From Lutibacter sp. A64 (GTDB lineage: Bacteria; Bacteroidota; Bacteroidia; Flavobacteriales; Flavobacteriaceae): DNA of 64,000 nt. The position numbers and the translations under genes were made by a program. The notes below the pieces were generated by a model. It was not told where the DNA came from. It saw only the letters and a program-made list of their open reading frames with translations, and did no database searches. Every line of letters starts with the position of its first letter. Within the stretch, counting starts at the first letter, position 1. Shown one piece after another: positions 1 to 64,000 of this stretch. The stretch spans positions 3,552,001-3,616,000 of the forward strand of contig NZ_CP092487.1 in assembly GCF_022429565.1 (NCBI RefSeq). Reading direction: 5' to 3'.

Positions 1-1510
1 CAATCATAACTCCAATTGGATAATTTTCCATAGCTTTTAATAAAATGCTTGGTAAATTTCTAAAGGCTTTTTTGGTTTCAATTTTTAATACAATACTTAA
101 ATCAGCATTCAGTTTTTTAAATTCATTTAGTAGATCTTCAACGTCGTTTTTAGAGTTTACAAAAGAAAAATTTACAGCATCTGCATTTTTAGCAACAAAT
201 TTTAGGTCTTCTTTATCTTTTTCTGTTAAGCCATTAATTCCTAAGTCGCTATTCGGAAGGTTAATTCCTTTATCCGCTTTAAGTTTACTTCCATTTTTTT
301 TGGCATTGGTGATTTTTATCAATAAAAAATCTGAAGCAACTTCTTTTATAATACCTTCAATTTTACCATCGTCAAAATAAATTAATTCGCCTTTTTTTAC
401 TTCAGAAAACAGTTGAGGTAATGTGCACGAAATATGTGGGTATTCAATTAAATTTCCAGCTTCATCATATTTTGTAGGTTCTCCTAAAATTGGTGCTTTA
501 TTTAATTTTAAAGTATCGCCTTCAAATAAAAAAATAATTTCTTCTAAGGGCAATATTTCGTGAACGGTATGTATTTCTGAAGTCGATTTTTTCTCTAAAA
601 ATACTGTTAATTGTGTGCCAGTAGTAACAAAAGCAGAATCTGAACAAGAAGCCCATCTTCCATAACCTTCTTTGCTTTCAATGGTGATTTTACATTTTTT
701 ACCTCTAGAATCTAAAAAAGTAACATAAGAGCCTTTTCGGGTTTTTTGCAACCATTTTTTATTTACGGGAATAATAGCATCAACTTCAGCGTTTTCTGGT
801 GGAAGCATTCCAAAAGGTGCTAACCATACTTTTGCGGGCACTATAACTTGGCCTAAAGTGTTTCGTTTTGGTTTTATATGAATTACTTTGTAACCAGGTT
901 TCATTTTGCCAGTTCTTAATTTTGGACCACCTAAATCCATAAATATTTTACAATTTGGATTTGCTTGTTTTGTGTTAGCAATAATTTTGCTCCAAACTGG
1001 TTCAGAATCGTGGGCGCAATTAATTCGTGCGGCATCCATTCCTAGAGCTGTAAGGTTTTTTGCAAAGTCTTTATCTTCTGAAGCTATGGTAGGTTGGGTT
1101 ACTAAAATACGCGTGTTACGGTTTCTATCTATTTTACCAAATAAAGCATTTACGTGTTTTTTTATTAATTTTTTGCTTTCACTTTTTGTTAAAAATCCAG
1201 AAGTTTTTTCAACCTTATGGTTGTTTAATAAATGATTTATGATTGTTTTATAAACAAGTAAGTTGTGTAAAACACTGCTTTCTGAGCTTGATGTATTTGG
1301 CAATCCAATTTTACTTAATTTATCTTGAAAAACAGCATTATCAAAACTTCTAAGTGCTAAGTAGTGAATTAAGTTTTTAGCACTTTCCGTATAATTTGGA
1401 TGTACACCTAAAATTTGGTTTTTATACCTATTCTCATATTCTAAGATTTTTTCTAAAATTAAATCTATTTGAATACGTATTTCTTCTAGTTTTTCGGTTT
1501 CAAAAAGCAT
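1..1510 (-). CDS. atypical pyruvate kinase, 3' end outside window
   Basis: This reading frame starts at ATG 1510 and runs off the left edge after 503 codons without a stop. It contains recognisable pyruvate kinase landmarks in order: ILVTQPTIASED (where the family usually has a TKIVCTIGPAS-like strand), ARINCAHD (in place of MNFSHG), MDLGGPKLRTG, GINLPNSDLGINGLTEKDKEDLKF and IVLKIETKKAFRNLP, ending at YPIGVMI just before the expected ARGDL. Pyruvate kinase converts phosphoenolpyruvate and ADP to pyruvate and ATP in glycolysis. Two features are unusual: about 120 residues of helical sequence precede the barrel, and the segment between MDLGG and the GINLP motif is longer than the usual B domain. 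It may be a divergent pyruvate kinase or a relative with altered activity; the active-site Lys/Glu region beyond KIETK is out of view. Confidence 0.85.
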   Translation of the reverse strand, partial: MLFETEKLEEIRIQIDLILEKILEYENRYKNQILGVHPNYTESAKNLIHYLALRSFDNAVFQDKLSKIGLPNTSSSESSVLHNLLVYKTIINHLLNNHKVEKTSGFLTKSESKKLIKKHVNALFGKIDRNRNTRILVTQPTIASEDKDFAKNLTALGMDAARINCAHDSEPVWSKIIANTKQANPNCKIFMDLGGPKLRTGKMKPGYKVIHIKPKRNTLGQVIVPAKVWLAPFGMLPPENAEVDAIIPVNKKWLQKTRKGSYVTFLDSRGKKCKITIESKEGYGRWASCSDSAFVTTGTQLTVFLEKKSTSEIHTVHEILPLEEIIFLFEGDTLKLNKAPILGEPTKYDEAGNLIEYPHISCTLPQLFSEVKKGELIYFDDGKIEGIIKEVASDFLLIKITNAKKNGSKLKADKGINLPNSDLGINGLTEKDKEDLKFVAKNADAVNFSFVNSKNDVEDLLNEFKKLNADLSIVLKIETKKAFRNLPSILLKAMENYPIGVMI

Positions 1511-1586
1511 ACTTAAAAATTTGAATTAAAAGTACTAATATTTAGTATAATTATTGCTAATTGAATGCCTAAAAAAATGATAATTG

Positions 1587-2918
1587 TTACTTGCGTTTCT
1601 GACCTCTAGTTTTAGGTTTCTTGTATTTTTTTGCTATTTCGCGTCTATAAGATCCACCAAGGTTTTTCTTGCTATTTTTTTCTTTTTTCTCGTGAAAAGC
1701 AGCACCACTTGGTTCTGTTATTGTCTTTTTTCTACTGCTTTTTTCTGGTTCAACTTTTGGTAGTTCTTCATCAATCAATCTAGTGGAAATTTCAATGGTT
1801 TCAGGTAAATCTTCAACATCAATTTCAGTATTCATCAACAATTCAATTTCACCTAAATATTCAGCTTCTTCTTCATTAAAAAATGAAATAGCAGTACCTT
1901 CTTGTTCAGCTCTACCAGTTCTACCAATTCGGTGCATATAATTTTCAGGTTCTTCAGGAATATTAAAATTAATTACGTGACTCACCTCTGTGAAATCCAA
2001 ACCTCGCGCAATAATATCACTTGCAATTAGTACATTAAAAAAACCTTTTTCAAAATTAGTTACTGCTCGTAAACGATAATTTTGGGTTTTATTAGAGTGA
2101 ATTACATTTGTATCACCCGGAATTAAATCTTCTAATTCTTCGAATAAGATATTGGCTTGTTTCTTGTTTTTTACAAATACCAATACTTTTTTAAAAGTCT
2201 CTTTATCTTTTAGTAATTGCACTAAAAAGTTGACTTTTGTATAAAAATTTGGAACTGGATAAGCCAATTGTTTAATAGTATCTAAAGGACTTCCGCTTGC
2301 TGCAACTTCAATTTTTATAGGCGATTTAAAAAAGTCGTGGAGTAAATTGTTCACTTCTTTAGTTAAAGTTGCAGAGAATAAAATATTTTGTCTTTTTTTA
2401 GGTAGTAAATCTAATAAAGTTATTAGTTGCGCTCTAAAACCTAGGTTCATCATTTCATCAACTTCATCAATTACCAATTTCTGAATTTGTTTCAACTTTA
2501 AAATACCATCCAAGGCTAAATCTAACAATCTTCCAGGAGTTGCAACTAAAATATCTTGACCTTGATACACAATTTGTTTTTGCTTATTTAAATTTGTACC
2601 TCCATAAACACCGGTAAAACGCACATTTATATAAGGTGTTAAATTTTCAATTTCTTGTATTACCTGAACTACCAATTCTCTAGTTGGCACTACAATTAAA
2701 ATACGTGGATGTTTTTGCTCAGAATAGGTGAGTTGTTTTAAAATTGGTAATAAATAAGCGTAGGTTTTTCCGGTTCCGGTTTGTGCAATTCCAACTACAT
2801 CTCTACTGCTCATTATTACATTAAAAGCTTTTTCTTGAATAGGTGTTGGTGTTTCAAAACCCATTTCAGTAAGGGCGTCGAGTAAAAAGCGGTTTAGATT
2901 TAAATCGGAAAAAGTCAT
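1587..2918 (-). CDS. DEAD-box family ATP-dependent RNA helicase with DEVD motif II
   Basis: A 443-residue RNA helicase with both RecA-like domains. Visible motifs are the Q motif (GFETPTPIQEKA), motif I AQTGTGKT, Ia PTRELVVQ, GG, TPGRLLDL, motif II VIDEVDE, motif III SAT, and in domain 2 SDIIARGLDF and HRIGRTGRA. Motif II is DEVD where the family normally has DEAD, with the acidic residues that bind Mg-ATP retained. A basic tail of about 70 residues, rich in Lys and Arg (SYRREIAKKYKKPKTRGQKRK), probably binds RNA. The protein likely remodels RNA in ribosome assembly or mRNA decay, but the exact substrate cannot be read from sequence. A perfect -7 promoter box lies just upstream, giving a leader of only about 8 nt. 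Confidence 0.95.
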   Translation of the reverse strand: MTFSDLNLNRFLLDALTEMGFETPTPIQEKAFNVIMSSRDVVGIAQTGTGKTYAYLLPILKQLTYSEQKHPRILIVVPTRELVVQVIQEIENLTPYINVRFTGVYGGTNLNKQKQIVYQGQDILVATPGRLLDLALDGILKLKQIQKLVIDEVDEMMNLGFRAQLITLLDLLPKKRQNILFSATLTKEVNNLLHDFFKSPIKIEVAASGSPLDTIKQLAYPVPNFYTKVNFLVQLLKDKETFKKVLVFVKNKKQANILFEELEDLIPGDTNVIHSNKTQNYRLRAVTNFEKGFFNVLIASDIIARGLDFTEVSHVINFNIPEEPENYMHRIGRTGRAEQEGTAISFFNEEEAEYLGEIELLMNTEIDVEDLPETIEISTRLIDEELPKVEPEKSSRKKTITEPSGAAFHEKKEKNSKKNLGGSYRREIAKKYKKPKTRGQKRK

Positions 2919-2932
2919 TTTTTTAGTTTTTG

Positions 2933-2940
2933 CAAATATA
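2933..2940 (-). promoter_or_regulatory. promoter -7 box of helicase gene
   Basis: On the minus strand this reads TATATTTG, an exact match to the Bacteroidota -7 consensus TAnnTTTG. It lies 14 nt upstream of the helicase start codon. No clear -33 TTG is seen at the usual 17-23 nt spacing. Confidence 0.55.
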
Positions 2941-3053
2941 AGTCTTAAATTATAGTTTAAAGTAAATCAATCTATTATTCACTATAACTTTTGAAAAACT
3001 TACATTTTTGCCCTTCTTTAAAGTTGAATTGTAGCTGTAAAGTGTATAATTTA

Positions 3054-4652
3054 CTATTCATTATCCATTTCAAACAATAAATTTACGTTGGGGTCGTATT
3101 TAATTTCTTTTACGTCTAAGGCTTTTGTTGTAACTACAAAAGGTTCTTTTTGATTAGTAACTTCAACGGTTTTAATTTCTGAAGTTCCATCGGAATAAAT
3201 AATCTCTAGATTTAATGGAAATTCAAAAGTTTGTTCTTGAAGTTGTTCAACCATAATTCTTAATTTGTCTCCACCGTGAATCCAAGATGCTTTTATTTTT
3301 GGTTGACCTGTTTTTTCAAGCCATTGTGTAAAAAAGGTATCTAAATTTTTGCCAGAAACTTGAGCCATAACTTTTTTAAAATCTGTTGATGAGGCATTTT
3401 TAAATTTGTAAAAATCGTAATAGGTCTTTATACCTTTCCAAAAATTTTCTTCTCCAATTTTAGCCTTTAGCATATGTAAAACCCAAGCTCCTTTTTGATA
3501 TGAATTTGGGTTTAATAATTTTAAATAATCGGTTGTTTTAGTGTCTACAATAGGAGTTTGTTGTGTTTTATAAAAGTTTAAAATCTTTTCACGATCATCG
3601 GTTAAGCGTTTTCTAAAAGCAGCTTCTCCATCGGCTTCTAAAATATATAAATTAGTAAAGTAGGTTGCAAAACCTTCACTTAACCATAAGTGAGACCATT
3701 CAATTTCTGTTGCAGAATTACCAAACCATTGGTGTGCAATTTCGTGCGCAATTAAATCTTTATGTTCTTGGTTTCCTGTTACAGATTTTTCAAAATAAAA
3801 TATATTTCCGGCATTTTCCATGCCTCCATAACGTGTTTTAGATTGCACGTTTGCTAATTTTTGAAATGGATAATCGCCAATTTTTTCAATAAAGAAATCT
3901 AAAATGTCTTTAGCAATAGCAAAATCGTTAAAACCAGCTGCTTTTGTTTGTGGATATACCCAGGTAGAAACAGGGATATTATGTGTAATTCCAGTGTTTT
4001 GAACAGCAAATTTTGCAATACCAATTACCATAACTTTTGTTGGTAAAGGAACCTTAGTTTTGTAATGATATTGTTTTAAGTCTTCAGTTAAATTAGTTTC
4101 TTCAACTTCATATCCGTTGGCAATTACTTGGTAATGGTTTGGAGCTTTTATAAAATACTCAATAGTTGCTTTGTCTGAAGGATGATCAACACAAGGAAAC
4201 CAATTGTGCGCTCTGTTTGGCCAGTTATCGCCAAAAAATGTACGATCTCCATACATATTTTTAGAAATTATTAAACCATCTTTAGGTATTCCACTATATT
4301 TAATGGTATAAGTATATGGTAATCTTGGGAATACATGTTTTGCTTCAATAGCTAGTTTATTGTCTTTTTGACTAAAGTCTACAACAATATTATTTTGATA
4401 CACACTATCTACTTGCATTCCAATTCCAGTAGAATCTTTTGAAACTAGGTCTAATTCAAACCGCTCTAAAGATCTTTTAAATTTTATAGAAACCTCTATT
4501 TCTGCGTCTATTACATCGGTAGAATCATTAACGGATAGTGTTAATTTATAATGCTGTACATCTATACTATTATAATGAGCATTGTTTGTTTGTGCAAAAA
4601 GTATGTTACAGAATCCGAAAAAAAGAAAACTAATTTTAATAATAAATTTCAT
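3054..4652 (-). CDS. M1 family metallopeptidase (aminopeptidase N-like), secreted
   Basis: A zinc aminopeptidase of 532 residues from the chosen start. It begins with a signal peptide (MKFIIKISFLFFGFCNILFAQ). The exopeptidase motif GGMEN is at residues 276-280, the zinc site HEIAH at 303-307 and the third ligand Glu326 in WLSEGFA. The length fits the short form of the family that lacks the large C-terminal helical domain. It should trim N-terminal residues from peptides in the periplasm or outside the cell. The frame extends nine codons further to a TTG at 4679, but that codon lies inside the promoter -7 box at 4677-4684, so ATG 4652, which directly opens the signal peptide, is the better start. 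Confidence 0.93.
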   Translation of the reverse strand: MKFIIKISFLFFGFCNILFAQTNNAHYNSIDVQHYKLTLSVNDSTDVIDAEIEVSIKFKRSLERFELDLVSKDSTGIGMQVDSVYQNNIVVDFSQKDNKLAIEAKHVFPRLPYTYTIKYSGIPKDGLIISKNMYGDRTFFGDNWPNRAHNWFPCVDHPSDKATIEYFIKAPNHYQVIANGYEVEETNLTEDLKQYHYKTKVPLPTKVMVIGIAKFAVQNTGITHNIPVSTWVYPQTKAAGFNDFAIAKDILDFFIEKIGDYPFQKLANVQSKTRYGGMENAGNIFYFEKSVTGNQEHKDLIAHEIAHQWFGNSATEIEWSHLWLSEGFATYFTNLYILEADGEAAFRKRLTDDREKILNFYKTQQTPIVDTKTTDYLKLLNPNSYQKGAWVLHMLKAKIGEENFWKGIKTYYDFYKFKNASSTDFKKVMAQVSGKNLDTFFTQWLEKTGQPKIKASWIHGGDKLRIMVEQLQEQTFEFPLNLEIIYSDGTSEIKTVEVTNQKEPFVVTTKALDVKEIKYDPNVNLLFEMDNE

Positions 4653-4676
4653 GTGCGTATTTATTTTTTTGAAGTT

Positions 4677-4684
4677 CAAATATA
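4677..4684 (-). promoter_or_regulatory. promoter -7 box of M1 peptidase gene
   Basis: Minus strand TATATTTG, an exact TAnnTTTG match about 25 nt before ATG 4652. It rules out the TTG at 4679 as the translation start because that codon overlaps the box. Confidence 0.55.
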
Positions 4685-4979
4685 CTTAAAAACAATCCCA
4701 TTTTAAATAAAAATGATGTTGAAAGTTTAAACAGTTAGGTTAATAATTGTAAAAATAAACTTTTAATCTAATGTTGTAAAGGTGCATAATTTTTAAAACC
4801 GGAAGTAGTTTTATAATTTCAATAGGTGATTGTTTTTATGAGATAAACTTAATAAAAATAATCATTTTCTGTTAAAATACTGTTATATAAAGTCGTTCAA
4901 AATTTACTATTTGAGTCAGAGGCTTCATGTTTCATGAATACTTCTTATCTTTACCCCCATAATTTTATAAAACTATAAA
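4680..4979. promoter_or_regulatory. divergent promoter region between M1 peptidase and clpP
   Basis: A 300-nt gene-free stretch between divergent genes. It holds the M1 promoter at the left end. At the right it has TATCTTTA (4946-4953, one mismatch to TAnnTTTG), 27 nt before clpP. Directly upstream is a perfect inverted repeat, TTCATG-TTT-CATGAA at 4924-4938, which would cover the spacer or -33 zone of the clpP promoter and could be an operator. Nothing else is evident in the AT-rich remainder. Confidence 0.45.
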
Positions 4980-5639
4980 ATGGATTACGGAAAAGAATTT
5001 AAAAAGTTTGCGACTAAAGAACAAGGTATTAGTAGCACATATTACGATAAGATTGTTAGTAGTGTAACACCTTATATTATTGAAGAACGACAGTTGAACG
5101 TAGCACAAATGGATGTGTTTTCTCGTTTAATGATGGATAGAATTATATTTTTAGGTACTGGAATAGATGATAATGTTGCAAATATTATACAAGCACAATT
5201 ATTATTTTTAGAAAGTGTAGATAATTCAAAAGATATCTCAATTTACATAAATTCTCCAGGTGGTGGAGTTTATGCTGGCTTAGGAATTTACGATACTATG
5301 CAATTTATTAAACCAGAAGTAGCTACAATTTGTACAGGAATGGCAGCTTCTATGGGTGCAGTTTTAATGTGTGCAGGAGAAAAAGGAAAACGCTCTGCAT
5401 TACCACATTCTCGTGTGATGATTCACCAACCTTTAGGTGGAGCACAAGGACAAGCAAGTGATATTGAAATTACAGCACGTGAAATTTTAAAATTAAAAGA
5501 CGAATTGTATCAAATAATTTCAAAACATTCTGGACAAACTATGGAAAAAGTTACATCAGATTCAGATAGAGATTACTGGATGAAAGCTGATGAAGCTAAA
5601 GCTTATGGAATGATTGACGAAATTTTAGTAAGAAAGTAA
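4980..5639 (+). CDS. clpP: ATP-dependent Clp protease proteolytic subunit ClpP
   Basis: The serine peptidase subunit of the cytosolic ClpXP machine, which degrades ssrA-tagged and regulatory proteins. It has 219 residues. The catalytic triad is visible as Ser124 in GMAASMG, His149 in RVMIHQP and Asp198 in SDRDYWM. The oligomerisation region and the YINSPGGGV loop are also typical. clpX follows 19 nt downstream in the same direction, so the two subunits are very probably co-transcribed. Confidence 0.98.
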   Translation: MDYGKEFKKFATKEQGISSTYYDKIVSSVTPYIIEERQLNVAQMDVFSRLMMDRIIFLGTGIDDNVANIIQAQLLFLESVDNSKDISIYINSPGGGVYAGLGIYDTMQFIKPEVATICTGMAASMGAVLMCAGEKGKRSALPHSRVMIHQPLGGAQGQASDIEITAREILKLKDELYQIISKHSGQTMEKVTSDSDRDYWMKADEAKAYGMIDEILVRK

Positions 5640-5658
5640 AAAAACACGGAGTTAAAGT

Positions 5659-6900
5659 ATGGCGAAAGATGAAGTTTTAGAGTGTTCGTTTTGTGGTAGA
5701 AAAAAACCAGAAACAGACTTGTTGATTGCAGGTTTAGATGCGCATATTTGTGACAAATGTATTGAACAAGCACATGGAATTGTAATGGAAGAAATAGCTG
5801 GAAATTCTTCTGATGCACTTAGTGCTGAATTGATAGTGAAAAAACCTTTAGAAATAAAGGAATTTATAGACCAATATATGATTGGTCAAGATCAAGCAAA
5901 ACGTGTAATGGCAGTAGCAGTTTACAATCACTATAAAAGATTGCTACAACCAAATACCAAAGAAGAAGACGATATTGAAATAGAAAAAAGTAATATTGTT
6001 TTAGTAGGTGAAACCGGAACAGGTAAAACATTAATTGCGCGTACAATTGCAAGAATGTTAAATGTGCCTTTTTGTATTGTAGATGCTACGGTTTTAACAG
6101 AAGCTGGTTATGTAGGTGAAGATGTTGAAACTATTTTAACTCGTTTGTTACAGGCCGCAGATTACGATGTAGCTAAAGCAGAACGCGGTATTGTTTTTAT
6201 TGATGAAATTGATAAAATTGCCAGAAAAGGAGATAATCCATCAATAACAAGAGATGTTTCTGGTGAAGGTGTGCAACAAGCATTGTTAAAATTATTGGAG
6301 GGAGCTGTTGTAAATGTTCCACCAAAAGGAGGTAGAAAACATCCAGATCAAAAATTTATTGAAGTCAATACAAAAGATATTCTTTTTATTGCTGGTGGAG
6401 CTTTCTCTGGAATTGACAAACTAATAGGAAAACGTTTAAACAGACAAGCAGTTGGTTATAGCGCTTCTATTAAAGTTGATAAAGTAGATGAAACTAATTT
6501 ACTGCAATATATAATTCCAAGCGATTTAAAATCATTTGGTTTAATTCCAGAAATAATTGGTCGTTTACCAGCATTAACATATATGAATCCTTTAGATGCT
6601 GAAACATTAAGATCTATTTTAACCGAGCCAAAAAATTCAATTATTAAACAATATCAAAAATTGTTTAAAATGGATGGTATCGACTTTTCTATAGATGAAA
6701 AAGCATTGCAGTATATTGTAAATAAAGCAGTTGAATATAAGTTGGGAGCTCGTGGTCTACGTTCACTGTGTGAAGCTATTTTAACAGATGCTATGTTCGA
6801 ACTTCCTGGAACAGACGCTACAGAGCTTAAAGTAACAGAAAAATACGCTGAAAATAAAATTAGAAAATCAACATTAAAAAAGTTGAAAGCGGTTTCGTAA
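5659..6900 (+). CDS. clpX: ClpX, ATPase subunit of ClpXP
   Basis: The AAA+ unfoldase that feeds substrates into ClpP; 413 residues. The N-terminal zinc finger has Cys9, Cys12, Cys31 and Cys34. Walker A GETGTGKT is at 117-124, the pore loop GYVG at 150-153 and Walker B VFIDEID at 179-185. Sensor and C-terminal GARGLR motifs are present. The ClpP-docking loop, IGF in E. coli, aligns with AVGY here, a change seen together with the cognate ClpP. It is the second gene of the clpPX pair. A 32-bp palindrome follows it. Confidence 0.98.
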
Positions 6901-6911
6901 GTTAAAAATTT

Positions 6912-6943
6912 AAACCTAACAGGTTTTAAAACCTGTTAGGTTT
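6912..6943. repeat. 32-bp perfect palindrome between clpX and dnaG
   Basis: The half-site AAACCTAACAGGTTTT is followed directly by its exact reverse complement, giving 16 paired bases with no spacer (in RNA the central bases would form the loop). There is no proper T tract afterwards (GTTATTTCT), so it is a weak fit to an intrinsic terminator. The sequence has the look of a dispersed palindromic repeat; a stem of this kind between genes could stabilise or end the clpPX message. Confidence 0.75.
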
Positions 6944-6973
6944 GTTATTTCTATAAAATTAAAACGAGCAAAA

Positions 6974-9016
6974 TTGATTTCAAGAGAAACTATAGATAGA
7001 GTTTTTGAGACCGCCCGAGTAGAGGAGGTTATTGGTGAATTTGTTCAATTAAAAAAATCGGGAAGTAATTTTAAAGGGTTAAGTCCTTTTTCCGAAGAAA
7101 GAACACCATCTTTTATGGTGTCGCCTGTAAAGCAAATCTGGAAAGATTTTAGTACAGGTAAAGGAGGTAATGTAGTTTCTTTTTTAATGGAACAGGAACA
7201 TTATTCGTATCCAGAAGCCATTCGTTACCTCGCAAGAAAATACAATATTGAAATTGATGAGACCGAACAAACCGACGAGCAAAAGCAACAAGCTGATGAG
7301 CGTGAGAGTATGTTTCTGGTTTCAGAATATGCACGTGATTATTTTCATAAAAACCTATTGGAAGATCCGCAAGGAAAAGCAATTGGTTTAAGCTATTTTA
7401 AAGAAAGAGGTTATACCAAAGAGACTATTAAAAAGTTTCAATTAGGATATTCTTTAAACGAGTGGGAAGCTTTTACTTCAGAAGCATTAAATAAAGGATA
7501 CAACTTAAAATATTTAGAATCTACAGGTTTAACAATTGTAAAACAAGATTCGCAAAATTCAAATAATAATAAGCAATTCGATCGCTTTAAAGGTCGTGTT
7601 ATGTTCCCAATTCATAGTATGAGTGGGCGTGTGTTGGGTTTTGGTGGAAGAATTTTAACAAACGATAAAAAAGCAGCCAAATATTTAAATTCTCCAGATA
7701 GTGATATTTACCATAAAAGCAATGTGTTATATGGAATTCACTATGCAAAAAAAACTATTGCGCGCGAAGATAATTGTTATTTAGTTGAAGGCTATACAGA
7801 TACAATAACATTGCATCAAAGCGGTATAGAAAATGTAGTTTCTTCATCTGGAACGGCGCTAACAGAAAGTCAGATTCGATTAATAAATAGACTTACAAAA
7901 AATATTACCATTTTGTTTGATGGTGATGCTGCAGGAATTAGAGCTTCTATAAGAGGAATTGATCTAATACTTGAGCAAGGTATGAATGTTAGGGTGTTAA
8001 TGTTTCCAAATGGAGATGATCCTGATAGTTATGCTAAAAAAGTCTCTGAAGTAGAATTAAAAGATTATTTAGAAAATAATTCGCAAGATTTTATCAACTT
8101 CAAGGTTTCTTTGTTAATGGAAGAAGCCAAAAATGATCCTGTTAAAAAAGCTGGATTGATTCGAGATATTGTTATTAGTATTTCAAAAATCCCAGATAGA
8201 ATTCAAAGAGAAGTTTATATACAAGAATGTTCCAGAATAATGGATATTTCTGAAAATGTACTTTTTAATGAATTGGCTCAAATTGATACCAAACAACAAA
8301 GAGAAGCTTCAAAAAAAACAACTAAAAAGCCTTCGGGTAATTTTAATACCGGAAATCGTCCAGATCCTAATGAACCTCCAATGGAAGTTTTGTATCCAGA
8401 GATGATGCAACTGGATAAAACACCTCAAGTAGCCAAGGTTAATGAACTTGAAAAATATGAGCGTGAAATTATAAAAATTTTATTATTGTATGGTAATAAA
8501 GAGGTTGATTTTGTGGATTTTGTTGAAGATGAGGAGGCTGTAGAGCGAGGTTTTCATACTTTGAAAAAAGAGCATTTTCAAAATTTAGTTTCAAAAGAAA
8601 TTTATTTGAACTTACAAGACGATGAAGTAGAATTTACCAATGAACTTTTTAAGCAGATTTATTATGATATTATTAATCAACTAAATCAAAATGAAAGTAT
8701 TTCTATAGATGTTTTGGTAAATCACCCTAATCAAGAAATTGCCAGTTTAGTAACCAATATTTTAATGGATGATGAAAAGCATGTTTTAAGTAATTGGGAG
8801 CGTAAAGATGTTATTGTTAAAAGTAAAGAAAGCGACCTTTCTAAAATGGTACTCGATGCTATTTATAATTTACGACGCGTGTTAATTGAAGAAAAAATAA
8901 GTTCTCTTATAGCAAACGTTACAAAAGAAGATGAACGAGAGCAAATTTTAGAAACTGTTGTTAATTATACAGGTTTAAAACAGCGATTGTTTGAAAGGTT
9001 AAATAGAGTAGTTTAA
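6974..9016 (+). CDS. dnaG: DNA primase DnaG lacking the CHC2 zinc ligands
   Basis: Synthesises RNA primers for chromosome replication. It has 680 residues: an N-terminal CHC2-type domain, a TOPRIM core (LVEGYTD, then LFDGDAAG) and a C-terminal helicase-binding region. The N-terminal domain is clearly homologous (GLSPFSEERTPSF, then STGKGGNVVSFL), but the zinc ligands are gone. By alignment with E. coli C40, H43, C61 and C64, the residues here are Ser37, Ser40, Asp58 and Thr61. The start is TTG at 6974; no in-frame ATG lies upstream up to the palindrome, and later Met codons would cut the domain. The 3' end abuts the convergent SPOR gene with no spacer. Confidence 0.96.
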   Translation: MISRETIDRVFETARVEEVIGEFVQLKKSGSNFKGLSPFSEERTPSFMVSPVKQIWKDFSTGKGGNVVSFLMEQEHYSYPEAIRYLARKYNIEIDETEQTDEQKQQADERESMFLVSEYARDYFHKNLLEDPQGKAIGLSYFKERGYTKETIKKFQLGYSLNEWEAFTSEALNKGYNLKYLESTGLTIVKQDSQNSNNNKQFDRFKGRVMFPIHSMSGRVLGFGGRILTNDKKAAKYLNSPDSDIYHKSNVLYGIHYAKKTIAREDNCYLVEGYTDTITLHQSGIENVVSSSGTALTESQIRLINRLTKNITILFDGDAAGIRASIRGIDLILEQGMNVRVLMFPNGDDPDSYAKKVSEVELKDYLENNSQDFINFKVSLLMEEAKNDPVKKAGLIRDIVISISKIPDRIQREVYIQECSRIMDISENVLFNELAQIDTKQQREASKKTTKKPSGNFNTGNRPDPNEPPMEVLYPEMMQLDKTPQVAKVNELEKYEREIIKILLLYGNKEVDFVDFVEDEEAVERGFHTLKKEHFQNLVSKEIYLNLQDDEVEFTNELFKQIYYDIINQLNQNESISIDVLVNHPNQEIASLVTNILMDDEKHVLSNWERKDVIVKSKESDLSKMVLDAIYNLRRVLIEEKISSLIANVTKEDEREQILETVVNYTGLKQRLFERLNRVV

Positions 9017-9385
9017 CTAAATAAGATCTTCTAACACAATTGCACCAGCAAATTCTTCTTTAATAAGTAATAAAACTCTATCGGCTTCTAATTTTGTTTC
9101 AAAATCACCTACTTGTGTTTTCCATTCAGGTTGTTTGTAAATAATTTTAGCTTTATATTCAGGAAAAGTAGCTGTAAAATTATTTTTTATTTTATAAGCT
9201 TCACTTTCAGTACCATTGTATAGTTGAATTTTATAAACTACAGTATTTTTATTTTGTTGATTATAGCTTTTTTTTTGGGTAATTAAATCTTCAATTTTTT
9301 GAGCTTCGCTTTGTGCAAATATCGCTCCAGTAATAAAAAATGTTATTATAAAGCCAAGGCCTTTTATTTTATTTAAAAACTTCAT
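9017..9385 (-). CDS. small secreted SPOR-domain protein
   Basis: A 122-residue protein with an N-terminal signal peptide (MKFLNKIKGLGFIITFFITGAIFAQ) and a C-terminal SPOR-like domain: VYKIQLYNG, then a helix, KAKIIYKQPEWKTQVGDF, and EADRVLLLIKEEFAGAIVL. SPOR domains bind denuded peptidoglycan glycans, so a role at the cell wall is inferred. A longer frame starts at ATG 9424, but that lies upstream of the -7 box at 9400-9407, so ATG 9385 is chosen. Its stop codon touches the dnaG stop codon. Confidence 0.85.
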   Translation of the reverse strand: MKFLNKIKGLGFIITFFITGAIFAQSEAQKIEDLITQKKSYNQQNKNTVVYKIQLYNGTESEAYKIKNNFTATFPEYKAKIIYKQPEWKTQVGDFETKLEADRVLLLIKEEFAGAIVLEDLI

Positions 9386-9399
9386 GTTGTAATTTTTTT

Positions 9400-9407
9400 C
9401 AAATTTA
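9400..9407 (-). promoter_or_regulatory. promoter -7 box of SPOR gene
   Basis: Minus strand TAAATTTG, an exact TAnnTTTG match, 14 nt before ATG 9385. It settles the start of the SPOR gene. Confidence 0.55.
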
Positions 9408-9507
9408 TAGTATTCAAAATTCATGTAAAAGCATAAGCCTGTTATTTAGAATGAGTATAAATTAAGTTTAACACAATTTTTAGATTTTTAGTTTTACTTT
9501 TAAATAG

Positions 9508-9515
9508 TACTTTTG
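9508..9515 (+). promoter_or_regulatory. promoter -7 box of act operon
   Basis: TACTTTTG matches TAnnTTTG exactly and is the only such box in the gap before actA. The -33 element is not convincing (only a T run near 9485). It would give a transcript starting near 9521. Confidence 0.5.
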
Positions 9516-9602
9516 TGAAATCATTTATTAAATAATGATTTTTATCATTGTTTTTTAATGAAAATATTGTACCAAACAAGAAAGAAAAGATTTTTTTTAA
9601 GT

Positions 9603-11180
9603 ATGAAAAGTGTGAAACAACACAGTCCATTATCAAGATTAGTCAATAGTAGTCTTGCTTTCCTTTTATTATTTTCACTCAGTTTATCTGCGCAACAAGC
9701 CGATGTAGCTAATGGAGAAAAACTCTTCAAGGCTAATTGTGCCGCGTGCCATAAACTCGATAAAAAACTAGTAGGTCCTGCTTTAGAGGGTATTACGGAA
9801 AAAAGAGAACAAGATTGGTTAATTTCTTGGATTAAGGATAGTCCAGGAATGATTAAATCAGGAGACAAGTTAGCAATTCAGGTTTTCGAAGAAAACAATA
9901 AATTGCCAATGGTAGCAAATCCACATTTATCTGATCAGGATATTATAGATATTTTGGAGTATACTAAAGGTGAGCCTGTAGTAAAAGAAACTGCATCTGT
10001 TGCTCAAGAAGTTGATCCAGGTGTAGAACGTGGTAAACAAATTTTTAAAACCAATTGTGCTGCCTGCCATAAAATGGAAGGTAAATTAATTGGTCCGGAA
10101 TTGTTAAAGATTACAGATACACGTGAACATGAATGGTTAAAAGCATGGATTAAAGATAACAATGCTTTAGCTGCTTCTGGAGATAAATTGGCAAAAGAAG
10201 TTCAGGCGAGTAATCCTGCTGTAATGACTCCTTTTCCTCAATTATCTGATCAAGATTTAGAAGATTTATTAAAATATTTTGCGGTTGGAGATGTGAAAGA
10301 AGTTGTTGTAGCAACTGCAGATGCTTCAAGTGAACAAATTTTTAATAAACCTGGTTTTGGTGTTTTACCAACATTAGGTGTTACAATTTTAGCATTTTTA
10401 TTGCTTTCATTAATTGTAGCAGTAACTACAAACAAAAAAGTAGAAGAAGGAGAAGAAGGAGAAGAGTCTACAGAAAACATGTTGAAAACAATGTTTTTCA
10501 ATCCGTTTTTAAGATTCTTAACTATAATTTTTGTTTTATTAGGTGGAGCATGGTTCTTTTTTGGATGGTTAATGCAAATTGATGTAAATGAAGGTTATCA
10601 ACCAATTCAACCTATAACTTTTTCACACGCTGTTCATGCTGGAGATAATAAAATAGATTGTCAATATTGTCACTCATCAGCTAAACATAGTAAAACTTCT
10701 GGAATTCCTACGGCAAATGTTTGTATGAATTGTCATAAGTCAATATCTGAGTATACAGGTCCATTATTTGATGGTCACACAAAAGAAGATTTAGATAATG
10801 AAATTCAAAAAATTTACGATGCAGTTGGATGGGATAAAGATAAAATGGAATACATTGAAGGGTATGAAGAAAAACCAATTGAATGGGTTAGAATTCACAA
10901 TTTAGCTGACTTTGCTTATTACAATCACTCACAACACGTTACTGTTGCTGGTTTAGATTGTCAAAAATGTCACGGTCCAGTTGAAGAAATGCACGAAATG
11001 CACCAATTTTCACCATTAACAATGGGATGGTGTATTGATTGTCATAGAGAAACTGAAGTAGATATGACTGAAAATGGATATTATAAAAATATTCACGATC
11101 AATTAGCTAAAAAGTACGGTGTAGAAAAAGTGACAGCCGCTCAAATGGGAGGTTTAGAATGTGGAAAATGTCACTACTAA
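9603..11180 (+). CDS. actA: ActA, multihaem cytochrome c subunit of alternative complex III
   Basis: Subunit of the membrane quinol:electron acceptor oxidoreductase that replaces the bc1 complex in Bacteroidota. Its 525 residues carry seven CxxCH haem sites. Two lie in tandem duplicated class-I-like domains (CAACH at 46-50 and 152-156). Five lie in the C-terminal multihaem domain (353, 374, 453, 477 and 520 as first Cys). Two membrane helices, about 253-275 and 304-325, separate them. The usual ActA is described as pentahaem, so the two N-terminal domains are an addition. A signal peptide opens the protein (SLAFLLLFSLSLSAQ). ATG 9558, 15 codons upstream in frame, is the alternative start; I prefer 9603 because it gives a normal short signal-peptide n-region. 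It is first in the operon actABCDEF. Confidence 0.95.
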   Translation: MKSVKQHSPLSRLVNSSLAFLLLFSLSLSAQQADVANGEKLFKANCAACHKLDKKLVGPALEGITEKREQDWLISWIKDSPGMIKSGDKLAIQVFEENNKLPMVANPHLSDQDIIDILEYTKGEPVVKETASVAQEVDPGVERGKQIFKTNCAACHKMEGKLIGPELLKITDTREHEWLKAWIKDNNALAASGDKLAKEVQASNPAVMTPFPQLSDQDLEDLLKYFAVGDVKEVVVATADASSEQIFNKPGFGVLPTLGVTILAFLLLSLIVAVTTNKKVEEGEEGEESTENMLKTMFFNPFLRFLTIIFVLLGGAWFFFGWLMQIDVNEGYQPIQPITFSHAVHAGDNKIDCQYCHSSAKHSKTSGIPTANVCMNCHKSISEYTGPLFDGHTKEDLDNEIQKIYDAVGWDKDKMEYIEGYEEKPIEWVRIHNLADFAYYNHSQHVTVAGLDCQKCHGPVEEMHEMHQFSPLTMGWCIDCHRETEVDMTENGYYKNIHDQLAKKYGVEKVTAAQMGGLECGKCHY

Positions 11181-11198
11181 TAAATTAATTAAAAATTT

Positions 11199-11246
11199 AA
11201 AGATTAAAAAATTGAAATCTTTCAATCTATTAATTTTTCAATCTTT
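11199..11246 (+). promoter_or_regulatory. hairpin in the actA-actB spacer
   Basis: The arms AAAGATTAAAAAATT (11199-11213) and AATTTTTCAATCTTT (11232-11246) pair over 15 positions with one mismatch. The motif TCTTTCAAT also occurs twice as a direct repeat. There is no T tract, so it is not a normal terminator. It could be an mRNA processing or stability element that adjusts ActA relative to the downstream subunits. Confidence 0.4.
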
Positions 11247-11268
11247 CAATAATAAATAAATAAACTAA

Positions 11269-14200
11269 ATGGCATCAAACAAAAAATACTGGAAAAGTGT
11301 TGAAGAGCTAAAAGCAAAAAGCTCTATTGTTGATACGTTAAAGCAAAACGAGTTTGTTGAAGAAATTCCTACTGACGAATTTTTAGGAGATAAAGAAAAT
11401 CTAGAATCTTCATCAACAACACGTAGAGACTTTTTAAAATATGTTGGATTTACAACAGCTGCAGCTTCTTTAGCAGCTTGTGAAGGTCCAGTTGTTAAAT
11501 CAATTCCATATGTAATAAAACCAGATGATATTATTCCTGGTGTTGCAGAATATTATGCAACTACAATGGCAGATGGATTTGACTTTGCAAATGTTTTAGT
11601 AAAAGTTAGAGAAGGACGTCCAATAAAAATTGAACCAAATAAAGACGCAAAGGGAAGTACTAATGCACGTGTGCAAGCTTCTGTGCTTTCATTGTATGAT
11701 AGTCTGCGTTTAAAAGAATCTAGGTTTAACGAAAATGGAGCTGCTATTTCATCAGAAAATGCAGATAAGCAAATATTAGCTAAGTTAAATGAGGTTAAAG
11801 CTGCTAATTTACCAATTGCAGTACTTAGTGGAACTTGTGCTAGTCCTTCAACAAAAAAGTTATTAAGTAATTTTGGTGAAACTTTTGGCAATGTAAATCA
11901 CGTAGTTTATGATGCTGTTTCAGAATCTGCTGCATTAGATGCTTTTGAAGCTATGTACGGATCTAGAGCTTTACCAGATTATAATTTAGATAAGGCTGAT
12001 GTTATAGTTTCTATTGGTGCAGATTTCTTAGGAGATTGGCAAGGTGGAGGTTTTGAAGCTGCTTATGCAAAAGGACGTGTTCCTACTAATGGAAAAATGT
12101 CTCGTCATATACAGATTGAATCTAATATGACTTTAACTGGGTCTAATGCAGATAAACGTTTTATGGTAAAACCATCAGAACAAAATTTAGCATTAATTAA
12201 ATTATATAACGCCGTAGTTAAAGGAATTTCTACAAGAGAAGCAAGTCCTTTAAACGATACTATTTTAAAAGCTACAGCTCAAATTAAAAAAGCAGGTAGT
12301 AAAGCAGTTGTTGTAACAGGAATACAAGATAAAAATGCACAATTATTAGCATTAGCTATAAACCAAGCTATTAATAGTGAGGTTATAGATGTTGTAAATA
12401 CAAAAAATGTTAGAAAAGGAAATGATACTGCTGTTGCTCAGTTAGTTTCAGATATGAATGCAGGTAAAATTGGAGCAATAATTATTAATAATTCCAATCC
12501 TGTTTATACGTTACCTAATTCAGCTGAATTTGTTGAAGGATTGAAAAAAGTAAAATTATCTGTTGCATTTTCTATGCAAGATAATGAAACTGCAAACGCA
12601 GTTCAATATGCATTAGCTACACCACATTATTTAGAATCTTGGGGTGATGTTGTTATTAAAAAAGGACAATATAGTTTAATGCAACCAACAATAAAACCAT
12701 TGTTTAAAACACGCCAGTTTCAAGATGCTTTGTTAGCTTGGATAGGTAGTGCTTCTACTTATTACGATTTTCTTAAAGAATATTGGAATGTAGAAATATT
12801 AAAAGGTAAATCTTGGAATCAAGCTTTGCATGATGGTGTATTTGTTGTAGATGCTACTGAAGATGCGGAGGTTGTTATAAACGATGTTGATATTGATGCA
12901 GCTGGTTCTGAATTAGCGAAAATTAAAGGAAGTGAATTTGAACTTTCATTATATACAAAAACAGGTTTAGGTGATGGACAAATGGCAAATAATCCTTGGT
13001 TACAAGAATTTCCAGATCCAATTACAAGAACCTCTTGGGATAATTACTTAACCATGTCTAAAGCAGATGCTGAGGCTCTTGGTGTAATTAATTATAACGT
13101 TGCAAACGGTGCTTTAAATGGTAGTTATGTTGAAATGTCTTTAAACGGTGTTTCTGAAGTAATGCCAGTTTTAATACAGCCAGGTCAGGCAAAAGGCTCA
13201 TTAGGACTAGCTTTTGGTTACGGACGTAAGCAAGGTTTAAAAGAAGAAATGCAAGTTGGTAAAAATGCTTACCAATATTATAAAGATTTTAATAAATATC
13301 AATCTAATGTATCTTTAAAGTTGGTAGGTGGTGAACATGAATTTGCTTGTGTTCAATTGCATAATACTTTAATGGGTAGAGGTGATATTATTAAAGAAAC
13401 TACAATTGAAGACTTTAATAATTTAGATTCTAAAGAATGGAATAAAGTTCCTATGGTTTCTTTAGATCATAATGAAGTTGAAGCAACATCAGTAGATTTA
13501 TGGACTGAATTTGATAGATCTGGAGGTCATCATTTTAATTTATCTATAGATTTAAATGCATGTACCGGTTGTGGAGCTTGTGTTATTGCTTGTCATGCAG
13601 AAAATAATGTGCCAGTTGTAGGAAAAGATGAGATTAGAAAATCAAGAGATATGCACTGGTTGCGTATTGATAGATACTACTCTCACGAAGAAGATTTTGC
13701 TGGCGATAATGAAAAGAAAGAAGCAGGAACTGGAGTTATAGGATATAAAGATACAATGGCTGAGTTAGAAGATCCATCAGAAAATCCTTCTGTTGCTTTT
13801 CAACCTGTAATGTGTCAACACTGTAATCACGCACCTTGTGAAACAGTTTGTCCTGTTGCTGCAACATCACACGGTCGACAAGGTCAAAATCAAATGGCTT
13901 ATAACCGTTGTGTAGGAACAAGATATTGCTCTAATAACTGTCCATACAAAGTACGTAGATTTAACTGGTTTAACTATCCTAATAATAGTGAATTTGACTA
14001 CAATATGAACGATGATTTAGGTAAAATGGTGTTAAATCCTGATGTTACTGTCCGTTCACGTGGAGTTATGGAAAAATGTTCTATGTGTATTCAAATGACG
14101 CAAGCAACAATTTTAAAAGCTAAAAAAGAAGGAAGACCTGTTAATACTAACGAGTTTGAAACAGCTTGTTCTAACGCCTGTAGTACTGGAGCTATGGTTT

Positions 14201-14337
14201 TTGGAGATGTGAATAAAGAAGAAGATACTGTAGCTAGTTTAGCTAAAGATAAAAGAGCATATCATTTACTAGAACATATTGGTACAAAACCAAACGTGGT
14301 TTACCATGTGAAAGTTAGAAATACGAAAGAAGCATAA
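11269..14337 (+). CDS. actB: ActB, iron-sulfur subunit of alternative complex III
   Basis: A 1022-residue peripheral subunit. The N-terminal two-thirds resembles a molybdopterin oxidoreductase fold that in this family carries no cofactor. The C-terminal part is a four-cluster ferredoxin domain with Cys groups beginning near residues 765 (CTGCGACVIAC), 849 (CQHCNHAPCETVC), 881 (CVGTRYCSNNCPY) and 937 (CSMC). A twin-arginine motif (TRRDFLKYVG, Arg52-Arg53) precedes a lipobox ending at Cys71 (SLAAC). This suggests Tat export and lipid anchoring, here after an unusual 50-residue N-terminal extension. Electrons should pass from quinol through these clusters to the haems of ActA and ActE. Confidence 0.97.
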   Translation: MASNKKYWKSVEELKAKSSIVDTLKQNEFVEEIPTDEFLGDKENLESSSTTRRDFLKYVGFTTAAASLAACEGPVVKSIPYVIKPDDIIPGVAEYYATTMADGFDFANVLVKVREGRPIKIEPNKDAKGSTNARVQASVLSLYDSLRLKESRFNENGAAISSENADKQILAKLNEVKAANLPIAVLSGTCASPSTKKLLSNFGETFGNVNHVVYDAVSESAALDAFEAMYGSRALPDYNLDKADVIVSIGADFLGDWQGGGFEAAYAKGRVPTNGKMSRHIQIESNMTLTGSNADKRFMVKPSEQNLALIKLYNAVVKGISTREASPLNDTILKATAQIKKAGSKAVVVTGIQDKNAQLLALAINQAINSEVIDVVNTKNVRKGNDTAVAQLVSDMNAGKIGAIIINNSNPVYTLPNSAEFVEGLKKVKLSVAFSMQDNETANAVQYALATPHYLESWGDVVIKKGQYSLMQPTIKPLFKTRQFQDALLAWIGSASTYYDFLKEYWNVEILKGKSWNQALHDGVFVVDATEDAEVVINDVDIDAAGSELAKIKGSEFELSLYTKTGLGDGQMANNPWLQEFPDPITRTSWDNYLTMSKADAEALGVINYNVANGALNGSYVEMSLNGVSEVMPVLIQPGQAKGSLGLAFGYGRKQGLKEEMQVGKNAYQYYKDFNKYQSNVSLKLVGGEHEFACVQLHNTLMGRGDIIKETTIEDFNNLDSKEWNKVPMVSLDHNEVEATSVDLWTEFDRSGGHHFNLSIDLNACTGCGACVIACHAENNVPVVGKDEIRKSRDMHWLRIDRYYSHEEDFAGDNEKKEAGTGVIGYKDTMAELEDPSENPSVAFQPVMCQHCNHAPCETVCPVAATSHGRQGQNQMAYNRCVGTRYCSNNCPYKVRRFNWFNYPNNSEFDYNMNDDLGKMVLNPDVTVRSRGVMEKCSMCIQMTQATILKAKKEGRPVNTNEFETACSNACSTGAMVFGDVNKEEDTVASLAKDKRAYHLLEHIGTKPNVVYHVKVRNTKEA

Positions 14338-14370
14338 AATATTAATATAAGATAATAATTAAATTAGAAT

Positions 14371-16089
14371 ATGTCGTCTCATTACGAAGCACCTATTAGA
14401 AGACCTTTAATTGTTGGGGATAAAAGCTATCACGATATTACATTGGATGTTGCAGCTCCAGTTGAAGGTAAAGCAAATAAATTATGGTGGACAGCTTTTA
14501 CAATTGCACTTTTAGCATTCCTTTGGGGACTTGGCGCAATTATATACACCGTTGGAACAGGAATTGGAGTTTGGGGTTTAAATAAAACCGTAGGCTGGGC
14601 CTGGGATATTACTAACTTTGTATGGTGGGTAGGTATCGGTCATGCTGGTACTTTAATTTCAGCTGTATTATTATTATTCCGCCAAAAATGGAGAATGGGT
14701 ATTAACCGTTCTGCCGAAGCAATGACAATTTTCTCTGTAGTTCAAGCAGGTTTGTTCCCTGTAATTCACATGGGACGTATGTGGAATGCACATTTTGTGT
14801 TGCCAATTCCTAACCAATTTGGATCACTTTGGACTAACTTTAACTCACCATTACTGTGGGATGTTTTTGCAATTTCAACCTATTTATCTGTTTCATTAGT
14901 TTTCTGGTGGACAGGTTTATTACCTGATTTTGCAATGTTGCGTGATAGAGCTGTAAGACCTTTTCAAAAGAAAATTTATAGTTTATTAAGTTTTGGATGG
15001 ACAGGTAGAGCAAAAGATTGGCAACGTTTTGAAGAAGTATCTTTGGTTTTAGCTGGTTTAGCTACACCTTTAGTACTTTCTGTACATACAATTGTATCTT
15101 TTGACTTTGCTACATCGGTAATTCCTGGTTGGCATACAACAATTTTTCCTCCGTACTTTGTTGCTGGAGCAGTTTTCTCTGGATTTGCAATGGTAAATAC
15201 CTTGCTTATTATTATGAGAAAAGTATCAAATTTAGAAGCATACATAACAAAACAACATATAGAATTAATGAACATTGTAATTATGATTACAGGTTCAATT
15301 GTAGGTTGTGCTTATATTACCGAGTTATTTATTGCTTGGTATTCAGGTGTAGAATATGAACAATATGCCTTTTTAAATAGAGCCACTGGTCCTTACTGGT
15401 GGGCATATTTATTAATGATGAGTTGTAATGTGCTTTCTCCACAATTTATGTGGTTTAAAAAATTACGTACAAGTATTATGTTCTCTTTTATTATTTCAAT
15501 AGTTGTAAATATTGGAATGTGGTTTGAGCGTTTTGTAATTATTGTAACATCTTTACATAGAGATTACTTACCATCATCTTGGACTATGTTCTCACCAACA
15601 TTTGTAGATATTGGAATTTACGTTGGTACAATAGGATTTTTCTTTGTATTGTTTTTATTATATGCAAGAACTTTCCCTGTAATTGCGCAAGCAGAGGTTA
15701 AATCTATTTTAAAATCTTCTGGAGAAGCTTATAAATTATACAGAGATGCAGGAGGAAAAAATCCAGCACCTACTAAAAAGGAGATTAAAACTTCAAAAGA
15801 AACACCTGCAAGTACTAAAGATACTTCAGAACAAAAAAATGTGTTATTAGGTAGTTTAGGAACATTTGATGTTACAACACAAACTGCGGATGATTTAAAA
15901 TTAATTAGTGGAGTAGGACCTAAGTTAGAAAAAATATTAAATACAATTGGTATTTATAGTTTTGAACAAGTTAGTAAAATGACTGAAAAAGAATATGATT
16001 TGTTAGACTCACTTTTAGATTCATTTAAAGGTAGAGCAAAACGAGATGATTGGGCAGGACAAGCTAAAAACTTAAAAAATAACGGGTAA
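14371..16089 (+). CDS. actC: ActC, NrfD/PsrC-like membrane subunit fused to a helix-hairpin-helix tail
   Basis: The quinol-binding integral membrane subunit of alternative complex III. Residues 1 to about 440 are the multi-helix NrfD-like core (WWVGIGHAGTLISA, FPVIHMGR and GWHTTIFPPYFVAGAVFSG are characteristic). After a charged Lys/Thr/Glu-rich linker (about 460-490), residues 499-572 form a separate soluble domain. It contains LKLISGVGPKLEKILNTIGI (509-528), the signature of the helix-hairpin-helix-like domain (GVGPK) seen in DNA- or protein-binding proteins. I take the canonical ActC to lack this domain. The gene lies 33 nt after actB and 2 nt before actD. Confidence 0.95.
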   Translation: MSSHYEAPIRRPLIVGDKSYHDITLDVAAPVEGKANKLWWTAFTIALLAFLWGLGAIIYTVGTGIGVWGLNKTVGWAWDITNFVWWVGIGHAGTLISAVLLLFRQKWRMGINRSAEAMTIFSVVQAGLFPVIHMGRMWNAHFVLPIPNQFGSLWTNFNSPLLWDVFAISTYLSVSLVFWWTGLLPDFAMLRDRAVRPFQKKIYSLLSFGWTGRAKDWQRFEEVSLVLAGLATPLVLSVHTIVSFDFATSVIPGWHTTIFPPYFVAGAVFSGFAMVNTLLIIMRKVSNLEAYITKQHIELMNIVIMITGSIVGCAYITELFIAWYSGVEYEQYAFLNRATGPYWWAYLLMMSCNVLSPQFMWFKKLRTSIMFSFIISIVVNIGMWFERFVIIVTSLHRDYLPSSWTMFSPTFVDIGIYVGTIGFFFVLFLLYARTFPVIAQAEVKSILKSSGEAYKLYRDAGGKNPAPTKKEIKTSKETPASTKDTSEQKNVLLGSLGTFDVTTQTADDLKLISGVGPKLEKILNTIGIYSFEQVSKMTEKEYDLLDSLLDSFKGRAKRDDWAGQAKNLKNNG

Positions 16090-16091
16090 TT

Positions 16092-16616
16092 ATGAGCTCA
16101 AAAGTAATACAAGCAATGTATAATGATGATGACATCCTTATGGATGCTGTAAAAGAAGTACGTGCAGCAAATCATCATATAGAAGAAGTTTATACACCAT
16201 TTCCAGTTCATGGTTTAGATAAAGCAATGGGACTTAAAGGTACGCGAATTGCAATTACTGCTTTTATGTATGGATGCGTAGGTTTTATATTTGCTGTTTG
16301 GATGATGAATTATATGATGATAGAACAATGGCCACAAGATATTGGAGGAAAACCTAGTTTTACATTTTTACAAAATATGCCAGCTTTTATTCCAATTATG
16401 TTTGAATTAAGTGTGTTTTTTGCAGCGCATTTAATGGTAATTACTTTTTATATGAGAAGTAGATTATGGCCATTTAAAGAAGCTGAAAATCCAGATCCTA
16501 GAACAACAGACGATATGTTTGTAATGGAAGTTACTGTAGATGGAAATGAAAAAGAATTAGTTTCTTTTTTAGAAAATACAGGAACGGTTGAAATTAAAGT
16601 AACTGAAAAGCATTAA
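16092..16616 (+). CDS. actD: ActD, alternative complex III membrane subunit (DUF3341)
   Basis: A 174-residue subunit of the DUF3341 family. It has a soluble N-terminal segment (YNDDDILMDAVKEVRAANHHIEEVYTPFPVHGLDKAMGL, typical of the family), two membrane helices (about residues 54-77 and 95-118) and a C-terminal soluble part. It helps hold ActB and ActC together and carries no cofactor. The start codon is 2 nt after the actC stop, and actE follows after 5 nt, which indicates tight co-transcription. Confidence 0.95.
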   Translation: MSSKVIQAMYNDDDILMDAVKEVRAANHHIEEVYTPFPVHGLDKAMGLKGTRIAITAFMYGCVGFIFAVWMMNYMMIEQWPQDIGGKPSFTFLQNMPAFIPIMFELSVFFAAHLMVITFYMRSRLWPFKEAENPDPRTTDDMFVMEVTVDGNEKELVSFLENTGTVEIKVTEKH

Positions 16617-16621
16617 TTAAA

Positions 16622-17176
16622 ATGAAGAACATTTTAAAAATAACAATTGCATTGGTGTTTCTATTTGTTTTATCATCTTGTTGGGGTGATAAGTCAAAAC
16701 CTAATTACCAATATATGCCTGATATGTACAAATCTGTAGGCTACGAAACTTATACAGAAAACCCAAATTACTCTAATGGTATGACTACTCAGTTACCTGC
16801 TGAAGGAACTATTGCAAGAGGTCATGTTCCTTATGAGTATGAAGATACAAATGAAGACTATGAAGCTGCTAAATTAGAACTTAAAAACCCTTTAGAATTA
16901 ACAGAAGCTAATTTAGAGAATGGTAAAAAAATGTATAATATATACTGTTTAACTTGCCATGGTAAATCTGGAGCTGGAGATGGAGTTTTAGTAGAGAGAG
17001 AAAAGTTTTTAGGTGTACCTAATTATAAAGATAGAGATATTACTGAAGGAAGTATTTACCACGTAATTATGCATGGTAGAAATATGATGGGATCTCACGC
17101 TTCTCAATTAACAACTAAGGAACGTTGGCAAGTAACTATGTACGTGCAACAACTTAGAACTGAATTATTAAAATAA
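16622..17176 (+). CDS. actE: ActE, monohaem cytochrome c lipoprotein of alternative complex III
   Basis: A 184-residue periplasmic cytochrome c. The N-terminus is a lipoprotein signal with lipobox LSSC (Cys20). The single haem site is CLTCH with Cys109, Cys112 and His113, and HGRNMMGSH downstream supplies candidate Met ligands. In the complex this subunit receives electrons from the ActA haems and hands them to the terminal oxidase or a soluble carrier. It is the fifth gene of the operon. Confidence 0.95.
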   Translation: MKNILKITIALVFLFVLSSCWGDKSKPNYQYMPDMYKSVGYETYTENPNYSNGMTTQLPAEGTIARGHVPYEYEDTNEDYEAAKLELKNPLELTEANLENGKKMYNIYCLTCHGKSGAGDGVLVEREKFLGVPNYKDRDITEGSIYHVIMHGRNMMGSHASQLTTKERWQVTMYVQQLRTELLK

Positions 17177-17204
17177 CACTTTTACTAAGATAGAATTTAA
17201 AGAT

Positions 17205-18521
17205 ATGTATACCTTTTCAAGTAAATTAAAAACATTTTCTTACGCCTTAATGATAGTAGGTATTTTAGGTGTTGCTTACGGTTTTTTTACTACACCAAGT
17301 TCAGTAGAAGATGTTAAAATAATGCTTCAAGAAAGTCATAATGCTCACGATGAAGCAGCAACACATCAAAATGAAGCACAGGCTAATAACGCCCATGACA
17401 CAGCACATGCAGATGATGTACACGCCGAACACGCTTTTCATTATTTAATGAATAAACCATGGTCAGCAGTTTATGTTGCACTATTTTTCTTTTTTATGAT
17501 TTCATTGGCAACCTTAGCATTTTATGCAATTCAACATGTTTCGCAAGCAGGTTGGCCTATTGTATTATTTAGAGTAATGGAAGCAATAACTGCTTATTTA
17601 CCAATAGGTGGAATTTTATTATTTGTGTTTTTTGTTCTTTCATCACTACATTTAAATCATTTATTTGTTTGGATGGATCCAGAAGTAGTTGCACATGATG
17701 AATTAATTCAAAATAAAGCTGGTTATTTAAATATACCTTTCTTTTTAATTAGAGCTGCTATTTATATTGGTGGTTGGATTTGGTATAGAGAACATTCAAG
17801 AAAATTAACTTTAGCACAAGATAACGCTACAGACATAAGTAATTACACAAAATTATTTAAACGTTCTGCAGCATTTTTAGTATTCTTTTTAGTAACAGAA
17901 TCTATGATGTCTTGGGATTGGATTATGTCTTTAGATCCTCACTGGTTTAGTACTTTATTCGGATGGTACTTATTTTCAAGTATGATAGTTTCAGCAATAA
18001 CAACTATTGCTCTTGTTTCTATATATTTAAAAGGAAAAGGTTATTTAGAATTTGTAAATGATAGCCATTTACATGATTTAGCTAAGTTTATGTTCGGTTT
18101 CAGTATTTTTTGGACCTACTTATGGTTCTCTCAATTTATGCTGATTTGGTATGCAGATATCCCAGAAGAAGTTACTTATTTTGTAACTAGATTTAACGAT
18201 TATAATGTTCCGTTTTTAGGAATGTTAGTTTTAAACTTTTTATTCCCTCTATTAGTATTAATGAATAGTGATTATAAACGTGTTAACTGGTTTATAGTAT
18301 CAACAGGGATACTAATATTGATTGGACATTATATTGATATTTTTGTGATGATTATGCCTGCTACAGTTGGAGATCAATGGTTTTTCGGAATTACTGAAAT
18401 ATGTGCAGCATTATTAGTACTAGGAATATTTATTTATGTAGTGTTTAACGCATTAACAAAAGCTCCTTTATTAGCAAAAGGTAATCCTTTTATAAAAGAA
18501 AGTGAACAATATCACTACTAA
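17205..18521 (+). CDS. actF: ActF, integral membrane subunit of alternative complex III
   Basis: A 438-residue NrfD-related protein with about ten membrane helices, paired with ActC in the membrane. Family-typical stretches include MSWDWIMSLDPHWFSTLFGWY and FMFGFSIFWTYLWFSQFMLIWYADIPEE. A His/Ala-rich soluble loop (HNAHDEAATHQNEAQANNAHDTAHADD, about residues 44-72) lies after the first helix and could chelate metal, although this is only inference. It is the last gene before the terminator at 18549-18579. Confidence 0.95.
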   Translation: MYTFSSKLKTFSYALMIVGILGVAYGFFTTPSSVEDVKIMLQESHNAHDEAATHQNEAQANNAHDTAHADDVHAEHAFHYLMNKPWSAVYVALFFFFMISLATLAFYAIQHVSQAGWPIVLFRVMEAITAYLPIGGILLFVFFVLSSLHLNHLFVWMDPEVVAHDELIQNKAGYLNIPFFLIRAAIYIGGWIWYREHSRKLTLAQDNATDISNYTKLFKRSAAFLVFFLVTESMMSWDWIMSLDPHWFSTLFGWYLFSSMIVSAITTIALVSIYLKGKGYLEFVNDSHLHDLAKFMFGFSIFWTYLWFSQFMLIWYADIPEEVTYFVTRFNDYNVPFLGMLVLNFLFPLLVLMNSDYKRVNWFIVSTGILILIGHYIDIFVMIMPATVGDQWFFGITEICAALLVLGIFIYVVFNALTKAPLLAKGNPFIKESEQYHY

Positions 18522-18548
18522 AAGATAAAATATACTCATAGAAAAGAG

Positions 18549-18579
18549 TCCTGAATACAAAATATTCAGGATTTTTTTT
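18549..18579 (+). terminator. intrinsic terminator after actF
   Basis: The stem TCCTGAATA / TATTCAGGA (9 bp) with loop CAAAA is followed by eight T residues. It ends the act transcript. The T tract runs straight into the -7 box of the coxB promoter. Confidence 0.9.
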
Positions 18580-18586
18580 ATATTTG
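18579..18586 (+). promoter_or_regulatory. promoter -7 box of coxBA, fused to the actF terminator
   Basis: TATATTTG matches TAnnTTTG exactly and begins at the last base of the terminator T tract, 30 nt before the coxB start. It implies that coxBA can be transcribed independently of act. Confidence 0.5.
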
Positions 18587-18615
18587 GCACAACTAAAAAA
18601 ATCTAAACTAAAAAA

Positions 18616-19623
18616 ATGACAGCATTACTTTATATTTTACTGGCAATTGTTGTTGCCGTAGCTATTTGGCAAGTTGCAAGTATTCTAAAATTTAAAAGCG
18701 TAATAGCCACTGAAAAGGATAATAATACCCAAGGTATTTTATTTGCGATTTTTGGAATATTCTTCTATGGATTAATGATATTTACGTTTGTAAAATACTC
18801 TGTAATTTTACTACCTGATGCAGCCTCTGTAGAAGGTGAGAGTTACGATACTTTATATGCCGTAACTATGATATTAATTCTAGTGGTACAGGCAATTACT
18901 CAATTTTTACTTTTCTATTTTGCTTTTAAATATAGAGGAATAAAAGGAAGAAAAGCGTTGTTTTATGCAGACAGCCATAAATTAGAAATGATTTGGACAA
19001 TAGTTCCTGCAGTTGTACTAGCAGGTTTGGTATTGTATGGCTTATCTGTTTGGGTAGATGTTATGGATCCTTCAGATGCTGAAGACCCTCTAATTGTTGA
19101 AGTTTACGCAAAACAGTTTTCTTGGGAAGCACGTTATGCCGGCGAAGATAATGAGCTAGGTTTAGCAAATGTTAGAAATATAAAAGGAATTAATACAATG
19201 GGTGTTGACATGTCTGATTTAAATGCCTTAGACGATGTACCTGTTAGAGAATTACGTTTACCAAAAGGAAGAAAGGTAATATTTAAGTTTCGTTCACAGG
19301 ATGTATTGCACTCGGCTTATATGCCTCACTTTAGAGCACAAATGAATTGTGTTCCTGGTATGGTTACGCAATTTGCATTTACACCTTCATTAACTACTGA
19401 AGAAATGCGTTTAAATGATGAAACCATAGCTAAAGTTGAAGGAATAAATGAAATCAGAGCTGAAAAAGGAGAAGATCCTTACGAGTTTGATTATTTACTT
19501 TTATGTAACAAAATTTGTGGTTCATCTCATTACAATATGCAAATGAAAATTATTGTTGAAGAAGAAGAAGATTTTAATGCATGGATGAAAGAACAAAAAA
19601 CGATGGCGCAAGTTGTGCAATAA
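18616..19623 (+). CDS. coxB: cytochrome c oxidase subunit II
   Basis: Carries the binuclear CuA centre that takes up electrons for the oxidase. The 335 residues comprise N-terminal hydrophobic helices (three predicted, at about 3-20, 38-58 and 78-100, with a further helix near 120-140) and a cupredoxin domain. CuA ligands are visible: His232 in LHSAY, then Cys297, Cys301, His305 and Met308 in CNKICGSSHYNM. There is no fused cytochrome c domain, so it is not a caa3 type; ActE or ActA would donate electrons. coxA follows after 42 nt. Confidence 0.96.
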   Translation: MTALLYILLAIVVAVAIWQVASILKFKSVIATEKDNNTQGILFAIFGIFFYGLMIFTFVKYSVILLPDAASVEGESYDTLYAVTMILILVVQAITQFLLFYFAFKYRGIKGRKALFYADSHKLEMIWTIVPAVVLAGLVLYGLSVWVDVMDPSDAEDPLIVEVYAKQFSWEARYAGEDNELGLANVRNIKGINTMGVDMSDLNALDDVPVRELRLPKGRKVIFKFRSQDVLHSAYMPHFRAQMNCVPGMVTQFAFTPSLTTEEMRLNDETIAKVEGINEIRAEKGEDPYEFDYLLLCNKICGSSHYNMQMKIIVEEEEDFNAWMKEQKTMAQVVQ

Positions 19624-19665
19624 ACTAACTATTATTATTACTACTACTAAATAAAAAAATAGATT

Positions 19666-21417
19666 ATGTCAGATCATCATCATAAAGAAACATTTATCAC
19701 AAAATACGTTTTTAGTACTGACCATAAAATGATTTCTAAACAGTATTTAGTTACTGGAATTTTTATGGGTATTATTGGTGTATTTATGTCTATGCTATTT
19801 CGTTTGCAAATTGCTTGGCCAGATACATCATTTTCGATTATTGAAGCATTTTTAGGAAACCACCAAGATGGTGGAGTTATGTCTCCAGATATATATTTAG
19901 CACTTGTTACCATTCATGGTACAATTATGGTGTTTTTTGTATTAACAGCAGGTTTAAGTGGAACTTTTAGTAACCTTTTAATTCCTTTACAAATTGGAGC
20001 TCGAGATATGGCTTCAGGGTTTTTAAATATGGTTTCGTATTGGTTGTTCTTCTTATCAAGTATAATTATGGTAATTTCACTTTTTGTTGAAGCTGGACCA
20101 GCTTCTGCAGGTTGGACAATTTATCCTCCTTTAAGTGCTTTACCACAAGCAATACCCGGTTCTGGAATGGGTATGACACTTTGGTTAATTTCAATGGCAA
20201 TATTTATTGCTTCTTCATTAATAGGAGCTTTAAATTATATTGTAACAGTGTTAAATTTAAGAACTGTTGGAATGAAAATGACAAGATTACCATTAACAAT
20301 ATGGGCATTCTTTGTTACTGCAATTATTGGTGTAGTATCATTCCCAGTTTTATTATCTGCAGCTCTGTTGTTAATTTTTGATAGAAGTTTTGGAACATCA
20401 TTCTTCTTGTCAGATATATTTATTCAAGGTGAAGTATTACACTATCAAGGAGGTTCACCAGTGTTATTCGAACACTTATTCTGGTTCTTAGGACATCCAG
20501 AAGTTTATATAGTTATTTTGCCAGCAATGGGAATCGTATCAGAAATTATAGCTTGTAATTCTAGAAAGCCAATATTTGGTTATAGAGCAATGATTGGATC
20601 TATTATAGCAATTGCGTTTTTATCTACAATTGTTTGGGGTCACCATATGTTTGTTTCAGGTATGAATCCATTTTTAGGATCTGTATTTACATTTACAACC
20701 TTATTAATTGCAATTCCTTCTGCAGTAAAAGCTTTTAACTGGCTTACAACTATGTGGAAAGGAAATATTCAAATGAATACCGCAATGCTCTTTTCAATAG
20801 GTTTTGTTTCAACATTTATTTCTGGTGGTTTAACAGGGTTAGTTCTTGGAGATAGCGCTTTAGATATTAATGTGCACGATACTTATTTTGTAGTTGCTCA
20901 CTTTCATTTAGTAATGGGTGTGTCTGCAATTTATGGAATGTTTGCAGGAGTTTATCATTGGTTCCCTAAAATGTACGGTAGAATGATGAATAAAACTTTA
21001 GGATACTGGCATTTCTGGATTACAGTTGTTGCTGCTTATGGAGTTTTCTTCCCAATGCATTTTGTTGGTTTAGCCGGTTTACCACGTAGATATTACGCAA
21101 ATACAGCTTTCCCTTTATTTGATGATGTAGCCGATGTTAATATTGTAATTACAATGTTTGCAATTATGGGTGGAGCTGCTCAGTTAATTTTCTTAGCAAA
21201 TTTCTTTATCAGTATTTATAAAGGTAAAAAGGCAACTCAAAATCCTTGGAAAGCGAATACTTTAGAATGGACAACTCCGGTTGAACATGTTCACGGAAAC
21301 TGGCCAGGTGAAATTCCAGAAGTGCATAGATGGGCTTATGATTACAGTAAACCAGGATTAGATGAAGATTTTGTTTTGCAATCTACACCTCTAAAAGAGG
21401 GAGAAGAAGAATCTTAA
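19666..21417 (+). CDS. coxA: cytochrome c oxidase subunit I
   Basis: The catalytic subunit of the proton-pumping haem-copper oxidase; 583 residues, about 12 helices. Ligands can be placed: His84 and His414 for the low-spin haem, His412 for the oxygen-binding haem, and His277, His326 and His327 for CuB. The GHPEVY motif provides Tyr281 for the His-Tyr crosslink, as in A-type oxidases. It lies downstream of coxB and the act operon, an arrangement known from flavobacteria where alternative complex III forms a supercomplex with cytochrome aa3. Subunits III and IV are not in the window. Confidence 0.97.
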   Translation: MSDHHHKETFITKYVFSTDHKMISKQYLVTGIFMGIIGVFMSMLFRLQIAWPDTSFSIIEAFLGNHQDGGVMSPDIYLALVTIHGTIMVFFVLTAGLSGTFSNLLIPLQIGARDMASGFLNMVSYWLFFLSSIIMVISLFVEAGPASAGWTIYPPLSALPQAIPGSGMGMTLWLISMAIFIASSLIGALNYIVTVLNLRTVGMKMTRLPLTIWAFFVTAIIGVVSFPVLLSAALLLIFDRSFGTSFFLSDIFIQGEVLHYQGGSPVLFEHLFWFLGHPEVYIVILPAMGIVSEIIACNSRKPIFGYRAMIGSIIAIAFLSTIVWGHHMFVSGMNPFLGSVFTFTTLLIAIPSAVKAFNWLTTMWKGNIQMNTAMLFSIGFVSTFISGGLTGLVLGDSALDINVHDTYFVVAHFHLVMGVSAIYGMFAGVYHWFPKMYGRMMNKTLGYWHFWITVVAAYGVFFPMHFVGLAGLPRRYYANTAFPLFDDVADVNIVITMFAIMGGAAQLIFLANFFISIYKGKKATQNPWKANTLEWTTPVEHVHGNWPGEIPEVHRWAYDYSKPGLDEDFVLQSTPLKEGEEES

Positions 21418-21435
21418 TTTTTAGAAATATAATAT

Positions 21436-21473
21436 AAAAAACGCCTTTTTAATATGTTAAAAAGGCGTTTTTT
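21436..21473 (+). terminator. intrinsic terminator after coxA
   Basis: A 17-bp perfect stem, AAAAAACGCCTTTTTAA against TTAAAAAGGCGTTTTTT, with the 4-nt loop TATG. The A and T flanks let it work in either direction; here it ends the coxBA transcript. Confidence 0.9.
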
Positions 21474-21507
21474 AATTTAGAATTATTCCTTCCTAAAATA
21501 GTATGGT

Positions 21508-22086
21508 ATGAAAAATGTTGAAGATTATTGTCCAGCTAACTACCATGATTGGAGAAAATGGTTAGAACTAAATCACAATAAAAAAGATGGAGTTTGGCTG
21601 ATATTTTACAAGAAAAAATCTCCTAAATTTAATCTAAGTTGGAGTGATTCTGTAGATCAAGCACTTTGTTTTGGTTGGATTGATAGTGTTAAAAAAACAA
21701 TAGATACAGAAACATATAAGCAATATTTTAGCAAACGTAAACCAAAAAGTAATTGGTCTAAAATTAATAAGGATAAAGTTCAATTCTTAATAGAGCAAGG
21801 TCTTATGAACGAAAATGGTTACAAAAGTATTGAAATTGCCAAAGCAAATGGTTCTTGGACATTTTTAGATCAAATTGAAGCTCTAATAATACCAGAAGAT
21901 TTAAAGGAAGAATTTGCAAAGCATAATAACTCCCTAGCATTTTTTAAATGTCTAAGTAATTCTAATAAAAAGATTTTATTGTACTGGGTTGTTTCTGCCA
22001 AACGAAAAGAGACTAGAAAAAAGAGGGTTTTTGAAATAGCTTATAATGCGAGTAAAAATTTGAAACCAAGGCAGTTTAGATACTAA
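21508..22086 (+). CDS. YdeI/OmpD-associated family protein
   Basis: A 192-residue cytoplasmic protein. The opening (DYCPANYHDWRKWLELNHNKKDGVWLIFYKKKS), the core WSDSVDQALCFGWIDSVKKTID and the RKPKSNWSKINKDKV segment are characteristic of the YdeI/OmpD-associated family. Members have been linked to resistance to antimicrobial peptides or bacteriocins, but the biochemical role is unknown. It stands alone after the coxA terminator, with no obvious partner. Confidence 0.85.
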   Translation: MKNVEDYCPANYHDWRKWLELNHNKKDGVWLIFYKKKSPKFNLSWSDSVDQALCFGWIDSVKKTIDTETYKQYFSKRKPKSNWSKINKDKVQFLIEQGLMNENGYKSIEIAKANGSWTFLDQIEALIIPEDLKEEFAKHNNSLAFFKCLSNSNKKILLYWVVSAKRKETRKKRVFEIAYNASKNLKPRQFRY

Positions 22087-22171
22087 ATGTGATTGTATGT
22101 ATAATCAATTTAATTTTAGATAAATACTTAAAGTCAGTTTAAAGAGAAGTAATTGTTATTGAAAATTTATG

Positions 22172-22179
22172 TATTTTTG
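22172..22179 (+). promoter_or_regulatory. promoter -7 box for small membrane protein
   Basis: TATTTTTG matches TAnnTTTG exactly. A TTG lies at 22153-22155 with a 16-nt spacer, and the start codon is 22 nt downstream. Confidence 0.5.
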
Positions 22180-22201
22180 AGTTTAAATACACACATTTAA
22201 T

Positions 22202-22387
22202 ATGTTTAGTAAAGGACAACTTATTTTTGCAGCTTTTTTTGTAATTGCATTTACAATTTTAATGATATGGAGTTATAGAAAAGATATAAAAGTTCATAAA
22301 AAGCACTATAAAAATACCTTTATTATTGTGATTGCAGTTTTTTTAATAATTGCTATTTTTACATTAATCACATTTTCTTTACATTAG
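22202..22387 (+). CDS. small two-helix membrane protein, function unknown
   Basis: A 61-residue protein with two membrane helices (about 6-23 and 39-59) joined by a short basic loop (SYRKDIKVHKKHYKNT). I know similar short proteins with this opening (MFSKGQLIF) from other flavobacteria, which argues for a real gene, but no function. An exact promoter -7 box precedes it. It lies upstream of lemA, separated by 221 nt. Confidence 0.75.
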   Translation: MFSKGQLIFAAFFVIAFTILMIWSYRKDIKVHKKHYKNTFIIVIAVFLIIAIFTLITFSLH

Positions 22388-22608
22388 AATATAATACTAA
22401 GTAATATTTAAAGACTATAAAATCTAGTGCTATTTCCTTATAATTTTTATTAAGGAATCTGATAAGAAGTAATGTAAACAATAAGTAAGTTTAATTTTAA
22501 ATTAAATACCAACGGGTTATAATTAAATAAGCTACATTAGTAATTCTAAATTCTAATGATTATATTTATTTTTAATTATAGTATAAACCCAAATAATTTA
22601 TAAGTCTT

Positions 22609-23160
22609 ATGTTTATTTCTTTAGGAGTTCTTTTAATACTTGCTTTATTGCTTGTAAATGTTTTTAACCGATTTGTAAAAAATAAGAACGTGGTTAAAGA
22701 TGCTTGGAGCAATATAGATGTAGCTTTAAAACGTAGATACGATTTAATACCAAACCTGGTAGAAACTGTAAAAGGGTATGCAAAACACGAAATATCTACA
22801 TTAGAAAATGTTATAAATGCCCGAAATTCGGCAATGGCTGTGCCTTCAAACGATATAAATGCACAGATAAAAGCAGAAAATCAATTGCAACAAACCTTAC
22901 GTAGTATATTTGCTTTAAGTGAAGCGTATCCAGATTTAAAAGCAAATACAAATTATTTAGATTTGCAGCAGAAACTTAACGAAATTGAAGAAAATTTAGA
23001 ACGTAGTCGTAGGTATTACAATGGTACTGTTAGAGTAAATAATACTTATGGAGAGAGTTTCCCAGGAACACTGTTTGCGGGAATGTTTAATTATCAACAA
23101 TTCGAATTTTTTGAAACCGATAAAGAAAGTCGTGAAAATGTAAAAGTTAGTTTCGATTAA
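22609..23160 (+). CDS. lemA: LemA family protein
   Basis: A 183-residue protein with an N-terminal membrane anchor (about 2-18) and a coiled helical domain facing the cytoplasm or periplasm. Hallmarks are NKNVVKDAWSNIDVALKRRYDLIPNLVETVKGYAKHE and ENLERSRRYYNGTVRVNNTYGESFPG. The role of LemA proteins is unclear. They occur next to DUF2207 or TPM-domain proteins, as here, where the DUF2207 gene starts 10 nt later. TATATTTA (22561-22568) is a one-mismatch promoter candidate. Confidence 0.93.
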   Translation: MFISLGVLLILALLLVNVFNRFVKNKNVVKDAWSNIDVALKRRYDLIPNLVETVKGYAKHEISTLENVINARNSAMAVPSNDINAQIKAENQLQQTLRSIFALSEAYPDLKANTNYLDLQQKLNEIEENLERSRRYYNGTVRVNNTYGESFPGTLFAGMFNYQQFEFFETDKESRENVKVSFD

Positions 23161-23170
23161 ACTAAAGGTT

Positions 23171-24862
23171 ATGAAAAAATTAGTTCTTGTTCTTTTCGGA
23201 TTTTTATTTTTTCTTAATAGTAATGCACAAGATTTTATTGTAAATAAAAGTCATATTCAAATTTACATAAGTGAAGAAGGCTATTTTGATGTAGTTGAAA
23301 ACTATGACCTCACTTTTGAAGTACATAAACACGGTATTTACCGAGATATACAAACCAAATACAACTTATTAACAGCCGAAGGAACCCAAGAAAAACGTAA
23401 AATAAAAATTAGAAATGTTGAAGTTCCAAATTATAAATATGAAGTGGATTTCGATTTTGAACAACAACTAAGCGATAACCTTAATATAAAAATAGGAGAT
23501 AAAGATATTTCACTTATTGGACCGCAACATTATCAAATAAAATATAGAGTTTATAATGCTTTTCTTTTTGATGATTCTAAAATTCAGTTCTATTGGAATG
23601 TAAAGCCAGATGGATGGAATACTGTTTTTGAACAATTGGATTTTACAATTTACCTTCCAGAAAATATAGACTTAAAGCCAGATGATCTTTTTGTATATTC
23701 AGGAACAACAGGAAATAAAAATAATAGTCAAGAATTTGAAGTTACTTATTTAAATAGTGTTTATACTGCAAAAAGTACTGCTAATTTTAAATCTTCTTAC
23801 GGAGAAAGTGTTACAGTATTATTAAATTTGCCACCAAATTCTATAAAGGAAATAAAACCATTATGGCCATTTTGGGCAAGTTATGGATGGATATTGTTAA
23901 TTGGTGTATTTTTAGCTGCTTTTTATTGGGTATGGAATAAGTATGGAAAAGATGATGAAGTCGTAGCAACTACAAGTTATTTCCCACCTAGTGGTGTAGA
24001 TCCTGCAATGGCTGGTTTTTTAATTGATGATAGAGGTGATACGCAAGATTTAATTTCATTTATTCCACATTGGGGAGCACATGGAATTATTAAAATGGAA
24101 TACATTCCTAAAGATGGATTATTATCGAAAGACGATACAAAATTAATATTATTAAAAGCTTTGCCTGTTGACGCTTCAGATTACGAAAAGAAACTATTTA
24201 AAGGACTGTTTGGAACTTACAAAGAAATAGCTAATAAAGAAGTGTTGATAAGTAGTTTGAAAAATACATTTTATACAACAATGCTTGAAGCAAAAGTAAT
24301 TTTAAAAGAAAAAGCACAAATTTATTATGTTGAAGCCGCAAGAAAAATGCAAACTAAAGTTGTGATTGGAATTTTAATCATTGCAATTGTAAGCTTCTTT
24401 TTGTTCATAAATATATGGGGACTTTTAGCAGCAATAGCTGTAATACCAGTAGCAATATTTTTATTGATTATGTCTATTTACTTGGTTAAAAAAAATACGA
24501 AAGGAAATGCAGTTTTATCTGAATTAAAAGGTTTTAAACAATTTATAAAAGTAGCAGAAGAGAATAAATTAAAAATGCTTTTAAACGACAATCCAACTTA
24601 TTTTGAATCTACAATGGGCTATGCACTTGCATTTGGTCTATTTAATGATTGGGCAAAAAAGTTTGAAGCTTTAAACTTACAGCCACCAAGTTGGTATAAC
24701 TCAACATCTGGTCCATTAACCATGCATCATTTTACTAATTCTTTTTCCAATTCAATAACATCAGCTAGATCTACAATGGTTAGTACACCATCAAGTAGCT
24801 CTTCAGGTGGAGGTGGCTCTTCTGGAGGTGGTTTCGGAGGCGGAGGCGGAGGAAGCTGGTAA
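23171..24862 (+). CDS. DUF2207 predicted membrane protein with Gly-rich tail
   Basis: A 563-residue protein: a signal peptide (MKKLVLVLFGFLFFLNSNAQ), an extracytoplasmic beta-rich DUF2207 domain (residues about 20-220), a membrane helix (about 235-255), a cytoplasmic domain interrupted by a hydrophobic hairpin (about 395-440), and a tail made almost only of Ser and Gly ending in GGGGGGSW. The pairing with LemA 10 nt upstream is common in bacteria and suggests a joint envelope function that is not yet defined. The tail resembles those of TPM-domain proteins. Confidence 0.9.
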   Translation: MKKLVLVLFGFLFFLNSNAQDFIVNKSHIQIYISEEGYFDVVENYDLTFEVHKHGIYRDIQTKYNLLTAEGTQEKRKIKIRNVEVPNYKYEVDFDFEQQLSDNLNIKIGDKDISLIGPQHYQIKYRVYNAFLFDDSKIQFYWNVKPDGWNTVFEQLDFTIYLPENIDLKPDDLFVYSGTTGNKNNSQEFEVTYLNSVYTAKSTANFKSSYGESVTVLLNLPPNSIKEIKPLWPFWASYGWILLIGVFLAAFYWVWNKYGKDDEVVATTSYFPPSGVDPAMAGFLIDDRGDTQDLISFIPHWGAHGIIKMEYIPKDGLLSKDDTKLILLKALPVDASDYEKKLFKGLFGTYKEIANKEVLISSLKNTFYTTMLEAKVILKEKAQIYYVEAARKMQTKVVIGILIIAIVSFFLFINIWGLLAAIAVIPVAIFLLIMSIYLVKKNTKGNAVLSELKGFKQFIKVAEENKLKMLLNDNPTYFESTMGYALAFGLFNDWAKKFEALNLQPPSWYNSTSGPLTMHHFTNSFSNSITSARSTMVSTPSSSSSGGGGSSGGGFGGGGGGSW

Positions 24863-24948
24863 AATCTCAAGATTCTTTTAATTCATTTAAATTAAAAATT
24901 GTTATTATTTAGTAATTTAGCATTAAATTAAATATAAATTTTATTGTT

Positions 24949-25959
24949 ATGAAGTTTTTTAAATACCTATTGTTTTTTTTATTAATAATAATTATTGGTA
25001 CAGCAATTTATATTGCAACATTACCTGGTAATTATGATGTTAAAAGTTCAAAAATAATGAAAGTACATGCTTCGTTGATTTTTGAAAACATAAACGATTA
25101 TAAAAATTGGCAACACTGGGGCCCTTGGTATGAAATAGACTCAACAATTGTAGCAAGTTATCCAGAGGTAACATCTGGTGTTGGTGCATCTTATTCTTGG
25201 ACAGGTAAAGAAGGAACTGGGTCAATGAAAACAATTTCTGTAGTGCCTAATAAAGGTCTTATTCAGCAAATAGATTTTGGAACTGGAACTACACCTGAAG
25301 TGTATTGGGATATTACTGAAACTGAAACTGGAAATAAAGTGACTTGGGGAATGCGAGGAGAAAGTTCTTTTAGTGAAAAAGCATATTGGTTAACGCAAGG
25401 TGGTATAGAAAAAAATATGAAGCCAATGTATGATCGTGGGCTTGAGTTGTTAGAACAACATTTGTTAGCAGAAATGGATAAGCATTCTTTTAAAATTATT
25501 GGAGAAGTAGATTATGGTGGTGGTTTTTATTTATACCAATCAATTTCTTGTAAAATAGATGATGTAGATAAGCATATGAGTGAAATGTTTAAAAATGTAA
25601 TTAATTACATGGATGAAAACGCTATTGAACCATCTGGAAAACCATTTTTGTTAACTCATAATTGGGATAGTGCTAACAATACAACAATGTTTTCAACTGG
25701 TGTACCTGTTAAAGAAAGAATTATTACTACAGATGATGTTTTAACTGGGTTTTTAGAACCTCAAAAAACATTTAAAACTATTTTTTATGGTAGTTATCAA
25801 TATTCTCACGAAGCCTGGGAAGCTGCATATAAAGAGCTAACAGAACAAGGGTTTACAGCTTTGGAAACGAGTGAGCCTTTTGAAGTGTATTCTGTACGAC
25901 CAACCGACAATCCTAATCCAGCGAAATGGGTTACGGAGATTTATATTCCTATAAATTAA
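24949..25959 (+). CDS. SRPBCC domain fused to GyrI-like effector-binding domain
   Basis: A 336-residue protein. After an N-terminal membrane anchor (FFKYLLFFLLIIIIGTAIYIA) comes a START/SRPBCC-like domain (about 25-170: SSKIMKVHASLIFENINDYKNWQHWGPW, TGKEGTGSM, VTWGMRGE). It is followed by a GyrI/AraC effector-binding-like domain (about 180-336: AWEAAYKELTEQGFTALETSEPFEVYSV). Both folds bind small hydrophobic ligands. The combination is common in Bacteroidota, but no substrate is known. It precedes an aldehyde dehydrogenase by 26 nt. Confidence 0.85.
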   Translation: MKFFKYLLFFLLIIIIGTAIYIATLPGNYDVKSSKIMKVHASLIFENINDYKNWQHWGPWYEIDSTIVASYPEVTSGVGASYSWTGKEGTGSMKTISVVPNKGLIQQIDFGTGTTPEVYWDITETETGNKVTWGMRGESSFSEKAYWLTQGGIEKNMKPMYDRGLELLEQHLLAEMDKHSFKIIGEVDYGGGFYLYQSISCKIDDVDKHMSEMFKNVINYMDENAIEPSGKPFLLTHNWDSANNTTMFSTGVPVKERIITTDDVLTGFLEPQKTFKTIFYGSYQYSHEAWEAAYKELTEQGFTALETSEPFEVYSVRPTDNPNPAKWVTEIYIPIN

Positions 25960-25985
25960 TAGTTTAAACTTTTAAGATTTTTTAA

Positions 25986-27344
25986 ATGAATGAAATTGTA
26001 GCAGCTCAAAAAAAGTTTTTTCAAACAAATGTTACTAAAAGTATTTCATTTAGAATTGAACAACTTAAAAAGTTAAAACAGCTTTTAAAAGAAAATGAAC
26101 AGCTTTTAAACGAGGCTATATTTAAAGATTTTAAAAAATCTGAATTCGATACCTATACAACAGAATTAGGTATAATTTATAGTGAAATTAATTTAGCTTG
26201 TAAAAAATTACATAAGTGGGTACGCACTAAAAGGGTATCAACAAATTTTTTAAATTTTCCTGGGAAAAGTTATATAATTCCAGAACCACTAGGTGTTACA
26301 TTAATTATTGGAGCTTGGAATTATCCATATCAATTATCATTATCTCCTGCAATTGCTGCAATTTCAGCCGGAAATACAATTGTTTTAAAACCAAGTGAAA
26401 TTGCTGTAGAAACAAGTTCTTTATTAGCAAAAATTTTAAATGAAGCATTTGATCCAGCATTTTTTAAAGTTGTTGAAGGTGGAGTTATAGAAACTACAAA
26501 ACTATTAAATGAAAAATTTGATAAAATATTTTTTACAGGAAGTACAGCTGTAGGAAAAATAATTTATAAAGCAGCTGCAAAAAAATTAACACCTGTTACT
26601 TTAGAACTTGGAGGTAAAAGTCCTGCAATTATTGATGAAAATTTTAATATAAAAGTAAGTGTTAAGAGGCTAGTTTGGGCAAAATTTTTAAATGCAGGAC
26701 AAACGTGTATTGCTCCAGATTATGTGTGTGTTCATGAGTCAATTAAAACTGAGTTTTTAAAGCAATTAATTGCAGAAATTAAAACATCTAATTTTAAAAT
26801 TGAAAACAATAATTATGTTCAAATAATTAATCAAAAAAATACAAAACGGCTGATTTCATTAATAAATTCAGAAAAACTTTATTTTGGCGGGACTTATAAC
26901 CTTGGAGAAAACACTATTGATCCAACTATTTTAACAGATGTTAGTTTTAACGATGAAATAATGGAAGATGAAATATTTGGGCCAATACTTCCTGTAATAG
27001 CTTATAAAAATATTGATGAAATTATAACTCAAATAAAATTAAAGCCAAAACCTTTAGCTTGTTATATCTTTTCAAATAATAATGCTTTTATAAAAAAAAT
27101 AGAAAAAGAAGTTTCATTTGGTTCGGGAGCAATTAATGATGCTGTAATGCAAATAACGAATGAAAATTTACCTTTTGGAGGTGTTGGTAATAGTGGAATA
27201 GGTTCATATCATGGAGTATATGGATTTAAAGCATTTTCGCATTATAAATCCATTTTAAGAAAAAGTACTTGGTTTGAGCCTAATTTAAAATACTACCCAT
27301 TAACAAAATTTAAATTGAAGCTTATTAAGTTTTTAATGCGTTAA
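25986..27344 (+). CDS. aldehyde dehydrogenase, ALDH3-like
   Basis: A 452-residue NAD(P)-dependent enzyme that oxidises aldehydes to acids. Landmarks: GAWNYPYQLSLSPAIAAISAGNTIVLKPSE (cofactor region), FTGSTAVGKIIY, the general base Glu in LELGGKSPAI, and the catalytic Cys in AGQTCIAPDYV. The short length and the C-terminal hydrophobic segment (KFKLKLIKFLMR) resemble the class 3 fatty-aldehyde group, which often sits at membranes. The last 4 nt overlap the convergent tag gene. Confidence 0.92.
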   Translation: MNEIVAAQKKFFQTNVTKSISFRIEQLKKLKQLLKENEQLLNEAIFKDFKKSEFDTYTTELGIIYSEINLACKKLHKWVRTKRVSTNFLNFPGKSYIIPEPLGVTLIIGAWNYPYQLSLSPAIAAISAGNTIVLKPSEIAVETSSLLAKILNEAFDPAFFKVVEGGVIETTKLLNEKFDKIFFTGSTAVGKIIYKAAAKKLTPVTLELGGKSPAIIDENFNIKVSVKRLVWAKFLNAGQTCIAPDYVCVHESIKTEFLKQLIAEIKTSNFKIENNNYVQIINQKNTKRLISLINSEKLYFGGTYNLGENTIDPTILTDVSFNDEIMEDEIFGPILPVIAYKNIDEIITQIKLKPKPLACYIFSNNNAFIKKIEKEVSFGSGAINDAVMQITNENLPFGGVGNSGIGSYHGVYGFKAFSHYKSILRKSTWFEPNLKYYPLTKFKLKLIKFLMR

Positions 27345-27919
27345 AAAATTAGTTCATTTACTTGTTTGTGTCTGTAACAGCTTGTAATATGGTCGTTTAC
27401 CATGCCAGTGGCTTGCATATAAGCATAAATTACGGTAGAACCAACAAATTTAAATCCACGTTTTTTTAAATCTTTAGAAATAATATCAGAAAGAAGAGTT
27501 GTAGCAGGAACTTCACTTAATGTTTTGTATGTGTTTTTTAAAGGTTTTCCGTTAGTAAATTTCCATATATAATTAGAAAAAGAACCAAATTCTTTCTGAA
27601 TTTCCATAAAACAAGTTGCATTTGAAATGGTTGCTTTTATTTTTAATTTATTTCTTATAATTCCTTTGTTGTTAAGTAATTCGTTGAATTTATTATCGTT
27701 ATAGGTTGCTATTTTTTTATAATTAAAATTATCAAATGCTTCTCTAAAATTTTCTCGTTTTTTAAGAACAGTAATCCAGCTTAAACCAGCCTGAAAAGTT
27801 TCTAAAATTAAAAATTCAAACAATTTTGTATCATTAAAAACAGGTACACCCCATTCTTTATCGTGATATTCAACATAAATTGGATCTTCTCCACACCAAT
27901 CACATCTTTTATTTTTCAT
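27341..27919 (-). CDS. tag: DNA-3-methyladenine glycosylase I
   Basis: Base-excision repair enzyme that removes 3-methyladenine from alkylated DNA; 192 residues. Typical features are the N-terminal CDWCGEDPIYVEYHDKEWGVP (zinc-binding Cys and His), LFEFLILETFQAGLSWITVLKKRENFREAFDNFNYKKIA, and a C-terminal GMVNDHITSCYRH that completes the zinc site. It overlaps the end of the aldehyde dehydrogenase gene by 4 nt on the opposite strand. Confidence 0.96.
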   Translation of the reverse strand: MKNKRCDWCGEDPIYVEYHDKEWGVPVFNDTKLFEFLILETFQAGLSWITVLKKRENFREAFDNFNYKKIATYNDNKFNELLNNKGIIRNKLKIKATISNATCFMEIQKEFGSFSNYIWKFTNGKPLKNTYKTLSEVPATTLLSDIISKDLKKRGFKFVGSTVIYAYMQATGMVNDHITSCYRHKQVNELIF

Positions 27920-27937
27920 ATTATAGTTTTAGAAAAA

Positions 27938-30265
27938 TTATCTTTTTCCCCAGTTTTTATTAGGAGTCGCTCCTAAGGTTAATTCTAGCTTACCGCCAGA
28001 TATAAAATCGTTATGTTCAAAATAACATTTTTCCCAATTTTTTCCATTTAGTGTTGCTGATTGAATATAAACATTTTCAGCAGTGTTGTTATTGGTTGTA
28101 ATAATAAACTTATTATTTGAATAATAATCAGGATTTAAAGCGATTTCAATTTTGTCAAAAATAGGAGAAGTAATTTCGTATTGTGAGTTTTCAGAAACAC
28201 CACCATCCATTTGAAACACACCAATTGCCATAAGTGCTCCCAATGCGCCAATTTGCCCTTGATCTTCATCTCCGTTGTAGCCTCCGTAAGGTGTTGTATC
28301 TCCAAATGTTACATCTTTTATATCTCTAACCCATTTTTGTGTAAGCCAAGGTGCATCTGTAAAATTAAAGAGATGCGCCATTTGACAAGATGGTTGATTT
28401 TCGTAATCTACCCAACTTTTTGCATGTTCTCGGTGTGGTGCAACAAAGCGATTGTCTTTTGCTTTTTTAAAAGAACTTGATAAAAAGGAAGTATAATTTT
28501 CTTTACTTCCAAATAAGTTTACTAATCCGTTTATATCATGTGGTACATAGTTTGTGTAAATAGCAGAATTACTTTCGCAAAAACCTATAGTATTGAATTT
28601 TTTAGCAATAGGAGCGAAGTTTTCAATCCAAGAACCATCAATATTTCTAGGATGCATAAGTTTGGTTTTAGGATTCCAAAGATTGCGGTAATTTTTAGAA
28701 CGTTTATTAAAATATTCAAAATCTGAATCTTTTCCCATTGTTTTTGCCATTTGCGCTATACACCAATCTTGATAGGCGTATTCAAGTGTCATAGAAGCAC
28801 CATCTTTATGCTGGCCTTTAGCTTTTATTCCTTCGGGCACATAACCTCTTTCAATATAATAATTCATTCCGCCTCCAGCTGGGTTTTTACCGTGTTCGTA
28901 TCCTGCTCTGTCACGAATACCACCAGGATATGCGTTTTTTAATAAGCCTTGGTATGCTAAATCAACATTGTAATTTCTAATTCCTTTGTTATATGCTGTT
29001 GCAAAAAATGAAGCCGCAGGATCTCCTAACATAACATAGGTATAATTTCCCCCAGAAGGACCTCTAGGAATTAAACCTCCATTTTTATACATATCTACCA
29101 TTGTATTGCAAAATCCGTCCATAACTTCGGGGTAAACCATAGACCAAAGTACGTTTAATGTCCAATGACTTCCCCATAAAGCATCAAAATTATAATGAGG
29201 AAATATAGGAGTTCCATTCTTATCTAAAGCTACTTGTTTAATTGCTGGTTTATCTCCTGTCATGTCGCTGTATTCACCATTTACATCACTTACTATTTTT
29301 CTACCTAAAAGCGCATGCCATAAGTCGGTATAAAATTTAATTTTTTGGTTTTCGGTTCCACCAGTTACCTGAATACGAGATAACATGCTGTTCCATTCAT
29401 TTTTTGAGTCTACAACAGTTTTTTTAAAATCCCAACCCGGAAGCTCGGTTTGCATATTATTCCGCGCATTTTCTATACTCGTATAAGAAATAGCGACTTT
29501 TATTAAAACAGGTTTATCTGTAGTTTTAAAACGTAAGTAAGCGCCGTTGTTTTTTCCGTTTATTTCTTCTGAAGGAGGTAGAATCTTATTGTTTTCCCAA
29601 CCACCAAATTCTTCAATTTTATGATCGACTTTTGCCACAAAATACACATAGGTAGGTTTTGGTCTACGAGATGTTTTTCCTAATAAAGAAAAACCTTCAA
29701 TTTCATTATTATTTATTTTTCTAACATAAGAAGAGTCAACTTTGCTATGTGCTAAGAATGCACCTGTATGAAAATTAATATAAGAACTGTCGCTCTTTGG
29801 AAATGTATATTTATGAAATCCTACACGAGTGGTTGATGTTAATTCTGCGGTTATATTAGAATCATCTAAAACAACTTTATGATAACCAGGTTCAACAATT
29901 TCTTTTTCGTGTGTAAAAGAAGATTTTGTTGCTTCCATTCCTAAATAACTTTTGTTTTCTCCAATTGTTGGCATAACAGGGATTCCGGAAAGTTGCCAAG
30001 CATGGATATGGCTAAAACACCTTACTTGTAAGCTGTCGTACAAATAACCACTTTTCCAACTACCTTTTGTCCAAGTATCAGGACTTAAACTAACCATTCC
30101 AAATGGGCGGCTTGCTGATGCAAAATAAAACCAACGACTGCCGTGTGTATCAATAATTGGGTTAACATAATCTACAAAATTAGTAGCTGTTTGCGTTGTT
30201 ATTTTTGTTTCTGAGCAGGAGCTAAAAGCAAAAAGTAGTAGGAGACTTGCAAAAAATATTTTCAT
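27938..30265 (-). CDS. GH92 family alpha-mannosidase, lipoprotein
   Basis: A 775-residue calcium-dependent exo-alpha-mannosidase that trims mannose from N-glycans, yeast mannan or similar polymers. The signal peptide ends in a lipobox (FAFSSC), so the enzyme is lipid-anchored. GH92 landmarks: NPIIDTHGSRWFYFASASRPFGMVSLSPDT at the N-terminus, ALWGSHWTLNVLWSMVYPEVMDGF, and the catalytic loop GYNGDEDQGQIGALGALMAIGVF. It is divergent from a ROK kinase and an MFS sugar porter, which together suggest import and phosphorylation of the released sugar. Confidence 0.95.
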   Translation of the reverse strand: MKIFFASLLLLFAFSSCSETKITTQTATNFVDYVNPIIDTHGSRWFYFASASRPFGMVSLSPDTWTKGSWKSGYLYDSLQVRCFSHIHAWQLSGIPVMPTIGENKSYLGMEATKSSFTHEKEIVEPGYHKVVLDDSNITAELTSTTRVGFHKYTFPKSDSSYINFHTGAFLAHSKVDSSYVRKINNNEIEGFSLLGKTSRRPKPTYVYFVAKVDHKIEEFGGWENNKILPPSEEINGKNNGAYLRFKTTDKPVLIKVAISYTSIENARNNMQTELPGWDFKKTVVDSKNEWNSMLSRIQVTGGTENQKIKFYTDLWHALLGRKIVSDVNGEYSDMTGDKPAIKQVALDKNGTPIFPHYNFDALWGSHWTLNVLWSMVYPEVMDGFCNTMVDMYKNGGLIPRGPSGGNYTYVMLGDPAASFFATAYNKGIRNYNVDLAYQGLLKNAYPGGIRDRAGYEHGKNPAGGGMNYYIERGYVPEGIKAKGQHKDGASMTLEYAYQDWCIAQMAKTMGKDSDFEYFNKRSKNYRNLWNPKTKLMHPRNIDGSWIENFAPIAKKFNTIGFCESNSAIYTNYVPHDINGLVNLFGSKENYTSFLSSSFKKAKDNRFVAPHREHAKSWVDYENQPSCQMAHLFNFTDAPWLTQKWVRDIKDVTFGDTTPYGGYNGDEDQGQIGALGALMAIGVFQMDGGVSENSQYEITSPIFDKIEIALNPDYYSNNKFIITTNNNTAENVYIQSATLNGKNWEKCYFEHNDFISGGKLELTLGATPNKNWGKR

Positions 30266-30859
30266 ATTATACTCTTAATAATTATTAATGTTACAATATT
30301 TGAAATAGGCTGTGTTTTAAATTCTATTCCACAAACGCATTGCTGCTTTTTATAAAAAAAATATAAGGAACTAATTGGAATATTTGGGGTATAAAATTCC
30401 TATAAAAGTAGTTTTTGTAAAAAGTTATATTAATTGTAAAAATATGAAAAATTATAAATTAATTGTTGAATTTTATATGATAAAATGTAATTATTACAGT
30501 ATTGAAATTAGCGTTTAAATCAATTATTTTAGAAATATTATTAGCCGAACTTAATAGTAAAAGATAAACGAATTTAAGATTTAAGAAAAAAGTTTTTGAG
30601 ATAGAATAATTTCATTAAATTTATTTATTAAATAGCCGTAATATTATAAGTTTTAACAATTTTCAATTTTTTTTTTAAGCGATTATTTTTTGTGATTTGT
30701 AGGAGAAAGAAGAAAATAACTAAAAGTTAATTAAGTATAGTATTAGGCAAATAGAGAATAACTTCCGTTTGTAATTACAATTAGGTTGTTTATCGAAATT
30801 TTTTAAGCATAGAATAAAAAATAAATAAATTTACTGTATAATTATGTTAACTAATAAAG
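30266..30859. other. 594-nt divergent intergenic region, no gene seen
   Basis: An AT-rich spacer between the divergent GH92 and ROK genes. I found no open frame with protein character, no RNA gene and no exact TAnnTTTG box facing either gene. Its length and position suggest it holds both promoters and possibly an operator for sugar control, but no site can be shown by eye. Confidence 0.5.
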
Positions 30860-31762
30860 ATGAAAAAAAATAGATATAGTATCGGTTGTGATATAGGAGG
30901 AAGCCATATAAGTTGTGTTATTATTGGAGTAGACACAGGTGTTGTTTTAGAAAGTTCATTAGTCAATATTAAAGTTGAAAATTCAGAGCCAAAAGAAGTT
31001 TTAATTGCTGCCTGGACCAAAGCAATAGCAGCTTGTAAAGAGAATTTACCAGATAGTTCTGAATTTTTAGGAGTTGGATTAGCCATTCCTGGCCCTTTTG
31101 ATTATGAAAAAGGGATTGGTTTGTTTGATAATTCAAATCAAAAATTTGTGGATTTAAAAAATGTTAATGTAAAAGAAGCGCTATCTGAGAGTTTGGCATT
31201 ACCACAAGAACAAATTCGATTTGTAAACGATGCTACAGCTTTTTCATTAGGTTGTTTTTGGTATGGAAGTGGAAAAGGAAGCAAACAAATGGTTGCTATA
31301 ACCTTAGGAACTGGATTTGGATCATCATTTATTAGTGAAGGAAAAGCCATTGAAGAAGGAATTACAATTCCAGAAAACGGATATTTATGGGATAAGCCTT
31401 TTAAAGAAGGAATTGCAGATGATTATTTTTCTACAAGATGGTTTGTAAATAGTTTTAATGAAATTTCTAAAGAAGAAGTAACAGGTGTTAAACGAATAGC
31501 TGAATTAGCAAATTTAGGAAATCAAGAAGCAATTTCATTATTTAATAATTTTGGTGAAAATTTAGCGAATTGTTTGGCAGAGCATCTACAAAAATTTAGT
31601 GCAGATGTAGTTGTTATGGGTGGAAATATAGCTGAAGCTTTTGAGCTATTTAAACCAAGTTTGTACTCGGAATTAAAAGAAAAAGGAATAGAAATTCCAT
31701 TTAAAGTATCAATCTTAAAAGAAAGTGCAGCTATGTTAGGTGCAGTAACCTTATTTAAATAA
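30860..31762 (+). CDS. ROK family sugar kinase
   Basis: A 300-residue kinase of the ROK family. It has the phosphate-binding DIGGSH near the N-terminus, GVGLAIPGPFDYE, the catalytic Asp in VNDATAFSLG, and the second phosphate loop ITLGTGFGSSF. The usual zinc-binding Cys cluster of many ROK glucokinases and repressors is absent (GYLWDKPFKEGIADDYFS at that position), and there is no DNA-binding domain. So it is an enzyme, not a repressor. The neighbouring GH92 mannosidase and MFS porter make mannose or glucose the likely substrate. The porter gene starts 10 nt downstream. Confidence 0.9.
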   Translation: MKKNRYSIGCDIGGSHISCVIIGVDTGVVLESSLVNIKVENSEPKEVLIAAWTKAIAACKENLPDSSEFLGVGLAIPGPFDYEKGIGLFDNSNQKFVDLKNVNVKEALSESLALPQEQIRFVNDATAFSLGCFWYGSGKGSKQMVAITLGTGFGSSFISEGKAIEEGITIPENGYLWDKPFKEGIADDYFSTRWFVNSFNEISKEEVTGVKRIAELANLGNQEAISLFNNFGENLANCLAEHLQKFSADVVVMGGNIAEAFELFKPSLYSELKEKGIEIPFKVSILKESAAMLGAVTLFK

Positions 31763-31771
31763 AAAACAATT

Positions 31772-32959
31772 ATGAGTAATAAAAAAGTAAATACGTTGCC
31801 AATATTTTTAGCCTTTTTGTGTATGGGGTTTGGAGATGTTGTAGGGCCAATGGTAAGTTTAGCAAAAGAAACTTTTGAGTTAACTAACTTTTTAGCAACC
31901 TTATTGCCTTTTAGTGGGTTTTTAATGTTTGGAATATTATCTATTCCAATGGGAATATACCAAGATAGAAAAGGAAAGAAAAAAGTTTTATTAATAGGCT
32001 TAGCCATTGCTTTTATAGGGCTTTTAATGCCTATTTTATCAGGAATGTATGGTCCAATAATTGAGGCTGGTACAGTAGATTTACAATCTAAATTTTATGT
32101 AATTTTAGGATCTATTTTATTATTGGGTGCAGGAGCTACAGTTTTACAAGTTTCAGGAAATCCTATAATGAGAGATGTTTCAGCGCCAGGAATGTTTTCT
32201 AGTAATTTATCTTTAGGGCAATCAATAAAGGCTATTGGTTCTTCATTAGGTTTTTTATTACCTCCTTTTGCGGTAATGGCAGGAATGGATTGGACTTTGT
32301 TATTTCCAATTTATTCAGTACTAATTTTAATAACATTTGCTTGGACAAGCAAATTAAAAATTGAAGAAGTAAAACACGAAGATGAAACGCCTGCCTCTTT
32401 AGCAAGTTGTTTATCATTATTAAAAAACAAATATGTTTTAATGATGGTTATGGCAATTTTTGTATATGTTGGAGCAGAAGTTTCAATGAGTTCAGGAATT
32501 CCAATTTTATTGAAAGAAGAATTTGGAATAGAAGGTTTTAGTTTGTGGTTAAGTTGGGCATTGTTTTTCTTACCAATACTAATTGGTAGATTTTCAGGTG
32601 CTGCTATTTTAACAAAAATAAAACCAATCAAGTTTTTATTTGTAACAGTAATTTTATCAATTATAGGTGTATTTTTATTAATATTTGGAAACACAGCACT
32701 TGCCTATGCAGGAATTATTTTGGTAGGTTTAGGGTTTGCAAATATTTTCCCTTTAGTTTTTTCAATTACAGTAGATAAATTACCAGAACGCGCAAATGAG
32801 TTAAGCGGATTAATGGTAACTGCTATTGTAGGTGGTGCTTTTATACCTCCAATAATGGGATATGTAGCAGATTCAACAAGTGTTTTATTAGGCTTTTTAG
32901 TGCCATTAGCATGTTTAATATACATATTGTTTTCAGCGGTAGTAGCTTCAAAAAAATAG
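31772..32959 (+). CDS. MFS sugar transporter, FucP/GlcP-like
   Basis: A 395-residue major facilitator protein with 12 predicted helices. Features of the sugar:H+ symporter branch include LAFLCMGFGDVVGPMVSLAKE at the N-terminus, the loop MGIYQDRKGKKKVLLIG (the family GxxxDRxGRR signature), and NPIMRDVSAPGMFSSNLSLGQSIKAIGSSLG. It most likely brings the monosaccharide released by the GH92 enzyme into the cell for the ROK kinase encoded 10 nt upstream. A terminator follows at 33017-33055. Confidence 0.9.
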   Translation: MSNKKVNTLPIFLAFLCMGFGDVVGPMVSLAKETFELTNFLATLLPFSGFLMFGILSIPMGIYQDRKGKKKVLLIGLAIAFIGLLMPILSGMYGPIIEAGTVDLQSKFYVILGSILLLGAGATVLQVSGNPIMRDVSAPGMFSSNLSLGQSIKAIGSSLGFLLPPFAVMAGMDWTLLFPIYSVLILITFAWTSKLKIEEVKHEDETPASLASCLSLLKNKYVLMMVMAIFVYVGAEVSMSSGIPILLKEEFGIEGFSLWLSWALFFLPILIGRFSGAAILTKIKPIKFLFVTVILSIIGVFLLIFGNTALAYAGIILVGLGFANIFPLVFSITVDKLPERANELSGLMVTAIVGGAFIPPIMGYVADSTSVLLGFLVPLACLIYILFSAVVASKK

Positions 32960-33016
32960 GTTAAGTTTTGTAGGCTTTTCTAAAATAGAAACGTTATTTT
33001 ACTTAATAAAAATATT

Positions 33017-33055
33017 AATAAGTGCACTTCTAAAAGAGGTGTGCTTATTTTTTTT
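33017..33055 (+). terminator. intrinsic terminator after MFS gene
   Basis: The 15-position stem AATAAGTGCACTTCT / AGAGGTGTGCTTATT is fully paired with three G-U pairs. It has the loop AAA and runs into an eight-T tract. It ends the ROK-MFS transcript. Confidence 0.85.
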
Positions 33056-33190
33056 GGTTAGAAGTGGTTGTAATAAAATAACTTTTTTCTATTTACATAA
33101 GTTGTAAGTTTTGTTGAAAACACAACAAGTGTTCTTTAAGTTATTCAGATTCTTGATTCCTTGATTTTACAAAAGCGATACATTTTTTGC

Positions 33191-33230
33191 AAAAAAAAAT
33201 GCAATCACTTTATAATTAAGTGATTGCATT
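33191..33230 (-). terminator. intrinsic terminator of tRNA-Gln
   Basis: On the minus strand a 13-bp perfect stem (AATGCAATCACTT / AAGTGATTGCATT) with a 7-nt loop is followed by a run of T residues (poly-A at 33191-33197 on the plus strand). It lies about 10 nt beyond the tRNA 3' end. Confidence 0.88.
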
Positions 33231-33239
33231 AGCTAAATG

Positions 33240-33310
33240 TTGACCTACAAGGACTCGAACCTTGACTGACGATACCAAAAACCGGAGTGCTACCATTACA
33301 CCATAGGTCA
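33240..33310 (-). tRNA. tRNA-Gln (anticodon UUG)
   Basis: The minus strand folds as a tRNA: acceptor TGACCTA/TAGGTCA, D arm GTGT-AATGGTA-GCAC, anticodon arm CCGGT-TTTTGGT-ATCGT with anticodon TTG at 34-36, and T arm CAAGG-TTCGAGT-CCTTG. The top pair of the anticodon stem is C-U and one pair is G-U. CCA is not encoded. It has its own promoter at 33322-33352 and terminator at 33191-33230, so it is a single-gene transcript. Confidence 0.93.
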
Positions 33311-33321
33311 TTTTGCGGATG

Positions 33322-33352
33322 CAAATTTAAGGGAAAGTTTTTATTTTGCAAA
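33322..33352 (-). promoter_or_regulatory. promoter of tRNA-Gln, full consensus
   Basis: Minus strand TTTG (33349-33352), a 19-nt spacer, and TAAATTTG (33322-33329). Both elements and the spacing match the Bacteroidota consensus exactly. The start would be a few bases before the tRNA 5' end. Confidence 0.85.
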
Positions 33353-33483
33353 TAAAATTTATGTTTTTTTTAAATAAATTTTTTTCGAGCTCTATTTTAG
33401 CACTTTATTAACTATTCAAATAAATTTAAACTTAAATAATTACGTTTAATTTTATTAAATTCGCCACGTACTAAATTTAACTT

Positions 33484-36400
33484 ATGAAGTCACTCAATTT
33501 CTCTAAATGGAATACCATTATTGGATGGGCAATTTTTGCAATTGCTTTAATTACCTATACTTTAACATTAGAACCAACAGTTAGTTATTGGGATTGTGGT
33601 GAATATATCGCAACATCTGTAAAATTAGAAGTTGGGCATCCACCTGGAGCTCCTTTATTTCAAATGTTAGGTGCTTTTTTCGCAATGTTTACAACAGATG
33701 TTACCCATATAGCTAAAATGGTAAACTTTATGTCTGCTTTAGCCAGTGCATTTACTATTTTATTTATGTTTTGGACAATTACAATTTTAGCTAGAAAGTT
33801 AGTGTTAAAATCATCTGAAATTACTAAAAGTACAGCTATTGCTATTTTAGGAAGTGGAGCTGTAGGTGCTTTAACATATACTTTTTCAGATAGTTTTTGG
33901 TTTAGTGCAGTAGAAGGAGAAGTGTATGCTATGTCTTCTTTCTTAATGGCTTTATTATTTTGGTTAGGTTTACGTTGGGAAGCAGAAATAGGGAAACCTG
34001 GAGGTGATAAGTGGCTTTTATTAATAAGTTTTGTTGTTGGTTTATCTTTTGGAGTTCATATATTATCCTTATTAGTAATACCTTCAATTGTATTTTTATA
34101 TATCTATAAAAAATATAAAAATTTAAATGCTAAGCAATTTATAATAGCAAATGCAGTAGCAATATTAGTATTGCTTTTTGTATTTAAAATGTTATTTCCA
34201 TATACATTAAAATATTTTAGTGCTTTAGAGTTGTTTTTTGTAAACTCAATAGGATTGCCATTTAATTCTGGAAGTATTATAGCAGGTATTTTATTAATTG
34301 TAGCATTTTATATAGGGTTAACCTATACGCATAAGAACAATAAGGTTGAAGCAAATACAGTTTTACTTTCAATATTATTTATTATGATTGGTTTTTCTTC
34401 CTGGTTAATGCTACCAATAAGAGCCAATGCAAATACAACTATTAACGAAAATAACCCATCAAGTGCGCGTGAATTACTAGCATATTACGATAGAGAACAA
34501 TACGGAGATGCAAGTGTGTTTTACGATACATATTACTCTATTATATTTAATAGAGAAATAGATAGTAGCAACCCAACTAAAGATGATAAACCTAAATACG
34601 AAAAAGACGAGAAGCTTGGAAAATATGTTATTGTAAATCACTATAAAGACGCTTTGCCAAATTATAGCGATAAACATAAAGGTTTAATACCTAGAATGGT
34701 GAGTACCGATGGATCAGTAATTAAAAATTATAAAGCCATTGCAGGAATACCTGAAAACAGTAAAAGAAGACCAACTTTTATTGAAAATATTAAATATATG
34801 ATCGATTTTCAGTTTGGTTATATGTACGGAAGGTATTTTATGTGGAATTTTGTTGGAAAGCAAAACGATGTACAAGGAAACCTAGATTTACAAAATGGAA
34901 ATTGGTTAAGCGGTATTAAATTTATTGATGAATTACGCTTAGGGCCACAATCTAATTTGCCTTCAGATGTAGAAAATAATAAGGGTAGAAATACGTACTT
35001 TTTCTTACCATTTATTCTAGGTTTTATAGGGCTGCTTTTTCACCTTAAAAAAGATAAAAACGATTTTTATGTATTGCTATTGTTTTTTGTATTTACAGGT
35101 TTAGCAATTATATTTTATACAAATCCAAAACCTTTTGAGCCTAGAGAGCGCGACTATGCAGTGGTTGGTTCGTTCTATATTTTTGCTATTTGGGTTGGTT
35201 TTGGTGTATTGGCTATTTTTGAAAAATTAAAAAAGTATGCCAGTCAAAATATGGTGGCAATAGCTGTATCTGTAATTAGTTTATTAGCGGTTCCAACACT
35301 TATGGCATCTCAAAATTGGGATGATCACGATAGGTCTAATAGATATACAGCGCACTTAAACGCAAAAGCTTATTTAGACTCTTGCGATGAAAATGCAATT
35401 TTATTTACAATTGGAGATAACGATACGTTTCCACTTTGGTATATGCAAGAAGTTGAAAATTATAGAACAGATATGAAATTGATAAATACCAGTTTATTTC
35501 AAACAGATTGGTATATCGATCAAATGAAACGTAAAACTTACGAAGCTGATCCAATTCCGTCTCAATTAACGCACGATAAATACAAGTGGGGAACCTTAGA
35601 TGTTGCTTATTATTTTGAAGAAATATTTCCACAATTAAAAGATTCTGTAGTAGATATAGATTATTTTATGAAATGGATTGAAAGTGATAAAGAAATTACA
35701 CAATATGATTTAGATGATGATGGAATTCCTGAAAAAGTATTACCATCTAACAAAATTAGAATTCCTGTAGATAAAGAAACAGTATTAAAAAATGGTATTG
35801 TAGCACAAAAAGATGCTCATTTAATTGTACCTTATATAGATATTGAAATTGGTAGTGCAATTACAAAAAATAGAATTTTAATGCTCGATATTATAGCGAA
35901 TAATAATTGGGAAAAACCAATCTATTTTACTGGAGGTGCACAAGCTGATGAGGAATATATTTGGATGAAAGATTATCTGCAATTAGATGGAATGACTTAT
36001 AAATTAGTGCCAATTTATACTAAAAATGATGGTAACTTCTTTGAAATGGGAAGGATTAATACAGATATTATGTACGAGAATGTTAAAAATTGGGATTGGC
36101 GTAACATAACAGATGATAATATTTATTTAGATGTAGAAACACGTAAAAATTCTGTGACCTACCGTAACAATATGGAACGTTTGGCTAGAGAATTAATAAA
36201 AGAAGACAAGCCAGAGAAAGCATTAGAAATTTTAGATACATCATTAGAAAAAATGCCTGTAGATAAATTTGGGCATTATAGTATGTTAATTTCATATATA
36301 GATTTATATTATTACATAGGTGAAACCGAAAAAGCTAGAAAATTAACTTCAGAATTAAAAGAGGTACTTCAAGAAAAATTAGTGTATTTCAGTCAATATG

Positions 36401-36573
36401 ATGAAGCAAAAATAGATGTTGTTTATAGTCAAATTGAACGTAACTTTTTAATGTACGATCAAATAGTAAAGACCTCAATTCAGCTAGATGACGAAGCGTA
36501 TGCCGAAGAGATTAAAAATGAATATATTGAATACCTAAAGCTTTTTGACTTTTTAATGGGTGAGGTAGAGTAG
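33484..36573 (+). CDS. DUF2723 multi-pass membrane protein, predicted glycosyltransferase (GT117-type)
   Basis: A 1029-residue membrane protein. The start, with LTLEPTVSYWDCGEYIATSVKLEVGHPPGAPLF, is the DUF2723 signature; its acidic residues resemble the catalytic loop of protein O-mannosyltransferase-like GT-C enzymes. About ten to twelve membrane helices occupy residues 10-320 and 500-600. The remainder (about 610-1029) is a soluble domain with a TPR-like helical end (EKALEILDTSLEKMPVDKFGHYSMLISYIDLYYYIG). Transfer of a lipid-linked sugar at the periplasmic face is inferred. A polysaccharide deacetylase gene follows 127 nt later. Confidence 0.88.
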   Translation: MKSLNFSKWNTIIGWAIFAIALITYTLTLEPTVSYWDCGEYIATSVKLEVGHPPGAPLFQMLGAFFAMFTTDVTHIAKMVNFMSALASAFTILFMFWTITILARKLVLKSSEITKSTAIAILGSGAVGALTYTFSDSFWFSAVEGEVYAMSSFLMALLFWLGLRWEAEIGKPGGDKWLLLISFVVGLSFGVHILSLLVIPSIVFLYIYKKYKNLNAKQFIIANAVAILVLLFVFKMLFPYTLKYFSALELFFVNSIGLPFNSGSIIAGILLIVAFYIGLTYTHKNNKVEANTVLLSILFIMIGFSSWLMLPIRANANTTINENNPSSARELLAYYDREQYGDASVFYDTYYSIIFNREIDSSNPTKDDKPKYEKDEKLGKYVIVNHYKDALPNYSDKHKGLIPRMVSTDGSVIKNYKAIAGIPENSKRRPTFIENIKYMIDFQFGYMYGRYFMWNFVGKQNDVQGNLDLQNGNWLSGIKFIDELRLGPQSNLPSDVENNKGRNTYFFLPFILGFIGLLFHLKKDKNDFYVLLLFFVFTGLAIIFYTNPKPFEPRERDYAVVGSFYIFAIWVGFGVLAIFEKLKKYASQNMVAIAVSVISLLAVPTLMASQNWDDHDRSNRYTAHLNAKAYLDSCDENAILFTIGDNDTFPLWYMQEVENYRTDMKLINTSLFQTDWYIDQMKRKTYEADPIPSQLTHDKYKWGTLDVAYYFEEIFPQLKDSVVDIDYFMKWIESDKEITQYDLDDDGIPEKVLPSNKIRIPVDKETVLKNGIVAQKDAHLIVPYIDIEIGSAITKNRILMLDIIANNNWEKPIYFTGGAQADEEYIWMKDYLQLDGMTYKLVPIYTKNDGNFFEMGRINTDIMYENVKNWDWRNITDDNIYLDVETRKNSVTYRNNMERLARELIKEDKPEKALEILDTSLEKMPVDKFGHYSMLISYIDLYYYIGETEKARKLTSELKEVLQEKLVYFSQYDEAKIDVVYSQIERNFLMYDQIVKTSIQLDDEAYAEEIKNEYIEYLKLFDFLMGEVE

Positions 36574-36700
36574 TAATTTATGATGATGAAAGAGAAGGGG
36601 TGTTAGAAATTTTATTAATCTAAGGATTGTTAATAGCCAACAAAAAGCTTGTTCTGAACTAAGTAGAAGTATGAACTATTTAACATAATAAAATAACTAC

Positions 36701-37354
36701 ATGAAGCCTTATTTTATAAAAACTCCAAGGCTGTTAAAAATTATTTTTAATAAATGGTCTTGGAGTTTTTCTGTAAAAGCAAAAAATATTTACTTAACTT
36801 TTGATGATGGTCCAACACCTGAAATAACAGAGTGGACATTAGCTCAATTAAGAAAATACAATGCGAAAGCTACATTCTTTTGTATTGGGAAAAATGTTGA
36901 AAATCACCCTGAAATCTTTCAAAAGATAATTAAAGAGCAGCATTCGGTTGGGAATCATACACATAATCATTTAAACGGGTGGAAAACCAATACGCAAGAT
37001 TATTTTCAAAATTTTGAGAAAGCTGACAAAACAATAACTTCAAATTTAAGGTTGCTTTCAAATTCACAATCAAAAAAGTTGTTTCGTCCACCTTATGGTA
37101 AAATGTTATTAAAACAAAGTAAAAAAATTAGAAATAAAGGCTATAATATAATTGCTTGGGATGTGATTAGTGCAGATTTTGATACTACAATATCAAACAG
37201 TAGATGTTTAAAAAATGTTGTTAAAAATATTACAAATGGTAGTATAGTTGTTTTTCATGATAGTGTTAAGGCTAGTGAAAAATTAAAATATGTATTGCCT
37301 AAAATATTAGAATTTTACTCAGAAAAAGGATATACCTTTAAAAAAATAGGCTAA
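36701..37354 (+). CDS. polysaccharide deacetylase (NodB domain)
   Basis: A 217-residue carbohydrate esterase 4 family protein that removes N-acetyl groups from amino sugars in glycans. The motifs are in order: IYLTFDDGPTPE (catalytic base and metal Asp), SVGNHTHNHLNGW (metal His residues), LFRPPYGKM and IVVFHDS. No signal peptide is evident, so it may act in the cytoplasm or be exported by another route. It sits 3' to the DUF2723 gene and converges with the hypothetical gene at 37363. Confidence 0.92.
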   Translation: MKPYFIKTPRLLKIIFNKWSWSFSVKAKNIYLTFDDGPTPEITEWTLAQLRKYNAKATFFCIGKNVENHPEIFQKIIKEQHSVGNHTHNHLNGWKTNTQDYFQNFEKADKTITSNLRLLSNSQSKKLFRPPYGKMLLKQSKKIRNKGYNIIAWDVISADFDTTISNSRCLKNVVKNITNGSIVVFHDSVKASEKLKYVLPKILEFYSEKGYTFKKIG

Positions 37355-37362
37355 AACTAATT

Positions 37363-37785
37363 TTAAAAAACATCGGTTTGTAGTTGTAAAGAATTTTTCA
37401 AGTGCATTCTATCAATAGAAAATGTAGTTGAATTACTATCTATATAATCAATTAAAAGAATCGCTTTTTTAGTTAATTCTTTACGGTTAAGCCCATAATC
37501 TTTATTTTCTTGATTCATTTTTTTTATAACTTCATGTAGTAATTTAGCCAATTTTTCTAAATGAGATTCGTGTAAATTATTTATGTTTTTTAATAATGCT
37601 TCATTATCAAGTTTTATAATAGATGAAATTGATATATTAAATTCAGAAGTTAAAGTTTCATTTATTTGGTTAATTTCGGTTTCTATTTCTTTAGAATCTG
37701 CATTATGAATATTTTTGATTAACTTTTTTAGAACTAATCCCAATTTTTCTATTTCACGCAATATTAAGTCATTTCTCTGTTCCAT
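37363..37785 (-). CDS. hypothetical helical protein
   Basis: A 140-residue, almost entirely helical protein. The N-terminus (MEQRNDLILREIEKLGLVLKKLI) vaguely resembles the start of DUF6483-type proteins, but I cannot assign a family with confidence. No signal peptide, membrane segment or metal motif is visible. Composition is rich in Lys, Glu, Asn, Ile and Leu. It converges with the deacetylase gene and is divergent from the aldehyde dehydrogenase at 37915. Confidence 0.7.
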   Translation of the reverse strand: MEQRNDLILREIEKLGLVLKKLIKNIHNADSKEIETEINQINETLTSEFNISISSIIKLDNEALLKNINNLHESHLEKLAKLLHEVIKKMNQENKDYGLNRKELTKKAILLIDYIDSNSTTFSIDRMHLKNSLQLQTDVF

Positions 37786-37914
37786 AACAATTTTTCTATT
37801 TTGATTCTTTTCAATTTCAACAATTAATCTTACTAAATTAATTAACTTTAGCCAATTAACAATAGAGATCTCTTTTTTTAATGAATTTTAAATTAAAAAA
37901 ATATTATTTTTTTT

Positions 37915-39501
37915 ATGATTACAGGTAAAAACTATATAGGAAACGTTTTAACTGCTACTGGTAAAATATCTTTTAAAACTATTAATCCGCAAACAAATCA
38001 AGAAAATAAAGTTATATTTACAGAAGCTTCTAATGTAGAAATTGAACAGGCTGTAACATTAGCAACTGAAGCATTTGCAACGTATAGAAAAATTTCTGGG
38101 GTTGATAAAAGTGCTTTTTTAAATGAAATAACTAATCAGATTGAGCTTCTTGGGGATGAATTATTAGATATTTATTGTTTAGAGTCTGGATTGCCTAAAT
38201 CTAGAGCAATAAGCGAGCGAGCACGAACTGTTTTTCAATTGCATTCTTTTGCAGATTTGGTAAAAGAAGGTTCTTGGGTTGAAGCTGTTATAGATACTGC
38301 CAATATAGAGAGAATTCCAACCCCAAAAGTGGATTTGCGTAAAATGTTAATGCCTTTAGGTCCAGTTGTTGTTTTTGGAGCAAGTAATTTCCCTTTAGCG
38401 TATTCAACCGCTGGAGGAGATACTGCAGCTGCACTTGCTGCTGGTTGCCCTGTATTGGTTAAATCGCATCCAATGCATGCTGGAACCGGAGAATTGGTAG
38501 CGTATGCAGTTATAAAAGCTGCCGAAATAACAGGAATGCCAAATGGTGTTTTTTCTAATTTAAATAGTAGTGGTGTTGAGGTTGGTAAAACTTTGGTGAA
38601 AAATGCGGCGGTTAAGGCGGTTGGTTTTACGGGTAGTGTTAATGGTGGAAGAAGTTTATATAATCTTGCCGCAAATCGCGCAGAACCAATTCCTGTTTTT
38701 GCCGAAATGGGAAGTATAAATCCGGTAGTATTATTGCCGAATGCAGTTAATAAGAAAGGTGAGTATTGGGCAAAAAAATATGCAGACTCAATTACATTAG
38801 GAGCAGGACAGTTTTGTACCAATCCAGGGTTGATTTTAGCTGTAAAAAGTGAAGATTTAACTAATTTTATTCAAACTTTAGCAGAAGAAATTGTAAAAAT
38901 TGAACCTGTTTGTATGTTACATCCAAATATAATTGCTGCTTTTGAAAATAATAAAGAAAAAATGAAGCAACAAAATGGATTGAAGACTGTAGCTAGTTAT
39001 AACAAAACAACTTCAAAAAACTATGGACGCCAAATTATAACAACAGTAGACGGTGCTATTTTTTTAGAAAACACCAATTTACATCAAGAAGTTTTTGGCC
39101 CTTTTTCAATGGTTGTTCAATGTGAAAGTATAGCGCAATTAGAGGCTATAATTTTAAGATTAGAAGGACAATTAACTGGTACAATTTTAGCTGAAAATGA
39201 ACTTGATAATTATTCAGAAATTGTAGATGCACTTCAAAATAGGGTAGGACGTATTATTTTTAATGGCGTTTCAACGGGTGTTGAAGTTTGTAATGCAATG
39301 GTGCATGGTGGGCCTTATCCTGCTTCAACCGATAGTAGATTTACGGCAGTTGGAGTAAATTCGATTAAACGTTGGGTACGCCCGGTTTGTTTTCAAAATT
39401 GGCCAGATACATTATTACCAAACGAGTTAAAAAATGAAAATCCACTAGCCATTTCTCGTTTAGTTAATGGAAAACAAACTTCCGATAAAGTTTTACGTTA
39501 A
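37915..39501 (+). CDS. NADP-type aldehyde dehydrogenase, 2,5-dioxovalerate (ketoglutarate semialdehyde) dehydrogenase-like
   Basis: A 528-residue enzyme of the group that oxidises 2-ketoglutarate semialdehyde to 2-ketoglutarate in sugar acid or hydroxyproline breakdown. Landmarks: MPLGPVVVFGASNFPLAYSTAGGDTAAALAAGCPVLVKSHP, GFTGSVNGGRSLYNLAANRAEPIPVFAEMGSINPV and catalytic Cys in LGAGQFCTNPGL. The close of the protein (RWVRPVCFQNWPDTLLPNEL) is typical of this group. No hydroxyproline or sugar-acid genes are near, so the pathway is inferred from family only. A MarR regulator gene starts 54 nt later. TAACTTTA at 37842-37849 is a one-mismatch promoter candidate. Confidence 0.88.
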   Translation: MITGKNYIGNVLTATGKISFKTINPQTNQENKVIFTEASNVEIEQAVTLATEAFATYRKISGVDKSAFLNEITNQIELLGDELLDIYCLESGLPKSRAISERARTVFQLHSFADLVKEGSWVEAVIDTANIERIPTPKVDLRKMLMPLGPVVVFGASNFPLAYSTAGGDTAAALAAGCPVLVKSHPMHAGTGELVAYAVIKAAEITGMPNGVFSNLNSSGVEVGKTLVKNAAVKAVGFTGSVNGGRSLYNLAANRAEPIPVFAEMGSINPVVLLPNAVNKKGEYWAKKYADSITLGAGQFCTNPGLILAVKSEDLTNFIQTLAEEIVKIEPVCMLHPNIIAAFENNKEKMKQQNGLKTVASYNKTTSKNYGRQIITTVDGAIFLENTNLHQEVFGPFSMVVQCESIAQLEAIILRLEGQLTGTILAENELDNYSEIVDALQNRVGRIIFNGVSTGVEVCNAMVHGGPYPASTDSRFTAVGVNSIKRWVRPVCFQNWPDTLLPNELKNENPLAISRLVNGKQTSDKVLR

Positions 39502-39554
39502 ACTGTGCTTTTTTATAATTTAAACAACGAATCTAAAATTTGTAATTTTACCAT

Positions 39555-40034
39555 ATGACAATTATTGATATTTTAATTAGGCTACGCAAAATTGTTCGTT
39601 CTGTAAACTTAGAAAGTAAGCGTGTAGAGAAAGAACAAGGTGTTAGTATTCCTCAACTTTTGTGTTTACAGTATTTGGCAGAACAAGAAGATTATAAAAC
39701 AAATGCAGCCAAACTTAAGGCATTTTTAAATTTAAATGCGAGCACTATTTCGGGGATTTTACGTCGTTTAGAAAAAAAAGGATTGGTAGCAAAACTTCCA
39801 AAGGCTTCAGATAAAAGAGTTACATTAATTTCTTTAACAGCTAGTGGAATGGATTTGTTACAATCTGCTCCAATTACATTTCAACAAAAATTGAGCGAAA
39901 AGTTACAGGCGCTTCCTCCAGAAAAATTACTTACAATTATAGAAGGGATTGATTTGTTAACAGAAATAATGGAAGTAGATGAATTAGATGCTTCTCCAAT
40001 AATTACATCAGAAGAATTCTCTGCAGAAAAATAA
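39555..40034 (+). CDS. MarR family transcriptional regulator
   Basis: A 159-residue regulator with the MarR winged helix-turn-helix core (VSIPQLLCLQYLAEQEDYKTNAAKLKAFLNLNASTISGILRRLEKKGLVAKLPKASDKRVTLISLTASGMDLL), including the DxR wing motif (SDKRV). MarR proteins usually bind palindromes of 16-22 bp as dimers and respond to small ligands. Two related palindromes lie directly downstream (40055-40075 and 40168-40189) and are candidate targets, although this is unproven. It may instead control the aldehyde dehydrogenase upstream. Confidence 0.92.
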   Translation: MTIIDILIRLRKIVRSVNLESKRVEKEQGVSIPQLLCLQYLAEQEDYKTNAAKLKAFLNLNASTISGILRRLEKKGLVAKLPKASDKRVTLISLTASGMDLLQSAPITFQQKLSEKLQALPPEKLLTIIEGIDLLTEIMEVDELDASPIITSEEFSAEK

Positions 40035-40054
40035 AGTTATTTTTATCAATTTTT

Positions 40055-40075
40055 AATGTTTCTGTGGAAACTATT
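40055..40075. promoter_or_regulatory. palindrome copy 1 between marR and rpsU
   Basis: Contains GTTTC-TGTG-GAAAC with 5-bp arms, followed by TATT. It shares GTTTCTGTnGAAACTATT (one base differing) with copy 2, 113 nt downstream. It lies 20 nt after the marR stop codon. Confidence 0.5.
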
Positions 40076-40167
40076 AATTTATTATGTATTTTTTTATTAA
40101 AAAGTTACAAATTGCAAATTTTTTATATTAAAATATAGATTTTATTTAAAAAAATATGACTACTTAT

Positions 40168-40189
40168 AATAGTTTCTGTAGAAACTATT
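40168..40189. promoter_or_regulatory. palindrome copy 2, overlapping the rpsU promoter
   Basis: The 9-bp arms AATAGTTTC and GAAACTATT surround TGTA: a perfect 22-bp inverted repeat, the right size for a dimeric repressor. The -7-like box TATTTTAG (40193-40200, one mismatch to TAnnTTTG) begins 3 nt after it, so a bound protein would block RNA polymerase. Confidence 0.55.
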
Positions 40190-40228
40190 TTGTATTTTAG
40201 CTGAAATTATAAAAAATAATAAAAATAT

Positions 40229-40423
40229 ATGTTGATAATTCCTGTAAAAGAAGGTGAGAATATAGATAGAGCTTTAAAACGTTATAAAAGAAAAACAAGA
40301 AATACAAAAGTATTAAATCAGTTAAGAGAGCGTAAGCAGTTTACTAAGAAGTCTGTGAAAAGAAGGATGCAAATAGAAAAAGCTGAATATAAGCAACGTT
40401 TACGAGATCAAGAGAATCAATAA
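40229..40423 (+). CDS. rpsU: 30S ribosomal protein bS21
   Basis: A 64-residue ribosomal protein, recognised by MLIIPVKEGENIDRALKRYKRK and a basic helical C-terminus. In Bacteroidota bS21 helps to hide the anti-Shine-Dalgarno tail of 16S rRNA. rpsU messages of the phylum are reported to carry an extended Shine-Dalgarno used for autoregulation. No such sequence is visible here: the 28 nt before the ATG are A and T rich (AAAAAATAATAAAAATAT). The only purine-rich match (AAGAAGGTGAG, 40249-40259) lies inside the coding region. A GNAT gene starts 1 nt after the stop. Confidence 0.96.
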   Translation: MLIIPVKEGENIDRALKRYKRKTRNTKVLNQLRERKQFTKKSVKRRMQIEKAEYKQRLRDQENQ

Positions 40424-40424
40424 A

Positions 40425-40868
40425 ATGAGTAGTTTTAGAATATACAATAATAACTCTAAACCTTCAGAAGAAGAAAAAGAAGCAATTGTAAATTTTCTTT
40501 ATACACATTTAGAGGAGTTTGGAGATGAAAAAGAGGCTATTTTAAAATGTTTAAATTTTGCAGTGAAAGATTCTGATACAGATTTGGGTGGTTTTGTTTT
40601 GGTTTTAAAAGAAGCCACTGAAACCTTAGGAATTACTATAATTAACAAAACTGGAATGGAAGATTATATTCCAGAAAATATTTTAGTTTATATAGCTGTT
40701 CATAACAATGCTAGAGGAAATGGTGTTGGTAAATTGCTAATGCAAAAAGCTATTGAAACTGCAGAAGGAGATATTGCTTTGCACGTAGAGCCCAACAATC
40801 CAGCAAAATTTTTATATGAAAAATTGGGTTTTGAGAATAAATATTTAGAAATGCGTTTAAAAAAATAG
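40425..40868 (+). CDS. GNAT family N-acetyltransferase
   Basis: A 147-residue acetyltransferase. The acetyl-CoA-binding motif A is visible as VYIAVHNNARGNGVGKLLMQKAIE, and motif B as ALHVEPNNPAKFLYEKLGFENKYLEMRL. The substrate is not identifiable. It begins 1 nt after the rpsU stop and is almost certainly co-transcribed with it. This suggests acetylation of a ribosomal protein or of a small molecule, without direct support. An imperfect hairpin follows at 40945-40972. Confidence 0.88.
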   Translation: MSSFRIYNNNSKPSEEEKEAIVNFLYTHLEEFGDEKEAILKCLNFAVKDSDTDLGGFVLVLKEATETLGITIINKTGMEDYIPENILVYIAVHNNARGNGVGKLLMQKAIETAEGDIALHVEPNNPAKFLYEKLGFENKYLEMRLKK

Positions 40869-40944
40869 TTGAAATTATTTATAAAAACTATAGATAGCAA
40901 TTTCATTATAATTTATGTGTTTTCTAAATATTTTCAGAACTTTT

Positions 40945-40972
40945 AACCATAACCGTAACCTCGGTTTTGGTT
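40945..40972 (+). terminator. possible terminator hairpin after GNAT gene
   Basis: The arms AACCATAACCG and CGGTTTTGGTT pair with one mismatch around a 6-nt loop. Only a short T-rich tail follows (TTAGTGTT), so termination would be weak. Confidence 0.35.
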
Positions 40973-41039
40973 TTAGTGTTATATCTTCACAGTTTTTAGC
41001 GGAACATTATTTAGTTATTTGTCTATTAAAAATTAAATT

Positions 41040-42113
41040 ATGGCTTTTGTAACACTCAACAAAAAATCATTATCTACTAATTATAAATATTTACAAAATC
41101 TTTTTAAAAAATACGATAAGGACTGGGCTCCAGTTGTAAAATTATTGTGTGGACATAAACAATTTTTAGAGTTTTTACTGTCGTTGGGTAAAGAGCAAGT
41201 TTGCGACGCGCGACTTACAAATTTAAAAACCATAAAAAGTATAAAACCAGAAGTAGAAACAATTTATATTAAACCACCGGCAAAAAGAAGTATTAAAAGT
41301 GTAATTAAATATGCCGATGTTAGTTTTAATACCGAATTTATAACTATAAAATGGCTGTCTGAAGAAGCAAAAGCACAAAATAAAGTGCATCGTATAATTA
41401 TTATGATAGAACTTGGAGATTTGCGCGAAGGTGTTTTAGGAGAGCATTTGTTAGATTTTTATAAAAAAGTATTTGATTTGCCAAATATAAAAGTTGTAGG
41501 TATTGGAGCAAACTTAAATTGTTTAAGCGGTGTTATGCCAAGTAAGGATAAATTAATTCAGCTGAGTTTATACGAGCAATTGATTGAAGCTAAATTTGGT
41601 AAACGAATTGAAAACGTAACAGGAGGTTCTTCGGTAATGATTCCATTGTTGCAAAAAAAGCAAATTCCTAAAGGTGTAAATCATTTTAGAATTGGAGAAA
41701 CCTTGTTTTTTGGTGTTGATTTATTTGCGAATAAAACAATTCTAAAAATGAAAAATGATGTATTTCTATTACATGCAGAAGTGATTGAAATTACAGAAAA
41801 ACCCATAATTCCTTACGGAGAAATTGAAGAAAATCCTTCTGGAGAAATATTAGAAATTAATCCAGAAGACTACGGTACTACACATAAAAGAGGTATTTTA
41901 GATATTGGTTTATTAGATATTGCTACAACAGACTTTTTGGAGCCGGTAGATAAAAAAATTACCTTTATTGGGGCAAGTTCAGATATGTTGGTGGTAGATT
42001 TAAATGCTACACAAAAAAAATACAAAGTTGGAGATGTAGTTTCTTTTAAAATGAAATATATGGGAGCTTTAAGAATTATGAATTCTAGATATATTGAAAA
42101 ACGATTAATCTAA
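41040..42113 (+). CDS. fold-type III PLP amino acid racemase-like protein
   Basis: A 357-residue protein of the alanine racemase-like N-terminal barrel family (COG3457 group, including ornithine racemase and YhfX-like proteins). The opening MAFVTLNKKSLSTNYKYLQNLFKKYDKDWAPVVKLLCGH supplies the PLP Lys (VVKLLCGHK). GDLREGVL and NVTGGSSVMIP fit the phosphate-binding region. The C-terminal beta domain has HKRGILDIGLLDI and IGASSDMLVVDL. The substrate could be ornithine, lysine or another basic amino acid. It stands alone with no obvious operon partner. Confidence 0.82.
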   Translation: MAFVTLNKKSLSTNYKYLQNLFKKYDKDWAPVVKLLCGHKQFLEFLLSLGKEQVCDARLTNLKTIKSIKPEVETIYIKPPAKRSIKSVIKYADVSFNTEFITIKWLSEEAKAQNKVHRIIIMIELGDLREGVLGEHLLDFYKKVFDLPNIKVVGIGANLNCLSGVMPSKDKLIQLSLYEQLIEAKFGKRIENVTGGSSVMIPLLQKKQIPKGVNHFRIGETLFFGVDLFANKTILKMKNDVFLLHAEVIEITEKPIIPYGEIEENPSGEILEINPEDYGTTHKRGILDIGLLDIATTDFLEPVDKKITFIGASSDMLVVDLNATQKKYKVGDVVSFKMKYMGALRIMNSRYIEKRLI

Positions 42114-42271
42114 GTTTTAAAATAGTTGGTATTTCTTTTGAAAAGATTAAGTAATTAAATTTAAAACTGTCGTTTTAATAATTTAGCATGCTGTTTTTCG
42201 GCATAATATTCAATTGCTATTAGTGAAATATGATAAGTTAAATTAATAAAAATTTATGTAAATTTAATTCT

Positions 42272-42279
42272 TATTTTTG
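42272..42279 (+). promoter_or_regulatory. promoter -7 box upstream of S37 peptidase
   Basis: TATTTTTG, an exact TAnnTTTG match, 81 nt before the start codon. No -33 TTG at normal spacing. Confidence 0.4.
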
Positions 42280-42360
42280 TTACAATATTTAATTATCAAG
42301 TAAAGTTAGTTAAGAAGATTTCTATATAAAAGCTAACTTTTAAATCTTTAAACATATTTC

Positions 42361-43680
42361 ATGAAATTATTTAAATCCGTTTTTTTATTTGTTGCTCTAA
42401 GTACTGTTTTAGTTGGATGTAGAGTAAAATTAGAGCCAGTTGTAATTTTAACATTTCAGCAAAAAATAGAAAAGTTATTTCCAAATGCTGAAGTTACAGA
42501 AATGGAAGCTAAAGACCATTTTACAAAAGCATATCAAATTGTTTTAGACCAACCATTAGATCATAAAAACATGGAAGCTGGTACATTTAAACATTATTTT
42601 TATTTATCACATGTAGATGAGTCTAAGCCTACGGTTTTTATAACTGAAGGCTATAATGCAACACCAAGAACTTATGAGTTAAGTAAAATATTTAAAGGAA
42701 ATCAAGTTCAAGTTGAATATCGTTTTTACGGAAAATCTCGCCCAGATACCATTCCTTGGCAATATTTAAAAAATGATTTAGCTGTTGAAGATTATCATAA
42801 AATACTTACAAAATTAAAAAGATTATACACTGGTAAGTGGATTTCAACAGGAATTAGTAAAGGAGGAGAAACCGTATTAATTCATAAAAGTAAATATCCT
42901 TGGGATGTAGATGTTGCTGTGCCTTACGTTGCACCACTAATTAGTGGTCAGGAAGATAGTAGAACTCAAGAGCATATTAATACTATTGGAACAGAAGAGT
43001 GTCGTGCTAAAATTACTGCATTTCAACAACAAGTTTTAAAAAATAGAGATGCGGTTTTATTAGAAATTTCAAACTTTGCTACCGAAAAGAATATGAGTTT
43101 TACAGAGCTTTCTATTGAAGAAGCATTGGAATATAGTGTGCTAGAATTTCCTTTTTCATTTTGGCAGTGGGGAGGCAGTTGCCAAGAAATTCCTAATGAA
43201 ACGTCATCAGCCAAAGAAATGTTTAATTATATAAATAAAATTGTTGGTATTGGTTTTTATAACGATAAAACCTATTACGATTTACTACCTTCATATTACC
43301 AACATTTAACAGAATTAGGGTATTACGGATTTGATACTACACCGGTTAAAGATTTGCTTAAAGTGGTTAAAGAACCTACAAATTTAAGGTTTGCACCCAA
43401 AAATGTTGACTTAACATACAGTCCAATATATATTAATGAAGTACGTGATTTTGTTGAAAATAAAGGGAAAAACATACTTTATATTTATGGAGAGTATGAT
43501 ACTTGGGGAGCTTGTGCTCCAATACCAAAACCACATGTAGATGCCTTAAAAATGGTTCTAAAAAAAGGCTCTCATACAACTAGAATTAAAGATTTTTCTA
43601 CTAAAGATAAAGAATTAATCTACGAAAAACTTCAAAATTGGTTAGGTTATAGTGTTACAATTTATCCTTTAGAAGAATAA
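42361..43680 (+). CDS. S37-type serine peptidase (tripeptidyl aminopeptidase-like), lipoprotein
   Basis: A 439-residue secreted serine hydrolase. The signal peptide ends in a lipobox (STVLVGC, Cys20). The nucleophile elbow is GISKGGET (Ser of GxSxGG), the acid lies in YIYGEYDTWGA, and the His in KKGSHTTRIKDF. This order matches the PS-10/S37 peptidase family, first described as a Streptomyces tripeptidyl aminopeptidase. It probably takes part in extracellular or periplasmic peptide digestion. Confidence 0.85.
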   Translation: MKLFKSVFLFVALSTVLVGCRVKLEPVVILTFQQKIEKLFPNAEVTEMEAKDHFTKAYQIVLDQPLDHKNMEAGTFKHYFYLSHVDESKPTVFITEGYNATPRTYELSKIFKGNQVQVEYRFYGKSRPDTIPWQYLKNDLAVEDYHKILTKLKRLYTGKWISTGISKGGETVLIHKSKYPWDVDVAVPYVAPLISGQEDSRTQEHINTIGTEECRAKITAFQQQVLKNRDAVLLEISNFATEKNMSFTELSIEEALEYSVLEFPFSFWQWGGSCQEIPNETSSAKEMFNYINKIVGIGFYNDKTYYDLLPSYYQHLTELGYYGFDTTPVKDLLKVVKEPTNLRFAPKNVDLTYSPIYINEVRDFVENKGKNILYIYGEYDTWGACAPIPKPHVDALKMVLKKGSHTTRIKDFSTKDKELIYEKLQNWLGYSVTIYPLEE

Positions 43681-43849
43681 AAAGGATGTTATTTTCGTTA
43701 TATAGAAATACTATTTTCTAGTAAATTAAAAAAAAGTTGCTTTATATGTTTTATTATAGGGCTGTTTAGCTTCTTTTTTTTCGATAAAACCTCAGTTTTT
43801 TAAAATAGCAGAGGTGCAATTTTTTTATTCTCTTTAAGAATAAATACTG

Positions 43850-43857
43850 TAGTTTTG
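43850..43857 (+). promoter_or_regulatory. promoter -7 box of the polysaccharide locus
   Basis: TAGTTTTG matches TAnnTTTG exactly, 19 nt before the aminotransferase start codon. A small inverted repeat ATTCT-CTTTA-AGAAT sits just upstream at 43827-43841. Confidence 0.55.
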
Positions 43858-43876
43858 CGATCTGGAAAAGAATTAA

Positions 43877-44995
43877 ATGAAAATGAAAAATAAAATCTGG
43901 CTATCATCTCCACATATGGGAGGTACTGAGCAAAAATATGTTCAAGAAGCATTCGATACAAATTGGGTAGCTCCATTAGGTCCAAATGTTAATGCTTTTG
44001 AAAATAGTTTAGAGAATTATTTAGAAGAAGATTCATATGTAGCAGCTTTAAGTTCTGGAACGGCAGCAATACATTTAGCATTAATTTTGTTAGGAGTAGG
44101 TAAAGGAGATGAAGTGCTTTGCCAAAGCTTTACATTTTCAGCATCTGCAAATCCGATAGTTTACCAAGGGGCAACACCAATTTTTATAGATAGTGAATTA
44201 GAAACTTGGAATATGTGTTCAGAGCAATTAGAAGTTGCTATTTTACATAGAATTAAAAATGGAAAAAAACCAAAAGCAATTATTGCAGTTCATCTGTATG
44301 GTATGCCCTACAATGTTGAAAAAATTAGCGAATTGGGGAAAAAATATGAAATTCCAATTATAGAAGATAGTGCAGAAGCTTTAGGTAGTAAAGTAGCTAA
44401 TAGAAAATGTGGAACTTTTGGAGATCTAGCAATTTTATCCTTCAATGGAAATAAAATAATAACAACTTCTGGCGGAGGTGCTTTAATTAGTAAAAGCAAA
44501 CAAAATAAAGATGCTGCCATATTTTTAGCTACACAAGCTAGAGATAATGCACCACATTATCAACATACTAAAATTGGTTATAATTATAGAATGTCTAATA
44601 TTGTAGCTGGTATAGGAAGAGGACAATTAGAAGTTCTAAAAGATCGTGTTGAGGCAAGAAGGTTTAACTATAATTTTTATAAATCTACTGTTAAAAATTC
44701 TGATTTTATTTTTTTAGAAGAGCCAGAAACTTATTATTCAAATAGATGGCTAACCTGTGTTTTAACGCCTTCTTTTAAAATAAGAGAAAAAATTAGACTA
44801 TCTTTCGAGCAGGAAAATATTGAATCTAGACCATTGTGGAAACCAATGCATTTACAGCCAATATTTAAAAATTGTTTAAGTTTTTTAAATGGAAATTCTG
44901 AACAGTTATTTAATACAGGTTTATGCCTGCCAAGTGGTTCTAATATTACTGAAAATGAGTTGAATAGAGTTGTTGGGGTTCTAAATAATTTTTAG
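43877..44995 (+). CDS. DegT/DnrJ/EryC1/StrS sugar aminotransferase
   Basis: A 372-residue PLP enzyme that aminates a keto sugar nucleotide. The N-terminal LSSPHMGGTEQKYVQEAFDTNWVAPLGPNV and the PLP Lys in FNGNKIITTSGGG are typical of PglE-like 4-aminotransferases. Its stop codon is 1 nt before the dehydratase start, so the two act together: the dehydratase makes the 4-keto-6-deoxy sugar and this enzyme adds the amino group, as in bacillosamine-type precursors. It is the first gene of the export locus, with an exact promoter box before it. ATG 43883 (third codon) is an alternative start. Confidence 0.93.
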   Translation: MKMKNKIWLSSPHMGGTEQKYVQEAFDTNWVAPLGPNVNAFENSLENYLEEDSYVAALSSGTAAIHLALILLGVGKGDEVLCQSFTFSASANPIVYQGATPIFIDSELETWNMCSEQLEVAILHRIKNGKKPKAIIAVHLYGMPYNVEKISELGKKYEIPIIEDSAEALGSKVANRKCGTFGDLAILSFNGNKIITTSGGGALISKSKQNKDAAIFLATQARDNAPHYQHTKIGYNYRMSNIVAGIGRGQLEVLKDRVEARRFNYNFYKSTVKNSDFIFLEEPETYYSNRWLTCVLTPSFKIREKIRLSFEQENIESRPLWKPMHLQPIFKNCLSFLNGNSEQLFNTGLCLPSGSNITENELNRVVGVLNNF

Positions 44996-44996
44996 T

Positions 44997-46883
44997 ATGA
45001 TAAATAGTGTATTTAAACGATTATTAAAAAGAAACACGCCAAGATGGTTTGTGTTAATTATAGATATCCATATCGTACTTAATACATTTATAGTATCTTA
45101 TTTAATTCGATTTAATTTTAGTTTTGATTTTGATACTTCAAAGTTTTTTTTACAACTTCCAGGAGTTGCTTTAGTATCGTTAATTAGTTTTTTAATATTT
45201 GGATCTTATAAAGGAGTTATAAGGCATACAGGTATTAGAGATTCTATTAATGTATTGTTTTCTAGTTTGTTGATTTTTGCTTTATTAATTACAGCTGTTT
45301 TAGTAAATCACGAATTTAATATTATTCCTAATGTTACCATTCCAAAATCAATTATTGCAATTCATTTTTTATTAAATGTATTTGTACTAATAACAATTAG
45401 GTTTTTATACAAAGGTATTTATACGTTATTAATTGCCGATACTTCAATAGAAAAAAGAGTTTTAATTTATGGAGCTGGTGAAGCTGGTATGTTGGTACAC
45501 TCTTTATTGAAAGAAGATAAAACAAGTGGAATTAAAGTTATTGGATTTATTGATGATGATAAACATAAAGTAGGTAATAGGTTAAATGGAATGCGTATTT
45601 ATGATTCCAGTAAAATTAATAGGTTATTTGTTAATAAAAAGAATATTGATGAAATTATTATTGCTATTCAAAAAATTAAACCATCAAAATTAATTGAAAT
45701 AGTTGATAATGTCTCTAAATTACCAATAGAAGTTAAGATTGTACCAGCAGTACAAACTTGGATTAATGGGAATTTACAAATAAGACAAATTAAATCTGTA
45801 AAAATAGAAGATTTATTAGGTAGGGTACCTATTGAATTAAACAATCCAATATTACACAATGAATATAGTGAAAAGATAATTTTAATTACAGGAGCTGCTG
45901 GCTCTATTGGAAGTGAAATAGTGCGACAAGTAGCTACGTTTAATTTTAAAAAATTAATATTAATTGACCAGGCAGAATCTGACCTATACAATCTTCAGCA
46001 GTTTTTTATCAATAAAAATATAGCTAATATTACAGCTATTGTTGCTGATATTCAAAATAAAAAAAGAATAGCTTCTATTTTTAATAAATATAAACCTCAA
46101 ATAGTTTTTCATGCGGCTGCATATAAACATGTGCCCTTTATGGAAGAAAATCCTTATGAGGCCGTAAGAACAAATGTAAATGGAAGTAAAAATATAGCAG
46201 ATCTTTCGGTTGAAAATAGTGTGGAAAAATTTGTAATGATTTCTACAGATAAAGCGGTAAACCCAACAAATGTTATGGGAGCCACTAAACGTATTGCAGA
46301 AATGTATATTAATTGTTTAAATAATTATGGAACAACAAAATTTATTACAACACGTTTTGGAAATGTGTTAGGTTCAAATGGTTCGGTAATTCCATTGTTT
46401 CAATCGCAAATTAGAAATGGAGGCCCTGTAACTGTAACGCATAAGGATATTACAAGGTATTTTATGACTATTCCAGAGGCTTGTCAGTTAGTATTAGAAG
46501 CTGGATCTATGGGGAAAGGTGGTGAAATCTTTGTTTTTGATATGGGGAACTCTATCAAAATTTATGATTTAGCAATAAACATGATACGCTTATCAGGATT
46601 AAAATATCCAGATGATATAGCAATTAAAATAACAGGTTTACGTCCTGGAGAAAAAATTTATGAAGAATTATTAGCTACTTCAGAAAACACTATTGCAACT
46701 TATCACGAAAAAATTATGATTGCGCAGGTTATACCTTTAGAAACTGAAATTGTGATTCAACAAATTAAAGACTTATGCGCTATTAATAATGAAGAAAATG
46801 ATGAATTAACAGTTTTAAAAATGAAAGAAATTGTTCCTGAATTTATTTCAAATAATTCAAAATATCAAGTGCTAGATAAATAA
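44997..46883 (+). CDS. nucleoside-diphosphate-sugar 4,6-dehydratase, PglF/CapD-like
   Basis: A 628-residue membrane-bound short-chain dehydrogenase. Four N-terminal helices (about residues 15-145) are followed by a first Rossmann-like domain (GAGEAGMLVHSLL) and a second NAD-binding domain (ITGAAGSIGSEIVRQ). The catalytic region is STDKAVNPTNVMGATKR. The layout matches polysaccharide biosynthesis proteins that convert UDP-GlcNAc to a 4-keto-6-deoxy sugar. The aminotransferase encoded 1 nt upstream would use this product. It feeds the Wza/Wzc export genes downstream. Confidence 0.94.
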   Translation: MINSVFKRLLKRNTPRWFVLIIDIHIVLNTFIVSYLIRFNFSFDFDTSKFFLQLPGVALVSLISFLIFGSYKGVIRHTGIRDSINVLFSSLLIFALLITAVLVNHEFNIIPNVTIPKSIIAIHFLLNVFVLITIRFLYKGIYTLLIADTSIEKRVLIYGAGEAGMLVHSLLKEDKTSGIKVIGFIDDDKHKVGNRLNGMRIYDSSKINRLFVNKKNIDEIIIAIQKIKPSKLIEIVDNVSKLPIEVKIVPAVQTWINGNLQIRQIKSVKIEDLLGRVPIELNNPILHNEYSEKIILITGAAGSIGSEIVRQVATFNFKKLILIDQAESDLYNLQQFFINKNIANITAIVADIQNKKRIASIFNKYKPQIVFHAAAYKHVPFMEENPYEAVRTNVNGSKNIADLSVENSVEKFVMISTDKAVNPTNVMGATKRIAEMYINCLNNYGTTKFITTRFGNVLGSNGSVIPLFQSQIRNGGPVTVTHKDITRYFMTIPEACQLVLEAGSMGKGGEIFVFDMGNSIKIYDLAINMIRLSGLKYPDDIAIKITGLRPGEKIYEELLATSENTIATYHEKIMIAQVIPLETEIVIQQIKDLCAINNEENDELTVLKMKEIVPEFISNNSKYQVLDK

Positions 46884-46898
46884 CAAATATTTATTAAA

Positions 46899-46906
46899 TA
46901 TATTTG
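46899..46906 (+). promoter_or_regulatory. possible internal promoter -7 box before wza-like gene
   Basis: TATATTTG matches TAnnTTTG exactly and ends 12 nt before ATG 46919. No -33 element is seen, so it may be fortuitous. It overlaps a TTG (46904) that could otherwise be taken for the start codon. Confidence 0.35.
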
Positions 46907-46918
46907 CATAAAAAGAGA

Positions 46919-47674
46919 ATGAAAAAAAACGGCCTATTTAAATTTGGATTACTTCTTTTAATACTAATTAGTATTACTTCTTGTGTGTCCAAAAAGGATA
47001 TGATTTATTTTCAGAATGATGAGGTGATTTCGAATGAGTTGCATAAAAATTATGCTCCAAAAATTCAAACAGACGATATTTTAAACATTACGGTTAGTGC
47101 ACGTGAACCTGAAGCTGCAGTGGTTTATAATTTATACAAAGGAGGTGGGCAATCCTCTTCTACAGATCCAATTACTTATTTAGTAGATAATGAAGGTAAT
47201 ATAACTTTTCCAGAACTTGGTAAAATTAAAGTTAGTGGTCTAACAACAAATCAATTAAAAAACGATTTAATTAAACGTTTAGAGGTATTTATTACAAACC
47301 CAATTGTTACTATTAGATTAGAAAATTTTAGAGTTTCAATTTTAGGTGAAGTAAAATCTCCTGGACCGTATAATTTAGAGAACGAAAAAGTATCAATACC
47401 CGAAGCCCTTGCTATGGCTGGTGATTTAACCATTCAAGGAAAACGAAAAAATATTTTATTGTTAAGAACCAATGGAGATAAAGTAGAGAGTATTCGCTTA
47501 GATTTAACGGATAAAGCTTTGTTTAAATCGCCTTATTTTTATTTAGCTCAAAATGACATTGTTTATGTAGAGCCAAATAGAGCAAAAGTAAATTCGTCTG
47601 CAATAGGAACAACTTCTTCATTAATTTCAATAGCATCTGCATTGCTTTCATTAGTGCTAATTTTAACACGTTAA
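46919..47674 (+). CDS. Wza-like polysaccharide export outer membrane lipoprotein
   Basis: A 251-residue outer-membrane polysaccharide export protein. It has a lipoprotein signal (FGLLLLILISITSC), the Poly_export domain (PKIQTDDILNITVSAREPEAAVVYN), SLBB-like beta-grasp parts (RVSILGEVKSPGPYNLENEKVSIPEALAMAGDL) and a C-terminal hydrophobic segment (SLISIASALLSLVLILT) that in Bacteroidota replaces the C-terminal helix of Wza. ATG 46919 is chosen over TTG 46904, which adds five residues. The Wzc-like gene begins 1 nt after the stop. Confidence 0.92.
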   Translation: MKKNGLFKFGLLLLILISITSCVSKKDMIYFQNDEVISNELHKNYAPKIQTDDILNITVSAREPEAAVVYNLYKGGGQSSSTDPITYLVDNEGNITFPELGKIKVSGLTTNQLKNDLIKRLEVFITNPIVTIRLENFRVSILGEVKSPGPYNLENEKVSIPEALAMAGDLTIQGKRKNILLLRTNGDKVESIRLDLTDKALFKSPYFYLAQNDIVYVEPNRAKVNSSAIGTTSSLISIASALLSLVLILTR

Positions 47675-47675
47675 T

Positions 47676-50024
47676 ATGCAAGATAATAAAAAAAATAGCC
47701 CTATAAATTTTAATGAGGGCACCATAAATATACGTGAAGAAATTGAGAAGTATCTTTACCATTGGAAGTGGTTTGTGTTAAGCACTTTTTTAGCGCTAGG
47801 AATTGTTTATGTTTACTTAAGATACACTCCAAATCAATATGAAGCTTCAGCAACTATTTTAATAGAAGATGTTGAAAATAACGAGCTTTCTGCATTTAAA
47901 GATTTGGGTTTAGTAGGTAGTTCGCAGGCTTCTTTAGAAAATGAAATAGAACTGTTGAAATCTAGAAGCTTAATTAGAAGGGTAGCTAAAGAGTTAAAGT
48001 TAAATGTTACTTACTACACTCAAGGAAGAGTTATTGAAGCAGAATTTATTCATAAAAGAGCTCAATTCAATATTAATTTTTTAATAAGCGATTCAGTTTT
48101 TGATAACCTAAGTACAAGTTTTTCAGTTCTTATAAAATCTAAAACGCATCTTGTTTTAAAAACTAGATTGGATGAAAAAGAGTATGCTTTTGGAGAAAAA
48201 ATTAGTTTGCCTTTTGGCGATATTATTATCACTCCAAAAGATGTAGATAAGTTAAGGGTAGGTGATGAAACAATTATTAAAATTATACCTTTAAAATCTG
48301 TTGTAGAAAGTTATAGAAATAGAATTCAAGTTGCTGTTGTAAAAAATTCTAGTGTTATTCGTTTAAGTTTAAGAGATCGAGTTAATGAGAAAGCTCAAGA
48401 GGTTTTAGATAATTTAATAGAACAATATAATGATGATGCAGTTACAGATAAGAGTTTAATAGCAAAAAGAACAAATGAATTTATTAATGATAGAATTTCA
48501 ATTATTGATGAAGATTTATCGCTAATTGAGGCAGGTGTTGAGCAGTTTAAAACAAAAAATAGGTTAACAGATATTTCTTCGGAAGCGGGAATTGCTTTGC
48601 AGTCTAAAAATGAATTGTCTAAACAAATTATAGCTTTAAGTACGCAATTAAAATTAGTAGATTTTGTAGATGAATATATTTCAGCAAATGAAGAGCAGTT
48701 AATTCCTGCGGATTTAGGTTTAGAAAATAGTTCAATTACAGAAAGTACAAATAAGTACAATGAAGTTTTATTAGAGCGCAATAGAATTTTAAAAAGTACT
48801 AGTGAATTGCACCCAACAATTGTGAATTTAAATTTACAATTAAAACAGTTTAGAGAAAATATTTCACAGAGTTTATCTAATTTAAGGTCATCTTTAACAA
48901 TTTCTTTAAACGATATAAAAAATCAAGAATATAAATTTAATTCTAAAATTGCAGCTGTACCAAAGCAAGAAAGAGAATATAGAGATATTCAAAGGCAGCA
49001 GCAAATAATAGAGTCGTTATACTTGTATTTATTACAAAAACGAGAAGAAAATGCTATTTCTTTAGCGGTTACTTTACCTAATGCAAAAATTGTTGATAAA
49101 GCGTATGGAGGTGGCTACCCAGTAGCTCCAAATCGTAGAATGTTTTATTTAGCAGCTTTATTAGCAGGCTTAGTTTTACCATTTGCTACATTGTATATAC
49201 TATTTTTATTAGATAATAAAGTACATACACGTAAGGAAGTAGAAGCCTTAGTTGATATTCCTATTTTAGGAGATATACCACAATCAAAATCAGAACAAAA
49301 AGTTATTATTTCTGATAAGGATAGAGATAGCACATCAGAATCGTTTAGGTTGTTAAGAACCAACGTTAATTTTATGCTTTCTAGTGTTAAAAAAGCTTCT
49401 AAAACAATTTTTATAACATCAACATTAGCTGGTGAAGGGAAAACATTTATTGCAATAAATTTGGCTTCGGTATTAGCGCTAACAAATAAAAAAGTATTAT
49501 TAATTGGTGGTGATATTAGAAAACCTAAAATTGTAGAATATTTAAAAATTAAATCTACAAAAAAAGGACTTTCACATTTTTTAATGGATAGTTCACTGCA
49601 AGTTCCAGATGTAATTGAGCAATTTAAAGAAACTAATTTTGATATTTTAGAATCTGGTATTGTTGCTCCAAATCCTTCAGAATTATTAATGAATGGTCGT
49701 TTTGATGAAATTTTAGCCTATGGTGAATCGCATTACGATTATGTTATTGTAGATACAGCACCTATAAATATTGTAACAGATACCTTGTTATTTAGTAAAA
49801 ATGCAGATTTATTTATTTATGTTGTTAGAGCAAATTTTTTAGATAAGCGTCTACTAGAAATTCCTAATAAATTATATAAAGATAAACGATTGCCTAATAT
49901 GGCCGCTTTAATAAACGATACCGATTTAGAAAGAGGCTATGGTTATGGATACGGCTATGGTTATGGTTATACCGAAAGAGGGTTGAAACCAAAAAAATGG
50001 TGGCAAAAAATAATGTCTTTTTAA
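47676..50024 (+). CDS. Wzc-like polysaccharide co-polymerase with tyrosine kinase domain
   Basis: A 782-residue bacterial tyrosine kinase that sets chain length and drives export. Two membrane helices (about 28-50 and 490-510) flank a Wzz domain with coiled-coil segments (about 240-460). The cytoplasmic kinase has Walker A LAGEGKT, a Walker A' variant LLIGGDIRKPK (Gly where many kinases have the first Asp) and Walker B VIVDTAP. The C-terminal tail RGYGYGYGYGYGY has six tyrosines alternating with glycine and is the likely autophosphorylation cluster. The phosphatase that would reset it is encoded next, on the opposite strand. Confidence 0.95.
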   Translation: MQDNKKNSPINFNEGTINIREEIEKYLYHWKWFVLSTFLALGIVYVYLRYTPNQYEASATILIEDVENNELSAFKDLGLVGSSQASLENEIELLKSRSLIRRVAKELKLNVTYYTQGRVIEAEFIHKRAQFNINFLISDSVFDNLSTSFSVLIKSKTHLVLKTRLDEKEYAFGEKISLPFGDIIITPKDVDKLRVGDETIIKIIPLKSVVESYRNRIQVAVVKNSSVIRLSLRDRVNEKAQEVLDNLIEQYNDDAVTDKSLIAKRTNEFINDRISIIDEDLSLIEAGVEQFKTKNRLTDISSEAGIALQSKNELSKQIIALSTQLKLVDFVDEYISANEEQLIPADLGLENSSITESTNKYNEVLLERNRILKSTSELHPTIVNLNLQLKQFRENISQSLSNLRSSLTISLNDIKNQEYKFNSKIAAVPKQEREYRDIQRQQQIIESLYLYLLQKREENAISLAVTLPNAKIVDKAYGGGYPVAPNRRMFYLAALLAGLVLPFATLYILFLLDNKVHTRKEVEALVDIPILGDIPQSKSEQKVIISDKDRDSTSESFRLLRTNVNFMLSSVKKASKTIFITSTLAGEGKTFIAINLASVLALTNKKVLLIGGDIRKPKIVEYLKIKSTKKGLSHFLMDSSLQVPDVIEQFKETNFDILESGIVAPNPSELLMNGRFDEILAYGESHYDYVIVDTAPINIVTDTLLFSKNADLFIYVVRANFLDKRLLEIPNKLYKDKRLPNMAALINDTDLERGYGYGYGYGYGYTERGLKPKKWWQKIMSF

Positions 50025-50046
50025 AAAGTTTTTTTTATTTTTTTAT

Positions 50047-50787
50047 CTAAAGTAATTTGGCGTTGTTTTCTAAAATTGGAGTTATTAATTTTAATAGTTT
50101 ACCATTGTTAATAGTTTCTAAGGTGTTTAAATGACGTATATTATGCGTGTCTGTGCCTGTAAAATCTATTAAATTATCTTTTAATAAGCGTTCTGTAATT
50201 TTATTTACTTTAGAGCCATAATGTTGAGATAATGAGAGTAAGTTTAGTTGAAATAAACAGCCTAATTCTTTTAATTCATGATACTTATTGTAATTTGTAT
50301 GATAAAAAATATACCTTTCAGGATGTGCTAAAATAGGTTTATAACCAGCAATTTGAATATTGAAAAGTATTTCGTTTAAGTTAATTGGTGGATTAAAATA
50401 CGATAACTCAACAAGTATGTATTGGTCTTTAATAGGAAGTAGATCTTTATTGCTTAATAATTTTTCAAAATTATTATCAATCATATATTCTGCAGCAGCT
50501 CTAATATTAATGTCTTCAAGCCCATGAGATTTTAAATAATTAGTTAATTCAAAAAGTTTTTGCTGTATATCTTTAGATGTGTTATTCCAAACCCCATCCA
50601 TTACGTGTGGAGTTGTAACAAAATTTTTAATACCAAAACTAGAAAGTTTTTGTATCAGTTCGGTAGAATCTTCAAAACTTTTAGAGCCATCATCAATATT
50701 TGGTAATAAATGAGAATGGATATCTATATAAGTTTTACTAAATAATGTAGTAATTGGTTGTTTATTTTTTTTAAAAAAAGATAGCAT
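50047..50787 (-). CDS. CpsB/YwqE-like tyrosine phosphatase (PHP domain)
   Basis: A 246-residue metal-dependent phosphatase of the PHP superfamily. Metal motifs are visible: DIHSHLLPNIDDGSKSFEDS, FVTTPHVMDGVW, EYMID, PILAHPERY and GTDTHN. It should dephosphorylate the tyrosine tail of the Wzc-like kinase and so regulate polymer export. Its gene converges on wzc with only 22 nt between and is 4 nt downstream of the Wzi-like gene, so the last two form a separate minus-strand pair. Confidence 0.93.
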   Translation of the reverse strand: MLSFFKKNKQPITTLFSKTYIDIHSHLLPNIDDGSKSFEDSTELIQKLSSFGIKNFVTTPHVMDGVWNNTSKDIQQKLFELTNYLKSHGLEDINIRAAAEYMIDNNFEKLLSNKDLLPIKDQYILVELSYFNPPINLNEILFNIQIAGYKPILAHPERYIFYHTNYNKYHELKELGCLFQLNLLSLSQHYGSKVNKITERLLKDNLIDFTGTDTHNIRHLNTLETINNGKLLKLITPILENNAKLL

Positions 50788-50791
50788 ATTT

Positions 50792-52150
50792 TTAAAAAAT
50801 TCCGGTTTTAGTTAATTTTAAAAAGCCTCCAAAATTAGTTGGTAAAAAATCTCCAAAATCTCCAGTTGTACCAACTGTTATTTCAAAAGGTATGGATTTA
50901 TTAGAAATAAAAACTTCTAAATAGGGCGAAAATAATGATTTATTAAGAGGAGTAGTAAACCAGCCAGGATATTTTGTATATGTAATATTTGTTTTATACT
51001 GAATAGTTTCACTTAAATAGCCTTTAAAACCAACATTAATTGATGTGAATCTATTTTCAGCAATACCATAAGTAATGCCATTTATAGGTGTTTTTGTGGT
51101 GAAAAAAGGAGAACCAATAGTATGTCCAAAATAAGTCCAGCCACTACTATAAATAGAGTTGTTAAAATAATTATCAATTAAACCGTTTTCTGAAGTGTTT
51201 TTACCTTGATGTTTGGTGTATTGAAATTCAGTAATAAAATGAGTGATAAAACTTTTTGGATTTTTTAAATCTATAAAAAGCCCATAGAGAGCATCCGGAT
51301 AGTTAGAGAATTCTCTTCCAGATCTATCTTCAAAAGGATGTGATACATAAAAACTCCAGTTGGTTTTGTCTCCTTTATAATCTAATTGAATTAAATAATT
51401 ACCAACGTGATTTCCCCAAGCGTTTGATGAATTTATACTTTCATCTGTACTACCATCCCCTTGTCCGCTTATATATTTTAAATAATTTTTAAAACCTGTA
51501 GGTTGTTTTCCATACGTTTCAGATGTTCCTCCCCAAACAACATAGTGGTCTAATCCGGTTATTAAATTTAGTTTAGTACTTAGTTTAGATTTTAAATACA
51601 AGCTTTTATAATGTAAATGGGCATTGTCTACAGCTCGTTTATCATTTAAAAAATACTCAGCATAATTAGCTTTTACTTTTAACCAGTTTTTGGCAAAAGG
51701 TACGGTTAAGTAAGATCTAGTTTTAAAGTTAATTCCTGGAAAGGCTCTTGTATTAATTGAATTTATAATATTACCGTTAGAAACAGATAAGCCTTCAAAT
51801 AAAATTTCTTCATTTTTACTACCAAGATCTAATTGCCAATTTTTAGTAGCAATGCTAGTATAAAGTTCGTTAATTAAAACTTCATTTTTATCAGCAATAA
51901 AACCTGTTATTGATGCTTTATAAGCAACATTAATAGTGTTGTTATTTTTAAAATCAGAAAAAATAGCGGTATTAAGTATAATATTATTGCTGTTTGGTAT
52001 TGTACCAAATTTATTTGATGTTAAAAAAAAAGGAAGTGTTTCTTTACTGCTAATATTTGAATTTAGTTCTATAGCATAATTTTGAGCATGTACTTCAAAA
52101 AATATGCTAAAAAATAGGGTTAAATTCAATATAATTTTAAAGTGTTTCAA
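50792..52150 (-). CDS. Wzi-like capsule assembly outer membrane protein
   Basis: A 452-residue outer-membrane beta-barrel protein of the capsule assembly Wzi family. The signal peptide is KIILNLTLFFSIFFEVHAQ. Alternating strands with aromatic girdles and stretches such as LDHYVVWGGTSETYGKQP and WGNHVGNYLIQLDYKGDKTNWSFYVSHPFEDRSG are typical. It probably ties capsular polymer to the surface. The start codon is TTG at 52150: no in-frame ATG lies between it and the -7 box at 52180-52187, and the next Met is far inside. It precedes the CpsB-like gene by 4 nt. Confidence 0.88.
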   Translation of the reverse strand: MKHFKIILNLTLFFSIFFEVHAQNYAIELNSNISSKETLPFFLTSNKFGTIPNSNNIILNTAIFSDFKNNNTINVAYKASITGFIADKNEVLINELYTSIATKNWQLDLGSKNEEILFEGLSVSNGNIINSINTRAFPGINFKTRSYLTVPFAKNWLKVKANYAEYFLNDKRAVDNAHLHYKSLYLKSKLSTKLNLITGLDHYVVWGGTSETYGKQPTGFKNYLKYISGQGDGSTDESINSSNAWGNHVGNYLIQLDYKGDKTNWSFYVSHPFEDRSGREFSNYPDALYGLFIDLKNPKSFITHFITEFQYTKHQGKNTSENGLIDNYFNNSIYSSGWTYFGHTIGSPFFTTKTPINGITYGIAENRFTSINVGFKGYLSETIQYKTNITYTKYPGWFTTPLNKSLFSPYLEVFISNKSIPFEITVGTTGDFGDFLPTNFGGFLKLTKTGIF

Positions 52151-52179
52151 TAGTTGAAAATTTAAATGAAATATAAAAT

Positions 52180-52187
52180 CAAAGTTA
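52180..52187 (-). promoter_or_regulatory. promoter -7 box of wzi-cpsB pair
   Basis: Minus strand TAACTTTG, an exact TAnnTTTG match, 29 nt before the TTG start at 52150. Confidence 0.55.
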
Positions 52188-52426
52188 ATTAAATTTATAT
52201 TAATGCAGTGGTAAAAGCTTGTTTTAAGAATAATAATTTGTGTTTTAAGCTTCTTTCTTTTTAAAATTTTCTGAGGTATTTTTAAGTTAGGTGTGTTATA
52301 GTTTTGTAATTATTAAAAATAAGGTATCCTATTTTTTAAATGTATAATTTATGCTATTAAATATTAAATTATCAATAAGTATTGAAATTTTTTTATAAAA
52401 AAGAATGTTTTTTTAAAATTAATGTA

Positions 52427-52434
52427 TAGCTTTG
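52427..52434 (+). promoter_or_regulatory. promoter -7 box of the aromatic amino acid operon
   Basis: TAGCTTTG matches TAnnTTTG exactly. Transcription would begin near 52441, about 12 nt before the leader ATG, so the leader peptide is near the 5' end as required for attenuation. Confidence 0.6.
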
Positions 52435-52452
52435 TCGAGTATAAGAACAATT

Positions 52453-52515
52453 ATGATAACAAATAACACATTTAACAGCTTCTATTTTTACTTTTATTTT
52501 AACAATAAAGGGTGA
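52453..52515 (+). CDS. Phe/Tyr leader peptide of the pheA operon attenuator
   Basis: A 20-codon frame from ATG 52453 to TGA 52513-52515. Residues 7-16 read FNSFYFYFYF, so five Phe and three Tyr codons lie in ten positions, including the unbroken run FYFYFYF at 52480-52500. The downstream operon makes precisely Phe and Tyr. A ribosome stalled on this run for lack of charged tRNA would leave the antiterminator arm (from 52513) free; one that reaches the stop codon would cover it. This is the classical attenuation design. The peptide itself needs no further function. Confidence 0.88.
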   Translation: MITNNTFNSFYFYFYFNNKG

Positions 52516-52560
52516 GGCTTTGTATGTGTTGATTAACAAAATATAAATTATAGAGTCTCG
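52513..52560 (+). promoter_or_regulatory. antiterminator hairpin of the Phe/Tyr attenuator
   Basis: Bases 52513-52524 (TGAGGCTTTGTA) pair with 52549-52560 (TTATAGAGTCTCG region) over 12 consecutive positions, four of them G-U. The 5' arm starts at the leader stop codon. The 3' arm takes up the first five bases of the terminator stem, so the two hairpins exclude each other. Confidence 0.75.
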
Positions 52561-52583
52561 AAATTATTTCGGGATTTTTTTTT
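52556..52583 (+). terminator. attenuator terminator upstream of pheA
   Basis: The stem TCTCGAAA (52556-52563) / TTTCGGGA (52567-52574), 8 bp with one G-U, has the loop TTA and is followed by nine T residues. It ends 17 nt before the pheA start codon and follows the leader peptide, which fits premature termination when Phe and Tyr are plentiful. Confidence 0.9.
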
Positions 52584-52599
52584 GAATAAAAATTAAAAA

Positions 52600-53418
52600 A
52601 TGAAAGTAGCAATTCAAGGTATAAAAGGGTCTTTTCACCACATTGTGGCACAACAATATTTTGGAGAAAACATAGATTTATTAGAGTGTTTATCTTTTTC
52701 TGAGATGCCAAACCTTTTATTAGATAAAAAGGCAGATGTCTTAATTATGGCAATCGAGAATTCTATAGCTGGGGCAATATTGCCTAATTACGCTTTAATT
52801 GATGATTTTCAATTAAATATTTGTGGTGAGTTTCATTTACCAATTAATCATAATTTAATGGGATTGAAAGATCAAAATATTGAAGATATTAAAGAAGTAT
52901 ATTCACATCCTATGGCACTATTACAGTGTCATAATTTTTTTAAAGACTACCCGCATATAAAACTTATAGAAGATAAGGATACGGCTTCGGTAGCTAAAAG
53001 AATTGCAGAAAATAACTTAAAAGGAGTTGGAGCCATTGCAAGTACACTAGCTGCAGAAATATATAATTTAGATATTATTGCTGAAAACATTCAAACCATT
53101 AAAGAAAATGCTACACGTTTTTTTATTTTAAATAATAATAAAGATAAAAGCAGTGTTTCAGCAAACAAAGCTTCAATAAAATTTATAACAAGTAATGATA
53201 CTGGTAGTTTGGCAGAAGTGCTTTCTATTTTAGCAAAACACAATTTAAATATGTCTAAAATACAATCTATGCCAGTTATAAACACCCCTTGGAAATATGC
53301 TTTTTTCGCTGATTTTATTTTTAAAAGTTATGCCGATTATTTTGATGCAATAGATGAAATTAAAGAAAAAGTAGAAATAGTAAAAATTTTAGGAGAATAC
53401 ACAAAAGGTAAAAGATAA
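52600..53418 (+). CDS. pheA: prephenate dehydratase
   Basis: Converts prephenate to phenylpyruvate, the committed step to phenylalanine. The 272 residues hold the catalytic dehydratase domain (about 1-180: VAIQGIKGSFHHIVAQQYF, ADVLIMAIENSIAG, and the TRF motif NATRFFIL with Thr172) and a C-terminal ACT domain (IKFITSNDTGSLAEVLSILAKHNLNMSKIQSMPV) for allosteric control, where the Phe-binding ESRP of other enzymes reads QSMP. There is no fused chorismate mutase; that activity is on the fourth gene. The stop overlaps the next start as TAATG. Confidence 0.96.
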   Translation: MKVAIQGIKGSFHHIVAQQYFGENIDLLECLSFSEMPNLLLDKKADVLIMAIENSIAGAILPNYALIDDFQLNICGEFHLPINHNLMGLKDQNIEDIKEVYSHPMALLQCHNFFKDYPHIKLIEDKDTASVAKRIAENNLKGVGAIASTLAAEIYNLDIIAENIQTIKENATRFFILNNNKDKSSVSANKASIKFITSNDTGSLAEVLSILAKHNLNMSKIQSMPVINTPWKYAFFADFIFKSYADYFDAIDEIKEKVEIVKILGEYTKGKR

Positions 53419-54575
53419 TGATACAAAAAGCTGATAGATTAAACGATGTAAAAGAATACTACTTCTCAAAAAAATTGAGAGAGGTAGCGGCTTTAAGAAA
53501 TGAGGGGAAACCAATAATAAATATAGCAATTGGAAGCCCAGATTTAGCGCCGTCAAATAGTGTAATAGCAGCAATTCAAAACGCTGTAACGTTACCAAAT
53601 GCACATCAATATCAAAGTTATCAAGGAATTCCAGAATTAAGAAGTGGAATTGCCGATTTTTATAAAGAAAACTACAATGTTACCTTAAATTCAGCTACAG
53701 AAATTCTTCCTTTAATGGGGTCAAAAGAAGGAATTATGCATATTTCTATGGCTTTTTTAAATAAAGGAGATAAGGTGTTGATACCAAACCCTGGTTATCC
53801 AACCTATGCTTCAGTTACAAATTTGGTTGAAGCTGAGCCAATTTTATACAAATTAAATGAAGCTACTAATTGGTTGCCTAATTTTAAAGAATTAGAACAA
53901 CAAGATTTATCAAATGTTAAAATTATGTGGATTAATTATCCGCATATGCCAACAGGTGCTGTTGCTTCAAAAGAAGATTTTAAAGAATTGATAGCTTTTG
54001 CTAAAAAGCATCAAATTTTAATAGTAAACGATAATCCGTATAGCTTTATTTTAAATGAAAATCCGCTTAGTATTTTAGAAATAGAAGGAGCTAAAGAAGT
54101 TGCAATTGAGTTAAATTCTTTAAGTAAAACCTTTAATATGGCAGGTTGGAGAGTAGGTATGGTTGTAGGAGATGCCGAAATTATTAAAACAATATTACAA
54201 GTAAAAAGTAATATGGATTCTGGAATGTTTTTTGGAATTCAAAAAGGAGCTGTAGAAGCATTTAAATTGTCTTCAGATTGGTTTAAAGCCCAAAACGAAA
54301 TTTATAAAAGAAGAAGAGCTATTGTTTGGCAAATTTTTGATGCGCTTAATTGTACTTATAATAAAAATATTGGAGGTTTGTTTGTATGGGCAAAATTACC
54401 AGAAGGTATAAAATCTGAAGATGTTACAGATGATTTACTGTATAATAAAAATGTATTTATAACCCCTGGAACTGTTTTTGGTTCTAATGGAGCTGGTTAT
54501 TTAAGAGCATCATTATGTGTTTCAGAAGAGGTGCTTGAAGAAGTGTTAGATAGAATAATTACTGTAAATGTGTAA
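53418..54575 (+). CDS. class I/II aminotransferase, aromatic amino acid type
   Basis: A 385-residue PLP aminotransferase of fold type I. It has NIAIGSPDLAPS near the N-terminus, NPGYPTYASV, the PLP-binding NDNPYSFI and the Schiff-base Lys in SLSKTFNMAGWRVGM. The position between pheA and tyrA indicates that it transaminates phenylpyruvate and 4-hydroxyphenylpyruvate, or prephenate, in the final steps. The start codon overlaps the pheA stop by one base, and tyrA starts 2 nt after its stop, so translation is coupled. Confidence 0.92.
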   Translation: MIQKADRLNDVKEYYFSKKLREVAALRNEGKPIINIAIGSPDLAPSNSVIAAIQNAVTLPNAHQYQSYQGIPELRSGIADFYKENYNVTLNSATEILPLMGSKEGIMHISMAFLNKGDKVLIPNPGYPTYASVTNLVEAEPILYKLNEATNWLPNFKELEQQDLSNVKIMWINYPHMPTGAVASKEDFKELIAFAKKHQILIVNDNPYSFILNENPLSILEIEGAKEVAIELNSLSKTFNMAGWRVGMVVGDAEIIKTILQVKSNMDSGMFFGIQKGAVEAFKLSSDWFKAQNEIYKRRRAIVWQIFDALNCTYNKNIGGLFVWAKLPEGIKSEDVTDDLLYNKNVFITPGTVFGSNGAGYLRASLCVSEEVLEEVLDRIITVNV

Positions 54576-54576
54576 C

Positions 54577-55434
54577 ATGGAAAAATTAGTAGTTATTGGT
54601 TTAGGTTTAATAGGTGGTTCCTTAGCATTAGATTTAAAAAAGAGAGGAAATTATAAAGTCTATGGAGTTGATCAAAACCCAGAGCACATAAAAAAAGCAC
54701 TAGAACTAGGTATAATTGATGAAGAAATTAGTCTTTCTGAAGTTGCAGATGCAGCTGTAGTAATTATATCAGTACCAGTTAATATTATAGCAAATATTAC
54801 AAAACAAGTATTGGATATTGTATCTGATAAAACCTTGGTTTTTGATGTTGGTTCGGTAAAAAATAATATTTGTAAGGCGGTAGAAAACCATAAAAACCGT
54901 AAAAACTTTGTAGCAGCGCATCCGCTTGCAGGTACAGAATTTTCGGGGCCACAAGCAGCAATTTTAAATCTATTCGATCATAAAGTAAATATTATTTGTG
55001 AAGCTGATAAAACAGATTGGAAAATTTTAGACAAAGCAATAAGCTTATTTAAACTGTTAGATATGCGTATTAAAATGATGCAGCCAGTAGAACACGATAG
55101 GCATATTGCGTATGTTTCTCACTTGTCTCATATCAGTTCTTTTATGTTAGGGAAAACAGTATTGCAAATTGAAAAAAATGAACAGGCAATTTTTGATATG
55201 GCAAGTACAGGTTTTGCATCTACAGTGCGTTTAGCAAAAAGTAATGCTGATACTTGGGCTCCAATTTTTTTAGAAAATAAAGAAAATGTTATAAGATCTC
55301 TTGATGAGTATATTAAAAATTTGAGTGAATTTAAAACTCTAATTGAAAATGCAGATGATAATGGTTTAAGAGTAATTATGAAAGACACAAATTATATAAA
55401 ATCAATTTTAAACGGAATTAAAGAAAACGACTAA
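54577..55434 (+). CDS. tyrA: prephenate dehydrogenase
   Basis: Oxidatively decarboxylates prephenate to 4-hydroxyphenylpyruvate for tyrosine. The 285 residues comprise an N-terminal Rossmann domain (VVIGLGLIGGSLALDLKKRG), DVGSVKNNICKAVE, the active-site HPLAGTEFSGP and a helical dimerisation domain (HDRHIAYVSHLSHISSFML). The chosen ATG 54577 begins right after the aminotransferase stop. An ATG at 54568 would add three residues (MCN) and overlap that stop, so it is less likely but possible. Confidence 0.95.
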   Translation: MEKLVVIGLGLIGGSLALDLKKRGNYKVYGVDQNPEHIKKALELGIIDEEISLSEVADAAVVIISVPVNIIANITKQVLDIVSDKTLVFDVGSVKNNICKAVENHKNRKNFVAAHPLAGTEFSGPQAAILNLFDHKVNIICEADKTDWKILDKAISLFKLLDMRIKMMQPVEHDRHIAYVSHLSHISSFMLGKTVLQIEKNEQAIFDMASTGFASTVRLAKSNADTWAPIFLENKENVIRSLDEYIKNLSEFKTLIENADDNGLRVIMKDTNYIKSILNGIKEND

Positions 55435-55452
55435 ATAAGAAACAAAAATAAG

Positions 55453-56529
55453 ATGGAAATTACAAAAGAAAACAGAAAGTGGTTAGATAGCATGGGCTTA
55501 GATCATCCAATTGTTATTGCAGGACCTTGTAGTGCTGAAACTGAAGAACAAGTTTTAAAAACTGCTCATTTATTAAAAGATACAGATACAAACGTGTTTA
55601 GAGCTGGTATTTGGAAACCAAGAACAAGACCAGGTGGTTTTGAAGGTGTAGGAGGAATAGGTTTGCCATGGTTACAACGCGTTCGTGAAGAAACAGGAAT
55701 GAAAATTACTACTGAAGTTGGTAATGCAAATCACGTAGAATTAGCTTTAAAAGCTGATGTGGATATTTTGTGGATTGGAGCTAGAACTACTGTAAATCCT
55801 TTTGCTGTTCAAGAAATTGCAGATGCTTTAAAAGGTGTAGATAAGCCAGTTTTAGTTAAAAACCCGGTAAATCCAGATTTAGCATTATGGTTAGGTGGTG
55901 TAGAACGTTTTCAAGCAAATGGAATTTCACAATTAGGTGTAATTCACCGTGGGTTCTCGGCATACAATACTGGTCATTACAGAAATAAACCAAAATGGCA
56001 TATTGCAATTGAATTGAAAAAAGAATTCCCAGATTTACCTTTAATTTTAGATCCATCTCATATTTGTGGACGTAGAGATACTATTTTAGATGTTTCTCAA
56101 ACAGCTTTAGATTTAAATTTTGATGGTTTAATGGTTGAAACACATATTGATCCAGATAATGCTTGGAGTGATGCTGCACAACAAATTACACCAGCAAGAT
56201 TGGATGAAATTACTAAAGAATTAAAAATTCGTCAAAAAAGTAGTTCTAAAGAAAGTTTCCAAAGCAAATTAAATTTATACCGTAAAGAGTTAGATTTAAT
56301 AGATGGTAATATTATTGATATTTTAAGTGATAGAATGGCAGTTGCTGGAGAAATTGGAAAATTAAAGCATAAAGAAAATGTAGCAATTTTACAAAGTGGA
56401 AGATGGTCAGATATTTTATCAGCTATGATAGAAACTGGAAAAAGTAAAGGTTTAAGTACAGAATTTGTAGAAGAAGTATTTAAAGCAATACATGTTGAGT
56501 CAATAAATATTCAACGTAACATAAAATAA
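55453..56529 (+). CDS. aroG: bifunctional DAHP synthase / chorismate mutase
   Basis: Catalyses the entry step of the shikimate pathway and the conversion of chorismate to prephenate. The N-terminal KDO8P/DAHP synthase-like domain (about 1-265) has VIAGPCSAET, FRAGIWKPRTRPGGFEG, VLVKNPVNPD and LDPSHICGRRD. The C-terminal AroQ-type chorismate mutase (about 275-358) has LNLYRKELDLIDGNIIDILSDRMAVAGEIGKLKHKENVAI. The fusion is common in Bacteroidota. As the last gene of the operon it places both branch-point activities under the Phe/Tyr attenuator. The symbol follows common use for this fusion. Confidence 0.94.
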   Translation: MEITKENRKWLDSMGLDHPIVIAGPCSAETEEQVLKTAHLLKDTDTNVFRAGIWKPRTRPGGFEGVGGIGLPWLQRVREETGMKITTEVGNANHVELALKADVDILWIGARTTVNPFAVQEIADALKGVDKPVLVKNPVNPDLALWLGGVERFQANGISQLGVIHRGFSAYNTGHYRNKPKWHIAIELKKEFPDLPLILDPSHICGRRDTILDVSQTALDLNFDGLMVETHIDPDNAWSDAAQQITPARLDEITKELKIRQKSSSKESFQSKLNLYRKELDLIDGNIIDILSDRMAVAGEIGKLKHKENVAILQSGRWSDILSAMIETGKSKGLSTEFVEEVFKAIHVESINIQRNIK

Positions 56530-56948
56530 TTAATACTTAAAAAGTTTTTTTAAAGTTTAAATTTTCGTCAGTTTGAATATAATTCAGAATGGAGTTTTTT
56601 AATACTTTTTAAAAGCTTTTTTATTATAATTTAAATCCAAAACAATACTTCAATTGTACAATAAGGCGAATTCTTAATCGCTAATTATAATGGTTTTTTA
56701 ATAAAAGACCTTATTTTAGATACTTTAATTTTAATACTTAAAATGTAGTATCAATTTATATATTATTACATTCTTTTATTTGTAGTTGTATAAAAGGCTT
56801 TATTTAATTAGAATTTATTAAAATTAAACCTAAATTAGATACGGCATTGCAGTAAATTACGTGTGTTAAAAAAAAATAAATTATTAATTATAATAAGCTG
56901 TCAATTATTTTAGTTTGATACAGAAATTCTGTTATTTTTGTAATTGTT
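56530..56948. other. 419-nt intergenic region, only a promoter seen
   Basis: AT-rich, no open frame with protein character and no clear terminator, although A and T runs near 56540-56560 could fold weakly. The right end has the promoter of the polyprenyl synthase gene. Confidence 0.5.
56933..56940 (+). promoter_or_regulatory. promoter -7 box of polyprenyl synthetase gene
   Basis: TATTTTTG matches TAnnTTTG exactly, 8 nt before the start codon. TTTG lies at 56914-56917 but with a short 15-nt spacer. The message would have nearly no leader. Confidence 0.5.
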
Positions 56949-57926
56949 ATGAAACCAGTAGAACTAATAAAACAACCCATACTTCAAGAAATGGAGCTCT
57001 TTGAAAGTAAATTCAGAGAAGCTATGGTAACTAAGGTTCCGCTATTAAATAGAATTACGCATTATATAGTTAGAAGAAAAGGGAAACAAATGCGTCCTAT
57101 GTTTGTTTTTTTGGTTGCTAAAATGGTTTCGGGAGGTAAATTTGATGAGAGAACTTATAGAGGTGCTTCAATTATAGAATTAATACATACCGCTACTTTA
57201 GTACATGATGATGTTGTTGATGATAGTAATAGAAGGCGTGGTTTTTTCTCTGTAAATGCACTTTGGAAAAATAAAATCGCCGTTTTAGTTGGTGATTTTT
57301 TATTATCTAAAGGTTTATTACTTTCAATAGATAATGAAGATTTTGATATTTTAAAATTAATTTCAGTTGCAGTTCGAGAAATGAGTGAAGGTGAATTACT
57401 TCAAATTGAAAAAGCTCGAAAATTAGACATTACAGAAGATATTTATTTTGAAATTATCCGTCAGAAAACAGCAACTTTAATAGCAGCTTGTTGTGGTATT
57501 GGCGCAGCCTCTGTTGGGTCGTCTAAAGAAGAAGTAGAAAAAATGAGAAGCTTTGGAGAATTTATTGGAACTGCTTTTCAAATTAAAGATGATTTATTTG
57601 ATTATACCGAAGCGCATATTGGAAAACCAACAGGTATAGATATTAAAGAGCAAAAAATGACTCTACCGCTAATTTATACGCTTAATAATTGTACCGAAAA
57701 AGAAAAAAAGTGGTTGATAAATTCGGTTAAAAATCATAATAACAATAAAAAAAGAGTAAAAGAAGTTATTGCTTTTGTTAAAGAAAATGGAGGTATTGAA
57801 TATACAATTTCTAAAATGAAAGAATACCAAACAAAAGCGTTAGATATTTTAAACACCTATCCAGATTCTCCATACAAAGAATCGTTGCTTATTATGATGA
57901 ATTATGTTATTGAACGAAAAAAATAA
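56949..57926 (+). CDS. ispB: trans-polyprenyl diphosphate synthase (octaprenyl type)
   Basis: Builds the isoprenoid side chain of menaquinone from isopentenyl diphosphate. It has 325 residues. The two Asp-rich motifs are VHDDVVDDSNRRRG and KDDLFDYT, and RRKGKQMRPMFVFLVAKM and HIGKPTGIDIKEQKMTLPLIYTL are typical. The chain length cannot be set with certainty from sequence; octaprenyl or hexa/heptaprenyl are possible. The quinone it helps make is the substrate of the ActA-F complex encoded earlier in the window. Confidence 0.93.
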   Translation: MKPVELIKQPILQEMELFESKFREAMVTKVPLLNRITHYIVRRKGKQMRPMFVFLVAKMVSGGKFDERTYRGASIIELIHTATLVHDDVVDDSNRRRGFFSVNALWKNKIAVLVGDFLLSKGLLLSIDNEDFDILKLISVAVREMSEGELLQIEKARKLDITEDIYFEIIRQKTATLIAACCGIGAASVGSSKEEVEKMRSFGEFIGTAFQIKDDLFDYTEAHIGKPTGIDIKEQKMTLPLIYTLNNCTEKEKKWLINSVKNHNNNKKRVKEVIAFVKENGGIEYTISKMKEYQTKALDILNTYPDSPYKESLLIMMNYVIERKK

Positions 57927-57940
57927 AGTGAAATTCTACT

Positions 57941-59476
57941 CTAAATAGTTTGTTGCATATTAGATTTTTCCAAGTCTAATAATTCCTCTAAATGTTTTCT
58001 AGAATTTGAAAGTCTAGGTATTTTATGTTGACCTCCTAATTTACCTTTAAGTTTTAACCATTCGTAAAATAAACCTTCTTGTGCTATATTAATTTTTGGC
58101 ATTGCTAATGTTAAATTATTATACCTCTTAGCCTCGTAATCAGAGTTTATAGATTTTAGTGTATTATCTAATATTTCTGTAAAATAGTGAATGTCTTGTG
58201 GTTGTTTTTTAAATTCAATAATCCATTCGTGTCCACCACTAGTTTTATCATTCATAAATATAGGTGCGGCAGTGTATTCAGAGATTTCAGTATCTGTTTT
58301 TAAACAAGCTTGTTTTAAAGCTTCTTCTGTATTTTCAACAATTAATTCTTCACCAAAAACATTAATAAAGTGTTTGGTGCGTCCGGTTATTCGTATTCTG
58401 TATGGGTCTAATGATGTAAATTTTACAGTATCTCCAATTAAATAGCGCCATAAACCACCATTAGTTGTAATAACTATAGCATAATTGGTGTTTAAAACTA
58501 CTTCTTCAAGTGGAATTGCTTTAGAATCTTCTCCATTAAAGGCATCCATTGGAATAAATTCATAAAAAATTCCATAATCGAGCATTAGTAGCATGTCTAA
58601 AGAATTATTTACATCTTGTATTGCAAAAAAACCTTCAGAAGCATTGTAGGTCTCATAGTATTTAAATTCCTTTTTAGGAATTAGTTTTTTAAATTGTTCT
58701 CGGTATGGATTAAAATTTACACCACCGTGAAAATAAACTTCTAAGTTAGGCCAAACCTCTAAAATATTGTTTTTCCCAGTTTTTTCTAGAACTCTATTTA
58801 GCAATACCAACATCCAAGAAGGTACACCAACTAAACTTGTAATATCTTCGTTAATAGTTTCTTTAACAATGGCATTTAATTTGGTTTCCCATTCATCCAT
58901 TAAAGCAGTTTCTTGTTTTGGAGCACTTCTAAAATCTGCCCAAAAAGGCATGTTTTCAATAATTATTGCTGATAAATCACCAAAATACGTATCATTATCT
59001 TCATAAACAGCGCTACTACCTCCTAAACGCAAGCCTTTACCAGTAAAAAGTTGGGCTTCTTCATTATTGTTAAAATACAGACAAAGCATATCTTTTCCAG
59101 CTTTAAAATGGCAACCTTCTAAGGCTTCATCACTTACAGGAATAAATTTGCTTTTAGCATTGGTTGTTCCACTAGATTTTGCAAACCATTTAATTTGGGT
59201 TGGCCAAAAAATATTTTGTTCACCTTTTCTAGTACGGTCTATTAAAGGTTCTATAGATTCGTATTGTTGAATAGGTACGTTATTAGTAAAATCTTTATAG
59301 GTGTCTATATTTGAGAAGTCATATTTAATTCCTACTTCAGTATTTTTAGCTTTATTTAATAATTTAAACAATAATTCGTGTTGTACATCAATAGGATATT
59401 TTAAAAACAATTCCATTTGATGTTTTCTTTTTTTTAAAAACCAAGATATTATTGAATTTACTATTTGAAATGGCAT
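57941..59476 (-). CDS. GH3 auxin-responsive promoter family protein
   Basis: A 511-residue member of the GH3 superfamily of acyl-adenylate-forming enzymes, known in plants for joining amino acids to hormones. Visible motifs: WFAKSSGTTNAKSKFIPVSDEAL (nucleotide-binding SSGTT), EVYFHGGVNFNPYREQF, YYETYNASEGFFAIQD, TTNGGLWRYLIGDTVKF and the ITGRTKHFINVFGEELIVENTEEAL hinge. Bacterial members are common in Bacteroidota, but their substrates are largely unknown. It converges with ispB and is divergent from the DUF2797 gene. Confidence 0.92.
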   Translation of the reverse strand: MPFQIVNSIISWFLKKRKHQMELFLKYPIDVQHELLFKLLNKAKNTEVGIKYDFSNIDTYKDFTNNVPIQQYESIEPLIDRTRKGEQNIFWPTQIKWFAKSSGTTNAKSKFIPVSDEALEGCHFKAGKDMLCLYFNNNEEAQLFTGKGLRLGGSSAVYEDNDTYFGDLSAIIIENMPFWADFRSAPKQETALMDEWETKLNAIVKETINEDITSLVGVPSWMLVLLNRVLEKTGKNNILEVWPNLEVYFHGGVNFNPYREQFKKLIPKKEFKYYETYNASEGFFAIQDVNNSLDMLLMLDYGIFYEFIPMDAFNGEDSKAIPLEEVVLNTNYAIVITTNGGLWRYLIGDTVKFTSLDPYRIRITGRTKHFINVFGEELIVENTEEALKQACLKTDTEISEYTAAPIFMNDKTSGGHEWIIEFKKQPQDIHYFTEILDNTLKSINSDYEAKRYNNLTLAMPKINIAQEGLFYEWLKLKGKLGGQHKIPRLSNSRKHLEELLDLEKSNMQQTI

Positions 59477-59495
59477 ATTTTAATCAGTATATTTG
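59464..59495 (+). promoter_or_regulatory. promoter of DUF2797 gene, full consensus
   Basis: TTTG (59464-59467), a 20-nt spacer and TATATTTG (59488-59495) match the Bacteroidota consensus at both elements and in spacing. The -33 part overlaps the 5' end of the divergent GH3 coding region. Confidence 0.75.
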
Positions 59496-59523
59496 GAATG
59501 TTAAATTTAATAAAAAACTTTAA

Positions 59524-60321
59524 ATGCAATATCAAACTGTACTAAAAAAAATGAAAACTGAACTAAATGATCAAGTTCAATATTACTTAGATGTTGAAAA
59601 TGATTTTTTAGTTTTAAACCAACTATTAGATAAAGAAATTGAAATTAGTTTTGAAGGGTATCAATGTTTGTGTTGCGGTAAAGAAAAGAAAATATTTAGA
59701 CAAGGTTTTTGTTACGATTGTTTTTATAAAAGTGCTGCTGTTGGAGATTGGATTATGAAACCAGAATTAAGTACAGCGCATAAAGGTATTGAAGATAGAG
59801 ATTTAGAGTATGAGAAAAGTGTGCAGTTACAACCACATATTGTATATTTAGCGCTATCAAGTAATGTAAAAGTTGGGGTTACTAGAAAAACTCAAATCCC
59901 AACACGTTGGATTGATCAAGGTGCATCAAAAGCAATTGAAATTGTAGAAGTACCTAATAGATATTTAGCTGGTATTACAGAAGTTGCTTTAAAAGAATAT
60001 GTAGCAGATAAAACAAGCTGGCAAAAAATGTTAAAAAATGAAATTTCTGATGCCGATTTGATTGAGGAACGAGAAAAATTAAAAAAATACATTCCTAAAA
60101 AAGTAGAACCTTATTTTTTAGCTAATAATAGTAAAATTACAGAAGTTAATTATCCAGTTTTACAATATCCTAAAAAAATTAAAACCTTAAATTTAGAGAA
60201 AGCTCATGTGTACTCTGGTAAATTAAAAGGTGTAAAAGGACAGTATTTGTTGTTTGAAGATAATACTGTTTTTAATGTTAGAAATAACGAAGGTTATAAA
60301 GTAATAATAACGGTTAATTAA
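59524..60321 (+). CDS. DUF2797 family protein
   Basis: A 265-residue cytoplasmic protein of the DUF2797 family. It has a cysteine group (CLCCGKEKKIFRQGFCYDCF) that probably binds zinc, and a core with HIVYLALSSNVKVGVTRKTQIPTRWIDQGASKAIEIVEVPNRYLAGITEVALKEYVADKT, reminiscent of GIY-YIG-like T5orf172 strands, though I cannot confirm that fold. Function unknown. A YitT-family gene follows after 23 nt and is likely co-transcribed. Confidence 0.85.
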   Translation: MQYQTVLKKMKTELNDQVQYYLDVENDFLVLNQLLDKEIEISFEGYQCLCCGKEKKIFRQGFCYDCFYKSAAVGDWIMKPELSTAHKGIEDRDLEYEKSVQLQPHIVYLALSSNVKVGVTRKTQIPTRWIDQGASKAIEIVEVPNRYLAGITEVALKEYVADKTSWQKMLKNEISDADLIEEREKLKKYIPKKVEPYFLANNSKITEVNYPVLQYPKKIKTLNLEKAHVYSGKLKGVKGQYLLFEDNTVFNVRNNEGYKVIITVN

Positions 60322-60344
60322 TTTTAGAGGAGAAGAAATAATAT

Positions 60345-61310
60345 ATGATTGCATTTATACATAATTTAATTGTTAAAACCGTAAAACGTAGATTTAAAAA
60401 AAGCTCGTTTAGACAAACTAAAAGATTGTCTGAAGAGGTTAAAAGTATAGAAGTAAGCATCTCTCATAGTGTACGAGAGGTGTTTTTTATTTTAATAGGT
60501 GTTGTTTCTGCCGGTTTTGGATTAAAAGGATTTTTATTGCCAAACTCTTTTATTGATGGTGGAGCAATGGGGATATCCTTATTAATTTCAGATGTTACAG
60601 GTTATTCCCTATCGGTTTTAATTGTACTTATTAATTTGCCCTTTATAGTTTTAGGGTATTCTAACATTGGTAAACAATTTGCTTTAAAAAGTATTTTAGC
60701 AATTATAGCTTTAGCATTATCGGTTCATTTTATTCCATACCCTTTAATTACTTCAGATAAGTTGTTAATCGCTGTTTTTGGTGGTTTTTTCTTAGGTGGT
60801 GGTATTGGAATGTCTATTAGAGGTGGTGCTGTTATTGATGGGACAGAAGTTTTAGCAATATTTTTGAGTAAAAAATCTGGACTTACAATAGGTGATATAA
60901 TTTTAATTTTTAACATTATAATATTTTCCTTTGGAGCCTATATTTTATCAATAGAAGTAGCCTTGTATGCAATGTTAACTTATATGGCTGCAGCAAAAAC
61001 AATTGATTTTATTATTGAAGGAGTTGAAGAGTATACCGGAATTTCAATAATTTCAACTAAAAGTGAAAAAATTAGGTTAATGATAACTGAAGATCTAGGG
61101 CGTGGAGTAACCGTATATGTTGGAAAAGGTGGATTTGGAAAGCAAGAACAAGATTTAACTAATTTTGATATTATTTATACAATTGTTACACGACTTGAAA
61201 TTGCCAGAATTAAAACAGAAATAGAAAAAATTGACGAGCACGCATTTATAATTATGAATAGCATAAAAGATACTAAAGGTGGAATGATAAAAAAACGACC
61301 TTTAAAATAG
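60345..61310 (+). CDS. YitT family membrane protein with DUF2179 domain
   Basis: A 321-residue membrane protein with five to six helices (about residues 47-210: VFFILIGVVSAGFGLKGFLLPNSFIDGGAMGISLLIS, LLIAVFGGFFLGGGIGMSIRGGAVIDGTEVLAI). A C-terminal cytoplasmic DUF2179 domain (about 230-310: GRGVTVYVGKGGFGKQEQDLTNFDIIYTIVTRLEIARIKTEIEKIDEHAFI) is typical of the YitT/YpjC group. Function unknown. AGAGGAGAAG at 60326-60335, about 12 nt before the ATG, looks like a Shine-Dalgarno, which is rare in this phylum. Confidence 0.92.
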   Translation: MIAFIHNLIVKTVKRRFKKSSFRQTKRLSEEVKSIEVSISHSVREVFFILIGVVSAGFGLKGFLLPNSFIDGGAMGISLLISDVTGYSLSVLIVLINLPFIVLGYSNIGKQFALKSILAIIALALSVHFIPYPLITSDKLLIAVFGGFFLGGGIGMSIRGGAVIDGTEVLAIFLSKKSGLTIGDIILIFNIIIFSFGAYILSIEVALYAMLTYMAAAKTIDFIIEGVEEYTGISIISTKSEKIRLMITEDLGRGVTVYVGKGGFGKQEQDLTNFDIIYTIVTRLEIARIKTEIEKIDEHAFIIMNSIKDTKGGMIKKRPLK

Positions 61311-61335
61311 ATATTTAATTTACTATTTGTTTTAG

Positions 61336-62025
61336 TTAAAAAAGTGCAATTTCCTCTCCTTGTTTTAACTGAAAGCGCTTTTTAAATAGATGCACTATAA
61401 AATATAAAAAAGGAGTATCTAAAAGTGCAATTATAATTTTAAATAGAAAACCGCTTAAAACTAAACTGCCAAAAATATTCCAAGGAAGCACATTAAAAAT
61501 ACACAATAAACCAACTACAGTTACTGTGTCAATTAATTGTGAAGAGAAAGTAGAAAAATTATTGCGCAACCATAAATGTTTACCATTGGTTTTTCTTTTC
61601 CAAAAGTGAAATAGGCGAATATCAATAAATTGAGCAAATAAATAGGCTAACATAGAGGCTAAAACTGCAATTGGAGACAGTCCAAATACCTTTGTAAAAG
61701 TCTGATTATCTATAGGTGAGCTTTCAATTGCAGGTGTATAATTAGCAATAAGAACAATTAACATAGAAAAAAATGAAGCAAAAATACCTGCAATTACTAC
61801 TTGGTTTGCTTTTTTTCGTCCATAAATTTCTGAAATAATATCAGTAATTAAAAATGTAATAGGGTAAGGTAAAATACCTACAGAAAGTTCAAATTTAAAC
61901 CAGCCAAAAGGATTCCAATAAAAAAATTTTTGAAAAATTAAGTTTGAAGCTACCAGCGCAGCAATAAACATGGAGGCTAAAATTAAATAAATTGTAAAAG
62001 CTTCAGATTTTAGTTTTTTATTCAT
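61336..62025 (-). CDS. queuosine precursor transporter, YhhQ family
   Basis: A 229-residue membrane protein with six to seven helices, of the YhhQ/VUT family that imports queuosine precursors (preQ0 or preQ1) for tRNA modification. Landmarks: AALVASNLIFQKFF, GILPYPITFLITDIISEIYGRKKANQVV, LAYLFAQFIDIRLFHFWKRKTNGKHLWLRNNFSTFSSQLIDTVTV. An open frame extends 67 codons further to 62226, but that part overlaps the fabD start and is poorly like the family, so ATG 62025 (MNKKLKSEAFTIYLIL) is chosen. I saw no preQ1 riboswitch before it. Confidence 0.9.
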   Translation of the reverse strand: MNKKLKSEAFTIYLILASMFIAALVASNLIFQKFFYWNPFGWFKFELSVGILPYPITFLITDIISEIYGRKKANQVVIAGIFASFFSMLIVLIANYTPAIESSPIDNQTFTKVFGLSPIAVLASMLAYLFAQFIDIRLFHFWKRKTNGKHLWLRNNFSTFSSQLIDTVTVVGLLCIFNVLPWNIFGSLVLSGFLFKIIIALLDTPFLYFIVHLFKKRFQLKQGEEIALF

Positions 62026-62190
62026 TAGTAACAAGTTGACACGAATATAGTAATTTATTCTTATTTTTGCTTTTTGAAATGTGAATAGAAAAAATATATA
62101 AAATGAAATGAGCATGCTAAAAAGTTTGTTGCCCAACAAAATGATTAGTAGCGAACAGCATGTGATCAATAAAAAAATAAACATAAATAC

Positions 62191-63072
62191 ATGAAAGCAT
62201 ACATATTTCCAGGTCAAGGAGCGCAATTTACAGGAATGGGATTAGATTTATATCAAAGTTCACCTTTAGCCCAAGAACTCTTCGAAAAAGCAAACCGTAT
62301 TTTAGGTTTCTCTATAACAGACATTATGTTTGAAGGTACTGCAGAAGATTTAAAACAAACAAAAGTTACCCAACCTGCAATTTTTTTGCACTCAGTGATT
62401 TTAGCTAAAACATTAGGTGATGATTTTAAACCAGAAATGGTTGCGGGTCATTCTTTAGGAGAACTTTCTGCTTTAGTTGCAAATGGGGTGCTAACTTTTG
62501 AAGACGGACTTAAATTGGTGTCTAAAAGAGCTTTAGCAATGCAAAAAGCTTGTGAAGCACAAGAATCTACTATGGCGGCTGTTTTAGGATTAGAAGATAC
62601 CATTGTTGAGGAAGTTTGTGCTAGTGTAGATGGAGTAGTGGTAGCTGCTAATTATAATTGTCCTGGGCAATTGGTTATTTCAGGAGAAATTGCAGCCATA
62701 GATAAAGCTTGTGAATTGTTAACAGAAAAAGGAGCAAGACGTGCTTTAAAATTACCAGTAGGAGGTGCATTTCACTCTCCGTTAATGGCTCCGGCAAGAG
62801 AAGAGTTAGCTGAAGCAATTAAAAATACTACTTTTAGTGAACCTATTTGTCCTGTTTATCAAAATGTTGTGGCAAAAGCGGTTACAAATCCAGATGAAAT
62901 TAAAGAAAATTTAATAGCGCAATTAACGGCACCTGTACGCTGGACACAATGCGTGCAAGCTATGATTGCTGATGGAGGAACAGAATTTATTGAAGTTGGA
63001 CCGGGTAAAGTTTTACAAGGTTTAATGCGTAAAATAGATAGAAGTGTTTCTGCCAGTGGAGCAGGTGCTTAG
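62191..63072 (+). CDS. fabD: malonyl-CoA:ACP transacylase
   Basis: Loads malonyl groups onto acyl carrier protein for fatty acid synthesis; 293 residues. Motifs: FPGQGAQFTGMG, TQPAIFLHSV, the nucleophile Ser in AGHSLGELSAL, and the catalytic His in GGAFHSPLMAPAREEL. It stands alone, not in a fab cluster, and is divergent from the queuosine precursor transporter. A strong bidirectional terminator follows at 63136-63172. Confidence 0.96.
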   Translation: MKAYIFPGQGAQFTGMGLDLYQSSPLAQELFEKANRILGFSITDIMFEGTAEDLKQTKVTQPAIFLHSVILAKTLGDDFKPEMVAGHSLGELSALVANGVLTFEDGLKLVSKRALAMQKACEAQESTMAAVLGLEDTIVEEVCASVDGVVVAANYNCPGQLVISGEIAAIDKACELLTEKGARRALKLPVGGAFHSPLMAPAREELAEAIKNTTFSEPICPVYQNVVAKAVTNPDEIKENLIAQLTAPVRWTQCVQAMIADGGTEFIEVGPGKVLQGLMRKIDRSVSASGAGA

Positions 63073-63135
63073 TTATAAGTATTTAGTGTAGTTGCAGTAT
63101 GCAGTTACAGTTATCAGTTTTGTGCAGATAAAATA

Positions 63136-63172
63136 AAAAGGGCTTTCAAATTATATTTGAAAGCCCTTTTTT
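63136..63172 (+). terminator. bidirectional terminator between fabD and galE
   Basis: The 15-bp perfect stem AAAAGGGCTTTCAAA / TTTGAAAGCCCTTTT has the loop TTATA, with further T residues. Flanking A and T runs serve both of the convergent genes. Confidence 0.9.
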
Positions 63173-63205
63173 AATAGTGTATTGTTACTAAAAAATAGTA
63201 ACTAT

Positions 63206-64000
63206 TTATTTTTCGCTATTTAAAGCTTCTTGCCATTTCCAGGCAGAAAGTAAAGCCTCATCTAGAGTTAATTCAGCTTTCCATCCAAGTTCTTCATTTG
63301 CAAAATTTGTATCGGCATAAGCGGCTGTAATGTCGCCTTCTCGTCTATCTACTAATTTATAGTTTACTTTTTTACCAGTAACTTTTTCAAAAGTATTTAT
63401 AACTTCTAAAACAGAATTTCCTTTACCAGTACCTAAGTTAAAAATTTCATATTGAGCTTTGTTATTATTTTCAATAAGTCTTTTTAAAGCAACAATATGT
63501 GCTTTTGCTAAGTCAACTACATGAATGTAATCTCTAACGGCTGTACCGTCAGGTGTATCGTAATCACTTCCAAAAACGGAAAGTTCTTTACGTATTCCAG
63601 CTGCAGTTTGTACTACATAAGGAATTAAGTTTTGAGGTATTCCAATAGGTAATTCACCAATTTTTGAAGATTCGTGTGAGCCAATTGGATTAAAATAACG
63701 CAATGCAATAGCTTTTAAATCTGAAATTTTGGTAGCATCTTTTATAATTTCTTCACCAATTTGTTTTGTATTTCCGTAAGGAGATTCCGCAGGTTTTATA
63801 GGTGCATTTTCTGTAATTGGAAGTTCATCTGCTTGTCCATAAACGGTACAAGATGAACTAAAAATAAAGTTATTTAAGTTGTTAGCTTTCATTTCTTGTA
63901 AAATAGAAATTAAACTACCAAGATTGTTTTCATAATATTCTAATGGCATTTGAACACTTTCACCTACTGCTTTAGATGCTGCAAAATGAATAATTCCATC
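63206..64000 (-). CDS. galE: UDP-glucose 4-epimerase, 5' end outside window
   Basis: Interconverts UDP-glucose and UDP-galactose, supplying surface polysaccharide precursors. The frame is open through the right edge and encodes the last 264 residues. It enters with GIIHFAASKAVGESV, an unmistakable GalE segment, so the Met at 63949 is internal, not the start. Also visible: NFIFSSSCTVYGQ (catalytic Ser/Thr region), YGNTKQIGEEI (the catalytic YxxxK), ALRYFNPIGSHESSKIGE, GTAVRDYIHVVDLAKAHI and EELGWKAELTLDEALLSAWKWQ. The N-terminal Gly-rich NAD loop is beyond the window. Confidence 0.96.
   Translation of the reverse strand, partial: DGIIHFAASKAVGESVQMPLEYYENNLGSLISILQEMKANNLNNFIFSSSCTVYGQADELPITENAPIKPAESPYGNTKQIGEEIIKDATKISDLKAIALRYFNPIGSHESSKIGELPIGIPQNLIPYVVQTAAGIRKELSVFGSDYDTPDGTAVRDYIHVVDLAKAHIVALKRLIENNNKAQYEIFNLGTGKGNSVLEVINTFEKVTGKKVNYKLVDRREGDITAAYADTNFANEELGWKAELTLDEALLSAWKWQEALNSEK

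Follow-up and report, generated by a model that had tools for sequence, protein, structure and literature searches.

Organization of the pheA locus

The window analysed here, a 64,000-nt stretch (3,552,001-3,616,000) of the one-contig Lutibacter sp. A64 genome, carries an operon of four genes, pheA, an aminotransferase gene, tyrA and a gene for a DAHP synthase–chorismate mutase fusion (Table 1). This assignment, proposed in an earlier note made from the sequence alone, is upheld by profile matches. Because of its four gene products the operon makes both Phe and Tyr, and seven consecutive codons for these two amino acids precede it. They lie in a 20-codon frame, MITNNTFNSFYFYFYFNNKG, for which a base-by-base check of the sequence placed the ATG at 52453 and the TGA stop at 52513-52515. 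The nucleotides at 52480-52500, with either TTC or TTT as the first codon, were found upstream of pheA across nearly all Lutibacter and occur about once per genome. Two Lutibacter genomes also hold a second exact match to the Phe/Tyr run away from pheA (G016:C8:38300-38320 and G029:C22:23861-23881), which may be a further leader or a coincidence.

Table 1. Features of the pheA locus in the window, and sister leaders elsewhere in the Lutibacter sp. A64 genome
Feature	Position	Strand	Support or remark
−7 promoter element TAGCTTTG (TAnnTTTG)	52427..52434	+	direct sequence; motif recurs in relatives
Leader peptide ORF MITNNTFNSFYFYFYFNNKG*	52453..52515	+	homologues at all Lutibacter loci examined and 129/136 further loci
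Protector arm 1 (52464-52471 and 52477-52482)	52464..52482	+	partners 52514-52519 and 52524-52531
Regulatory codons FYFYFYF (TTC TAT TTT TAC TTT TAT TTT)	52480..52500	+	conserved in genus
Hairpin in aromatic run, candidate pause hairpin (52491-52498 / 52504-52511)	52491..52511	+	35-leader alignment
Arm 2, antiterminator 5′ arm, opening with leader stop codon	52513..52524	+	pairing and swap test
Arm 3, antiterminator 3′ arm, overlapping terminator	52549..52560	+	pairing and swap test
Intrinsic terminator (stem 52552-52563 / 52567-52578, T run 52575-52583)	52552..52583	+	35-leader alignment
pheA, prephenate dehydratase with ACT-like domain	52600..53418	+	PF00800 E=9.5e-57; ACT match just under cut-off
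Class I/II aminotransferase	53418..54575	+	PF00155 E=1e-60
tyrA, prephenate dehydrogenase	54568..55434	+	NF006307 354 bits (cut-off 295); PF02153, PF20463
DAHP synthase–chorismate mutase fusion	55453..56529	+	PF00793, PF01817
Trp leader MKQNTLNNNWWWNSLSN	upstream of trpE (L247)		strong terminator follows
His leader MTTTQFHHHHLHTCNQAS	upstream of hisG (L249)	−	strong terminator follows
Ile/Val-rich leader MANININIISIIVSVIIHK	upstream of ilvD (L252)		strong 11-bp terminator ~270 nt before ilvD

The putative promoter element TAGCTTTG matches the Bacteroidota −7 consensus and is separated from the leader ATG by 18 nt. Upstream of the leader ATG, the motif TAnnTTT[AG] was present in 88 of 175 leaders, compared with 11–17 of 175 in control windows, and its distance from the ATG peaks at 17–18 nt in relatives. 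This spacing predicts a 5′ UTR of ~11–14 nt, shorter than the mean of 33 nt in F. johnsoniae (PMC6847099), and ribosomes would have to load rapidly from so short a 5′ end. The −33 element is weak in Lutibacter sp. A64, where the −33 position at the usual spacing reads ATG, not TTG. A generic sigma-70 scan was uninformative, as shuffles gave more sites than the real sequence.

Almost all of the anatomy proposed in the earlier note stood up to this inspection: an exact −7 box, a 20-codon Phe/Tyr frame, a stop codon that opens the 5′ arm of an antiterminator, and an overlapping, mutually exclusive terminator with nine T residues, all within 175 nt of pheA. No part of the attenuator lies more than 173 nt from the pheA ATG at 52600, and the terminator stem can be lengthened to 52552-52578 with 12 pairs and a 3-nt loop. 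The proposed 12-bp antiterminator hairpin (52513-52524 / 52549-52560) is likewise present, but four of its 12 pairs are G-U and only the inner 8–9 are constant in relatives. Two further structures can be added to this anatomy, a protector pairing between 52464-52482 and 52514-52531 and a hairpin within the aromatic run, both of them conserved in the genus.

Conservation of the leader and its pairings

When the window's pheA upstream region was dinucleotide-shuffled 3000 times, 5 of the shuffles contained an ORF with at least seven F/Y residues in eight codons, and the leader RNA folds with a z of −3.4 relative to shuffles. Far stronger evidence comes from conservation. A leader lies upstream of pheA at all Lutibacter loci examined, with FYFYFYF in nearly all, and an aromatic leader was found at 129 of 136 further loci (a few of which are one place counted twice) from Flavobacteriaceae and other Bacteroidia families, including Sphingobacteriaceae. 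For Flavobacteriaceae beyond Lutibacter it was absent from only 3 of 114 further loci (L158, L176 and L195); among the 136, the four loci L225-L228, which belong to one other family, also lacked it. The Lunatimonas, Cyclobacterium and Capnocytophaga loci had no aromatic leader. At a threshold of at least six aromatic residues in eight, the leader ORF was detected in 181 of 195 distinct upstream regions, compared with none of the 195 on the reverse strand and 1–3 in shuffles. Because of this conservation, we consider it very unlikely that an aromatic leader stands before pheA by chance.

The peptide itself is well conserved in Lutibacter, as would be expected if the ORF encoded a small peptide with a function of its own and the terminator were a constitutive brake, with translation and termination uncoupled. 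Outside the genus, however, the peptide varies in all but its aromatic content, and arm sequences persist where the peptide tail changes: in L010, L014 and L021 an indel shifts the tail frame and alters the end of the peptide, while the arm GAGGCTT is retained. Three mutually exclusive pairings are moreover conserved or co-varying. Together these observations make a free-standing small peptide highly improbable, and argue instead for a leader coupled to termination.

Support for the individual pairings came from an alignment of 35 Lutibacter leaders (alignment A1). For the terminator, 99% of cells are paired and three pairs have both partners altered. The corresponding figures for the protector are 89.7% and four pairs (for example AACAC:GUGUU to AAUAC:GUAUU), and its covariation score was reached by none of 500 shuffles. 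The hairpin in the aromatic run is paired in 280 of 280 cells, five of its eight pairs being invariant, and is a candidate for a role in pausing. The antiterminator helix showed no double changes within the genus in this alignment, so the case for its co-variation rests on comparison between genera. When arm 3 was exchanged among 162 leaders, the arm 2–arm 3 stem scored 18.7 with its own arm and 14.9 with swapped arms (sd 0.2, maximum 15.7); the swap was made between genera, across the arm classes TCTCG, TCCCG and TCCTG, and is uncorrected for relatedness. Arms 2 and 3 thus change together across genera. The earlier note had suggested aligning related flavobacteria for conserved leader codons and compensatory changes in the hairpins; the codons and both hairpins are conserved, the terminator and protector carry compensatory changes, and the antiterminator arms co-vary between genera.

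Two variants of the arrangement were seen among the relatives. A Flavobacterium-like group (e.g. L203-L206 and L209-L223) has NRFYFSN-FYFFF leaders with the arms AGGATTG / CAATCCT replacing GAGACTT / AAGTCTC. Some Lutibacter relatives (L012, L015-L018, L024 and L030) have an insert-like stretch of ~45–90 nt between the terminator and pheA, with a core 'GAAATGCGTATAACTAT...AAATGCGCATTCCTGAGGAC'; L016 and L018 apparently have two related copies of the stretch. These inserts after the attenuator resemble a small mobile element or repeat.

Codon usage in the run bears on the same pairings. All 35 leaders spell the Tyr at the base of the inner hairpin as TAC, a codon that accounts for only 24% of Tyr codons in pheA and is not fixed at any conserved Tyr column there. 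For the Phe that begins the run, 26 of the 35 leaders use TTC, compared with 13% in pheA. The C bases of this TAC and TTC both pair with G in the proposed helices. These counts, which are uncorrected for shared ancestry, fit a regulatory codon choice constrained by RNA pairing.

A proposed ribosome-mediated switch

Taken together, these features suggest that a real, textbook-style attenuation switch lies upstream of pheA in marine Lutibacter, combining a leader of Phe/Tyr codons with two competing RNA hairpins. From sequence comparison and modelling, we judge it very probable that the element is a classical ribosome-mediated transcription attenuator of the pheA-aminotransferase-tyrA-DAHP synthase/chorismate mutase operon. 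Transcription would begin ~4–7 nt past the −7 box, and the short AT-rich 5′ end would recruit a ribosome with no Shine-Dalgarno sequence involved. Were charged tRNA-Phe or tRNA-Tyr scarce, the ribosome would stall in FYFYFYF and cover arm 1, leaving arm 2 to pair with arm 3 and polymerase to continue into pheA. Without translation, arm 1 would pair with arm 2, tending toward termination in Lutibacter sp. A64. Shortage of either Phe or Tyr would then be expected to open the operon. The parts themselves, their conservation and co-variation and their agreement with folding thermodynamics are what the analysis shows; from this arrangement we infer where transcription begins in the cell, that the leader is translated with ribosomes stalling in it, that transcripts terminate there, and how each amino acid acts.

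Masked folding of the nascent RNA up to the completed arm 3, with a ribosome footprint, switched structures as this mechanism predicts; both the footprint and equilibrium folding are modelling choices. For the window RNA, the antiterminator had a probability of 0.35 when no ribosome was present; a stall at any aromatic codon raised this to 1.00, and a ribosome on the stop codon lowered it to 0.01. In silico, the switch went in the expected direction in 78 of 78 leaders. When more leaders were folded and the antiterminator was defined more loosely, 155 of 185 switched as expected, the 30 failures being mostly Mucilaginibacter and distant leaders; this version is less specific, since A-U pairs formed with the aromatic run also count as antiterminator. 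Lutibacter leaders were mixed in their antiterminator probability without a ribosome (mean 0.51), whereas other leaders default to antitermination (mean 0.95), which suggests that the outcome for an untranslated leader may differ between groups. The classical Phe/Tyr attenuation that the earlier note proposed therefore finds support in the conserved codons, hairpins and promoter position, in the co-varying pairings, and in a structure that flips under masked folding.

In other transcription attenuators, of T-box and TRAP type, sensors of another sort choose the structure, and a trans-acting RNA-binding protein or a small molecule could in principle pick the hairpin here, the ORF being secondary. 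No result of the analysis suggests such a sensor, and the window contains no Rfam riboswitch or T-box match, a tRNA being its sole Rfam match at the gathering threshold. What is most constant across families is a stretch of aromatic codons with arm 2 directly behind it in the sequence order, not a sensor fold. We accordingly give this explanation very little credence and favour the translating ribosome as the sensor.

A subtler question is which amino acids the attenuator would sense. It may work as proposed and yet respond to all three aromatic amino acids, that is, to general supply via DAHP synthase, with Phe and Tyr merely making up the bulk of the codons. A Trp codon is present in 100 of 185 distinct leaders; at the Lutibacter position in NTWNSFYF, Trp occurs in 28 of 35 leaders and Phe or Tyr in six more; and 63 of the 68 loci of sufficient length have a DAHP synthase gene farther downstream. 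The Lutibacter sp. A64 pheA leader, however, has no Trp codon and carries Phe at that position, a separate Trp leader precedes trpE in the same genome, and a single Trp codon among at least seven Phe/Tyr codons may matter little. We regard sensing of all three as possible but rather unlikely, and retain Phe and Tyr as the probable signals.

Sister leaders, known systems and significance

Targeted family searches of the Lutibacter sp. A64 genome recovered leaders upstream of trpE, hisG and ilvD (Table 1). Each matches the gene it precedes, and the pheA leader is therefore one of a set. The trpE leader is followed by a terminator of the form GGACTTATC-TCGC-GATAAGTCC-T6, and, as just 8 nt lie between the leader's −7-like box and the ATG, this transcript may be nearly leaderless. 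The end of the hisG leader repeats the right arm of its terminator (TCAAGCGAG / TCAAGCGGG), an arm copy of the kind also present at pheA.

The E. coli pheA attenuator has a Phe-rich leader peptide and a competing antiterminator and terminator. Its enterobacterial family in Rfam, Phe_leader (RF01859), resembles the Lutibacter element in the gene controlled, the Phe-rich leader and the competing hairpins, but in Lutibacter Phe and Tyr codons alternate, there is no Shine-Dalgarno sequence, the stop codon opens arm 2, and the operon additionally contains tyrA and DAHP synthase. RF01859 gave no match at the window's pheA locus up to E=5, and its best score among the homologues was 25.5 bits (E=2.6) in Mucilaginibacter, against a gathering threshold of 55. 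A comparative study by Vitreschak et al. in 2004 reportedly already predicted some attenuators in Bacteroidetes/Chlorobi. Bacteroid-trp (RF01692), a Trp peptide leader of Bacteroidota (Weinberg 2010, PMC2864571), likewise attenuates an aromatic pathway of this phylum by means of a leader peptide but concerns another amino acid and operon; it scored 41.3 bits at the Lutibacter sp. A64 trpE leader, just short of the cut-off of 49, and had no match at the pheA leader of the window.

Another precedent is a 2021 transcriptome of F. psychrophilum, whose main text describes a structured pheA 5′ element that is conserved in Flavobacteriaceae and lacks an Rfam match, along with structured 5′ regions of amino-acid operons bearing strong clues for leader-peptide attenuation (PMC9723704). 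That element, found by transcriptomics, precedes the same gene in the same family and, judging from the main text, is likely the same as the Lutibacter leader; for pheA, that text does not set out a peptide, codons, pairing arms or a mechanism. The main text of Naville and Gautheret 2010 makes no mention of Bacteroidota or pheA. The earlier note's view that such attenuators are little described in Bacteroidota accordingly holds for the details at pheA, within the parts of this literature covered, but not for the class, since RF01692 and PMC9723704 precede. As far as that literature shows, the attenuator class is classical and a Bacteroidota pheA element had earlier been noted, its details not being described.

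A broader reading is that the pheA leaders form a phylum-wide, Shine-Dalgarno-independent family in Bacteroidota, acting as an OR gate for Phe and Tyr (and Trp in about half of relatives), in which codons are fixed by pairing and one segment serves both as sensor codon and as protector or pause hairpin; we put the chances of this as even. Textbook attenuation needs ribosome loading fast enough to match RNA polymerase, and the conservation described here indicates that Bacteroidota, which start translation without Shine-Dalgarno sequences, use it routinely. The leader alignment could seed a new Rfam family, and the pheA locus and its three sister leaders offer defined, conserved sites at which transcription-translation coupling may be measured in Bacteroidota.

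Follow-up and report, generated by a model that had tools for sequence, protein, structure and literature searches.

Upstream of an aromatic amino acid operon in Lutibacter sp. A64, seven codons for phenylalanine and tyrosine alternate strictly (TTC TAT TTT TAC TTT TAT TTT, positions 52480-52500). What would such a run sense, and does the alternation itself matter? A preliminary description of the locus had presented the run as a two-amino-acid "AND/OR" leader-peptide sensor, with strict alternation as its key feature. Positions given here are those of the window, i.e. the whole analysed stretch of 64,000 nucleotides (contig NZ_CP092487.1, 3,552,001 to 3,616,000), and the leader, the RNA switch and the operon lie on its forward strand.

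The leader, its operon and the predicted RNA switch

The run is present as described and lies in frame within a short open reading frame (ORF), followed by a terminator and an aromatic operon. The leader ORF (52453-52515, 20 codons from ATG to TGA) encodes MITNNTFNSFYFYFYFNNKG; besides the run FYFYFYF it holds an upstream aromatic codon, Phe TTT at 52471-52473. The degenerate pattern TTY TAY TTY TAY TTY TAY TTY matches once in the window, never in 100 dinucleotide shuffles of it, and once in the whole genome of 4,028,615 bases. A box resembling a promoter -7 element, TAGCTTTG (52427-52434), ends 18 nt before the leader ATG; it was recognized by TAnnTTTG, which we take to be the Bacteroidota -7 consensus. 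Among 182 leaders, 75 have the same motif no more than 55 nt ahead of the start codon, where shuffles give 9.8 as the expected number. A sigma-70 promoter scan of the window gave no excess.

The leader ORF sits between the promoter-like box and the terminator, ahead of four genes. They encode prephenate dehydratase (PDT, 52600-53418; Pfam PF00800, 192.2 bits, with an ACT-domain match slightly under the cut-off), a class I/II aminotransferase (AT, 53418-54575; PF00155, 206.3 bits), the prephenate dehydrogenase TyrA (54568-55434; PF02153 and PF20463) and a fused DAHP synthase - chorismate mutase (DAHPS/CM, 55453-56529; PF00793 and PF01817). The last is the sole DAHP synthase found in searches of the genome, where the second match shared 28% identity across 243 residues and a type II enzyme was not found. 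A short, translated-looking ORF with regulatory codons is thus placed shortly upstream of a biosynthetic operon, as in attenuators. Elsewhere in the window (47676-50024), a large protein, presumably of the exopolysaccharide-type tyrosine-kinase-like kind, ends in a YGYGYGYGYGY tail.

The leader region folds better than its own shuffles (z -3.64), and the fold consists of a hairpin between regions 1 and 2 followed by the terminator. Region 1 (52464-52482) is the 5´ arm of the 1:2 hairpin and pairs with 52514-52531. The apical stem of this hairpin (52491-52511, formed by 52491-52498 with 52504-52511) is made from the aromatic codons together with those that follow. Region 2 (52513-52530), delimited by ribosome-position folding, overlaps the leader stop codon and is also the 5´ arm of an antiterminator, whose 3´ arm, region 3 (52540-52560, comprising 52540-52545 and 52549-52560), is supported by folding and co-evolution. 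Region 3 overlaps the 5´ arm of the intrinsic terminator, a 12-bp stem (52552-52578) with a U-run (to 52583). A terminator scan found it, one against 0.0 expected, between the leader and the first gene, and a terminator recurs at this place in relatives.

The pairing was then followed along the leader in a folding model of the transcript made before the second arm of the terminator. The ribosome footprint was represented by masking all RNA as far as 12 nt beyond the first nucleotide in the A site. With the A site anywhere up to 52501, the model gives full pairing of regions 2 and 3 (9 pairs, probability 0.96-1.00); 6 pairs are left at 52504 and none from 52507 to the stop codon. Antiterminator formation, exclusive of the terminator, is thus set by ribosome position in silico. 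The aromatic run ends one codon short of the modelled switch boundary, and every aromatic codon of the run falls within the zone where a stalled ribosome frees the antiterminator. Wherever in the run a ribosome stalled, on Phe or on Tyr, read-through would therefore be permitted, and completion of the leader would forbid it. In favour of an attenuator, the antiterminator is predicted to be stronger than the terminator (-14.5 vs -10.2 kcal/mol). One property of the model counts against it: RNA made up to region 3 prefers the antiterminator in the absence of a ribosome too. Low basal read-through would hence depend on the 1:2 hairpin forming first.

We suggest that the element is, very probably, a ribosome-mediated transcription attenuator that senses several aromatic amino acids and gates the DAHPS/CM operon. 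A ribosome would translate the leader, trailing RNA polymerase. Should charging of tRNA-Phe or tRNA-Tyr fall short, it would wait on the aromatic run; shortage of charged tRNA-Trp would likewise stall it in relatives that carry a Trp codon. The stalled ribosome would mask region 1 and leave region 2 free for region 3, no terminator would form and the operon would be transcribed. When all aromatic amino acids are plentiful, the ribosome would run to the stop codon and, as this overlaps region 2, block the antiterminator; the terminator would form and transcription would end. Because any single shortage would suffice, the operon should respond in vivo to each of the amino acids, and the earlier "AND/OR" is best put as an OR of shortages.

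Leaders across Bacteroidota and the order of Phe and Tyr

Among 37 Lutibacter genomes searched, 35 have a PDT gene and two do not, and the leader is present in all 35. FYFYFYF is exact in 32 of them; the others have FFFYFYF (twice) and FCFYFYF (once). The run is also kept at the DNA level (24 of the 32 are identical and 8 carry one silent change), so that constraints on RNA and on codons are inseparable inside the genus. In our genome the codon three before the run encodes Phe; of the 35 genomes, 28 have Trp TGG there, 5 have Phe and 1 has Tyr, and in one leader (L231), which carries an in-frame 3-nt deletion, the spacing is shorter. In seven loci (L012, L015-L018, L023 and L029), the gap between terminator and PDT holds one or two copies of similar short stretches of the GCGCATTCC...GAGGAC type.

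Beyond the genus, we took 110 of 277 PDT-matching Flavobacteriaceae genomes from among the best-scoring matches (107 besides three of Lutibacter, whose remaining 32 loci were those of the genus search, outside the 110) and, for the class, one or a few genomes per family chosen from 121 with a PDT match. The counts leave out six repeat loci (L233-L238) as well as L059-L138; of the latter, L090-L138 were read by eye and L059-L089 largely repeat Lutibacter genomes. Operons are covered in part where the contig is cut short, as in L275, L270 and the short loci of family f53. Searching for aromatic-dense ORFs with a terminator behind them, we found a leader at 183 of 200 PDT loci and detected none in front of PDT at the other 17; the loci come from 34 GTDB families, and the leaders from 25. 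Genomes fetched afterwards had it in 18 of 19 cases (a twentieth later locus, L383, repeats L307).

Every one of the 183 leaders starts with ATG, and 182 contain both Phe and Tyr. In 181 of the 182 leaders with a clear antiterminator, codons for both amino acids lie in the stall zone; one leader (L026) is missing from this alignment, as its contig begins near the leader. Of 141 Flavobacteriaceae leaders, 97 carry Trp within the core or ahead of it, against 11 of 42 elsewhere. A multi-amino-acid leader is distinguished by a stall zone whose codons stand for several end products. Phe and Tyr occur in almost all of the leaders and Trp in many, so that the sequences lend good support to an OR-type sensor of several aromatic amino acids. 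The earlier proposal of an attenuator derepressed by either a Phe or a Tyr shortage therefore holds up in its substance. "Two-amino-acid" is too narrow, however, since it overlooked Trp, which would be the third amino acid sensed in most Flavobacteriaceae leaders.

The predicted switch is conserved as well. The antiterminator arms differ from family to family and yet stay complementary by eye (GAGGC.../GTCTC, CCGGGACT/AGTCCCGG, GCGGGA/TCCCGC and GGCGGTC/GACCGC). For 25 family representatives, the duplex energies sum to -297.6. Exchanging arms among families gives -200.5 +- 11.3, and 0 of 20,000 permutations reach the native value; on this comparison the arms co-evolve across families. The same holds for 1:2 pairing (-409.1 vs -312.5 +- 15.0; 0 of 20,000), and support for the apical stem across families is modest (156 of 20,000 permutations as good). 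The geometry is also constant: from the start of the last aromatic codon to region 2 the median distance is 13 nt (5th-95th percentile 8-15; n=182), and in 182 of 182 leaders region 2 lies inside the ORF or would be hidden beneath a ribosome that has reached the stop codon.

Conserved pairing would also be expected of an untranslated RNA switch, or of a T-box-like element, in which the ORF is incidental. We consider this extremely unlikely, given the ATG of all 183 leaders, the L231 deletion that stays in frame, the in-frame loss of TTR and retention of TGG, and the lack of an Rfam T-box match (none at the gathering threshold in the window and none below it in 52380-52640). Core codons amount to 734 TTY vs 1 TTR and 79 TGG vs 4 other TGN, with no TAR, counts that are inflated because the cores were picked for aromatic density; even so they provide evidence for selection on the leader at the amino-acid level.

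A second possibility is an arrest peptide: the nascent aromatic peptide might stall the ribosome in response to a free aromatic metabolite and not to uncharged tRNA, in the way TnaC-like peptides sense free Trp. The sequence is compatible with it. Arrest peptides, however, are not so variable in residue order and spacing, and here both vary, only aromatic content being conserved (FYFYFYF, YFYGYYFYF, FFYFFYFF and YYFFFYFF), while the tight constant is the distance from codon to region 2. An arrest peptide thus appears very unlikely, if less so than an untranslated switch.

The leader might, thirdly, be mainly a Phe sensor, with Tyr codons as near-neutral passengers kept as TAT and TAC suit the U-rich stem. 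The codons nearest to region 2 are indeed often Phe (FFF in many Flavobacteriaceae), and one locus (L225) has three leaders with Phe only. But only one of the 183 leaders, which come from 25 families, lacks Tyr, and leaders before a lone DAHPS/CM gene have it as well; the same cores, picked for aromatic density, have no TAR and one TTR. We regard it as improbable that Tyr is a passenger, and keep to the attenuator sensing several aromatic amino acids.

What remains of the alternation? It may be supposed that alternation was selected so that the stall site is almost identical for either shortage. The 32 exact Lutibacter runs speak for it, and alternating runs of at least 6 recur in single leaders of families f17, f46, f49 and f69 and of one other genus of Flavobacteriaceae (f1). 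When F and Y were shuffled within each leader, however, the number of such runs was near the permuted one (4 vs 1.98; 1 vs 1.19). The number of switches between F and Y showed no excess in Flavobacteriaceae outside Lutibacter (270 vs 278.2 +- 10.0 after permutation), and with one leader per family it was 93.5 vs 88.3 +- 5.8. Outside Flavobacteriaceae there is a mild excess (234 vs 210.2 +- 8.9, P 0.0055), which falls to 174 vs 165.7 +- 8.3 (P 0.18) without f53 and f46, families that contribute many near relatives to the count. Nor are the last Phe and last Tyr codons closer than in random order, which was as close or closer with P 0.98. It is accordingly the mixing of F and Y that is conserved, judging from these leaders, and strict alternation is not. 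With order close to random outside Lutibacter, alternation fails both as the key feature it had been taken for and as a widely applying adaptation, and its selection for stalling at a single site is unlikely. FYFYFYF would be one fixed Lutibacter arrangement, perhaps held by the stem that shares the run.

DAHPS/CM, tyrA and putative attenuators in series

Which gene does the leader belong to? Outside Flavobacteriaceae, it precedes PDT in 41 of 49 loci with a downstream DAHPS/CM gene (none was detected before PDT in the other 8), vs 0 of 7 loci without one (Fisher P 2.8e-5, a value that ignores relatedness). In the rearranged operons of Lunatimonas and Cyclobacterium (L095-L098, 4 of 4), DAHPS/CM comes first and the leader (MKNFAATYFSFFYFYF...) stands before it. 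We further searched for DAHPS in 17 genomes chosen for absence of a leader at PDT, and five of them (G442, G614, G630, G694 and G377) have one before DAHPS/CM; in the other 12, the search found it at neither PDT nor DAHPS. Such loci and genomes where no leader was detected count against the proposed attenuator. Two genomes with a loose aromatic ORF before DAHPS and no terminator by eye (G040, G053) were not counted. In total, nine genomes lacking the leader at PDT carry it at DAHPS/CM (L095-L098, L344, L346, L347, L350 and L351 are the loci with rearranged operons of this kind; L095-L098 are those named above). When PDT and DAHPS/CM are apart, the leader thus goes with DAHPS/CM. The codon content of the leaders agrees with this, as Phe, Tyr and Trp all depend on DAHP synthase, and the chorismate mutase fused to it opens the way to Phe and Tyr.

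The preliminary description had predicted that Tyr codons would be lost where the operon lacks tyrA. In six families (f18, f28, f35, f50, f53 and f57) the operon holds PDT and DAHPS/CM without tyrA, and the leaders keep Tyr. For example, the Mucilaginibacter operon PDT-DAHPS/CM-AroA-AroC retains it in the leader MKFNSAYFYGYYFYFTSKSRD. One family, f13, loses it: the L225 operon PDT-AT-DAHPS/CM has Phe-only leaders. Since six families keep Tyr and one loses it, the prediction is mostly refuted by the comparison, although the predicted direction can occur, and we rejected the idea that Tyr codons track tyrA in the operon.

Could a distant gene explain the kept codons? A tyrA gene (PDH_N) was found elsewhere in G367, G357, G704 and G392; apart from the operon, PDH_N was not found in G634, G508, G455, G432 and G059, and G458 gave a weak match. 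An aromatic hydroxylase that makes Tyr from Phe (PF00351) was found in G508, G455, G432, G059 and G662, as split matches in proteins of about 600 amino acids in G458, G392 and G357, and not in G634, G704 and G367. Neither gene settles the matter: f13 has the hydroxylase, no TyrA was found there and its leaders are Phe-only, yet Tyr is kept in f50 and f57 with the same gene content, and also in f35, where neither tyrA elsewhere nor hydroxylase was found.

Several leader-terminator units may also stand in series upstream of PDT. More than one unit was found at 4 of 199 loci (three units in L225/G059; two each in L296/G455, L300/G662 and L303/G483) and in 2 of the 19 later genomes (L365/G519 and L380/G618), altogether six genomes of five families, vs 0 of 102 in shuffled sequence. 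The nine units of the first four loci each have their own antiterminator (-9.0 to -20.8 kcal/mol). Two or three such units in a row would steepen the gating, or combine several OR gates by an AND. Beside the Phe-only triple attenuator of L225, the PDT gene (L225:695-1249) encodes 185 amino acids with no ACT-domain match; the feedback domain is absent where attenuation is multiplied.

Putting these results together, we lean slightly towards a broader view. The leader would be a class-wide element of Bacteroidota, absent from Rfam, which stays with DAHPS/CM and whose codons follow the reach of this enzyme (Phe and Tyr almost always, Trp optional) and not the neighbouring genes, with serial units acting as a steeper gate or an AND of ORs. 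If this is true, one RNA element explains control of pathway entry across much of the class, a matter that seems little described for aromatic amino acid synthesis in Bacteroidota. It would then also be a candidate Rfam family, and it would offer a natural series (Phe-only, Phe+Tyr and Phe+Tyr+Trp, in one to three units) for relating codon content to response.

Relation to known attenuators

At the gathering threshold, Rfam gave one match in the whole window, a tRNA elsewhere. Two leader families were considered and rejected: Phe_leader (RF01859) scored 20.6 bits (E 0.29) against a gathering threshold of 55 bits, and Trp_leader (RF00513) 17.1 bits against 41 bits.

The pheA and pheST leaders of E. 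coli combine a Phe-rich leader ORF with an antiterminator/terminator switch and a downstream PDT gene. The Lutibacter element shares the Phe-rich ORF, the switch and the PDT gene behind it with the pheA leader. The latter, however, is essentially a Phe leader, whereas in the Bacteroidota element Tyr is nearly universal, Trp is frequent and the leader tracks DAHPS/CM. In its logic, the element is closer to the enterobacterial multi-amino-acid leaders thrL (Thr and Ile) and ilvL/ilvB (Leu, Val and Ile), which provide OR-type derepression of a branched pathway. One leader would serve the same OR logic here, with aromatic codons, in another phylum and at the shikimate entry enzyme. The mechanism is textbook-like; it is the multi-amino-acid aromatic version that seems new.

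Our literature search, whose coverage mostly excludes subscription journals, turned up two hints that bear on the element and nothing that describes its peptide. Firstly, in Flavobacterium psychrophilum, a transcriptome study reports indications of attenuation by leader peptides upstream of amino-acid operons, and a structured 5´ element before pheA that is conserved in other Flavobacteriaceae genera and has no Rfam match (PMC9723704). The relevant sections of that study do not give a peptide, its amino acids, a switch or a spread beyond the family (PMC9723704); we infer that its pheA element is the same as ours. Secondly, Table 7 of a 2005 paper, drawing on a predicted-attenuator database, lists a putative attenuator for the Bacteroides thetaiotaomicron operon pheA > hisHb > aroAIbeta-aroQ > tyrA, an operon of the same kind, also in Bacteroidota, and the table row names neither a leader peptide nor a sensed amino acid (PMC1173090). 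The main text of a 2010 attenuator survey does not contain the words "Bacteroid", "Flavobacter", "pheA" or "aromatic" (PMC2965389), and for the Phe or Tyr operons of Actinobacteria, the relevant part of another study reports that a structure of this kind was not found (PMC1262725).

The Lutibacter genome itself (G000) holds another leader of this type. Before trpE (L310:1318-1371), an ORF encoding MKQNTLNNNWWWNSLSN with WWW is followed by a hairpin and a T-run, as read by eye. From this arrangement, the organism appears to make use of leader-peptide attenuation. Both leaders have a short ORF, a hairpin and a T-run, and the trp one would differ in sensing a single amino acid.
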